This document shows positions 1 through 43,609 of a stretch of 43,609 nucleotides of DNA, piece by piece. The DNA is from Acidimicrobiales bacterium (GTDB lineage: Bacteria > Actinomycetota > Acidimicrobiia > Acidimicrobiales > JAHWLA01). Both the position numbers and the translations under genes were made by a program. The stretch spans positions 1-43,609 of the forward strand of contig DATLNE010000005.1 in the NCBI GenBank assembly GCA_035536915.1. Reading direction: 5' to 3'. The notes under the pieces were generated by a model. The model saw nothing but the letters and a program-made list of their open reading frames with translations. It did no database searches and was not told the origin of the DNA. The number at the start of each line of letters is the position of its first letter. Within the stretch, counting starts at the first letter, position 1.

Positions 1-3301
<3,301 letters not shown>

Positions 3302-3357
3302 GGCCCCTTCAGGGTAGTAGCGGGCCCGTTCCTGTCCCCATTGCGTTTGCTGCGGCC

Positions 3358-3363
3358 TAGTCT
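3358..3363 (+). promoter_or_regulatory. Candidate -10 hexamer TAGTCT for the adenosyltransferase
   Basis: TAGTCT ends 9 bases before the GTG start at 3373. No Shine-Dalgarno sequence fits between them, so the transcript may be leaderless. I see no good -35 element. This is one of six similarly placed hexamers in the window and is inference from spacing only. Confidence 0.4.
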
Positions 3364-3372
3364 CGTCGCCCG

Positions 3373-3918
3373 GTGCGCATCTACACGAAGAAGGGCGACG
3401 ACGGCACGACCGGCCTCTACTTCGGCGGGCGGGTCGGCAAGGACGCGCTGGTGGTCGACGCCTACGGGACCGTCGACGAAGCACAGTCGTTCCTCGGCCT
3501 GGCCCGGGCGGAGGCCGAGCGGGGCTCCGAGCTCGACGAACTGCTGGTCGCCCTGGAGCGCGACCTGTGGGTGCTGATGGCCGACCTGGCCACGGCGGCC
3601 GACAACCGCTCGAAGCTCGTGCCCGGGTCGACGGCCGTTACCGCCGAGATGGTGACGTCGCTGGAGGCGCACATCGACGCGCTGAACGAGCGCTTCGAGA
3701 TGCCCACCGAGTTCGTGGTGCCCGGGCAGAACCGGGCCTCGGCCCTGCTCGACGTGGCCCGCACGGTGGTGCGCCGAGCCGAGCGCCTGGCCATTCGCGC
3801 CGCGGCCGACGGGTCGCTGGCCGTGCCGTACCTCAACCGATTGTCCGACCTGCTGTGGACCATGGCCCGGTGGCAGGAGGGGGAGTCCCTGCCCACCCGC
3901 TCGGTCCCGAAGGAGTAG
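3373..3918 (+). CDS. pduO: PduO-type ATP:cob(I)alamin adenosyltransferase
   Basis: It transfers the adenosyl group of ATP to reduced cobalamin, giving the adenosylcobalamin that mutases need. The 181-residue length is normal for PduO/MMAB proteins. The N-terminal ATP-binding motif TKKGDDGTTGL is at residues 5-15. The VDEAQSFLGLA helix and the late RRAERLA and YLNRLSDLLWTMAR helices are the conserved parts of the trimeric helical bundle. The GTG start places the motif at the usual distance from the N-terminus. The gene lies between metH (divergent) and pepA (8-base gap, same strand). The likely client is the methylmalonyl-CoA mutase subunit encoded at 14269. It is not the unrelated CobA/BtuR family, whose P-loop is absent. 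Confidence 0.93.
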   Translation: MRIYTKKGDDGTTGLYFGGRVGKDALVVDAYGTVDEAQSFLGLARAEAERGSELDELLVALERDLWVLMADLATAADNRSKLVPGSTAVTAEMVTSLEAHIDALNERFEMPTEFVVPGQNRASALLDVARTVVRRAERLAIRAAADGSLAVPYLNRLSDLLWTMARWQEGESLPTRSVPKE

Positions 3919-3926
3919 CCGTTCCC

Positions 3927-5363
3927 ATGCCGATCACTTTCAGCGCATCGCGAGCGGTGCCCGCCGAGGCCACCGTGCTGGGCGTGCCCGTGTTCACCGG
4001 CCTGGTGCAGGGCGACGGCGGCGTCGTCGAGCTCGACACCGCCTACCTGGGCGCCGTGGGCTTCGAGGCTAAGGCGGGCCAGGCCCACGTGCTGCCTGCC
4101 GACGACGGCGGCGTGGTGGTGGCGCTGGGGTTGGGCGACGAGGGCACGGTCACGGCTGAGACGTACCGCAAGGCGGGCGCGGCGTTGGCCAAGGCCGCCT
4201 GCCGGGCCACCGACGTGGCGGTGGTGTTGGGATCGAGCGGGGTGGAACCCGCAGTGGCGGGGCGGGCGGTGGCCGAGGGCATCGGCCTGGCCGCCTACGC
4301 CTACACGGCGTTGAAGTCGGAGGCCACGGTGTCGCAGATCCAGCGGGTCACCGTGGTGGGGGCGCGGCAGGCGGTGCTCGACCGGGCCGCCGTCGTCGTC
4401 GAAGCAGTGTGCTTCGCCCGCGACCTGGTCAACGAGCACGCCGCGACCATGACGCCCACCCGCTTGGCCGAGCGTGCGGTGGAGATGGCCGAACGCACCG
4501 GGCTCGGCGTGCGGGTGCTCGACGAGGAGCAGATCCGGCAGGAGCGCATGGGTGGGTTGCTCGGCGTGGCCCAGGGCTCCGACGAGCCGCCCCGGTTCAT
4601 CGAGCTCACCTACGAGCCTCCCAATCGGCCCCGCGGGCACGTCGTGCTGGTGGGCAAAGGGATCACGTTCGACTCCGGTGGCCTGTCGATCAAGACGGCC
4701 GACGGCATGACGACCATGAAGACCGACATGGGCGGAGCGGCCGCGGTGATCGCGGCCATGAGCACCCTGCCCGCGCTCGGCGTGCGCACCCGGGTCACGG
4801 CCTTCGTGCCCGCCACCGAGAACATGCCGAGCGGGCGGGCGGTGAAGCCGGGCGACGTGCTGCGGGCCCGCAACGGCACGACGATCGAGGTGTTGAACAC
4901 CGACGCCGAGGGGCGCTTGGTGCTGGCCGACGGGCTGTCGATGGCCGTCGACGCCGCGCCCGATGCCATCGTCGACATCGCCACCCTCACCGGCGCCCAG
5001 GTGGTGGCGCTGGGCAAGAAGGTGGCCGGCCTGATGGGTAACGACGACCGAGTGGTGGAGCAGGTGCGGGCTGCCGCCGACCGGGTGGGCGAGCCGGTGT
5101 GGCAGCTGCCGCTGCCCGAGGAGTACCGGTCGCACCTCGACTCCGAGGTGGCCGACATCAAGAACATCGGCAACCCCGGACAGGCGGGCACGTTGGTGGC
5201 CGGCTTGTTCCTGAAGGAGTTCGTGGGCGACGTGCCGTGGGCGCACCTCGACATCGCCGGCCCCGCCCGGGCCGACTGCGACGACGCCTACGTGATCAAG
5301 GGCGGCACCGGGTTCGGCGTGCGCACGTTGGTGGAGTTCGTCGACAGCTTCACCAAGCGGTAG
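3927..5363 (+). CDS. pepA: Leucyl aminopeptidase, M17 family
   Basis: A cytosolic dinuclear-metal aminopeptidase that removes N-terminal residues, used in peptide turnover. The 478 residues match the family. The C-terminal catalytic domain carries KGITFDSGGLSIK (near 244-256), the metal-binding signature NTDAEGRL (from residue 324) and the late DIKNIGN and HLDIAGPA segments. The less conserved N-terminal domain covers about residues 1-160. The ATG start lies 8 bases after the adenosyltransferase stop, so the two are probably co-transcribed, though nothing suggests a shared function. All expected catalytic motifs are present. Confidence 0.95.
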   Translation: MPITFSASRAVPAEATVLGVPVFTGLVQGDGGVVELDTAYLGAVGFEAKAGQAHVLPADDGGVVVALGLGDEGTVTAETYRKAGAALAKAACRATDVAVVLGSSGVEPAVAGRAVAEGIGLAAYAYTALKSEATVSQIQRVTVVGARQAVLDRAAVVVEAVCFARDLVNEHAATMTPTRLAERAVEMAERTGLGVRVLDEEQIRQERMGGLLGVAQGSDEPPRFIELTYEPPNRPRGHVVLVGKGITFDSGGLSIKTADGMTTMKTDMGGAAAVIAAMSTLPALGVRTRVTAFVPATENMPSGRAVKPGDVLRARNGTTIEVLNTDAEGRLVLADGLSMAVDAAPDAIVDIATLTGAQVVALGKKVAGLMGNDDRVVEQVRAAADRVGEPVWQLPLPEEYRSHLDSEVADIKNIGNPGQAGTLVAGLFLKEFVGDVPWAHLDIAGPARADCDDAYVIKGGTGFGVRTLVEFVDSFTKR

Positions 5364-5394
5364 TTCGCGCGGCCCCAGGGTGGGAGCCCGTACC

Positions 5395-6234
5395 ATGCGT
5401 TGCATGCGGCGGTCGTTCGCGGTTCTCGGGGTGCTGTTCGCGCTCGTTGTGTCGTCCCTTTCGCCCGCAGAGGCGGCGAGGGCTGACGGCTACTGGTTCG
5501 TGGCCCGCGACGGGGGGTTGTTCGCCTTCGGCGGCGCCCGCTTCCACGGCAGTGCGGGCGGCAGCGGCCTGCCCGACCGAGTGGTGGCCATGGCGTCGAC
5601 CCCGACGGGCGAGGGCTACTGGATGGCGACGTCGTCGGGGATCATCCTCATCTACGGCGACGCCCGCTTCTACGGGAGCACCGGCGCCATCGACCTGCGC
5701 AGCCCCATCGTGGGCATGGCGGCCACGGCGTCGGGCAACGGCTACTGGCTGGTGGCGGCCGACGGCGGCATCTTCGCCTTCGGCGATGCGCCCTTCCACG
5801 GCTCGATGGGCGGCACCCCGCTGAACCGGCCCATCGTGGGCATGGCCTCCACCCCGTGGGGCGGCTACTGGATGGTGGCGTCCGACGGCGGCATCTTCAC
5901 CTTCAACGCGCCGTTCTACGGCGCCACCGGCCACATCAAGCTGAACAGCCCGATCGTGGGGATGACGTCGCGGCCCGACGGCCAGGGGTACTGGATGGTG
6001 GCGGCCGACGGCGGCATCTTCGCCTTCAACGTGCCGTTCCTGGGCTCGATGGGCGGGCACCGGTTGGTGCAGCCCGTGGTGGGCATGGCCTCGAACGGGG
6101 CGGGCGACGGCTATTGGCTCGTGGCTGCCGACGGCGGCATCTTCTCGTTCGGCAATGCCCCGTTCTACGGCTCCATCGGCGGCAAGCCGCTGAACCAGCC
6201 CATCGTCGGCATGGCGGCCCGGGCCCGGCCGTGA
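5395..6234 (+). CDS. Secreted six-repeat GYW/DGGIF protein, probably a beta-propeller
   Basis: The protein has 279 residues. A signal peptide (positively charged MRCMRRS, hydrophobic core to about 22, cleavage near AEAARA at 25-30) is followed by six tandem repeats of 41-42 residues that fill residues 32-279. Each repeat begins GYW and contains DGGIF-F, an F-GS-GG turn and PIVGMAS. Repeat 2 is the most diverged (SSGIILIYG). Such repeats are common in actinobacterial exported proteins and are usually uncharacterised; the propeller fold is inferred from repeat length and pattern. The stop overlaps the next start (GTGA), so it is translationally coupled to the MauE-like gene. By position it corresponds to mauB, whose product is a seven-bladed propeller, but no sequence homology is claimed. 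ATG 5404 is an alternative start. Confidence 0.75.
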   Translation: MRCMRRSFAVLGVLFALVVSSLSPAEAARADGYWFVARDGGLFAFGGARFHGSAGGSGLPDRVVAMASTPTGEGYWMATSSGIILIYGDARFYGSTGAIDLRSPIVGMAATASGNGYWLVAADGGIFAFGDAPFHGSMGGTPLNRPIVGMASTPWGGYWMVASDGGIFTFNAPFYGATGHIKLNSPIVGMTSRPDGQGYWMVAADGGIFAFNVPFLGSMGGHRLVQPVVGMASNGAGDGYWLVAADGGIFSFGNAPFYGSIGGKPLNQPIVGMAARARP

Positions 6235-6755
6235 ACGGGGTGGCCTACGCGGCCGCACTGGTGACGGCGGGGGTCCTGGGGTGGGCGGGCATCGCCAAGT
6301 GGCAGCGGCCCCGTGGGACTGCGGCGTCGTTCGCCGGCCTCGGGTTGCCCGCGCCGGAGACGTTGGCCCGGGCCGTGCCGTTGGCCGAGTTGGTGGTGGC
6401 TGCGCTGCTGGTGGTGGTGCCCCGGGCCGGTGCGATCGGCGCCTTCGTGCTGCTGTCGGCGTTTTCTGTGGTGCTGTTCGGCGCTGTGCGCCGGGGGACC
6501 GAGGTGGGGTGCGCCTGCTTCGGTGCGGCCAAGGCGCGGCCGGTGTCGAGCGTCGACTTGGTGCGCAATGCCGGCCTGCTCGGGTTCGCCGGCGTCGCTG
6601 CGCTCGCCGACGGGCCGACGATGCCTGCGCTGGCCGATGTCATCGCCGTGTCCACCGCGTTCGTCGGCGGGCTCGTCGTACTGCACCTGCTCGACCTGCG
6701 CCGGGCCATCGGACGGGTGTGGGACACCCGCCTGGCCGGGGAGCCGCAGCGATGA
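6231..6755 (+). CDS. MauE/DoxX-like membrane protein
   Basis: The protein has 174 residues and about four hydrophobic segments (roughly 3-21, 48-64, 67-86 and 133-155). In known mau operons MauE is a membrane protein that works with MauD in maturation (disulfide formation) of the methylamine dehydrogenase light chain. The visible signature is GCACFG at residues 93-98, a C-x-C pair at the membrane face, followed by PVSSVDLVRNAGLL, the typical MauE-type loop and helix. The GTG start overlaps the previous stop by 4 bases and the stop overlaps the next ATG by 4 bases. Together with the thioredoxin-like partner this suggests a membrane-to-periplasm redox relay. General DoxX-type assignment is firm; the MauE-like role rests on context and the Cys loop. 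Confidence 0.8.
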   Translation: MNGVAYAAALVTAGVLGWAGIAKWQRPRGTAASFAGLGLPAPETLARAVPLAELVVAALLVVVPRAGAIGAFVLLSAFSVVLFGAVRRGTEVGCACFGAAKARPVSSVDLVRNAGLLGFAGVAALADGPTMPALADVIAVSTAFVGGLVVLHLLDLRRAIGRVWDTRLAGEPQR

Positions 6756-7231
6756 GCGGCGGCGTGTGGGTTGTGTCGTACGTGCTGTTGTGGCTGGCCG
6801 TGCTCGGCCTGTCGTTTGCCGTGGTGGCGCTGCTCCGCCAGGTCGGGGTGCTGCACGCTCGCCTGCGCCCGCTGGGCACGAACATGGCGGGGGAAGGGCC
6901 GATCGCCGGGACGCCCGCCCCCCGCTCCGACCGGGTCGACTACGGCGATGCGCCGCTCACGTTGCTGGCCTTTACGTCGGAGCGGTGCGACGTGTGCCGC
7001 ACCCTGGTGCCCTCGCTGCCGTACCTCGAACGTGATTACGCGAACGACGTGCGCCTGGTGGTCCTCGACCACGGCCCGGCCACGGCGGAGATGTTCTCGG
7101 CGTTCAACGTGCACTCGACGCCCTATTTCGTGACCGTCGACCGCACCGGCGTGGTGCAGGGCGGCGGCGTGGCCAACTCGCTCGAACAGGTCGAGGTACT
7201 GGTGGAGGAATCCCTTGCTGCTACGGCGTAA
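6752..7231 (+). CDS. MauD-like membrane-anchored thioredoxin
   Basis: The protein has 159 residues. An N-terminal membrane anchor (about 5-27) leaves a thioredoxin-fold domain outside the membrane. The redox motif is C79-D-V-C82 in ERCDVCRTLVPSLPYLE, and the cis-proline segment STPYFVTVD (P124) follows. Known MauD proteins share this layout and help fold the disulfide-rich light chain of methylamine dehydrogenase. Here the gene directly precedes a protein with 12 clustered cysteines, the obvious client. It overlaps the MauE-like gene upstream (ATGA) and the next gene by 17 bases. It could instead act in cytochrome c maturation, but no such genes are nearby. Confidence 0.82.
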   Translation: MSGGVWVVSYVLLWLAVLGLSFAVVALLRQVGVLHARLRPLGTNMAGEGPIAGTPAPRSDRVDYGDAPLTLLAFTSERCDVCRTLVPSLPYLERDYANDVRLVVLDHGPATAEMFSAFNVHSTPYFVTVDRTGVVQGGGVANSLEQVEVLVEESLAATA

Positions 7232-8645
7232 GTCGTCGGTCGACGACTGGACGGAGCGGGCGGGCCGGTGGCTGGCCGGCCGCAGCACCCGCCGGTCGTT
7301 CCTGGGCCGGGCCGGGCAGTTCGCCGTGCTGGTGGCGGGCGGGCAGATGATCACCGACCTGCTGGTCGGCGATGCCGCCGAGGCGCGGGTGTGCGGCCAG
7401 TCGGGCGTGTCACCCAAGTGCGCCACCTACGACTGTGACGCCGTGTGGGGATGGTGCTGGTACGCCACCGGGTGCTGCGCCGACGGCGCCCTCAAGAAGA
7501 TCTGCGACTGCTGCGCCCACAACTGGCCGAACGTGCACGGCTACTGCCCCAGCGGCCACAACGTGAAGTGCATCGTCGAGAGCTGCGGCGCCGACCCACG
7601 CGTGATGACGCGGGAGATGGTGCGGCTGCCCTACGACGACGCCGCCGCCTTGGCCACCGCGGTCAGCTCGGTGCGCTGGCCCAAGGGCTCGGCGCCCAGC
7701 GTCGTCGTAGCGCTGGCCGATCCTGCCTACGCAGGCATGGCTGCCCCCTTCGCCGGTGCCCTGAACGTGCCGCTGCTGCTGGCCTCCGGCAACACCATCG
7801 ATGCCCGCACGGCGGCCGAGTTGCAGCGGTTGGGTGCTCGCAAGGCCACGCTGATTGGCCCGTTGTCGGCGGGCGTGGAGCACTGGCTCGGTCGCTACGG
7901 CCTCACGGTCGAGCGGTGGGGGACCGCCGGAGACGCTCCCGGCCTGTCGTCGGAGATCGCCTCGTGGATGCGCTCGACAAAGGGAGCGTCCCGCCAGTTC
8001 TGCGTCGCGGGCCACGACGTCTTCAACTTGGCCGGCGTGGCCGGAGCGGCCGCAGCCACGCAGGGCTACCCGCTGGTGATCGGCGTCGACGCTGCGGTGG
8101 CTGCCGCCACCGGCCCGCAGCCCCGTGCGCTGGTGACGCACCTGGTCGGCCCCGAGGCATCTGCAGAGGCAGGCCGCGTGCCCGGCGGCTACCGACTGGT
8201 GGCGCCCGGTTTGGAGGGGGCGTCGGCTCGCGTCGCCCGCGCCCTCGTGGTGGAAGGCGCTCGCCCCACCGGCGTGGCCGTGGTGCCTGCCGCTGCCGCC
8301 GGGGCCTCGGCGGGCCTGGCCGGCGTCGGTGGCCCCGTGCTGTTCCACGTGCCCGGAGCCCTCGACGGTGCACGCGATTCCCTGTTCGCCATCCGAGACT
8401 CCTTGCGCCGGGTGGTAGCGGGCGGCGCCAACGGGGCGCTGTCGAGCGGGGGCATCTACGAGCTCCAGTCGATCGTCAACGGGTTCGAGGCCCACAAGCT
8501 CATCGGCGTCGGCGGCCAAGGGCTGCCCGTCATCACCCAGCCGGAGTCGGAACGCCCGCTCGGGCGCGCCCGCGTGGCATCGGCCGCGCCCGAAGAACCG
8601 GCGCGGGGCTACTGGACGGGACGGGCGGAGCCCGGCGACGGCTGA
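7215..8645 (+). CDS. Tat-exported Cys-rich protein: methylamine dehydrogenase light-chain-like domain plus CWB2-like repeats
   Basis: The protein has 476 residues. A twin-arginine signal (S-T-R26-R27-S-F-L, hydrophobic stretch 35-51) is followed by a 12-cysteine domain (C60-C124), rich in Trp near 78-82. From memory of MauA sequences, the pattern CD-W-C then ICDC then CP-G then SC parallels its first half, and MauA also has 12 cysteines. The Trp that forms tryptophan tryptophylquinone in MauA (SWVASC) is not kept (KCIVESC), and the second quinone Trp region is absent. Residues 150-435 hold about three cell-wall-binding (CWB2-like) repeats with PLLLASG and RLGARKATLIG. The TTG start overlaps the MauD-like gene by 17 bases. 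It is probably a structural or redox surface protein matured by MauD/E homologues, not a functional methylamine dehydrogenase. Confidence 0.65.
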   Translation: MLLRRKSSVDDWTERAGRWLAGRSTRRSFLGRAGQFAVLVAGGQMITDLLVGDAAEARVCGQSGVSPKCATYDCDAVWGWCWYATGCCADGALKKICDCCAHNWPNVHGYCPSGHNVKCIVESCGADPRVMTREMVRLPYDDAAALATAVSSVRWPKGSAPSVVVALADPAYAGMAAPFAGALNVPLLLASGNTIDARTAAELQRLGARKATLIGPLSAGVEHWLGRYGLTVERWGTAGDAPGLSSEIASWMRSTKGASRQFCVAGHDVFNLAGVAGAAAATQGYPLVIGVDAAVAAATGPQPRALVTHLVGPEASAEAGRVPGGYRLVAPGLEGASARVARALVVEGARPTGVAVVPAAAAGASAGLAGVGGPVLFHVPGALDGARDSLFAIRDSLRRVVAGGANGALSSGGIYELQSIVNGFEAHKLIGVGGQGLPVITQPESERPLGRARVASAAPEEPARGYWTGRAEPGDG

Positions 8646-8712
8646 CGTGGGCGCCGTCGCCCTGGTCCTGGCGTTGTTGGCCGCGGTGCGAGCGCTGTGG
8701 TCGCCCTGAGGC

Positions 8713-9894
8713 TTGTCGATCACCGAAACGGTGACGCCCTCCGTGCGGGGGCTTGAGCGAGTGCGAGTGACGATCCTCCTGGCCCTGGCGGCGGGCGCCA
8801 CTGGCGCGCTCGCCGGGTTCGTGGTGGGCGCGGCGTGGACGGGCTTCGGCCTTCCGGGCGCGTCGGAGCCAGTCGCCGCCCTCGTCGTGGCGGTCGCTGT
8901 CGTGCTCGACCTGGTTGGGCGCCCTCGGCCGGCGGCGGTGCACCGACAGGTGCCCCAGGCGTGGGCGCGCGTGTTCCCGATCAGGGTCGCCGCCGTCCTG
9001 TACGGCGCGCGCCTTGGCGTCGGTCCGCTGACGATCCTGTCGACCTGGCTGTGGTGGGCCGCGTTCGTGCTCGGCGCCACCGCGGGGCCGTGGTGGTCGA
9101 GTGCCGTCGGAGCAGCCTTCGGCCTGGGGCGCGTGGCCGTGATGGTGGCGGTGTCGGCCCGAGTGGAGGGCGACATGTCCGCCCGAATGGCGCAGGTGCG
9201 CGGGCGCGAGCGGGTCGGTCGCCCGCTGGCCCTCGTCGGCGCCGTGGTCGCGGTCGCCGTTCTGCTGGCGGCGTGCACCAGCGGAGGCGACAAACGAAGC
9301 GCCGATCGCAACGGAGGGGACGACGACGGGAGGGGCACGTCCACGAGCGCCGCACCGCCGCCGCCGACGATCCCGGCGAGTCCCGTCAACGGCGCCCTGA
9401 TGCTCGACGACCTGGGGCCGGACTGGACACGGGTGCCCGACACCCGCGCCGGCCTGGGGCCGCTCGACCTGGAGGCGGCGGCCAAGGCCGAGGTCGACAC
9501 ATCGGCGGAGCGGTCGCTGTTGGAGACCCGAGGCTTCAAGGCGGGCTTGGCCCGGGCGTGGCGCAACCAAGCGGGCGACGAGCTGTACCAGGCGGTGTAC
9601 GAGTTCCGCGACGAAGCGAGCGCCGCGGCGTACCTGCAGGACGGCCTGATCAACCTCGAAGGTCGCGGCTCCGCCCGCTACGAGGTCGAGGGCGTGCCAG
9701 GCGCCACGGGGTTCAGCCAGGCCGAGCGACGCCCCGACGGGGCGGTCACGTCGCACGGGTTGGCCTTCGTGCGGGGCCATCGGTTCTTCCTCCTCTTCCT
9801 GGCGAGTGCGAGGCCAGGGACGACCCCGGCGGCGGTGGCGGAGTTCGGCCGAGCAGCCGACGCCAAGCGGGCAGCGTCGGCCGCACCGGCCTGA
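8713..9894 (+). CDS. Membrane protein fused to a lipoprotein-like domain, unknown function
   Basis: I do not recognise this 393-residue protein. Residues 1-150 hold about four hydrophobic segments (18-41, 52-68, 88-122, 126-148). Residues 168-188 look like a lipoprotein signal ending in the lipobox LLAAC (C188), followed by a low-complexity linker rich in Asp, Gly and Pro and an exported-type domain (about 228-393). ATG 9175 (M155), preceded by GGAGGG, could independently start a lipoprotein, but no stop separates the halves. The TTG start is weak; GTG 8767 is an alternative. It follows the mau-like operon with a 67-base gap, so its membrane half could be a further part of that redox system (mau operons have a membrane protein, MauF). 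That is speculation. Confidence 0.55.
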   Translation: MSITETVTPSVRGLERVRVTILLALAAGATGALAGFVVGAAWTGFGLPGASEPVAALVVAVAVVLDLVGRPRPAAVHRQVPQAWARVFPIRVAAVLYGARLGVGPLTILSTWLWWAAFVLGATAGPWWSSAVGAAFGLGRVAVMVAVSARVEGDMSARMAQVRGRERVGRPLALVGAVVAVAVLLAACTSGGDKRSADRNGGDDDGRGTSTSAAPPPPTIPASPVNGALMLDDLGPDWTRVPDTRAGLGPLDLEAAAKAEVDTSAERSLLETRGFKAGLARAWRNQAGDELYQAVYEFRDEASAAAYLQDGLINLEGRGSARYEVEGVPGATGFSQAERRPDGAVTSHGLAFVRGHRFFLLFLASARPGTTPAAVAEFGRAADAKRAASAAPA

Positions 9895-10003
9895 GCACAC
9901 CGGCCGCAGTCGCGTGTGCGGTCGGCGTGCGGAGTGGCCCCCTCCGCTCGAAGCGGGCCACGAAGACGGGGCGGACGCCTGGGGGGCCGGGCGCCCGCCC
10001 CGA

Positions 10004-10741
10004 TCATGCGGCGTCGCCGCCGGGGAGCACTTCGAGGTGCGTGCTCGCCTCGGTCCGCGCCGCCGCGTTGTGCCGCTCCCACGCCCAGGCCGCCGCTTCT
10101 CGGGCCAGGGCGGGGTGGAAGTTCCACCGGAGGAGCTGGCGTTCTCCGGCTTCGAGGTCTTCCCCCAGCTCCAGCAGCGACAAGGCCAGTTGTCGCGCCC
10201 GGCGGCGGAGGTGTTCGACGCTGGGGGTTCGTAGGTCGGCGTCCTGCAACGCCTGGTGCGAGGCCTGAAGTGAGGCGGGCAGCCTGAGCAGCTGCCGTCT
10301 GGTCAGTGGGGGCACCTTGCGCCGCACGGCGAGGATGCGTTCGCCCAGCGGCTGGGCCAGGTCGAACTGCACCAGCCGGGCGAACGACCGGGTGAAGGGT
10401 GAGTGGCGGCCGCAGTTCTCGGACAGCCCGATCGACCGTGCGGTCTCGGGCAGGTCGAGCACGAAGCCGTCGGGCTGGGCCTCGAGGCCGGCGGCGATAC
10501 GCCGCAGGACCCAGGCCGCCGTGGGCCCGAGCACACCCACCCAGTAGTTCTCGACGTAGGCGGAGCGGGGGTCGTGGCCGACGACGTCGATGAGGGCGTC
10601 GGGCCAAGGTCGGATGGTGAGCGTGGTGACGGTTGGCAGGACCGGGACCGGGGTCACGGGCGTTCCTCCGCAGGCGGGGCAGTCGGGTTGGCGAGTGGCG
10701 GGGGAAGTGCCGGTGACGAGTGACGTCTGGCTGTATTTCAT
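10004..10741 (-). CDS. Conserved actinobacterial protein, possibly winged-helix DNA-binding
   Basis: I cannot name a function. About 245 residues. The N-terminus has a single CPACGG motif. The middle (YVENYWVGVLGPTAAWVLRR, then DLPETARSIGL and FARLVQFDLAQ) resembles a helix-turn-helix followed by a wing (ILAVRRKVPPLTRRQLLRLP). The last 90 residues are helical and rich in Arg, Leu and Glu. Proteins of this layout occur widely in actinobacteria as hypotheticals. It is divergent from the sirtuin gene with only 30 bases between the starts, and an imperfect palindrome lies over its start, compatible with autoregulation. GTG 10657 is an alternative start that would drop the CPACGG segment. GTG 10753 is a longer option. 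Confidence 0.55.
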   Translation of the reverse strand: MKYSQTSLVTGTSPATRQPDCPACGGTPVTPVPVLPTVTTLTIRPWPDALIDVVGHDPRSAYVENYWVGVLGPTAAWVLRRIAAGLEAQPDGFVLDLPETARSIGLSENCGRHSPFTRSFARLVQFDLAQPLGERILAVRRKVPPLTRRQLLRLPASLQASHQALQDADLRTPSVEHLRRRARQLALSLLELGEDLEAGERQLLRWNFHPALAREAAAWAWERHNAAARTEASTHLEVLPGGDAA

Positions 10742-10745
10742 TACA
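10732..10745. promoter_or_regulatory. Imperfect palindrome, candidate operator
   Basis: TGTATTTCATTACA has perfect 4-base outer arms (TGTA/TACA) and lies across the start codon of the minus-strand gene. It is AT-rich in very GC-rich DNA. A TTGACA sequence on the minus strand (10763-10758) sits just upstream and could be a -35 element. It may regulate the unknown gene, the sirtuin, or both. Confidence 0.35.
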
Positions 10746-10771
10746 TTCCACACAGGTTGTCAAGAGGCGCG

Positions 10772-11533
10772 ATGCTGGATCACATGACGCCCGAGGCGGA
10801 GCAGGCGAAGGCGTGGGTGGACGAGGCCAAGGCGATCACCGTCCTCACCGGCGCCGGCATCTCCACCGACTCGGGCATCCCCGACTTCCGGGGCCCGCAG
10901 GGCGTGTGGACCAAGAACCCCGCCGCCGAGCGGGCCTCCACCCTCGAGCACTACCTCAACGAACCCGAGGTGCGGCGGGCGGCGTGGCAGGCCCGGCTTC
11001 ACTCGCCTGCGTGGGAGGCCCAGCCCAACGCCGGCCACCGCGCCCTCGTCGCCCTCGAACAGCGGGGCAAGCTGCACACCCTCGTCACCCAGAACATCGA
11101 CGAACTCCACCAGCAGGCGGGCAACAGCGCCGACAAGATCGTGGAGATCCACGGCACCATGCGCCAGGTGGCGTGTTGGTCGTGCGGCGAGCGGGCGCCT
11201 ATGGAGCGGGCGCTGGAGCGCGTGCGCAACGGCGAAGACGATCCTGCGTGCCGCACCTGCGGCGGCATCCTCAAGTCGGCCACCATCAGCTTCGGCCAGG
11301 ACCTGGTGGCCGACGACCTGCGCCGGGCCGAACGGGCCGCCCTCGCGTGCGACCTCCTCCTCGCCGTCGGCTCAACCCTGACGGTCTACCCGGCCGCCGC
11401 CGTCGTGCCACTGGCCAAGCAGGCGGGCGCCCGCATCGTCATCGTCAACGGGGAGGCCACGGCCATGGACCACCTGGCCGACGTCGTCCTCCGCGGCCCG
11501 ATCAGCGAACTGCTACCGCACATCGTCGGCTGA
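10772..11533 (+). CDS. cobB: Sirtuin-family NAD-dependent protein deacylase
   Basis: It removes acyl groups from protein lysines using NAD, making nicotinamide and O-acyl-ADP-ribose. The 253-residue protein has the NAD-binding motif TGAGISTDSGIPDFRG near residues 26-41, the TQNIDELH motif, the catalytic His in EIHGTM, and a zinc module of two Cys pairs (CWSC and CRTC). The late GSTLTVYPAA and VNGEATAMD segments complete the Rossmann fold. In bacteria such enzymes often activate acetyl- and propionyl-CoA synthetases, which would suit the acyl-CoA genes in this window; that link is inference. The starts at 10772 and 10784 are both possible. The 3' end overlaps the convergent nitroreductase gene by 21 bases. 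Confidence 0.92.
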   Translation: MLDHMTPEAEQAKAWVDEAKAITVLTGAGISTDSGIPDFRGPQGVWTKNPAAERASTLEHYLNEPEVRRAAWQARLHSPAWEAQPNAGHRALVALEQRGKLHTLVTQNIDELHQQAGNSADKIVEIHGTMRQVACWSCGERAPMERALERVRNGEDDPACRTCGGILKSATISFGQDLVADDLRRAERAALACDLLLAVGSTLTVYPAAAVVPLAKQAGARIVIVNGEATAMDHLADVVLRGPISELLPHIVG

Positions 11534-12118
11534 CCAGCGGCCGAAGTGCACGACCTCCTCGAACGGCTTGCGGCCGCCCTTCCACGACGGCCGCGAGTGC
11601 TCGTCGGGGGCGCGGTGGCCCAGCGCCACCGCGCCGATGGCCCGGTACGACTCCGGCACGCCCAAGGCATGCAGCGCCTCGCGCTCGCCTTTGAAGATCC
11701 CGCAGAACACCGCCCCCAAGCCCTCCTCGACCACCGACAGCAACAGCAACATGGTGGCGAAGGCGGCGTCGATGTCCCAGTAGGGGACCGGCCACGCGGA
11801 CTCCTCGCCCATGCCCAGGAACTCCTTGTCGGGCCGCGAGTAGCGGTCGAGGTACGCCTGCTTATTGGAGAGCGGCACCACGACCACCGGCGCCGTCCGC
11901 CAGCCCCCGCCCTCCCACTCGGGGTCGAGCACGGCGTCCCAGAACGGCCTCGTCTGCTTTTCGCCTTCCAGCACCACGAAGGCGAACCCCTGGCTGAACC
12001 CTGCCGACGGTCCCCGCACTGCGTTGCGCAGCAGCCGCTCGACCACCTCGCGGGCCACCGGCGTCCCGTCGAAGCGACGCACCATGCGCCGCCGCCGCAC
12101 CACCTCGGAGAACTCCAT
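11513..12118 (-). CDS. Nitroreductase-family flavoprotein
   Basis: A 201-residue FMN-dependent oxidoreductase of the nitroreductase superfamily. The visible features are the N-terminal RRRRMVRRFDGTPV, which holds the Arg residues that contact FMN phosphate, the NAVRGPSAGFSQGFAFVVL segment, the DIDAAFATMLLLLSVVEEGLGAVFCGIF helix and sheet region (read as its two halves), and the C-terminal GAVALGHRAPD motif. The natural substrate cannot be told from sequence. It is convergent with the sirtuin gene, with overlapping 3' ends, and divergent from the rhodanese-ThiF gene. The ATG start gives the standard family N-terminus. Confidence 0.85.
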   Translation of the reverse strand: MEFSEVVRRRRMVRRFDGTPVAREVVERLLRNAVRGPSAGFSQGFAFVVLEGEKQTRPFWDAVLDPEWEGGGWRTAPVVVVPLSNKQAYLDRYSRPDKEFLGMGEESAWPVPYWDIDAAFATMLLLLSVVEEGLGAVFCGIFKGEREALHALGVPESYRAIGAVALGHRAPDEHSRPSWKGGRKPFEEVVHFGRWSADDVR

Positions 12119-12150
12119 GGCTGCCACGCTACGGCCGGCCGGGAATGCCG

Positions 12151-12172
12151 ACCTTATTGGTAAGGTTTTACC
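12151..12172. promoter_or_regulatory. Overlapping inverted repeats with an embedded -10-like hexamer
   Basis: ACCTTATTGGTAAGGT (12151-12166) is a 6-base-arm inverted repeat, and GGTAAGGTTTTACC (12159-12172) is a second, overlapping 5-base-arm repeat. TAAGGT at 12161-12166 could be the -10 element, so a bound regulator would cover the promoter of the rhodanese-ThiF gene. It lies in the 73-base gap between divergent genes. The regulator is unknown. Confidence 0.45.
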
Positions 12173-12177
12173 GTTCC

Positions 12178-12183
12178 AGGAGG
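12178..12183 (+). promoter_or_regulatory. Strong ribosome binding site AGGAGG
   Basis: A perfect Shine-Dalgarno sequence 8 bases before GTG 12192. It fixes that codon as the start and rejects the longer open frame reaching upstream. Confidence 0.8.
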
Positions 12184-12191
12184 TAGCGCCC

Positions 12192-13370
12192 GTGCCCACG
12201 TTCCGCGAGTTGCTCAGCCAGGCCAAGTCGAAGATCCGAGAGGTCGACACGGCCACGGCCGAGCAGACCATCACAACCGACCCCAACGCCGTCGTCGTCG
12301 ACGTGCGCGAGGCCGACGAGTACGAGCAGGGCGCGCTCCCCAACGCCGTGCACATCCCCCGCGGCTTCCTCGAACTGCAGATCGAGAACAAGGTGGCCGA
12401 CCGGGACACGCCCGTCGTCGTCTACTGCGCAGGCGGCGTCCGCTCGGCCTTCGCGGCGGCCAGCCTGCAAGACCTCGGCTACACCAACGTCGTCTCCATG
12501 GCCGGCGGCTTCGGGAAGTGGAAGAACGAGGGCCGCGCCTGGAAGACGCCCCAAGCCCTCACCTCCGAGCAGCGCAACCGCTACCAGCGCCACCTCCTGC
12601 TCCCCGAGGTGGGCGAGGTCGGCCAGCAGAAGCTGCTCGACTCCAAGGTCCTCCTGTTGGGCGCAGGCGGCCTCGGTTCCCCCGCGGCCCTCTACCTGGC
12701 GGCGGCCGGCGTCGGCACCATCGGCATCATCGACATGGTCGTGGTCGACGACTCCAACCTGCAGCGCCAGATCCTGCACAACATCGACCGGGTGGGCGAC
12801 CGCAAGGTCGACTCGGCCAAGAAGACGCTGACACTGCTGAACTCCGACGTGAACGTCGTGACCTACGACGTCCGTCTGGGCGCCGACAACGTGCTCGACA
12901 TCATCGACGGCTACGACGTGATCGTCGACGGCACCGACAACTTCCCCACCCGTTACCTGGTGAACGACGCCTCACTGCTCAAGAAGATCCCCGTGGTGCA
13001 CGGCTCGATCTTCCGCTTCGAGGGCCAGGCCACCGTCTTCGCCCCCTACGAGGGCCCTTGCTACCGCTGCATGATCCCCGAGCCGCCTCCCGCCGAACTG
13101 GCGCCGTCGTGCGCCGAGGCAGGCGTGCTCGGCGTGCTGCCCGGCATCGTCGGCAGCATCCAGGCCATGGAGGCCATCAAGATCCTTTTGGGCCTGGGCG
13201 AGCCGCTGATCGGCCGCCTGCTGGCCTACGACGCCATGGAGGAGTCGTTCCGTACCTTCAAGGTGCACCGCGACCCGGAGTGCCCGGCGTGCGGCCCCAA
13301 CGCGGGCGAGTTGGTCATTGCCGAGTACGACGAGCTGTGCATGCCGCACGCTAAGCAACCTCCGGCCTGA
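12192..13370 (+). CDS. Rhodanese-ThiF/MoeB fusion, sulfur-carrier adenylyltransferase
   Basis: The enzyme adenylates the C-terminal glycine of a ubiquitin-like sulfur carrier (MoaD, ThiS or CysO type) and supplies sulfur from a rhodanese persulfide. The 392 residues divide into an N-terminal rhodanese domain (about 1-120, VVDVRE near 35, persulfide Cys C79 in [10 protein letters not shown]) and a C-terminal ThiF/MoeB domain (about 123-392) with [14 protein letters not shown] (157-170), the adenylation motif [17 protein letters not shown], and zinc Cys pairs CYRC and CPAC. The order is the reverse of mycobacterial MoeZ and human MOCS3, where the rhodanese is last. No carrier-protein gene is in the window. 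The molybdoenzyme NasA downstream would need molybdopterin, a plausible but unproved link. Confidence 0.9.
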
Positions 13371-14220
13371 TCCGCTGGCTGTCCTCCTCGGGCTGATCGT
13401 CGCCGCGTCGTACGGCGCAGGCGACTTCTTCGGCGGGCTGGCGTCTCGGCGCACGCCGACCACCTCGGTCGTCGTCCCGGCGCACCTGCTCGGCTTCCTG
13501 CTGCTCGGTCTCCTGCTCGTCGTCGACCCCTCGGGCCACGCCACCGACCGCGACCTTGTCATCGGCGCGGCGTCCGGCGTGTGCGGCGGCATCGGGGTGT
13601 TCCTGCTGTTCCGGGGACTGGCCACCGGCCGCATGAGCGTGGTGGCGCCCATCACCGCGGTGGGCGCCGCCGTGCTGCCGGTGGCGTGGGGACTGGCCAC
13701 CGGGGAGCGCCCGTCGGCCCTCGTCCTCTTCGGGGTGCTGCTCGCCCTCGCGGCCGTCGCCCTCGTAGCCCGCTCCGACGATCCCGACGACGACGTCCCG
13801 GCCGACCGGGAATGGGCCGCCGTGGGCTGGGCCGTCGGCGCGGGCGTCGGCTTCGGCGCCCTGTTCATCCTGCTGGCCGAGACCGGCGACGACGCCGGCT
13901 GGTGGCCCCTGGTGTCGGCTCGTGCCGCGTCGGTCGTCGCCGTCACCGTCGGTGCCCTCGTGGCCCGGCAACAACTCCGCCCCAATCGCCCCGCCGTGCC
14001 CGCCATCGCTGCCTCCGGCGTGCTCGACGTGACGGCCAACGCCGTCTACCTGCTGGCCGTGCGCCAAGGGCTGCTGTCGCTCGTCGCCGTGCTCAGCTCG
14101 CTCTACCCGGCGGGCACCGTGCTGCTGGCTCGGGTGGTGCTCAAGGAGCGGCTGGTGAAGGCGCAACTCGTCGGCTTGGCCTTCGCGCTGGCGGGCGTGG
14201 CGTGCATCGCCATCGGCTGA
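13318..14220 (+). CDS. EamA/DMT-family transporter
   Basis: An integral membrane protein with about ten hydrophobic segments in two similar halves, the drug/metabolite transporter layout. The first half includes [21 protein letters not shown], read as overlapping pieces, and the [19 protein letters not shown] stretch; the second half ends in [20 protein letters not shown] and [17 protein letters not shown]. Substrate unknown. The start is unresolved: TTG 13318 overlaps the upstream gene by 53 bases and adds a hydrophilic tail untypical of the family. No ATG or GTG occurs before the first helix. CTG 13375 would give a normal N-terminus and a near-abutting start. Confidence 0.8.
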
Positions 14221-14255
14221 CGCAGGCGCTTTAGCTCGCGAAACCTCGGCGGTCG

Positions 14256-14261
14256 TAACCT
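14256..14261 (+). promoter_or_regulatory. Candidate -10 hexamer TAACCT for the mutase gene
   Basis: TAACCT ends 7 bases before ATG 14269, with no ribosome binding site between. This predicts transcription starting at or next to the A of ATG. Confidence 0.45.
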
Positions 14262-14268
14262 GAGCGCC

Positions 14269-15852
<1,584 letters not shown>

Positions 15853-15859
15853 AAGTCGT

Positions 15860-16960
15860 TCAGTCGAGGCCGAGGCAGTAGCCGCGGGCTCGCACCGTCC
15901 GCAGCGCGCCGCCGGCGGGGCCGAGTCGTCGGCGGAGCCGGGCGACGGTCGCCTCCAGGGCTCGCTCGCTGGTGGCGCCGCCCCGCAGCATCGTCTGCTT
16001 GGAGACGACCGCGCCGGGCCGGCGCACCAGGTGGTCGAGCACGCCGGCCTCCGACGCCGTCAGCCGCACCACGGCGCCGTCGACCTCGGCCGCTCGGCCC
16101 TGGACCACGAGGAGGGCCGAGCCCAACCTGACCTCGCGCCGGCGCGCTTGCAGCGCGTCGGTCAGCACCCGCACCAACAGGCCGAGCCGCCCTCGTTCAG
16201 GTGCGACCGGACCGGCGATGCCCGAGGCGCGTGCCGCCTCGGCGCACACGGGACCGATGCACGCAGCGACCACCCCGCTCTCGTTGAACGCCCGCAACAG
16301 CGCCTCGCTCCGGCCGAGGGCGTCGGCGGCATCGAGCAAGTGGGCCACCGCGGGCGCGCTGGTGAAGGTGACGGCGTCGACGTCGCCGGCGCACGCGCCG
16401 TCGATCAAGCCGCCGACCCTGCCGTCGTCGGCGGGCAGCCGGTAGCGGTAGACGGGGACCTCCACCACGGTGGCGCCCTCGGCGGCCAAGGCGGCCATGA
16501 GCTTGTCGTCACGGCGCCCGTAGTGCTGGAGGGCGACGGTGCGACCGGCGAGGCCACGCTCTGCCAACAGAGGCACGATGTCGTCGAGCCGTTCGCTCTC
16601 CACCGTCATGGCCGGATCGAGCCCCGCCACCTGGACGGCCGCAGCCGCCTTGGGCCCTCGGGCGACGACCTGCGCGGCGGCCAGCGTCTCCTGCAGGTCG
16701 TCGCCGAGGCCCCACGCCTGCGCGGCGTCGAACCACGCCCGCACGCCGATCCCAGTGGTGGCGATCAAGTAGTGGGGCCTGCCCGAGATGACGGCTTCGG
16801 TCGCCTGTCGCACGGCGTCGTCGTGGCCGAGGTACTCGGTGCTGATGGTCGGTGCGTGGACGACCTCGGCCCCCCGCCGCACCAGGAGCTCGCCCTGTTC
16901 GGCGGCGCGGCGGTCGGCGGTCACGCCGACTCTGAAGCCTTCGAGGGGAAGCAACGACAT
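15860..16960 (-). CDS. nnaR: HemD-like/OmpR-type winged-helix regulator, NnaR-like
   Basis: The protein has 366 residues. The first 265 form a uroporphyrinogen-III synthase (HemD) fold, with LEGFRVGVTADRRAAEQGEL at the start and DAVTFTSAPAVAHLL in the middle. The last 90 form an OmpR-type DNA-binding winged helix (RLTASEAGVLDHLVRRPGAVVSK, in two parts, then LEATVARLRRRLGPAG and VRARGYCLGLD). This fusion is the layout of NnaR, the nitrate/nitrite assimilation regulator of mycobacteria and streptomycetes. It is divergent from narK-nirB-nirD, which fits that role. Whether the HemD part keeps activity or senses a siroheme precursor is unknown. ATG 16960 is the best start; ATG 16990 adds a short tail. 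Confidence 0.87.
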   Translation of the reverse strand: MSLLPLEGFRVGVTADRRAAEQGELLVRRGAEVVHAPTISTEYLGHDDAVRQATEAVISGRPHYLIATTGIGVRAWFDAAQAWGLGDDLQETLAAAQVVARGPKAAAAVQVAGLDPAMTVESERLDDIVPLLAERGLAGRTVALQHYGRRDDKLMAALAAEGATVVEVPVYRYRLPADDGRVGGLIDGACAGDVDAVTFTSAPAVAHLLDAADALGRSEALLRAFNESGVVAACIGPVCAEAARASGIAGPVAPERGRLGLLVRVLTDALQARRREVRLGSALLVVQGRAAEVDGAVVRLTASEAGVLDHLVRRPGAVVSKQTMLRGGATSERALEATVARLRRRLGPAGGALRTVRARGYCLGLD

Positions 16961-16974
16961 CTGCTGAGCAGTGT

Positions 16975-16995
16975 GCCCGGCTCGCATTGCCGGGC
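16975..16995. promoter_or_regulatory. GC-rich inverted repeat upstream of nnaR
   Basis: GCCCGGC and GCCGGGC are separated by 7 bases, in the leader of the minus-strand regulator gene. It could be an operator or a leader hairpin. Its position between two divergent nitrate genes is suggestive only. Confidence 0.3.
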
Positions 16996-17007
16996 TGTGA
17001 GCCGAGC

Positions 17008-17025
17008 GTTTCGTCGTTGTTTCGT
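17008..17025. promoter_or_regulatory. Candidate GlnR/NnaR box: GAAAC direct repeats at 11-base spacing
   Basis: GTTTCGT occurs twice, starting at 17008 and 17019. On the minus strand this reads GAAAC-n6-GAAAC, one helical turn apart. Actinobacterial GlnR boxes, as I recall them, are built of GTNAC and GAAAC half-sites with 6-base gaps, and NnaR has a similar winged helix. The site lies about 100 bases before narK and 50 before nnaR, so it could control both. Confidence 0.5.
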
Positions 17026-17124
17026 CTCGCCCACAGGGCGCCGAACCCCCTCGTGGGCAAGTCGACCCGTGACGTTCAACAGAACGGACACCTGGCTGTA
17101 ACACCGGCGCGGTTGGGTGTACCC

Positions 17125-18612
17125 ATGCAGCTTGGACGTTGGATCGACGACTGGGACCCCGACGACGAGGCCTTCTGGAAGGCCTCGGGCGAACGCATCG
17201 CCCGCAAGAACCTGATCCTCTCGATGTTCGCCGAGCACATCGGGTTCTGCGTGTGGGTGCTCTGGACGATCGTCGTGCTCAACCTCGGGAACGCCGGCAT
17301 CAAGCTCCCGGTGTCGGAGCTGTTCCTGCTGACGCTCGTGCCCAACGTGATCGGTTCCGTGCTCCGCATCCCTTACACGTTCGCCGTCCCTCGCTTCGGC
17401 GGCCGGGCGTGGACCACCGTCAGCGCCGCGCTGCTGTTCCTGCCCACGCTGCTGCTGGCCTTCGTGGTGCCGAGCGGCTGGTTGGCCCAGCAGGCACACG
17501 ACACGCAACTGTGGGTACTGCTCCTGTGCGCCGCCACGGCGGGTGTCGGCGGCGGCAACTTCTCGTCGTCGATGGCCAACATCTCGTTCTTCTACCCCGA
17601 GCGGAAGAAGGGCTGGGCGCTCGGCCTCAACGCCGCGGGCGGCAACCTCGGCGTGGCTGTCGCACAGTTGCTCGTCCCCCTGGTCATCGTCGTCGGCGTG
17701 CCGGCGACAGCGGTGCGCCGGCCGGAGCACGACGTGCACCTCGCCTACGCCGGGCTGATGTGGCTGCCCCTCATCGCCCTGGCCACCATCGGTGCGTGGC
17801 TGTTCATGGACAGCCTCACGCAAGCCAAGGCCGACACCAGCTCGTACCGCGCCGCCTTGCGCGAGCCGCAGACGTGGGTCATGTCGATGCTCTACATCGG
17901 CACGTTCGGCTCGTTCATCGGCTTCTCGTTCACCCTCCCGCTGGTGATCAAGAACACGTTCCCCGAGTTCCTGGCGGGCCACCCGTTCATCGCCACCTAC
18001 CTCGGCGGGCTCGGTTTCCTCGGCGCCCTCATCGGGTCGGTGGCCCGGCCGCTGGGCGGCTGGGTAGCCGACAAGCTCGGCGGCGCCCGGGTGACGTTCG
18101 CCGTGTTCGGCGCCATGGCCGCCGCCACCACCACCGCCATCGTCGGCGTGCGGGAGCGCAGCTTCGCCGTGTTCTTCACCTCGTACATGGTGGTGTTCCT
18201 GCTGGCCGGGATCGGCAACGGCTCGACGTACAAGATGATCCCGTCGATCTTCGCCCGCCTCGGTGAGCGTGAGGCGGCCGAGCGGGGCGTCGCACCCGCC
18301 TCCGTGGCCGTCGAGTACAAGCGCCGGGCTGCCGCCGTCATCGGGATCGCAGGGGCGATCGGGGCGATGGGCGGCGCCTTGATCCAACTGGTGCTGCGAC
18401 AGGCGAGCCTGCAGGTCTCGTCCCTCGTGCAGGCGGCCCAGACCCCCGTCGAGAAGGCCGCTGTGGCCGCGGCCCACGCCGACTGGCCGGTCCCGGCGAT
18501 GGGCGTGTTCCTCGCTTCCTACATCGTGTTCGGCGCGGTCACCTGGGCCGCCTACCTCCGACGCAGCCCCGCCGAGGCGGCCCGCCCCACGCTCGCCGGA
18601 GCCGGGGTATGA
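17125..18612 (+). CDS. narK: Nitrate/nitrite MFS transporter, NarK family
   Basis: It imports nitrate (or exchanges nitrate and nitrite) across the cell membrane. The 495-residue protein has about twelve hydrophobic segments and both nitrate-signature glycine motifs: GGGNFSSSMANISFFYPE in helix 5 (near residue 145) and GNGSTYKMIPSIF in helix 11. A hydrophilic N-terminus (MQLGRWIDDWDPDDEAFW) is typical of actinobacterial members. It is the first gene of a five-gene operon; its stop overlaps the nirB start (ATGA). The 164-base gap to divergent nnaR holds the putative operator sites. Family assignment is firm; direction of transport is inferred from the assimilatory context. Confidence 0.94.
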   Translation: MQLGRWIDDWDPDDEAFWKASGERIARKNLILSMFAEHIGFCVWVLWTIVVLNLGNAGIKLPVSELFLLTLVPNVIGSVLRIPYTFAVPRFGGRAWTTVSAALLFLPTLLLAFVVPSGWLAQQAHDTQLWVLLLCAATAGVGGGNFSSSMANISFFYPERKKGWALGLNAAGGNLGVAVAQLLVPLVIVVGVPATAVRRPEHDVHLAYAGLMWLPLIALATIGAWLFMDSLTQAKADTSSYRAALREPQTWVMSMLYIGTFGSFIGFSFTLPLVIKNTFPEFLAGHPFIATYLGGLGFLGALIGSVARPLGGWVADKLGGARVTFAVFGAMAAATTTAIVGVRERSFAVFFTSYMVVFLLAGIGNGSTYKMIPSIFARLGEREAAERGVAPASVAVEYKRRAAAVIGIAGAIGAMGGALIQLVLRQASLQVSSLVQAAQTPVEKAAVAAAHADWPVPAMGVFLASYIVFGAVTWAAYLRRSPAEAARPTLAGAGV

Positions 18613-21119
18613 CCCGCCCCACCCTCGTCGTCGCCGGCAACGGCATGGTCGGCCACAAGCTCGTCGAGGCACTCGCCGAACGAGGCGGGCTCGACGCCTG
18701 GCGGGTCGTCGTCTTCGGCGAGGAGCGTCGGCTCGCCTACGACCGGGTCGCCCTCAGCTCGTTCTTCGACGGGGCTACCGAGGACGACCTCACCCTCGTC
18801 GCGCCGGGCGCCTACGACGAGATCGAGGTGCACTTGGGCGACCCCATCGCCGGGATCGACCGAGCCGCGGGCACGGTCACCTCGGCCGCCGGGGTGCAGG
18901 TCGCCTACGACGCCCTGGTGCTCGCCACCGGTTCGTACCCGTTTGTGCCTCCCGTCCCCGGCAGTGGCCTTCCCGGCTGTTTCGTCTACCGCACCCTCGA
19001 CGACCTCGAAGCCATCCGCCACGACGCCTCCGGTCGCCGGGTCGGGGCCGTCGTCGGCGGCGGCCTCCTCGGGCTCGAAGCGGCCAACGCCTTGCGCAAC
19101 CTGGGGTTGGAGCCCCATGTCGTCGAGTTCGCCCCGCGGCTCATGCCCATGCAAGTGGACGACGGCGGCGGGGCGGTGCTGCGCGCTCGCATCGAAGCGC
19201 TCGGCGTCCACGTGCACACGGGGATGCAGACGACGGAGCTGGCGGCGGGCGACGACGGCCGGGTGGCGCAGATGCGCTTCGCCGACGGCACGTCCCTCGA
19301 CGTCGACCTCGTGGTGTTCTCCGCCGGCATCCGGCCGCGCGACGAGCTCGCTCGCGCGTGCGGCCTCGACATGGGCGAGCGCGGCGGCATCGTCGTCGAC
19401 AGCGCGTGCCGCACGTCGGACCCCCGCATCTTCGCCGTCGGCGAGTGCGCCGTGGCCGACGGCCGCGTGTGGGGCCTGGTTGCCCCCGGCTACGACATGG
19501 CCCGGGTGGTCGCGCGGCGGCTGCTGGGCGGCGACGCCGAGTTCGCGGGCGCCGACATGTCGACCAAGCTCAAGCTGCTGGGCGTCGACGTGGCCTGCTT
19601 CGGCGACGTGTCGACGGGCGAGTCGATCACCTTCTCCGACGCGGTGAACGGCGTCTACAAGCGCCTGGTGATCACGCCCGACGGCACGCGGGTGGCGGGC
19701 GGCATCCTCGTGGGCGACGCCACCGCCTACACGACGCTCGTGCAGATGGCGCGCGGCGACATGCCCACGCCCGACGACCCCGCCGCCCTGATCGCTCCTG
19801 CGGCGGGCGCCGAGCCCGTCGGCGTCGGCGCACTGGCAGGCACGGCCACCGTCTGCTCGTGCAACAACGTGACCAAGTCGGCCATCTGCGATGCCGTGGC
19901 CGGAGGCGCCACCGACGTGGGCGCGGTCAAGGCCTGCACCAAGGCGGGAACGTCGTGCGGCGGCTGCGTGCCCCTCGTCACCCAGCTCCTCAACCACGAG
20001 CTGGCGGCGGCAGGCGTCGAGGTCACCACCCATCTGTGCGAGCACTTCGCCTACTCCCGCCAGGAGCTGTTCGACCTGATCCGGGTGCATCGAATCGGCA
20101 CGTTCGCCGAGCTGCTGGCTCGCTACGGGACGGGCCGCGGCTGCGAGGTGTGCAAGCCAACGGTGGCGTCGATCCTGGCCTCGCTCGGCGCCGGCTACAT
20201 CCTTGCCGGCGAGCAGGCCGCGTTGCAGGACACCAACGACCACTTCCTCGCCAACCTCCAGCGCGACGGCACCTATTCGGTGGTGCCGCGCGTGCCCGGC
20301 GGCGAGCTCACGCCCGACCAGCTCATCGCCATCGGGCAGGTGGCCAAGGACTTCGGGCTCTACACCAAGATCACGGGCGGCCAGCGCATCGACCTGTTCG
20401 GCGCTCGCGTCGACCAGCTCCCTGCCGTGTGGGCCCGCCTCATCGCCGCGGGCATGGAGTCGGGGCATGCGTACGGCAAGGCGTTGCGCACGGTGAAGTC
20501 GTGCGTCGGCGAGACCTGGTGCCGCTACGGCGTGCAGGACTCGACCAGCCTCGCCATCCAGTTGGAACTGCGGTACCGGGGCCTGCGGGCGCCGCACAAG
20601 CTGAAGTCGGCGGTGTCGGGCTGCGCCCGCGAGTGCGCGGAGGCGCAGGGCAAGGACTTCGGCGTCATCGCCACCGAAAAGGGTTGGAACCTCTACGTCT
20701 GCGGCAACGGCGGCATGCGCCCGCAGCACGCCGTGCTCCTGGCCGAGGACCTCGACACCGACACGTTGATCCGCTACATCGACCGGTTCCTGATGTTCTA
20801 CGTCCGCACCGCCGATCGACTGGAGCGGACGGCGAGTTGGTTCAACAAGCTCGAAGGCGGGATCGAGTACCTGCGCCGGGTGGTGATGGACGACGTGCTC
20901 GGCATCGCCGAAGACCTCGAGGCCGACATGCAGCGTCACGTCGACACCTACGAGTGCGAGTGGAAGGCGACCATCGAAGACCCCGAAGCCCTCGCCCGTT
21001 TCCGCTCGTTCGTCAACGTCGACGGGCCCGACCCCAACGTCGTGTTCGTGCGCGAGCGAGGCCAGATCCGCCCGGCTCGGCAAGAAGAGAAGCCGACTCC
21101 CCTGGAGGTGCTGCTGTGA
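18609..21119 (+). CDS. nirB: Assimilatory NADH-dependent nitrite reductase, large subunit
   Basis: It reduces nitrite to ammonia with six electrons at siroheme. The 836 residues contain an FAD/NAD(P)H oxidoreductase part (1-400, VVAGNGMVGHKLVEAL at the start, VVGGGLLGLEAA, VFSAGIRPRDELA), a BFD-like [2Fe-2S] segment beginning CSC (C416, C418) and ending CGGC, and a sulfite/nitrite reductase part with the four siroheme/[4Fe-4S] Cys ligands C632, C638, C672 and C676 (SCVGETWCRYG and SGCARECAEA). All ligands are intact. The start overlaps narK by 4 bases and the stop overlaps nirD. Siroheme synthesis genes are not in the window. Confidence 0.95.
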   Translation: MTRPTLVVAGNGMVGHKLVEALAERGGLDAWRVVVFGEERRLAYDRVALSSFFDGATEDDLTLVAPGAYDEIEVHLGDPIAGIDRAAGTVTSAAGVQVAYDALVLATGSYPFVPPVPGSGLPGCFVYRTLDDLEAIRHDASGRRVGAVVGGGLLGLEAANALRNLGLEPHVVEFAPRLMPMQVDDGGGAVLRARIEALGVHVHTGMQTTELAAGDDGRVAQMRFADGTSLDVDLVVFSAGIRPRDELARACGLDMGERGGIVVDSACRTSDPRIFAVGECAVADGRVWGLVAPGYDMARVVARRLLGGDAEFAGADMSTKLKLLGVDVACFGDVSTGESITFSDAVNGVYKRLVITPDGTRVAGGILVGDATAYTTLVQMARGDMPTPDDPAALIAPAAGAEPVGVGALAGTATVCSCNNVTKSAICDAVAGGATDVGAVKACTKAGTSCGGCVPLVTQLLNHELAAAGVEVTTHLCEHFAYSRQELFDLIRVHRIGTFAELLARYGTGRGCEVCKPTVASILASLGAGYILAGEQAALQDTNDHFLANLQRDGTYSVVPRVPGGELTPDQLIAIGQVAKDFGLYTKITGGQRIDLFGARVDQLPAVWARLIAAGMESGHAYGKALRTVKSCVGETWCRYGVQDSTSLAIQLELRYRGLRAPHKLKSAVSGCARECAEAQGKDFGVIATEKGWNLYVCGNGGMRPQHAVLLAEDLDTDTLIRYIDRFLMFYVRTADRLERTASWFNKLEGGIEYLRRVVMDDVLGIAEDLEADMQRHVDTYECEWKATIEDPEALARFRSFVNVDGPDPNVVFVRERGQIRPARQEEKPTPLEVLL

Positions 21120-21475
21120 CGATCCTCGACGACGTGACGACCTGGGTGCCGGTGGCGCCGTTGGAGCGCTTGGGAGTCGATCGCGGCGCCGGTGCGATGG
21201 TCGGACCGTGGCAGGTCGCAGTGTTCCGGGTGGCCGGCGACGACGTGTACGCGCTGTCGAACTTCGACCCCTTCAGCCAGGCGTACGTGCTCTCCCGCGG
21301 GATCGTCGGCACGAGAGGCGACGTGCCCAAGGTGGCATCGCCGGTCTACAAGCAGAGCTTCGACCTGCGCACCGGCGTGTGCCTCGACGACCCCGCCGTC
21401 GCCGTGCGGGTGTTCCCGGTCCGCGTGGTCGAGGGGGTCGTAGAGGTGGGCGTGCCACCGAGCGACCGCTCGTGA
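21116..21475 (+). CDS. nirD: Nitrite reductase small subunit
   Basis: A 119-residue partner of NirB with a Rieske-type fold. As in E. coli NirD the Rieske Cys and His ligands are absent (YALSNFDPFSQAYVLSRGIV and SPVYKQSFDLRTGVCLDDP), so it holds no iron-sulfur cluster; this is normal for the family and not a sign of decay. GTG start overlaps nirB by 4 bases, and its stop overlaps the next GTG by 4 bases. Confidence 0.92.
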   Translation: MTILDDVTTWVPVAPLERLGVDRGAGAMVGPWQVAVFRVAGDDVYALSNFDPFSQAYVLSRGIVGTRGDVPKVASPVYKQSFDLRTGVCLDDPAVAVRVFPVRVVEGVVEVGVPPSDRS

Positions 21476-22965
21476 GCGGGGTCCTCCACGAGCTGTCGGC
21501 GGTCGAGGAGTTCGCCCGGTTGCACGACGACGGCGAACTGCCGGTGGCCGAGCGCACCTACCGCTCGCTGGTCCCGGCCTCGCCGCCCGGTCCCGGTCAG
21601 CAGTACGGGTTCGAGGTCGACCTCGACGCGTGCACCGGGTGCAAGTCGTGCGTGGTCGCCTGCCACAACCTCAACGGCCTCGACGCCGACGAGGCGTGGC
21701 GCAGCGTGGGCCTGCTGCGCAGCCGCACACCGGCGCTGGCGCTGCAGCAGACGGTGACCACGGCGTGCCACCACTGCGTGGAGCCCGCGTGCCTGCAGGG
21801 CTGCCCGGTGGACGCCTACGAGAAGGACCCGGTGACCGGCATCGTCGCCCACCTCGACGACCAGTGCATCGGCTGCGGCTACTGCATGTGGATGTGCCCG
21901 TACGAGGTGCCGCAGTTCAGCGAGAAGCGCGGCATCGTCCGCAAGTGCGACATGTGCCAGGACCGGCTGGGCGCGGGGGAGGCGCCGGCGTGCGTGCAGT
22001 CGTGCCCGACCAGTGCGATCAGCATCGGGATCGTCGACGTCACCACGGCGAGGGCGGAAGCGGCCACCGGCGGCTCGCTCGTGCCCGGCGCACCGCTGTC
22101 GTCGCGCACCGTGCCCACCACCGTGTACCTCACCACCCGACCGGCGGTGGCCGGGCTGGAGGCGGCCGACCGCGACACCATCCGGCCCTCGCACGCGCAT
22201 CCCCCCCTTGCCCTGATGCTCGTGCTCACCCAGGTCGCCGTGGGCGCCGTGTTGGTCGACGCCGTGATGGGCGGCGGCGGCGCCGTCCTCGGCGCGGTGA
22301 TGGGCATCGTCGCCCTCGTCGCCAGCATCGGGCACCTCGGTCGACCGCAGTACGCCTTCCGCGCCGTGCTGGGCTTCCGTCACTCCTGGCTGAGCCGGGA
22401 GGTCGTGGCCTTCGGGGCGTTCGGGCCGTTGGCCGCGGCCGCCGGCTTCGACGACGTCTTCGCCGCCGTGGCCGCGGTGGCGGGCATCGTGGGCGTGGGG
22501 TGCTCGGTGATGATCTACGCCGCGTGCGGCCGACGGTGGTGGTCGTTGCCGTCGACGGCGCGCCGGTTCGGGCTCACGACGGTGCTGGGCGGGATGGCCG
22601 CCACCTTGGCCGTGGCCGCCTCGACGGGCTCGTCGGTCGACGGGTTGGCGCTTGCCGTCGTCGTCCTCACGGTGGCGAAGTTGGCCGGCGACGCCGTGGT
22701 GCTCGTGCCCCGTCGCTCTGCCCATCCCGAGCTCGTTCGCACCGCCCAGTTGCTCCGAGGTGAACTGGCGCGCGCCACGACCGCACGCTTCCTCCTCGGC
22801 GGCGTGGGCGGCGTGGTCGCTCCCGCGCTCGCCTCGGTGGTGACCAGTGGCGCAGGCGCGGTCGCCGTGCTGGGCTTCGCCCTGCTGGTGGCAGGTGAGC
22901 TGGTCGAGCGTTCGCTGTTCTTCACGGCCGAGGCGGGACCGCGAATGCCGGGAGCGCGGCCGTGA
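21472..22965 (+). CDS. DmsB-DmsC fusion: four-cluster ferredoxin joined to a quinol-oxidising membrane anchor
   Basis: The protein has 497 residues. Residues 45-190 carry 16 cysteines in four [4Fe-4S] motifs: [11 protein letters not shown] (54-64), CHHC with [19 protein letters not shown], and CDMC with ACVQSCP. This is the DmsB/NrfC/PsrB ferredoxin subunit. Residues 240-490 hold about eight hydrophobic segments with the DmsC hallmark [20 protein letters not shown]. In DMSO reductase these are two separate proteins that pass electrons from menaquinol to the molybdenum subunit. Here they are one polypeptide inside a nitrate-assimilation operon, just before nasA, so it probably feeds nitrate reduction from the quinol pool. 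Both overlaps with neighbours are 4 bases. Confidence 0.88.
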
Positions 22966-25163
22966 GCCTGCTCCGCCGCCGGAATGGCCCGCTCACCGAC
23001 GAGCTGCGCCGCGTGCCCGGCGACTTCGGCGTCGGCCAGGTGCCCGCCGCCATCGCCCCGCAGCAGACGATTCCGACGGTCTGCGGGTTCTGTTCGACCG
23101 GTTGCTCGCTCGACGTGCACATGCGCGACGGCGTGCCTGTGAACCTCACGCCGTCGGCGTCGTACCCGGTGAACCTCGGCATGGCCTGTCCCAAGGGGTG
23201 GGAGGCCATGGCCCCCCTTGCCGCTGACGACCGGGCTACGACGCCCCTGTTGCGCGACGACCGGGGCCGCCTCCGGCCGGTCGACTGGGACACCGCGCTC
23301 GATGCCTTCGTGGGGCGCATGAAGGCGGTGCAGGCCCAGCACGGTGCGGAGGCCGTCGCCTTCCTGGGCACGGGACAGATGCCCACCGAGGAGCTGGCCC
23401 TGCTGGGCGCGCTGGCCAAGTTCGGCTTGGGTGTCGTGCACGGCGACGGCAACACCCGCCAGTGCATGGCGACGTCGGTGGTGGCCTACAAGCAGGCGTT
23501 CGGCTTCGACGCCCCGCCCTACACCTACGCCGACTTCGAAGAGTCCGACGTCGTCGTACTCATCGGCTCCAACCTCTGTATCGCGCACCCGATCATGTGG
23601 CAACGCATCTGTCGCAACCGGCATCGTCCCGAGGTCGTGGTAGTCGACCCTCGCACCACCGAGACGGCGGTGGCGGCCACGCAGCACTACGCCATCCGTC
23701 CCAAGTCCGACCTGGTGTTCCTCTACGGGCTGGCCCGCATCCTCCTCGAACGAGGGTGGGTCGACCGCGGCTTCGTCGATGCCCACACCGACGGCTTCGA
23801 GGCCTTCGCTTCCCATGTCTCCGCCTTCACGCCGGAGCGGGTGGCGGCGGAGTCGGGCATCGAGCCTGCGGCCCTCGAACGGCTGGCGGCCACCATCCAC
23901 GGCGGGCAGCGGGTCTCGTTCTGGTGGACGATGGGCGTCAACCAGAGCCACCAAGGCGTTCGCACCGCGCAGGCCGTCGTCAACCTGGCCTTGATGACGG
24001 GCAACATCGGCAGGCCGGGCACCGGCGCCAACTCCATCACCGGCCAGTGCAACGCCATGGGTTCGCGCCTGTTCGCCAACACCACGAACCTGTTCGGCGG
24101 GCGCGACTTCACGGTGGCCGAGGATCGCAACGAGGTGGCGGGCATCCTCGACATCGACCCCGCCCGCATCCCCGACCGACCCAGTTGGGCCTACGACCAG
24201 ATCGTCGAGGGCATCGTCGGTGGCCGCATCCGGGCGCTGTGGGTCGTCGCCACCAACCCCGCGCACTCGTGGATCAACCAGGGCCACCTCCACGACGTGC
24301 TCAGCAGGCTCGACTTCCTCGTGGTGCAGGACATGTACGCCACCACCGAGACCGCGGCGGTGGCCGACCTCGTGCTGCCCGCGGCGGGATGGGGGGAGAA
24401 GGACGGCACCTTCGTCAACTCGGAGCGGCGCATCGGGCGCATCAAGCGGGTCGCCGAGCCGCCGGGCGACGCCGTGGCCGACTTCGAGATCTTCAAGCGG
24501 ATCGCCGATCGGTGGGGCTGCGCCGACCTGTTCGCCCGGTGGCGCACGCCGGAAGACGTGTTCCGCTCGCTGGCCGTGCTGTCGAGAGGACGGCCGTGCG
24601 ACTTCTCGGCGCTCGACGGGTACGCCTCGCTCGACGGCCTCGGCTACGGCGTGCAGTGGCCGGTTCCCGCGGGCGTCGATCCGGCGGCGCTCGACCGAGA
24701 GCGACGGCTGTTCGGCGACGGCCGCTTCTTCCACCCCGATGGGCGGGCCAGGTTCGTCTTCGACGACCCCGCCCCGCCGCGCGACGTCCCGTCCAAGCGG
24801 TACCCCCTGGTTCTCCTCACCGGACGGGGGACCAGCGCCGAGTGGCACACCGGGACGCGCACGTCGAAGTCGTCGGTGCTGCGCATGCTGGCGCCCTCGC
24901 AACTGCACGTTGAGCTCCATCCCGACGACGCCGAGGAGCGCAGCATCCGCGCCGACGAGTGGGTGGTGGTGGCGTCGTCGCGGGGTTCGGTGCGAGCTCG
25001 CGCCTACCTCACCGCCACCGTGCGACGTGGTGAGGTCTTCCTGCCGATGCACGACGCAGGGGTGAACATGCTCACCGTCTCGTCGTTCGACCCCCACTCG
25101 CGCCAGCCGTCCTACAAGTACACGCCGGTGGAGGTGCGCCGGGCGGCGCAGAGCCTCTCCTGA
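22962..25163 (+). CDS. nasA: Assimilatory nitrate reductase catalytic subunit, molybdopterin type
   Basis: It reduces nitrate to nitrite at a bis-molybdopterin guanine dinucleotide centre. The 733-residue protein has an N-terminal [4Fe-4S] site (C41, C44, C48, C76), the probable molybdenum ligand C168 in [12 protein letters not shown], and later cofactor segments [44 protein letters not shown], and the C-terminal domain [17 protein letters not shown] with [11 protein letters not shown]. There is no Tat signal, so it should be cytoplasmic. The C-terminal BFD/[2Fe-2S] extension and NADH-reductase partner of other Nas enzymes are missing; the DmsBC fusion encoded just upstream (4-base overlap) is the likely electron donor. 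A formate dehydrogenase-like role is possible but less consistent with narK-nirBD. Confidence 0.9.
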
Positions 25164-25184
25164 CGCCCCCCCACGTTCGGAACA

Positions 25185-25225
25185 TGCGTAGGAATCGCGC
25201 CGGAAAACGGCGCGATTCCTACGCA
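25185..25225. terminator. Perfect 18-base inverted repeat between convergent operons
   Basis: TGCGTAGGAATCGCGCCG (25185-25202) pairs perfectly with its reverse complement (25208-25225) around a GAAAA loop. It lies 22 bases after the nasA stop and 12 before the stop of the convergent SRPBCC gene, so a bidirectional terminator role is likely. There is no U-tract. Its outer sequence recurs at the window end (43597-43609), so it may also be a dispersed palindromic repeat. Confidence 0.7.
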
Positions 25226-25236
25226 ACTTCAGGCGC

Positions 25237-25695
25237 TCAGCGGAAGTGGCGGATCATGCCCCGTACGTCTTCGCTCACGAAGCGGCGGAGGACAGGGCGC
25301 ATCCACCGGGTGAAGGGCAGTGGCACGCCTTCGACATGGGTGATCCGGGTGCGGCCACCGGGCAACGGCGTGGCCGCCATGACGACGGTGAACAGCCGCC
25401 AGCGTGCCCGCATCAGGCAGAACCCATCCTCCATGCGCACGTCGAACGGCAACTTCACGCCGACGTACGGAGCGGAGGCCCGAATGCGCCAGTGCATGCC
25501 CTTCTTCTCCACGACCTCGACGGCGGCGACGGTCGGGTCGAGCTCGGGCACCGACCGCTCCAAGTCCGACAGCCAACCCCAGACCTCGTCGAACGGCACG
25601 TCGACCTCTACCTCGACCACCGCCGCGTTGGGGATAGCGGCGGCCAAGATTCGGGCGCGTGCCCCGTTGTCGAGTGTTGCCGTGGGCCAGGTCAT
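25237..25695 (-). CDS. SRPBCC-fold (polyketide cyclase/START-like) protein
   Basis: A 152-residue protein with the SRPBCC helix-grip pattern: an N-terminal strand VVEVEVDVPFDEVWGWLSDL (in that order, ending at the first helix), ELDPTVAAVEVVEKKG, a central sheet with HWRIRAS and TRITHVEG, and a long C-terminal helix MRPVLRRFVSEDVRGMIRHF. Such proteins bind hydrophobic ligands in a cavity; the ligand here is unknown. ATG 25695 overlaps the stop of the sigma factor gene (ATGA) and follows GAGGTGG, so the two are translationally coupled and may share a function, for example ligand sensing for the sigma factor. No recognisable anti-sigma gene is adjacent. Confidence 0.7.
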   Translation of the reverse strand: MTWPTATLDNGARARILAAAIPNAAVVEVEVDVPFDEVWGWLSDLERSVPELDPTVAAVEVVEKKGMHWRIRASAPYVGVKLPFDVRMEDGFCLMRARWRLFTVVMAATPLPGGRTRITHVEGVPLPFTRWMRPVLRRFVSEDVRGMIRHFR

Positions 25696-26171
25696 GCTCG
25701 CCACCTCTTCACGAAATCGGCCCGTGCCCGGTGCAGGCGCGACTTCACCGTGCCTTCGGGCACCCCGAGCAGCGCCGCGGTCTCCGCCTCCGACAACCCG
25801 TCGAGGTCGCGCAGCACCAGCACGGCGCGGTGTTCCGGCCGCAGCTTCGCCAGCACCGACTGCACGTCGACGCTGGTGTCGAGGTCGGGCAACTCGGTGT
25901 TCGCATCGAGCAGGGCCTCCGTCGGTTGTCGGCTCGCCGCCCGGTACGCCTCACGCACGGCGATGCGACGCACCCACCCCTTGAGGGCGGCGGGCTCCCG
26001 CAGCGAACGGAGGTTGCGCAGCACGGCGATGAACGTCTGCTGCGCCGCGTCGTCGCCGTCCGCCAGCGCGATGGCGCCGCAGATGCGCCCGACGTAGGGC
26101 GACAGCTCTCGGATCAGTTCGTCCATGGCCGCCGGGTCGCCGCGCTGCGCCGCCCGAACCACGTGGTCCAC
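25692..26171 (-). CDS. ECF-type RNA polymerase sigma factor
   Basis: About 159 residues from GTG 26171. Region 2 is seen as DDAAQQTFIAVLRNLRSL and GWVRRIAVREAYRAASR; region 4 as LRPEHRAVLVLRDLDGLSE and LLGVPEGTVKSRLHRARADF. It directs RNA polymerase to a small promoter set. ATG 26222 would lengthen it by 17 residues but collides head-on with the ATG of the divergent gene at 26221, so the inner GTG is preferred. A GGAACC inverted repeat 15-34 bases before that GTG looks like an ECF-type -35 element, consistent with autoregulation. It is coupled to the SRPBCC gene. Confidence 0.85.
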   Translation of the reverse strand: MDHVVRAAQRGDPAAMDELIRELSPYVGRICGAIALADGDDAAQQTFIAVLRNLRSLREPAALKGWVRRIAVREAYRAASRQPTEALLDANTELPDLDTSVDVQSVLAKLRPEHRAVLVLRDLDGLSEAETAALLGVPEGTVKSRLHRARADFVKRWRA

Positions 26172-26185
26172 GTCCAAAAGAGGCG

Positions 26186-26205
26186 GGAACCTGCCGGAAG
26201 GTTCC
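26186..26205. promoter_or_regulatory. Inverted repeat GGAACC-n8-GGTTCC, candidate ECF promoter/operator
   Basis: The 6-base arms flank TGCCGGAA in the space between the sigma factor gene and the FAD oxidoreductase gene. GGAAC is the classical -35 core of ECF sigma promoters and here occurs on both strands, so one element could serve both directions. On the minus strand it lies about 35 bases before GTG 26171, predicting a leaderless sigma transcript. No convincing -10 was identified. Confidence 0.4.
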
Positions 26206-26220
26206 GATCCTCTTGTAGGC

Positions 26221-27387
26221 ATGAGCACCATCACTGTCGTCGGAGGCGGGTTGGCGGGCCTGGTGGCCGCCATCACCGCAGCAGAGGAAGGCGCCTCGGT
26301 CGAACTGCACGAGGCGCATGGCATGTTGGGCGGTCGGGGCCGTAGCTCGCAAGGGCCGTTCGTCGCCAACCTCGGGCCCCACGCCCTCTACAACGACGGC
26401 CCCATGTGGGACTGGCTCAAGGACCGTCGCCTTCTCCCCAAGTGCGGGTGGGCCAAGACGCCGACCGGGCTGCGGGCTCGGGTCGACGGCAAGGCCCGGC
26501 GGGGGCTGCCCGCCGCCATGCTGCGCAGCGTCGGCGTGCTGCGGGCCAAGGACGTGCCGGTCGACGTCGACTTCCGCTCGTGGGTGGCGTCGCGCTGGGG
26601 CGCCGAGGCCGCCCATCGCTGGAGCATGGCGGCGGGCGTCGTGACCTTCTGCGCCGACCCGGGCGCGCTGTCGGCGGCGTTCGTGCAGGAGCGGCTGGCT
26701 CGGGTCTACAAGGTGGCCAACCCCGCCCGCTTCCCTGTCGGCGGCTGGACCAGCGTCATGGATCGACTGGCGGCCCATGCCGAGACGCTCGGCGTGCGCC
26801 TCGTGGTGCACTCGCCGGTCGACTCGTTGCCCAACGGGCCGGTGGTGGTGGCCGTCGAGCCTCTCGTGGCCCGCAAGCTGCTGGGCGACGACTCGTTGCG
26901 GGGCGCCGACAACCGGGTGGCCTTACTCGACATCGGGTTCCGCTCGGCCCGGGGCGACAACTACATCGTGGCCGACCTTGACGAGTCGGGCTTCGTGGAG
27001 CGCTTCACCCGCAACGACCGCACGCTGGCGCCGGCGGGCCACGAACTGGCGCAGGGCCAAGTCGGCATGCGGCCGGGGGAGACGCTGGAACAAGGCGTGG
27101 CCCGGGTGGAGGCGTTGTACGACCTGGCCTACCCCGGCTGGCGTGAGCGGGAGGTGTGGCGGCGGCGCTCGGTGTTCGAAGGCCGCAGCGGCGCTCTCGA
27201 CTACCCGGGCATGACGTGGCGCGACCGGCCTGCGGTCGATCGCGGCGACGGCGTGTGGCTGACCGGTGACTGGGTCGCCGCCCCCGGCGTGCTGGGCGAG
27301 GTGTCGTGGGCCTCAGGGGTGGAGGCCGGCCGTGCCGCCGCCCGCGCCGTTCGTTCTGGCACCAGGGTCACGCCACTGACGGCGTGA
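26221..27387 (+). CDS. FAD-dependent oxidoreductase, amine oxidase/phytoene desaturase-like
   Basis: A 388-residue flavoprotein. The dinucleotide-binding fold is at the N-terminus (TITVVGGGLAGLVAAITAAE, GGGLAGL at 8-14), followed by the GG-motif LGGRGRSSQGPFVANLGPHA typical of carotenoid desaturases and amine oxidases. The C-terminal FAD-binding part is GVWLTGDWVAAPGVLGEVSW. The centre (residues 100-300) has no feature that tells the substrate. It is divergent from the ECF sigma factor gene, sharing a short promoter region, so it may be a target of that sigma factor. Similar sigma-linked oxidoreductases occur in photoprotective carotenoid systems, but no carotenoid genes are nearby. Confidence 0.78.
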   Translation: MSTITVVGGGLAGLVAAITAAEEGASVELHEAHGMLGGRGRSSQGPFVANLGPHALYNDGPMWDWLKDRRLLPKCGWAKTPTGLRARVDGKARRGLPAAMLRSVGVLRAKDVPVDVDFRSWVASRWGAEAAHRWSMAAGVVTFCADPGALSAAFVQERLARVYKVANPARFPVGGWTSVMDRLAAHAETLGVRLVVHSPVDSLPNGPVVVAVEPLVARKLLGDDSLRGADNRVALLDIGFRSARGDNYIVADLDESGFVERFTRNDRTLAPAGHELAQGQVGMRPGETLEQGVARVEALYDLAYPGWREREVWRRRSVFEGRSGALDYPGMTWRDRPAVDRGDGVWLTGDWVAAPGVLGEVSWASGVEAGRAAARAVRSGTRVTPLTA

Positions 27388-27402
27388 CCCTGGTGCCTGA
27401 AC
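27353..27402. terminator. Long hairpin spanning the stop codon of the FAD oxidoreductase
   Basis: A perfect 17-base stem (27358-27374 with 27381-27397) encloses a 6-base loop, extended by one T-T mismatch and 4 more pairs. The left arm codes for the last residues of the oxidoreductase. It separates convergent genes and probably terminates in both directions. There is no U-tract. Confidence 0.7.
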
Positions 27403-27413
27403 CGGGCTGACGT

Positions 27414-27560
27414 CTACGAGCGCAGGGCCTCGGCGATCTCCTGGGCGGAGGCGCCGCTGTCGCGCAGTTGGGCGACCAGTTCCTTGAGCCGTTGTTGCAG
27501 TTGGTCGATCTGCGCCTTCGTCTCGCGTAGGTCGGCCAGGACGGCTTCATCGAGTGCCAT
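27414..27560 (-). CDS. 48-residue coiled-coil protein
   Basis: A small acidic/basic heptad-like protein, MALDEAVLADLRETKAQIDQ at the start and ending SAQEIAEALRS. Leu and Ile spacing at residues 8-33 predicts one coiled coil. The C-terminal tail (SGASAQEIAEAL) resembles the end of small helix-turn-helix segments. Function unknown. It is divergent from the LpdA-type gene with 25 bases between the starts, and it ends just after a strong hairpin. The ATG start and the intact, biased codon use support it as real. Confidence 0.6.
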   Translation of the reverse strand: MALDEAVLADLRETKAQIDQLQQRLKELVAQLRDSGASAQEIAEALRS

Positions 27561-27571
27561 GGGGCGGACGG

Positions 27572-27577
27572 TAGCCT
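27572..27577 (+). promoter_or_regulatory. Candidate -10 hexamer TAGCCT for the LpdA-type gene
   Basis: TAGCCT ends 8 bases before GTG 27586, with no ribosome binding site between. The same hexamer and similar spacing precede the LCP gene at 35610. Confidence 0.45.
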
Positions 27578-27585
27578 CGACGTCC

Positions 27586-28947
27586 GTGGCTGTGCGTTTC
27601 GTGATCATCGGCGGCGGACCGGCAGGCGTGCAGGCGGCGACGCATGCCGCCCGGCTGGGTGCGGAGGTGACCGTCGTCGAGCGCGACGTGCTGGGCGGTT
27701 CCGCCAACCTGTGGGACTGCATCCCCTCCAAGGCGATGATCGCCACCGGCGGCGCCATGTCGCTCACTCGGCGGGCCGAGGGCATGGGGTTGTCGAAGCT
27801 GGAGGCCACCCTCGACTTCGAGGCGCTCAAGGCCCGCATCACCGCCATCAGCGAGCACCTGTGCCGGTCCAACACGCAACTGCTGGCCAGCCAGGGCGTG
27901 CGGGTGATCCGCGGCACCGCTCGGCTCAAGGGCCCGCACGAGGTGGTCGTGGAGACCGACGACGGCGGCATGGAGGAACTGTCGGCCGACGCCGTGCTGC
28001 TGTCGACCGGCTCCCGGCCCCGCATCCCCGACTGGGCCGAGCCCGACGGCGTGCGCCTGCTCACCACCCGCCACGCCTACCCGCCGCCCGTGCTGCCCGA
28101 GCACCTGGTGGTGATCGGATCGGGCGTGACCGGCGTGGAGTTCGTGCACATGTTCCGCTCGTTCGGCTCCAAGGTCAGCCTCATCGTGAGCCGCCAGCAG
28201 GTGCTGCCGCAGAAGGACGCCGAGGTGGCCGCCGCCTTGGAGGACGACTTCCTGGCCACCGGCGTGTCGCTCTACAAGGGCGCCCGGGCGGTGGGCATCG
28301 ACATCGAGAGCGACGGGGTGACCGTGCGCTGTGACGACGGCCGCGTGGTGCGGGGTTCGCATGCCCTCTTGGCCATCGGCTTGGTGCCGAACTCGGAGGC
28401 GCTGGGGCTGGAGGCGGCGGGTGTCGAGGTCAACGGCGGGTACGTGCCGGTGAACCACCACTGCCAATCCAACGTGCCGCATATCTATGCAGCCGGCGAC
28501 CTGTCGGGCAAGCTGCCGCTGGCGTCGGTGGCCTCCATGCAGGGCCGCAAGGTGGCCGAGCACGTGATGGGGCTGCACACCCGCCAGCACCGCCACCTCG
28601 ACTACGAGAAGGCGGCCTCGGCCATCTTCACCGAGCCCGAGATCGCCGATGTGGGCCTCGCCGAGGCCGAGGCGTTTGCCTTCGGCCGCAAGATCCGGGT
28701 GACCAAGGTGCCGTTCGCCGCCAACGCCCGGGCGCTGATCGACGGCGACCCGCGGGGCTTCGTGAAGATCGTCTCCGACCCCGCCACCGGCGTGGTGCTG
28801 GGCGGGTCGATCGTGGGCCGAGGGGCCTCCGAGCTCATCTCGGTCATCGCCCTCGCCGTGACTGCGGGCCTCAAGGTGACCGACATTCTGGAGAGCTTGT
28901 TGGTGCACCCGGCCTTGGCCGAAGCCCTAGCCGACGCGGCTGAGTAG
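27586..28947 (+). CDS. lpdA: LpdA-type pyridine nucleotide-disulfide oxidoreductase fold, one active-site Cys missing
   Basis: A 453-residue two-dinucleotide-binding flavoprotein. FAD motif IIGGGPAGVQAATHAARLGA starts at residue 7, the NAD(P) motif VVIGSGVTGVEFVHMF is near 182, and IYAAGDLSGKLPLASVA is the second FAD contact. The redox-disulfide segment, CLNVGCIPSK in lipoamide dehydrogenases, here reads ANLWDCIPSK: A40 replaces the first Cys and only C45 remains. M. tuberculosis LpdA (Rv3303c), an NAD(P)H quinone reductase, has the same kind of loss, so quinone or dye reduction is more likely than lipoamide oxidation. The C-terminal HPALAE keeps His-Pro and Glu. No 2-oxoacid dehydrogenase genes are near. 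The 3' end overlaps the convergent M20 gene by 21 bases. Confidence 0.85.
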   Translation: MAVRFVIIGGGPAGVQAATHAARLGAEVTVVERDVLGGSANLWDCIPSKAMIATGGAMSLTRRAEGMGLSKLEATLDFEALKARITAISEHLCRSNTQLLASQGVRVIRGTARLKGPHEVVVETDDGGMEELSADAVLLSTGSRPRIPDWAEPDGVRLLTTRHAYPPPVLPEHLVVIGSGVTGVEFVHMFRSFGSKVSLIVSRQQVLPQKDAEVAAALEDDFLATGVSLYKGARAVGIDIESDGVTVRCDDGRVVRGSHALLAIGLVPNSEALGLEAAGVEVNGGYVPVNHHCQSNVPHIYAAGDLSGKLPLASVASMQGRKVAEHVMGLHTRQHRHLDYEKAASAIFTEPEIADVGLAEAEAFAFGRKIRVTKVPFAANARALIDGDPRGFVKIVSDPATGVVLGGSIVGRGASELISVIALAVTAGLKVTDILESLLVHPALAEALADAAE

Positions 28948-30087
28948 TCGACTCCGCTGGGCTTGGTCGCCCGCGAGGTCGATCACCGTCCAGGCCATGG
29001 CGGCGGCGCCGTCGAGGGCGGCCTTGTCGGCCTCCGGCGTGGCGCAGAAGGCGGCGAACTCGGGCTGGTGGTTCGACACCGGGTAGGTGTTGAGCCCGAG
29101 CATGGGGTGGATGGTGGGCAGCGCCAGCGACACGTTGGCCATGTCGGTGGAGCCCGCCATCTTCTCCAGCAGGTCGCCGACGTCGGGGAATGTGCGGCCC
29201 AGGTCCTGCGCGTTGCGCTTGTAGACCGCGGCCATCTCCACGTCGTGCACGAACTCCGAATACGGCGGCGACACCTGCACGATCTCGTACTCGCACCCCG
29301 TGGCGATCGCACCCGCTTCGAAGCACTTGTAGACGCGGGGCTCGAGCTCGGCCAGCTTCTCCAGCGTCTTCTCCCGCACGTACCACTTGCCGCTGGTGTG
29401 GGCGGGCACCACGTTGGGGGCGTCGCCGCCGTGGGTGACGATGCCGTGGATGCGGGCGTCATGCGAGATGTGCTGGCGCAGCAGCCCGATGGCCGTCTGG
29501 GCCACGGTGAGAGCGTCGGCGGCGTTGCGGCCCAGTTCGGGGAAGGCCGAAGCGTGGGCCTCTTTGCCCGTGTAGTGCACGTCGACGTGGGCTACCGCCA
29601 GGCACGGCATGTGGTCGGACTCGATGGGGGTGGGGTGCACCATCATCGAGGCGTGGACGCCGTCGAAGGCGCCCCGTTCCAACATGAGGATCTTGCCGCC
29701 CCCGCCTTCCTCGGCCGGGGTGCCGAACACCTTGACGGTGATGCCGAGGTCGTCGGCCAAGGCCGCCAAGGCGAGGCCGGCCCCGACGCCGGCGGCGGCG
29801 ATCACGTTGTGGCCGCACGCGTGGCCGACGCCGGGCAGGGCGTCGTACTCGGCACAGATGCCGATGGTCAGCGGCCCGCTGCCCGCGGTGGCGACGAAGG
29901 CCGTGGGCAGGTCGCACACCCCCGCCTCAACGGAAAAGCCGCCGGCGGTGAGCGCTTCGGCGCACCAGGCGGCGGCTTGTTCCTCTTCGAAGGAGGTCTC
30001 GGGGTTGGCGTGGATGCGATGGCTCAGGTCGAGCAGGGCCGTTTCCGCCCCGCCGACGATGTCCTTCGCCGCGGCCTTGGCGTCCAT
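28927..30087 (-). CDS. M20-family amidohydrolase (AbgB/aminoacylase-like)
   Basis: A 386-residue dinuclear-metal hydrolase. The metal motif GHACGHN is at 88-94, EEGGGG at 126-131, and MMVHPTP and HASAFPELGRNAADAL mark the later metal and dimer segments. Preceding ICAEYDALPGVGH is characteristic of the AbgA/AbgB and peptidase M20D branch, which cleaves amide bonds of N-acyl amino acids or p-aminobenzoyl-glutamate. A link to folate salvage is tempting because pabB and pabC lie 3 kb away, but it is only proximity. It is 10 bases after the biotin carboxylase gene in the same direction, so the two are probably co-transcribed. Confidence 0.87.
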   Translation of the reverse strand: MDAKAAAKDIVGGAETALLDLSHRIHANPETSFEEEQAAAWCAEALTAGGFSVEAGVCDLPTAFVATAGSGPLTIGICAEYDALPGVGHACGHNVIAAAGVGAGLALAALADDLGITVKVFGTPAEEGGGGKILMLERGAFDGVHASMMVHPTPIESDHMPCLAVAHVDVHYTGKEAHASAFPELGRNAADALTVAQTAIGLLRQHISHDARIHGIVTHGGDAPNVVPAHTSGKWYVREKTLEKLAELEPRVYKCFEAGAIATGCEYEIVQVSPPYSEFVHDVEMAAVYKRNAQDLGRTFPDVGDLLEKMAGSTDMANVSLALPTIHPMLGLNTYPVSNHQPEFAAFCATPEADKAALDGAAAMAWTVIDLAGDQAQRSRLLSRVG

Positions 30088-30097
30088 GCCCTCCGGT

Positions 30098-31885
30098 CTA
30101 CTCGATCACCGCCACAACGTCGCCCGCTCCCACCGTGTCGCCGGGCTTGACCTTGATCTCCTTGATCGTGCCCGCCTTCTCGGCGTTGACGTTGTTCTCC
30201 ATCTTCATGGCCTCGAGCACGCAGATGGGCTGGCCCACCTCGACGGCGTCGCCCGCCTCGACCAGCACCTTGACGATGGTGCCCTGCATGGGGACGCTGA
30301 CGTTGCCCGAGCCTGCGGCACCGCCGGCACCGGACCCACCGCCCGCCCGGGGGCGGGGACGAGGCGCACCGGCCGCACCGGCACCGGCGCCGGTGGTCAC
30401 CACGGCGGCGGGCACGTCGGGCACCCACAACTTCACCGAGTAACGCTTGCCGTTGACCTCCACGTCGACGTCGCGCTGCACCTTGGCGGGCTCGCCCTCT
30501 TCGGCGGCGGGCGGCGCGGCGGGGGCGGGAAGCTCCAGCGTGGAGAAGTCGAGGCGCTCCTCCACCCACTTGGTGGAGTGCTCGCCTGCGATGAAGTCCT
30601 CGTGGCCGAGGATGGCGAGGTGGGCGGGGATGGTGGTGGCCACGCCCTCGATCTCGGTCTCCTCCAAGGCCCGGATCATGCGCTTGCGGGCCGACTCGCG
30701 GTCGGGGCCCCACACGATGAGCTTGGCGATGAGGTTGTCGTAGTACTGGCTGACGGCGTCACCCTCGTCGTAGCCCGCGTCGGTGCGGGTGCCGAAGCCG
30801 TCGGGGCGGCGGAAGCGGGTGATGGTGCCGGGGCTGGGCAGGAAGCGACCGCCTGCCGGGTTCTCGGCGTTGAGGCGGCACTCGATGGCGTGGCCGGTGC
30901 GCACGATGTCGTCCTGGGTGAACGGCAGCGGCTCGCCCGCGGCGATGTGGAGCTGTAGCGCCACCAGGTCCATCCCGGTCACCATCTCGGTGACGGGGTG
31001 CTCGACCTGCAGGCGGGTGTTCATCTCCAGGAAGAAGAAGTCGCCGTCCTGGTAGAGGAACTCGACGGTGCCCGCGTTGACGTAGCCGGTGGCTTTGGCC
31101 ACCTTGACCGCCGCTTCGCCCATGGCCTGGCGGATCTCGTCGGGGAAGTCGGGGGCGGGGCTTTCCTCGATCAGCTTCTGGTGGCGGCGCTGGGCCGAGC
31201 AGTCGCGCTCGCCCAGCCACACGGCGTTGCCCTGTGTGTCGGCGAACACCTGCATCTCGATGTGGCGGGGCCACGTGAGGTAGCGCTCGATGTAGCACTC
31301 GTCGCGGCCGAAGGCGCCCTTGGCCTCACGCTGGGCGGAGGCCAGCAGTTCGGCGGCCTTGTCGGCCGAGGGCACGACCTTCATGCCGCGGCCGCCGCCG
31401 CCGTAGGCCGCCTTGATGGCGACGGGCCAGCCGTGCTCGTTGCCGAAGGCGATGACGTCGTCGGCGTCGGTGAGGAACTCGTTGGTGCCGGGCACGCCGT
31501 CGACGCCCGCCTTCTGGGCGGCGATGCGGCTGCTCACCTTGTCGCCCATGACCTCGATGGCCTCGGGGGGCGGGCCGATGAACGTCACGCCCTTGGCGGT
31601 GATGGCCCGGGCGAAGTCGACGTTCTCCGAGAAGAAGCCGTAGCCGGGGTGGACGGCGTCGGCGCCGCTGCGTTCGACGACGTCGAGGATGGCCTCGGTG
31701 TTGAGGTAGCTCTCGGCGGCGGTCTGCCCGCCGAGGGCGTACGCCTCGTCGGCCAGGCGCACGTGCAGTGCGGTGCGGTCGAGTTCCGAGTAGACGGCGA
31801 CGGTTGCGATTCCGAGCTCGCGGCAGGTGCGGATGACTCGCACCGCAATCTCGCCGCGGTTCGCGATGAGGACCTTGTTCAGCAT
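30098..31885 (-). CDS. accA3: Acyl-CoA carboxylase alpha subunit: biotin carboxylase fused to biotin carboxyl carrier
   Basis: It carboxylates its own biotin with ATP and bicarbonate for transfer to acetyl- or propionyl-CoA. The 595 residues run from LNKVLIANRGEIAVRVIRTC through the ATP-grasp loop AAYGGGGRGMKVV, the HIEMQVFADTQGN and ERDCSAQRRHQKLIEE segments and FLEMNTRLQVEHPVTEM, to a Gly/Ala/Pro linker and the C-terminal carrier domain with the biotinylation motif EAMKMEN. This is the actinobacterial AccA/PccA layout. No carboxyltransferase (accD/pccB) gene is in the window. ATG 31885 gives the conserved start; ATG 31894 would abut birA exactly. Head-to-head placement with birA fits its need for biotinylation. 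Confidence 0.94.
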   Translation of the reverse strand: MLNKVLIANRGEIAVRVIRTCRELGIATVAVYSELDRTALHVRLADEAYALGGQTAAESYLNTEAILDVVERSGADAVHPGYGFFSENVDFARAITAKGVTFIGPPPEAIEVMGDKVSSRIAAQKAGVDGVPGTNEFLTDADDVIAFGNEHGWPVAIKAAYGGGGRGMKVVPSADKAAELLASAQREAKGAFGRDECYIERYLTWPRHIEMQVFADTQGNAVWLGERDCSAQRRHQKLIEESPAPDFPDEIRQAMGEAAVKVAKATGYVNAGTVEFLYQDGDFFFLEMNTRLQVEHPVTEMVTGMDLVALQLHIAAGEPLPFTQDDIVRTGHAIECRLNAENPAGGRFLPSPGTITRFRRPDGFGTRTDAGYDEGDAVSQYYDNLIAKLIVWGPDRESARKRMIRALEETEIEGVATTIPAHLAILGHEDFIAGEHSTKWVEERLDFSTLELPAPAAPPAAEEGEPAKVQRDVDVEVNGKRYSVKLWVPDVPAAVVTTGAGAGAAGAPRPRPRAGGGSGAGGAAGSGNVSVPMQGTIVKVLVEAGDAVEVGQPICVLEAMKMENNVNAEKAGTIKEIKVKPGDTVGAGDVVAVIE

Positions 31886-31894
31886 GGTGGCCAT

Positions 31895-32572
31895 ATGGTT
31901 GCAGCCGTGGTCGCCCGCAGGGAATTCGAGGTCCGCCGGTTCGAGTCGATCGACTCCACCAACCGCTACCTGCTCGACCAAGCGCGGGCCGGCGCGCCCG
32001 AGGGCGTGGTGGCGGTGGCCGACCACCAGACGGCAGGACGGGGGCGGCTGGGACGGGTGTGGGAGGCGCCGCCGGGGTCGTCGTTGTTGTGCTCGGTGCT
32101 GCTGCGGCCCGACCTGCCGCCGGAGCGGCTGCACCTGGCGGTGGCGGTGGTGGCGCTGGCCGCTCGCGACGCGCTGGGCGGGCTGCCGTCGCTCAAGTGG
32201 CCCAACGACCTGCTGGTCGACGACCGCAAGCTGGCGGGCGTGCTGGCCGAGGCCGACCTGCCTGCGGTGGTGGTGGGCATCGGCATCAACCTGACGTGGG
32301 CACCGCCCGGGGCGGCGTGCGTGGGGCCGGAGGCCGACCGCGAGGTTGTCCTGGACGCTCTGTTGTCGTCACTGGCGTCGATGTACGGCGACTGGGCGCT
32401 GGTGGCGTCGCGGTATGCGGCCGAGTGCTCGACGGTGGGACGCCGGGTGCGAGTGGAACTGGCGGGCGAGACGTTCGAGGGCGTCGCCACGGCGGTCACG
32501 CCGGAGGGCCACCTCGTGGTCGACGGCCGGACCGTCACCGCGGGCGACGTCGTCCACCTCCGCCCCGCCTGA
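31895..32572 (+). CDS. birA: Biotin-protein ligase, without DNA-binding domain
   Basis: It activates biotin as biotinyl-AMP and attaches it to the carrier lysine of carboxylases. The 225-residue protein has the STN motif (21-23), biotin loop AGRGRLGRVWEAPPGSSLL beginning at 47, KWPNDLLVDDRKLAGVLAE (101-119) and a C-terminal SH3-like domain (about 175-225, VGRRVRVELAGETFEGVATA). The helix-turn-helix domain of E. coli BirA is absent, so it is a monofunctional class I ligase and not a repressor. The ATG shares the sequence CATATG with a possible start of the carboxylase gene on the other strand; GTG 31907 is an alternative start. It ends in a hairpin shared with pabC. Confidence 0.93.
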   Translation: MVAAVVARREFEVRRFESIDSTNRYLLDQARAGAPEGVVAVADHQTAGRGRLGRVWEAPPGSSLLCSVLLRPDLPPERLHLAVAVVALAARDALGGLPSLKWPNDLLVDDRKLAGVLAEADLPAVVVGIGINLTWAPPGAACVGPEADREVVLDALLSSLASMYGDWALVASRYAAECSTVGRRVRVELAGETFEGVATAVTPEGHLVVDGRTVTAGDVVHLRPA

Positions 32573-32594
32573 CCCGCCGTCAGAACGGGTCAGG
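32568..32594. terminator. Inverted repeat covering the stop codons of birA and pabC
   Basis: CCTGACCCG and CGGGTCAGG, 9-base arms with a 9-base loop, lie symmetrically over the two convergent stop codons (TGA at 32570-32572, and TGA of the minus strand at 32592-32590). Probably a bidirectional terminator. Confidence 0.6.
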
Positions 32595-33411
32595 GGTCGA
32601 GGTCGCGGGCGGCGAGGGCGGCGAAGGCCTCGGCCGCCTCGGTGGTGACCGGGCCAGGCGCGACCGGCAGCACCTTGCCGTCGACCGCCCGCACCGGCTG
32701 CACCTCCCGGGTGGTGGAGGTGAGGAACGCTTCGTCGGCCTCGGCCAGCGCCTCGACGGGCACGTCCTCCTCGACGGCGCCGGTCAGCTCGATGACGAGG
32801 TTGCGCGTCACGCCGGCCAAGCAGCCCGACGAAAGCGGCGGCGTGAGCAGGCGGCCCCCGGTCACCAGGAACACGTTGGTGCCCGTCCCCTCGCACAGGT
32901 TCCCCGCCAGGTTGGCGAAGATCGCCTCGCTGGCCCCCCGCTCGTTGGCGTAGGCGAGGGCGACCACGTTCTCGCCGTACGACGTCGTCTTCAGCCCGGC
33001 CAGCGCGCCCCGTTCGTTGCGGGGCCACGGGACGACGACCACATCGGTGGTGGGCGGCCACGGCCGCAGTTCGCCGGCGGCGACGATGACCAGCGGGTCG
33101 GCCGTCCCTCGCTCGGAGCCCAGCGGCGACGGGCCGCCGGTGAGGGTGATGCGCAGGCGACCGTCGCGCACGTCGTTGGCGGCGATGACCTCGTCGAGGG
33201 CGGTGCGCAGGTCGTCGGCGTCGGGCATGGGCAGGCCCAGCCCCTTGGCCGAGAACGCCAGCCGTTCGAGGTGGCGGCGCACGGCGAAGGGCCGGCCGTC
33301 GTAGACCTTGAGCGTCTCGAACACGCCGTCGCCGGTGAGCAGCCCGTGGTCGAACGGCGAGACCCGGGCCTCGGCCTCGTCGCACAGGCCCCCGTTGACC
33401 CACACCTTCAC
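32590..33411 (-). CDS. pabC: Class IV PLP aminotransferase, probable aminodeoxychorismate lyase
   Basis: It would convert 4-amino-4-deoxychorismate to p-aminobenzoate and pyruvate for folate. The 273-residue protein shows the class IV fold: VWVNGGLCDEAEARVSPFDH and GLLTGDGVFETLKVYDGRPF at the N-terminus, the PLP lysine K141 in AGLKTTSYGENV, the EGTGTNVFLV phosphate-cup motif and GCLAGVTRN. Branched-chain aminotransferase and D-amino acid aminotransferase share this fold, so function rests on context: the GTG start overlaps the pabB stop by 4 bases (GTGA). No pabA is in the window. Confidence 0.85.
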   Translation of the reverse strand: MKVWVNGGLCDEAEARVSPFDHGLLTGDGVFETLKVYDGRPFAVRRHLERLAFSAKGLGLPMPDADDLRTALDEVIAANDVRDGRLRITLTGGPSPLGSERGTADPLVIVAAGELRPWPPTTDVVVVPWPRNERGALAGLKTTSYGENVVALAYANERGASEAIFANLAGNLCEGTGTNVFLVTGGRLLTPPLSSGCLAGVTRNLVIELTGAVEEDVPVEALAEADEAFLTSTTREVQPVRAVDGKVLPVAPGPVTTEAAEAFAALAARDLDP

Positions 33412-34397
33412 GACGACACCACCGACAGCAGGCGGCGAGCCTTCAACTCGGTCTCCTCCCATTCGCCCTCGGGCGACGAGTCCCACGTGATGCCCCCACC
33501 GGTACCCAGGTGCAGTTCGCCGCCCTCCAGCCAGAAGGTGCGGATGGCGACGTTGAGGTCGCCCCGCCGGCGGTCGGCGTCGACCCAGCCGACGGCTCCG
33601 CAGTAGGGGCCCCGGTCGACCGGTTCGAGCTTGCCGATGATGTCGAGGGCGGCCAGCTTCGGCGCCCCCGTCACCGACCCCGGCGGGAACGTGGCGTCGA
33701 GCAGTTCGCCCCACGTGGTGTGCGGGCGCAGGCGGGCGGTCACGGTCGAGACGAGGTGAACGAGGCCGGGGTGCTCTTCCGTCTCGCACAGGCCGGGCAC
33801 CTCGACAGAGCCGTACTCGGCGACGCGCCCGAGGTCGTTGCGTACGAGGTCGACGATCATCACGTTCTCGGCCCGGTCCTTGGCCAGGAAGCCCTCGGCG
33901 GTCGACGCCGTGCCCTTGATGGGCCGGGACTCGACCAGGTCGCCGTCGCGCCGCAGGAACCGCTCAGGCGAGGCGGAAGCGACGGCCACGCCGGGCACCC
34001 GCACCACCGCGCTGTAGGGCGCCGGGTTGCCGACGGCGAGGGCAGCGCCGAGGGCGGCCACGTCGGCGCCGGGGGGCGCGGGCGCCGAGAGCCGCCGGCA
34101 CAGGTTCACCTGGTAGACGTCGCCCGCGGCGATGGCGTCGCGGATGACCTCGACGCCGTGGCAGAAGGCGGCGCGGTCGAGCGAGGTGCGCCACGCGTCG
34201 GCCCGAGGGCCTTGCCACGGCGGCCCAGGCCACGGGCGGGCGGGTCGCACGTCGTCGAAGCGGGCGCAGGTGATGTCGCCTTCGAAGGTGACGACGACGG
34301 CCCAGAACCCGTGCGAGTCGAGGGCGCTCACGTCGGACGTCACGTCACGGAGGCCGGTGGCCAGGTGGCCGCCGACGACCGCCAAAGGAGGGGCCAT
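33408..34397 (-). CDS. pabB: Aminodeoxychorismate synthase component I
   Basis: It aminates chorismate to 4-amino-4-deoxychorismate, the first step to p-aminobenzoate. The chorismate-binding domain has YQVNLCRRLSA, SASPERFLRR, SRPIKGTAST (catalytic-site Lys), DLVRNDLGRVAEYGSV, PPGSVTGAPK and YCGAVGWVD. At 329 residues it is shorter than E. coli PabB (about 450), having little of the N-terminal subdomain. The PIKGT motif favours PabB over anthranilate or isochorismate synthases. It is first in a two-gene operon with pabC (4-base overlap) and divergent from the acyl-CoA dehydrogenase. Confidence 0.9.
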   Translation of the reverse strand: MAPPLAVVGGHLATGLRDVTSDVSALDSHGFWAVVVTFEGDITCARFDDVRPARPWPGPPWQGPRADAWRTSLDRAAFCHGVEVIRDAIAAGDVYQVNLCRRLSAPAPPGADVAALGAALAVGNPAPYSAVVRVPGVAVASASPERFLRRDGDLVESRPIKGTASTAEGFLAKDRAENVMIVDLVRNDLGRVAEYGSVEVPGLCETEEHPGLVHLVSTVTARLRPHTTWGELLDATFPPGSVTGAPKLAALDIIGKLEPVDRGPYCGAVGWVDADRRRGDLNVAIRTFWLEGGELHLGTGGGITWDSSPEGEWEETELKARRLLSVVSS

Positions 34398-34409
34398 CGA
34401 CGCTCAGCC

Positions 34410-34415
34410 TACGAT
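34410..34415 (+). promoter_or_regulatory. Candidate -10 hexamer TACGAT for the acyl-CoA dehydrogenase
   Basis: TACGAT ends 6 bases before ATG 34422 in the 24-base gap to divergent pabB. The gap leaves no room for a leader, so a leaderless transcript is expected. Confidence 0.45.
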
Positions 34416-34421
34416 TCGCCC

Positions 34422-35564
34422 ATGTACGTCGAGTTCTCGGCTGAGCAGGAGGCGTTCCGCAAGGTCGTTCGCGACTTCGCCGAGGCGGAGATCGCCCCGC
34501 ACGCCGAGGAGTGGGACCGCGACCACACGTTCCCCGTCGACACCGTGCGGGCCATGGGGGAACTGGGCCTGTTCGGGTTGCCGTTCCCCGAGGAGTACGG
34601 CGGCTCGGGCGCCGACTTCACCACCTTGTGCATCGCCATCGAGGAGCTGGGCCGAGTCGACCAGTCGATGGGCATCACGTTGGAGGCCGGCGTCGGCCTC
34701 GGCGCCGCGCCGATCTTCAACTTCGGCAACGAGGAGCAGAAGCAGCAGTGGCTCCCCGATTTGTGCGCCGGCCAGGCGTTGGCGGGCTTCGGCCTCACCG
34801 AGCCCGACGCGGGCAGCGATGCGGGTGCTACCCGCACCAAGGCCGAGGTCGTCGACGGCCAGTGGGTCATCGACGGGGCCAAGGCGTTCATCACCAACTC
34901 GGGCACGGCGATCACGTCGCTGGTGACGGTGACGGCCCGTACCGGGCCGGGGGAGATCAGCGCCATCATCGTGCCCGCGGGCACGCCCGGGTTCGTGGTG
35001 GAGCCGCCGTACCGGAAGATGGGCTGGCACGCCTCCGACACCCACGGGCTGCGTTTCGAGGGCTGCCGGGTGCCCGAGGCGAACCTGTTGGGGGAGCGGG
35101 GGCGGGGGTTCAAGCAGTTCCTGGCCACCCTCGACGACGGGCGCATCGCCATCGCCGCGCTGGCCGTGGGGTTGGCGCAGGCGTGCCTCGAGCAGTCGGT
35201 CGCCTACGCCAAGGAACGCCAGGCCTTCGGCGCGCCGATCGGCCGCTACCAGGCCGTGGCCTTCAAGTGCGCCGACCTCGCCGTCATGACCGAGAACGCC
35301 CGCAACATCACCTACAAGGCGGCGTGGCTCAAGGACACAGGCCGGCCGTTCAAGAAGGAAGCCGCCATGGCCAAGCTCTACGCCACCGAGGCGGCGGTGA
35401 CGGCCACCCGGGAGGCCACGCAGATCTTCGGCGGCTACGGCTTCATCGACGAGACGCCGGTGGCCCGCTTCTACCGCGACGCCAAGATCCTGGAGATCGG
35501 CGAGGGCACCTCCGAGATCCAGCGGCTGGTCATCAGCCGGGAGCTCGGCCTGCCCGTCAGCTAG
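34422..35564 (+). CDS. Acyl-CoA dehydrogenase
   Basis: An FAD enzyme that oxidises acyl-CoA to trans-2-enoyl-CoA. The 380 residues are the standard length for a short/medium-chain member. Signatures are GFGLTEPDAGSDAG, KAFITNSGTA, the RKMGWHASDTHGLRF substrate loop, QAFGAPIGRYQAVAFKCADL and, near the C-terminus, QIFGGYGFIDETPVARFYRD (in sequence) with the catalytic Glu in EIGEGTSEIQR. Chain length and branching specificity cannot be read from the sequence; butyryl-, isobutyryl- or short-branched acyl-CoA are possible. It is a single-gene unit between pabB (divergent) and the LCP operon. Confidence 0.93.
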   Translation: MYVEFSAEQEAFRKVVRDFAEAEIAPHAEEWDRDHTFPVDTVRAMGELGLFGLPFPEEYGGSGADFTTLCIAIEELGRVDQSMGITLEAGVGLGAAPIFNFGNEEQKQQWLPDLCAGQALAGFGLTEPDAGSDAGATRTKAEVVDGQWVIDGAKAFITNSGTAITSLVTVTARTGPGEISAIIVPAGTPGFVVEPPYRKMGWHASDTHGLRFEGCRVPEANLLGERGRGFKQFLATLDDGRIAIAALAVGLAQACLEQSVAYAKERQAFGAPIGRYQAVAFKCADLAVMTENARNITYKAAWLKDTGRPFKKEAAMAKLYATEAAVTATREATQIFGGYGFIDETPVARFYRDAKILEIGEGTSEIQRLVISRELGLPVS

Positions 35565-35597
35565 TCCTCCGACTGCCGATTTCCGGACCGCCGCTGC

Positions 35598-35603
35598 TAG
35601 CCT
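35598..35603 (+). promoter_or_regulatory. Candidate -10 hexamer TAGCCT for the cell-envelope operon
   Basis: TAGCCT ends 6 bases before GTG 35610, in the 45-base gap after the acyl-CoA dehydrogenase. It would be the promoter of the LCP-rml operon, read leaderless. Confidence 0.45.
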
Positions 35604-35609
35604 CGATGC

Positions 35610-37055
35610 GTGGCCCAGGCACCCGTGGTGGTGGGTCCGCCGCGCCGTCGCTGGCCTCGCCGGATCCTCATCGCCCTCAACATCTTCGTCGCTCTGTCCT
35701 TGGTCGGCGCGGCCGCGACCTATGGCTACATCAAGTTCCGCCTGGGCCAGGTCCCCAAGATCGACATCGCCGGCGTGCTGCGCAACGGGGGCGACGACGA
35801 CCCGGGCAAGCCCATGAACGTGCTGCTCGTCGGCTCCGACTCCCGGAAGAACATCTCCAAGGAAGAGGCCAAGCAGTTCGGCACCGAGAAGCAGGTCGGC
35901 GGCGAGCGCAGCGACACCATCATCGTCATGCACATCGACCCGACATCGGAGAAGGCGGCGATCCTGTCGATCCCCCGCGACCTCTACGTGCCGATAGCAG
36001 GGACGAACCGCAGCGACCGCATCAACACCGCCTTCGAGAACGGCCCCGAGCAGCTCATCAAGACGATCAAGGAAGCGCTGGGCATCGAGATCGACCACTA
36101 CGCCCAAGTCGACTTCAACGGCTTCCGCGGCATCGTCAACTCAATCGGCGGCGTGAACGTCTACTTCCCCGCACCGGCCCGCGACACCGTCACCGGCCTC
36201 GACATTCGCAAGGCGGGCTGTGTGGCCCTCGACGGCGACGGCGCCCTCAAGTACGTGCGCAGCCGCCACTACCAGTACTACGAGAGCGGCCGCTGGCGCA
36301 CCGACCCCAGCGCCGACCTGGGCCGCATCGAGCGCCAGCAGGACTTCCTCCGCCGCGTCATGCACAAGGCAGTGCGGGTGGGCAAGAACCCGGCCACCCT
36401 CAACGCCCTCATCGGCAACGCCGTCAAGAACGTCACCATCGACGACGCCCTGTCGACCAAGGACATCCTGCGCCTGGCCCAGAAGTTCCGGTCGTTGGAG
36501 CCCGACAAGGTCGACATGATCCCCATCCCCACATTCGCCACCCGGGTGGGTGAAGCGTCGGTGCTGAAGCTCAAGCAGCCCGACGCCGACGAGGTGCTGC
36601 GCCGCTTCCGGGGCGAGGTGGCGCCCGCCGAGCCTGCCGTCGACGTCAACTCCCTGCCCAAGATCTCGACCAGCACCATCCGGGTGCGCGTGCTCAACGG
36701 CTCGGGCGCCGACGGCCAGGCGGGCGAGGTGTCGACGGCCCTGCGCGAGCACGGCTTCACCATCGCGGGCATCGGCCCGGCCGACACCTTCAAGTACACC
36801 AAGACCGTGGTGAAGTACGGCACCGGCCAACGCGAGAAGGCTCGCCTGCTCCAGGCCTACGTCGGCGGCGGCGCCACGCTCGAGGAGGACCGCACCTTGC
36901 GAGGAATCGACGCCGTGCTCATCACCGGCTCGTCGTTCGACGGCATCCGCGCCCCGGGCGGCCCGACCACCACGACGGCGCCCAAGGCGACGGCGACCAC
37001 CACGACGACGGCGCCCGCCGCCAGCCAGGGCGCGCCGCCCCAGCCCCAGTGCTGA
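35610..37055 (+). CDS. LytR-CpsA-Psr (LCP) family glycopolymer ligase
   Basis: LCP proteins attach lipid-carried cell-wall polymers to peptidoglycan. The 481-residue protein has one N-terminal membrane segment (about 18-40), an LCP domain (about 65-270) with the motifs NVLLVGSDSR, SDTIIVMHIDP, LSIPRDLYVPI, DRINTAFENGP, HYAQVDFNGFRGIVNSIGG and LKYVRSRHYQ, and a LytR_C domain (about 355-440) with IRVRVLNGSGADGQAGEV. A Thr/Pro-rich tail ends the protein. Mycobacterial Lcp1 (Rv3267) ligates arabinogalactan and sits beside rmlD-wbbL-manB, as here. The gene heads the rml operon; its last codons overlap the start of rmlA by 7 bases. Confidence 0.92.
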   Translation: MAQAPVVVGPPRRRWPRRILIALNIFVALSLVGAAATYGYIKFRLGQVPKIDIAGVLRNGGDDDPGKPMNVLLVGSDSRKNISKEEAKQFGTEKQVGGERSDTIIVMHIDPTSEKAAILSIPRDLYVPIAGTNRSDRINTAFENGPEQLIKTIKEALGIEIDHYAQVDFNGFRGIVNSIGGVNVYFPAPARDTVTGLDIRKAGCVALDGDGALKYVRSRHYQYYESGRWRTDPSADLGRIERQQDFLRRVMHKAVRVGKNPATLNALIGNAVKNVTIDDALSTKDILRLAQKFRSLEPDKVDMIPIPTFATRVGEASVLKLKQPDADEVLRRFRGEVAPAEPAVDVNSLPKISTSTIRVRVLNGSGADGQAGEVSTALREHGFTIAGIGPADTFKYTKTVVKYGTGQREKARLLQAYVGGGATLEEDRTLRGIDAVLITGSSFDGIRAPGGPTTTTAPKATATTTTTAPAASQGAPPQPQC

Positions 37056-38122
37056 AGGCGCTCATCCTGGCGGGCGGCGAGGGCACCCGCCTCCGCCCCA
37101 TCACCCACACCAGCGCCAAGCAGTTGGTGCCGGTGGCCAACAAGCCGATCCTCTACTACGCGCTGGAGTCGGTGGCCGCTGCGGGCATCACCGAGGTGGG
37201 CATCGTGGTGGGCGACACCGCCGCCGAGATCGAGGCCGCCGTGGGCGACGGCAGCGCCTTCGGCATCACCGTCACCTACCTGCGCCAGGAGGCGCCGCTC
37301 GGGCTGGCCCATGCCGTGCTCATCGCCCGCGACTTCCTGGGCGACGACGACTTCGTGATGTACCTGGGCGACAACCTGCTCCAGCGTGGCGTCGACACGC
37401 TGGTGGTCGACTTCGCCGCCCGCCCGCCCGAGGTGGCGGCTTCCATCCTGCTGGCCAAGGTCCCCGACCCCACCCGCTTCGGCGTGGCCGAGCTCGACGC
37501 CGAGGGCCACGTGGTGCGCCTGGTCGAGAAGCCCGTCGACCCGCCCTCCGACCTCGCCCTGGTCGGCGTCTACCTGTTCGGTCCCGCCGTGCACGAGGCG
37601 GTGCGGGCCATCCGCCCGTCGGCTCGCGGCGAGTTGGAGATCACCGACGCCATCCAGTGGCTCATCGACAACGGCCGTGCCGTGCGTTCGCAGATCCTCG
37701 ACGGTTGGTGGATCGACACCGGCAAGCTCACCCCGCTGCTGGAGGCCAACCGCTTGGTGCTGGAGACGCTCGACGGCCGCATCGACGGCAGCGTCGACGA
37801 CGGCTCGCGCATCGAAGGACGAGTGGTGGTGGAGGCGGGCGCCGAGGTGGTGCGCTCGATCGTGCGCGGCCCCGCCGTCATCGGCGCGGGAACCCAAGTG
37901 GTCGACAGCTACATCGGCCCGTTCACGTCGATCGCGCCGCGCTGCACCATCCGCCAGTCGGAGATCGAGCACTCGGTGGTGCTGGAGGACAGCCGCATCG
38001 TGGGCGTGTCGCGCATCGCCGATTCGCTCATCGGGCGCGAGGTGGAGATGTGCCGGGCCGACGCCGGCCCCCGGGCGGTCCGCGTCATGTTGGGCGACCA
38101 CTCCCGAGTCGACCTGCCGTGA
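37049..38122 (+). CDS. rmlA: Glucose-1-phosphate thymidylyltransferase, long form
   Basis: It makes dTDP-glucose, the first step to dTDP-rhamnose. The 357-residue protein has the nucleotidyltransferase signature ILAGGEGTRLRPITHTSAKQ (6-25), YLGDNLLQ, the VEKP motif and WWIDTGKLTPLLEAN. A C-terminal left-handed beta-helix (about 245-340) with VVVEAGAEVVRSIVRGPAVI makes it longer than E. coli RmlA; this form occurs in actinobacteria, archaea and antibiotic clusters. GTG start is inside the LCP gene. It ends in a GTGA overlap with the next gene. Confidence 0.9.
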   Translation: MLKALILAGGEGTRLRPITHTSAKQLVPVANKPILYYALESVAAAGITEVGIVVGDTAAEIEAAVGDGSAFGITVTYLRQEAPLGLAHAVLIARDFLGDDDFVMYLGDNLLQRGVDTLVVDFAARPPEVAASILLAKVPDPTRFGVAELDAEGHVVRLVEKPVDPPSDLALVGVYLFGPAVHEAVRAIRPSARGELEITDAIQWLIDNGRAVRSQILDGWWIDTGKLTPLLEANRLVLETLDGRIDGSVDDGSRIEGRVVVEAGAEVVRSIVRGPAVIGAGTQVVDSYIGPFTSIAPRCTIRQSEIEHSVVLEDSRIVGVSRIADSLIGREVEMCRADAGPRAVRVMLGDHSRVDLP

Positions 38123-39123
38123 ACGTCCTCGTCACCGGCGGCGCCGGCTTCATCGGCTCCAACTTCGTGCGTTTCTGGCGCCATCGCCACCCCGACGACC
38201 GGGTGGTGGTCGTCGACCTCCTGACCTACGCGGGCGTGCGGGCCAGCCTCACCGACCTCGAAGGCGACCACGTCGCCTTCGTGCAGGCCGACGTGGGCGA
38301 CCTGGCCGCCATGGAGAAGGCGATGGCCGACCATGCCGTCGACCAGGTGGTGCACTTTGCCGCCGAGTCGCACAACAGCCTGGCCGTGCTCGACCCCGCG
38401 CGCTTCTTCCGCACCAACGTGCTGGGCACCCAGGCCGTGCTGGAAGCGGCCCGTCGCCACGGGGTCAAGCGCTTCCACCACATCTCCACCTGCGAGGTCT
38501 ACGGCGACCTCCCCCTCGACAGCGACGAGTCGTTCACGGAAGACACGCCGTACCGCCCGCGCACGCCCTACAACGCCTCGAAGGCGGGCGCCGACCACGC
38601 CGTGCGGGCCTACTTCGAGACCTACGAGCTGCCGGTCACCATCACCAACTGCTCCAACAACTACGGGCCGTACCAGTTCCCCGAAAAGGTCATCCCCCTG
38701 TTCGTCACCAACGCCCTCGACGACAAGCCGCTGCCCTTGTACGCCTCGACCGCCAACCAGCGCGAGTGGCTCCACGTCGACGACCACTGCCGGGCCATCG
38801 AGGCGGTGCTGAAGAACGGCCGGGTGGGTGAGACCTACAACGTGGGGAGCGGCTTCGAGGCGTCCATCGAAGAACTGGCCGACCTCATCCTCGTTGCCCT
38901 GCACAAGCCGTCGTCGCTCAAGGCGATCGTGCCCGACCGCCCCGGCCACGACCGCCGCTACCTGCTCGACTCCCGCAAGATCCGCCGTGAGGTCGGGTGG
39001 TCGCCGCTGGTCGACTTCGCCGACGGCCTGGTGAAGACCATCCGCTGGTACCGCGACCACCCCGACTGGTGGCAGCCGCTGATCGGGCGTTCGCCGGTCG
39101 TCGAGGAATCGGCGTGGCGCTGA
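38119..39123 (+). CDS. rmlB: dTDP-glucose 4,6-dehydratase-like SDR, catalytic Asp replaced by Cys
   Basis: By position and overall similarity this is the RmlB step (dTDP-glucose to dTDP-4-keto-6-deoxyglucose). The 334 residues have the NAD motif TGGAGFIGS (6-14), DLLTYAG, the catalytic YNASKAG (Y151, K155), NCSNNYGPYQFPEKVIPLF, REWLHVDDHCRAI and RPGHDRRYLLD. The two residues that drive water elimination in RmlB, Asp-Glu in STDEVYG, here read STCEVYG (C125-E126), and the usual HVDRSI segment is HNSLAV (85-90). It may be a divergent dehydratase clade or act on another sugar nucleotide. Overlaps both neighbours by 4-10 bases. Confidence 0.82.
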   Translation: MNVLVTGGAGFIGSNFVRFWRHRHPDDRVVVVDLLTYAGVRASLTDLEGDHVAFVQADVGDLAAMEKAMADHAVDQVVHFAAESHNSLAVLDPARFFRTNVLGTQAVLEAARRHGVKRFHHISTCEVYGDLPLDSDESFTEDTPYRPRTPYNASKAGADHAVRAYFETYELPVTITNCSNNYGPYQFPEKVIPLFVTNALDDKPLPLYASTANQREWLHVDDHCRAIEAVLKNGRVGETYNVGSGFEASIEELADLILVALHKPSSLKAIVPDRPGHDRRYLLDSRKIRREVGWSPLVDFADGLVKTIRWYRDHPDWWQPLIGRSPVVEESAWR

Positions 39124-39935
39124 GGCTCCTCGTCACCGGCGCAGGCGGCCAGCTCGGACGGGAAGTGGTGGCGCTGGGCGGCATCCCCACGACCGTCGAC
39201 GTGCGCGACCGCGACGCCGTGCTCGCCGCCGTGAGCGAACTGCGCCCCGACCGCATCGTGCATTGCGCGGCCTACACCGACGTCGACGGCTGCGAGCTCG
39301 ATCCCGACCGCGCCTACGCCGTCAACGCGCTCGGCACCCGCCATGTGGTCGAAGCGGCCCGCCTCGTCGGCGCCCACGTGACCTGCATCTCTACCGACTA
39401 CGTGTTCGACGGCGACAGCACGCGGCCGTACACCGAGTGGGACGACGTGCGGCCGGTGTCGGCCTACGGCGCCTCCAAGCTGGCGGGCGAGCGCGAGGTC
39501 GGTCCTGCCGACGCCGTGGTGCGCACCTCGTGGTTGTGCGGCCGCTACGGCACCAACTTCGTGACCTCGGTGCTGAAGCTCGCCCGCGAGCGGGGCGGCG
39601 ACTTCACCATGGTCGACGACCAAGTGGGCTGCCCCACCCTGGCCGACGACCTCGCGGCGGTCGTGGTGCGCCTGAGCACCGACGCCCGCCCCGGCGTCTT
39701 CCACGTGACCAACCAAGGGGCCGTGTCGCGCTACGAGTTCGCCCGTGAGATCGTGCGGGCCGCAGGACTCGAACCTGTGTTCTCCGCCTGCAAGACCGCT
39801 GACCTGCAGCCGCCCCGGCCTGCCCGGCGCCCCTCTTACTCGGTGCTCGACAACGCCGCCCTGCGGCTGTCGGGCCTGCCCCTGCTGCCCGACTTCCGCC
39901 CGTCGTTGCAGCGCCTCGTCAAGGAACTCTCGTGA
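39114..39935 (+). CDS. rmlD: dTDP-4-dehydrorhamnose reductase
   Basis: It performs the final NADPH/NADH-dependent reduction to dTDP-L-rhamnose. The 273 residues have the N-terminal motif VTGAGGQLGREV (7-18), HCAAYTDVDGCE, STDYVFDG (93-100) and the catalytic YGASK (Y118, K122), then VRTSWLCGRYGTNFV and DQVGCPTLADDLA, all typical of RmlD. GTG 39114 overlaps the previous gene by 10 bases. Its substrate needs the 3,5-epimerase RmlC, which is not in the window. Its stop overlaps the glycosyltransferase start by 4 bases. Confidence 0.92.
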   Translation: MALRLLVTGAGGQLGREVVALGGIPTTVDVRDRDAVLAAVSELRPDRIVHCAAYTDVDGCELDPDRAYAVNALGTRHVVEAARLVGAHVTCISTDYVFDGDSTRPYTEWDDVRPVSAYGASKLAGEREVGPADAVVRTSWLCGRYGTNFVTSVLKLARERGGDFTMVDDQVGCPTLADDLAAVVVRLSTDARPGVFHVTNQGAVSRYEFAREIVRAAGLEPVFSACKTADLQPPRPARRPSYSVLDNAALRLSGLPLLPDFRPSLQRLVKELS

Positions 39936-40792
39936 GCGACGTCACCGCTGTCATCGTCAACTACAACGCGGCCGAGTACCTGGTGCCGTGCGTCGAGTCG
40001 CTGCGGGCCGCGGGCGTGGCCGAGACCGTGGTGGCCGACAACGACTCCCACGACGGCTCGGCCGAAGCCCTGGCCGCCGCCGACCCCGACGCCACGTGGC
40101 TCCCCACCGGCGGCAACTTCGGCTTCGGCGGCGGGGCCAACCGCGGCGCGGCGGTGGCCTCCGGGCACTACCTGCTGATCTGCAACCCCGACATCACCGT
40201 CGAGCCCGACGCCGTGCGCCTGTTGGTCGACGCCATGGAGAAGGACCGCCGCCTGGCCGTCGTCGGCCCCGCCATCCTCAACCCCGACGGCACCGTCTAC
40301 CCCAGCCCCCGGGTGTTCCCGCGGCTGCGCGACGCCGCGGGCCACGCCTTCCTCGGCATGGCCCTGCCCCGCAACCGCTGGACGGTGCGCTACCGCATGC
40401 TCGACTTCGACCGCAGCAGCGCGGCGGGCGACGTCGACTGGGTGTCGGGGTCGTGCTTCCTGGTACGGCGCGAGGCGTGGGACGCGCTGGGGGGCTTCGA
40501 CGAGGGCTACTTCATGTACGCCGAGGACACCGACATCTGCTGGCGGGCCCACCAGGCGGGCTGGCGGGTCGGCTTCGAGCCCGCCGCCCGGGTGGTGCAC
40601 GTGCAGGGGGCGTCGACCAGCAAGATCCCCTATCGCATGATCCGGGCGCATCATCGGTCGCTGCTGCGCTTCTCGTCGCGCACAGCCACAGGGCCCAAGC
40701 GGGCGCTCTTGCCGGTCATCGCCGTCGCCTTGGCGCTGCGCACGGTCCTCGCGCTGGGCCACCGAGCCCTCAACCGTCCCGCGACACGGTAG
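39932..40792 (+). CDS. wbbL: Family 2 glycosyltransferase, WbbL-like rhamnosyltransferase
   Basis: WbbL of mycobacteria adds rhamnose to the GlcNAc-P-P-lipid that starts the arabinogalactan linker. The 286-residue GT-A enzyme has AVIVNYNAAEYLVPCVESL (6-24), GNFGFGGGANRG (61-72), the nucleotide-sugar/metal motif CNPDITV (84-90), VDWVSGSCFLVRREA, and the acidic catalytic segment GYFMYAEDTDICWRAHQAGW. The C-terminus has a basic helix (RMIRAHHRSLLRF) and a hydrophobic segment, compatible with membrane association. Immediate linkage with rmlD is the main support for rhamnose as donor sugar. Other GT2 specificities cannot be excluded. Confidence 0.85.
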   Translation: MSDVTAVIVNYNAAEYLVPCVESLRAAGVAETVVADNDSHDGSAEALAAADPDATWLPTGGNFGFGGGANRGAAVASGHYLLICNPDITVEPDAVRLLVDAMEKDRRLAVVGPAILNPDGTVYPSPRVFPRLRDAAGHAFLGMALPRNRWTVRYRMLDFDRSSAAGDVDWVSGSCFLVRREAWDALGGFDEGYFMYAEDTDICWRAHQAGWRVGFEPAARVVHVQGASTSKIPYRMIRAHHRSLLRFSSRTATGPKRALLPVIAVALALRTVLALGHRALNRPATR

Positions 40793-40795
40793 GTT
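40790..40795 (+). promoter_or_regulatory. Candidate -10 hexamer TAGGTT for an internal promoter
   Basis: TAGGTT overlaps the stop codon of the glycosyltransferase and ends 9 bases before ATG 40805. It could be an internal promoter for the last three genes. Because its first bases are a required stop codon, a chance match is more likely here than at the other sites. Confidence 0.3.
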
Positions 40796-40804
40796 TCTCC
40801 GTCC

Positions 40805-41545
40805 ATGGGCAAGGCTTCGTCGGGAAAGAAAGTTGCGCGGGCGGCGAGCACGGGGGGCGGCCGGACCAGCAGGGGGAAGACACCCTGGGGTTGGTACAGC
40901 CTGATCTCCGTGGTCGTCATCGCTGGGGTGGCATTGGTGGTCGTCAGCCGTGACGACACGCTCGACCGCATCGGCGAGCGCAGCACCGAGCAACCCACCA
41001 CAAACGACCACTGGCACGCGGCGTACGGCTTCTACTTCTGCGACCAGTTCTCGCCGCCGCTGGCCGACAACGGCCGTGACCCCCTGGGCGTGCACACCCA
41101 CGGCGACGGCGTGATCCACGTGCACCCCTTCAGCCAGGCCGCCTCGGGCAAGCGCGCCCTCATGGGCGTCTACGAGCGGGCCATGGGCATCACGCTCAAC
41201 GACGACCGCATCGAGGTCGGCGACCGCAAGTACTCCAACGGCGACATGTGCGGCGACAAGCCGGGCAAGGTGCAGGCGTTCGTGGAGGGCGAGCCGTTCA
41301 ACGGCGACCCCAGCGACATCCACTTCGGCAAGGACCGCATGGCCGTCGTCGTGGCCTTCGCACCCGAGGGCACCGAGATCCCCCGCACACCGCCGTCGTT
41401 CGCCCAGCTCAACAACCTGAGCGACATGCCGGCACAGCCGCCTGCGAGCGACGTGCCCAACGAGGCCACCACGACCACCAACGCGACGGGCGGCGAGACC
41501 ACCACGTCGGTGCCGGGCACCACCCCTCCCTCCAGCACGCCGTGA
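40805..41545 (+). CDS. Membrane-anchored protein with a conserved His cluster, unknown function
   Basis: A 246-residue protein that I do not recognise by name. A short basic N-terminus (MGKASSGKKVARAAS) precedes one membrane helix (about 29-49). The external domain starts DHWHAAYGFYFCDQF and holds GVHTHGDGVIHVHPF, six His in close spacing that could bind a metal, and later NGDMCGDKPGKVQAFVEGEP. Two Cys could form a disulfide. The last 45 residues are a Thr/Pro/Ser-rich tail like that of the LCP protein. It sits inside the envelope operon between the rhamnosyltransferase and ManC-like genes (4-base overlap with the latter), so a role in cell-wall polymer assembly is likely. Confidence 0.6.
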   Translation: MGKASSGKKVARAASTGGGRTSRGKTPWGWYSLISVVVIAGVALVVVSRDDTLDRIGERSTEQPTTNDHWHAAYGFYFCDQFSPPLADNGRDPLGVHTHGDGVIHVHPFSQAASGKRALMGVYERAMGITLNDDRIEVGDRKYSNGDMCGDKPGKVQAFVEGEPFNGDPSDIHFGKDRMAVVVAFAPEGTEIPRTPPSFAQLNNLSDMPAQPPASDVPNEATTTTNATGGETTTSVPGTTPPSSTP

Positions 41546-42633
41546 GGGCAGTCGTCCTGGTCGGCGGTGAGGGGACGCGGTTGCGCCCCCTCACGTTCAC
41601 CACGCCCAAGCAGATGCTGCCCATCGTCGAGGTGACGATGATCGAACGGGTGCTGGCCCATCTGGCCTCCTTCGGGGTCGACGACGTGGTGTTGTCGATG
41701 GGCTACCGCCCCGACGCCTTCCTGGCCGCCTTCCCCGACGACGCCTGCGCGGGCGTTGCCCTCGCCTATGCCGTGGAACCCGAGCCGCTCGACACCGCGG
41801 GCGCGGTGCGCTTCGCCGCCACCCACGCCGGCATCGACGAGACGTTCCTGGTTGTCAACGGCGACGTGCTCACCGACCTCGACATCGGCGCGTTGGTCGG
41901 CTTCCACCGCGCCCGGGGCGCCGAGGCGACCATCGCCCTGACCCCGGTCGAGGACCCGTCGGCATTCGGCGTGGTGCCCACCGACGAGGCAGGCCGGGTC
42001 ACCGCCTTCATCGAGAAGCCGCCGCCCGGCGAGGCCCCCACCAACCTCATCAACGCGGGCACCTACGTGCTGGAGCCGTCGGTGCTCGAGCGCATTGCGG
42101 GCGACCGTCGCGTCTCGATCGAGCGGGAGACGTTCCCTGCCTTGGTAGCCGACGGCTCGTGTTATGCGTTGGCCTCCGACACCTACTGGATCGATACGGG
42201 CACCCCCGCCAAGTTCCTGCAGGCCAACCTCGACCTGCTGTCAGGGCGGCGCGGCGATCCCGCGTCGCACGCCCACGAGGTCGACCCCGGTGTCTGGTAC
42301 GGCAACGCCGGGCCGGTGGTCGACGGCGAGGTCGTGGCGCCGTCGTTCATCGGTGACGCCGCCTTCGTGGCCCGGGGCGCCCGGGTGGAGGGCTCGGTGC
42401 TGGGCGCAGGCGCTCGGGTGGCCGACGGCGCCGTGGTGCGCGGCTCGGTGATCCTGCCCGGGGCCGTGGTGGCCGGTGGCGCGGTGGTGGAGGGGTCGAT
42501 CGTGGGGGAGAACGCCGTGGTGGGGGAGAACGCTCGGGTGGGCGGCCTCACCGTCGTCGGCGGCTCCGCCGAGGTCGAGCCCGGCACCACGCTCGACGGG
42601 GCGCGCCTGCCCGTGTCGGTCCCCGCCGGTTAG
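41542..42633 (+). CDS. manC: Sugar-nucleotide pyrophosphorylase, probable mannose-1-phosphate guanylyltransferase
   Basis: It would make GDP-mannose (or a related sugar nucleotide) for envelope glycans. The 363 residues have the signature VLVGGEGTRLRPLTFTTPKQ (5-24), FLVVNGDVLTDLDI, FIEKPPPGEAPTNLINAGTY and YWIDTGTPAKFLQANLDLL. The C-terminal 115 residues are a left-handed beta-helix of hexapeptide repeats (VVAGGAVVEGSIVGENAVV). The M. tuberculosis homologue in the same position (Rv3264c, ManB) is a mannose-1-phosphate guanylyltransferase. GTG start overlaps the previous stop (GTGA). Sequence alone cannot exclude UDP-glucose-type specificity. Confidence 0.82.
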   Translation: MRAVVLVGGEGTRLRPLTFTTPKQMLPIVEVTMIERVLAHLASFGVDDVVLSMGYRPDAFLAAFPDDACAGVALAYAVEPEPLDTAGAVRFAATHAGIDETFLVVNGDVLTDLDIGALVGFHRARGAEATIALTPVEDPSAFGVVPTDEAGRVTAFIEKPPPGEAPTNLINAGTYVLEPSVLERIAGDRRVSIERETFPALVADGSCYALASDTYWIDTGTPAKFLQANLDLLSGRRGDPASHAHEVDPGVWYGNAGPVVDGEVVAPSFIGDAAFVARGARVEGSVLGAGARVADGAVVRGSVILPGAVVAGGAVVEGSIVGENAVVGENARVGGLTVVGGSAEVEPGTTLDGARLPVSVPAG

Positions 42634-43587
42634 ATGCGGGCGCTCGTCACCGGGGGAGCGGGGTTCATCGGCTCCAACCTGGTCGACCGGTTGCTGGCCG
42701 AAGGCCACGCCGTCGACGTCATCGACGACCTGTCGACGGGCTCGTTGGCCAATCTGTCCGATGCCCGCTCGGATCCGTCGGTCGAGTTCACCTTCCAACG
42801 GCTCGACATCCGGGCCGAGGCAGTGGCCGACGTCATCGAGCGCCGCCGTCCCGAAGTGATCTTCCACCTGGCCGCCCAAGCCGACGTGCGGGTGTCGGTG
42901 GAACGGCCGACCTTCGACGCCGAGGTCAACATCCTCGGCACCCTTAACGTGCTCGAAGGGGCGCGTCGGGCGGGCGCCCGCAAGGTGGTGTTCGCGGCCA
43001 GCGGCGGCACGCTCTACGGCGATGTCGACGCCGCCGACCTGCCGGTGCGCGAGTCGCACCCGCAGCAGCCGGTGTCGCCCTACGGGGTGTCGAAGAAGGC
43101 GGCCGTCGACTACCTGGCGGCCTATCGCGAACTGCACGAGGTGGAGTTCACCGCGCTGGCCCTGGCCAACGTCTACGGGCCGCGGCAAGACCCACACGGC
43201 GAAGCGGGCGTGGTCGCCATCTTCGCGGGCCGCCTGCTGTCGGGGGAGGCGTGCACGATCTTCGGCGAGGGCACCCAGACCCGCGACTTCGTGTACGTCG
43301 ACGACGTGGTCGACGCCTTTGCGCGGGCTGCCGAGCGGGGCGGGGGGCTGACCGTCAACATCGGCAACGGGGTGGAGACGTCGGTGAACCAGCTCTACGC
43401 CACCATGGCGTCGCTCATGGGCATCGCCGACGCGCCGGCCTACGCCCCGGGCAGGCCCGGCGAGATCGAGCGCTCCGCCCTCGACCCCGGCCGGGCTGCC
43501 ATCCACTTGGGGTGGAAGCCGTGGACCTCGTTGCGCGACGGCTGCGACGCCGTGCTCCGCTGGTTCGAGGAACGCCGCGGCGGCTGA
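42634..43587 (+). CDS. NAD-dependent sugar-nucleotide epimerase, GalE-like
   Basis: An extended SDR enzyme of 317 residues, probably a UDP-glucose or UDP-GlcNAc 4-epimerase. Visible are the NAD motif TGGAGFIGSNLVDRLL (6-21), DDLSTGSLANL, FHLAAQADVRVSVERPTFDA, the active-site AASGGTLYGD and YGVSKKA (Tyr and Lys of the SDR triad), NVYGPRQDPHGEAGVVAIFA and RDFVYVDDVVDA. It starts directly after the ManC-like stop with no gap and ends the operon; the start of a repeat-like palindrome follows 10 bases later. The substrate is not fixed by sequence. A UDP-glucuronate or dTDP-sugar epimerase is also possible. Confidence 0.85.
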   Translation: MRALVTGGAGFIGSNLVDRLLAEGHAVDVIDDLSTGSLANLSDARSDPSVEFTFQRLDIRAEAVADVIERRRPEVIFHLAAQADVRVSVERPTFDAEVNILGTLNVLEGARRAGARKVVFAASGGTLYGDVDAADLPVRESHPQQPVSPYGVSKKAAVDYLAAYRELHEVEFTALALANVYGPRQDPHGEAGVVAIFAGRLLSGEACTIFGEGTQTRDFVYVDDVVDAFARAAERGGGLTVNIGNGVETSVNQLYATMASLMGIADAPAYAPGRPGEIERSALDPGRAAIHLGWKPWTSLRDGCDAVLRWFEERRGG

Positions 43588-43596
43588 CCCCGTCCG

Positions 43597-43609
43597 GAAG
43601 TTGCGTAGG
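43597..43609. repeat. Partial second copy of the intergenic palindrome, cut by the window edge
   Basis: GAAGTTGCGTAGG is identical to the reverse complement of 25218-25230, the outer flank and arm end of the 18-base palindrome after nasA. Both occur shortly after the last gene of an operon. The window ends inside the arm, so the second half cannot be seen. Confidence 0.55.

Follow-up and report, generated by a model that had tools for sequence, protein, structure and literature searches.

A putative family of selenocysteine-containing, DsbD/CcdA-like membrane proteins in Actinomycetota

Described relatives and the membrane domain

Carriers of the CcdA type work with two membrane cysteines, and both are present in each of the local CcdA-type proteins compared here. 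Among predicted bacterial selenoproteins, the entries of a 2026 catalogue include TsoB, described as rhodanese/DsbD fusion-like (NF045694), and another membrane entry, YeeE/YedE (PF04143) (PMC13188914). The locus reported here shares with them a predicted selenocysteine (Sec) and, with TsoB, a likeness to DsbD. However, the motifs listed for these entries (UxxxxU; GUxSG) differ from the SPUG[LE]S of our family, which is set apart from them by these descriptions and by NCBIfam (PMC13188914). None of the 119 families or subfamilies in Table 1 of the catalogue fits by name and motif (PMC13188914). In NCBIfam of June 2026, no model scored over its cut-off for the protein studied (best chance-level match, E 0.0028), and a plasmid tblastn search gave no match. 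A search of the published literature, covering articles proper as distinct from supplementary files, returned nothing recognisable as this selenoprotein family, and PMC9312934 held no match to the terms searched. On these sources we rate the family as new and its kind of protein as known; it was not found listed among known selenoproteins.

The gene lies in a window of 43,609 nucleotides, by which we mean the whole stretch of DNA analysed, from an Acidimicrobiales bacterium (Table 1). The original prediction described a large ORF (8713–9894) preceded by a 20-codon hydrophobic ORF (8647–8709), with an internal ATG at 9175, a GGAGGG ribosome site at 9165–9170 and a lipobox LLAAC, and all these elements are present. 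The two ORFs share one frame, and their sole divider is the TGA at 8707–8709; codon 8713, a TTG in the window, lies one codon past it. A candidate start codon, GTG 8647, sits just past the stop of the preceding gene. The lipobox cysteine (codon 9274–9276) is C188 when counted from 8713 and C210 when counted from 8647, the numbering used below.

Table 1. Features of the locus, in window coordinates
Feature	Position	Strand	Basis
MauE gene, CACFG motif, predicted start	6231..6755	+	PF07291, 75 bits (cut-off 27)
MauD-like membrane-anchored thioredoxin, CDVC	6752..7231	+	TIGR02661, 66.1 bits (cut-off 188.6); PF00085, 24.3 bits (cut-off 23.5)
Cys-rich methylamine-dehydrogenase-light-chain-like protein with long extra domain	7215..8645	+	TIGR02659, 22.8 bits, E 6.9e-5 (cut-off 196.85)
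Putative selenoprotein gene, GTG start to TGA stop, UGA 8707-8709 as Sec21, 415 residues	8647..9894	+	Read-through translation; frame conserved across TGA
20-codon ORF, predicted first membrane helix, ends LWSP before Sec	8647..8706	+	Low-confidence model, helix 2-17
TGA codon for predicted Sec21	8707..8709	+	TGA in 17/17 clade members
SECIS-like hairpin GCCCTC-CGTGC-GGGGGC, apical loop 32 nt past TGA	8736..8752	+	Scan; covariation; invariant loop G, 44/44
GGAGGG and ATG, proposed internal start	9165..9177	+	Unconserved
Predicted last membrane helix, ends in lipobox LLAAC (C210)	9220..9276	+	Lipobox-like Cys in 8/10 fused relatives
Predicted exported C-terminal domain	9277..9891	+	Fused in window; separate gene in two relatives (L003, G018)

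With read-through of the TGA, the N-terminal part comprises about 210 residues. A model built from two sequences (window and L003), of poor quality (mean pLDDT 50.4), tentatively places helices at 2–17, 36–66, 74–90, 112–123/127–146, 148–182 and 192–210. Over the 58 members of profile A2 (taken from the 142 motif-filtered rows defined below), P20, Sec/Cys21, G22, Q101, W106, G120, G124 and T129 are invariant. Sec/Cys21 is the only conserved column of its kind, the next best cysteine column being occupied in 5/58, and 86 of 142 members lack any further cysteine in the next 175 residues. DsbD_2 matches nine and DsbD_TM six of the 58 members at E up to 0.1 (best, 1e-10). An hhalign comparison with 22 local CcdA-type proteins gave a probability of 52.5% (E 1.4e-4), with S-P-C aligned to S-P-U. 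A PDB profile search returned one meaningless match (E 2.1). On these sequence comparisons, the membrane domain is DsbD/CcdA-like, as indicated by its similar length, the aligned motif and the members that match. We do not count it as a member of the DsbD/CcdA family, because the window protein matches neither PF02683 nor PF13386 at E up to 1 and the second carrier cysteine of CcdA has no conserved counterpart.

Probable recoding of the in-frame UGA

The family is common: profile A1, built from three read-through domains, matches 102 of 397 genomes sampled from the window's order and 53 of 396 from its phylum, some of them weakly. We read 150 rows from 149 genomes, leaving out second weak matches of G397 and G492. 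The site is readable in 145 relatives, where it is TGA in 99 and a cysteine codon in 46; the five unreadable rows are G001, which has no gene start, and G171, G371, G645 and G500. These five failed the motif filter together with three TGA rows carrying D-P before the site (G603, G612, G594). The Fisher test and SECIS counts below use the 142 remaining rows, from 141 genomes (G286 is present twice), with 96 TGA, 33 TGC and 13 TGT codons (46 cysteine codons in all). An in-frame UGA thus stands where relatives carry cysteine.

The surroundings of the site are conserved at the protein level. Each of the seven operon homologues examined at the outset, window included, has a hydrophobic stretch that closes with R[STA]LWSP, then TGA, then GLS[VI][AT]ET. 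In the window's clade, taken as 17 members including the window and omitting G625, a near-copy of G025, every member has TGA, flanked by the conserved coding sequence LWSP*GLSVAET; W, S and P before it and G, L and S after it are each found in 17/17, with synonymous variation (four codons for Ser(-2), four for Gly(+1), five for Leu(+2)). Three main subfamilies are seen, with LWSP[U]GLSVAET (window), RSTWSP[U or C]G[EL]SMLS and STLFGP[U]GLSMVET. A sequencing error or a pseudogene stop was considered for TGA 8707–8709 and is excluded, since the same TGA recurs in many genomes.

Bacterial SECIS elements are constrained to a loop of 3–9 nucleotides with a G in its first two positions, a spacing of 16–37 nt and an energy of at most -7.5 kcal/mol, as given in the catalogue (PMC13188914). 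The window hairpin lies within these bounds, with a spacing of 32 nt and -9.0 kcal/mol. Under the same constraints, a hairpin 3' of the site is found in 86/96 TGA members versus 7/46 cysteine members; in 76 of those 86 the spacing is 32–33 nt, and their commonest loops are GGG, GUC, GGU, GGUC and CGUGC. The mean folding energy over 48 nt is -20.6 kcal/mol for TGA, -15.1 for TGC and -13.9 for TGT rows.

Covariation was counted in 44 of the 96 TGA rows, picked for diversity. In these, the six-pair stem is 90.9% paired versus 69.8% in shuffles, sliding the stem partners cuts pairing to at most 57.2%, and the loop G is invariant. Doubly changed cells number 53 versus 18.3 in shuffles, with none of 500 shuffles as high, the shuffles being of a kind that does not preserve relatedness. 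Two of the five covariation measures are weak: pairs with a double change (4 versus 4.0 in shuffles, 468/500) and pair types (13 versus 10.7, 15/500). Against synonymous shuffles, the region in the window itself does not stand out (z -0.39; hairpin rank 0.05); a rank of 0.05 or better is reached by a third of TGA members and 2% of cysteine members. Rfam over 8640–8900 gave no SECIS match and one chance match (E 2.1) to another family.

The genome of the window holds selA, selB, selD and tRNA-Sec, all over cut-off: SelA at 325.7 bits, the adjoining SelB at 249.1 bits (cut-off 242.25), SelD at 323.7 bits, and a tRNA-Sec with anticodon TCA (UCA) at 65.5 bits. In 14 control genomes, the corresponding numbers over cut-off are 2, 2, 2 and 5. 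SelA occurs in the genomes of 92/96 TGA rows versus 9/46 cysteine rows (Fisher p 4.3e-21, a value that treats relatives as independent). This association is supportive but confounded by descent, because the tree requires just three Sec/Cys changes; the resulting two to three independent pairs are too few for a test. Four TGA rows come from genomes with no SelA match (G018, G622, G169 and G124, which are 96, 68, 83 and 90% complete, respectively), and G018 has a tRNA-Sec over cut-off.

Taken together, the invariant TGA, the Sec/Cys exchange, the covarying SECIS-like hairpin and the Sec machinery of the genome make it very probable that 8647–9894 is one gene encoding a selenoprotein. The opposite reading is that the TGA is an ordinary stop, closing a conserved 20-codon hydrophobic leader or microprotein before a separately initiated membrane protein. 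It draws on the TTG that directly follows the TGA in the window and on the frequency of short ORFs before genes, and a leader was indeed suggested in the original prediction. Yet Leu(+2), which corresponds to codon 8713, is a start-capable codon in just 1 of the 17 clade members, the cysteine forms carry the same motif in an uninterrupted protein, and the hairpin and its covariation also speak against a plain stop. We therefore regard an ordinary stop as very improbable and reject the leader, since the frame is continuous and the Leu(+2) codons are mostly no start codons; the 20 codons are better read as encoding the first helix of that protein, which the conserved in-frame TGA follows. Insertion of cysteine or tryptophan by a suppressor or near-cognate tRNA would agree with the cysteine found at this site in other relatives. 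Against it stand the complete Sec machinery of the genome, with its TCA-anticodon tRNA-Sec, and the tie between the hairpin and the TGA forms, which leave such a read-through hardly credible. Selenocysteine insertion is thus the reading retained below.

The exported domain and its lipobox

Pfam gave nothing over cut-off for the C-terminal domain, which is probably exported. Its fusion to the membrane part exceeds chance, the same two parts being fused in 10 of the 142 relatives read. L003 and G018 encode the domain in a separate gene downstream, and this form has its own membrane anchor and no lipobox. On comparison of these sequences, the exported domain is a lineage-specific fusion. The choice originally offered, a true fusion or two products from one frame, is thereby partly settled: the fusion is supported, and internal initiation finds no support in conservation of its start. 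Separate homologous genes, whose existence had been left to be checked, are found in these two genomes, so the homologues are not always fused; nor is the lipidation cysteine generally missing.

In the window, LLAAC with its cysteine follows a hydrophobic helix, as in a lipoprotein signal, and two explanations of it can be weighed. The exported part may additionally be made alone as a lipoprotein from ATG 9175, which in the window has GGAGG 5 nt upstream, a basic n-region and LLAAC; the occurrence of the domain as a separate gene and of a lipobox-like cysteine in 8 of 10 fused proteins would fit. However, this ATG with its GGAGG is found in the window alone among the ten. Six of the nine other fused relatives have no candidate internal start, and the remaining candidates are a weaker GTG in G272 (GAGG 8 nt upstream, 37 aa before the cysteine), a distant start in G213 (57 aa) and one in G187 with GAGG just 2 nt away. 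The same-genus relative G001 keeps LLAAC and lacks this ATG, the separate forms are anchored without a lipobox, and two fused proteins, G014 and G187, also lack one. An additional product of this kind is accordingly improbable. Alternatively, the last helix may act as an internal lipoprotein signal, with signal peptidase II cutting before C210 and releasing the exported domain. A lipobox-like cysteine closes the last helix in the same eight fused proteins versus a loose match, anywhere in the stretch, in 5 of 132 others; a linker cysteine of G187 that fits the loose pattern is excluded from the count. On the other side, seven of the eight come from one genome family (f17), so that few independent events are represented, and G014 and G187 have no such cysteine. 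This processing is a possibility that we hold tentatively. We favour one polypeptide, perhaps with an internal lipoprotein signal, over internal initiation, because the ATG and ribosome site of the window are unconserved and the lipobox cysteine is recurrent.

In G001 (L002 / L044, 3198–4355), the first half of the membrane domain is lost, and with it the Sec site; the last helices, the lipobox and the exported domain are kept. The genes between the aminopeptidase and the truncated gene are also gone there, which may reflect decay or an assembly fault; this genome (76% complete) has no SelA match and has a tRNA-Sec. Genome G014 has a second copy of the exported domain, a partial one (L030, G014:C66, 215–577); ahead of it, in a different frame, are DGGVFTFGDARFHGS-type repeats resembling those at 5380–6234 of the window. 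Four cysteine forms (L119, L133, L139, L142) have a different long C-terminal domain that looks exported by eye.

The mau-type neighbourhood and a proposed role

The MauE, MauD-like and light-chain-like genes lie directly upstream of the selenoprotein gene; the PF07291 match was located in the window ORF 5856–6752, at residues 130–250. A light-chain-like relative is found on the same strand, within the fetched flank, in 34 of 142 members, namely every row of the window's clade (18) and of the FGP-type clade (16). In the Sec form G456, an FGP member, a C-terminal extension is a MauE domain (70.7 bits, over cut-off). Extensions with a CGC[FL]G motif are seen in seven members of that clade (L121, L129, L130, L131, L135, L137 and L140), of which one (L131, that is, G456) was tested and six were judged similar by eye. 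The likeness to a mau cluster thus lies in a MauE over cut-off, in the MauD-like and light-chain-like genes and in the MauE fusion. It differs in that both the MauD-like and the light-chain-like protein stay far under their cut-offs and the light-chain-like one has a long extra domain, so methylamine oxidation should not be assumed. As far as gene context can indicate, this neighbourhood suggests a part in the redox handling of Cys-rich exported proteins. Just upstream of mauE (window 5380–6234) is a predicted exported protein of GYWxVAxDGGIFxFGxAxFxGS repeats with no Pfam match over cut-off, and further on (10757–11533) a frame resembles, by eye, what we take to be a sirtuin-type deacylase (GAGISTDSGIPDFRGPQG).

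In the mechanism that we propose, ribosomes would start near GTG 8647 and make the first membrane helix. The UGA would then be decoded as selenocysteine through the hairpin 32 nt downstream, SelB and tRNA-Sec. Translation would continue over the remainder of a DsbD/CcdA-like domain of roughly six helices and into the exported domain fused in this lineage. Sec21 may be the redox centre, and the selenoprotein, MauE (CACFG) and the MauD-like thioredoxin (CDVC) may act as a relay by which disulfides in the Cys-rich light-chain-like protein are formed or repaired on the outer side of the membrane. We infer both the direction of electron flow and the choice of MauE as source of the partner cysteine. 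A role in such a disulfide relay seems reasonably probable. A fuller picture can be drawn, in which an overlooked large Actinomycetota family, membrane-embedded and using one Sec where CcdA has two cysteines, drives disulfide chemistry in exported, Cys-rich proteins of the mau type. The UGA-recoded frame of the window's lineage would encode a lipoprotein as well, its last helix being the signal cut by signal peptidase II to free the exported domain. All this together is rather unlikely to hold.

Ordinary gene finders would shorten or mis-start the genes of this family, the UGA being some 20 codons from the start. If confirmed, a polytopic membrane redox protein would join the known selenoproteins, and a role of selenium in the handling of exported Cys-rich proteins would be indicated. 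Besides, the family would then offer a natural set of Sec and Cys forms for asking why selenium is used.
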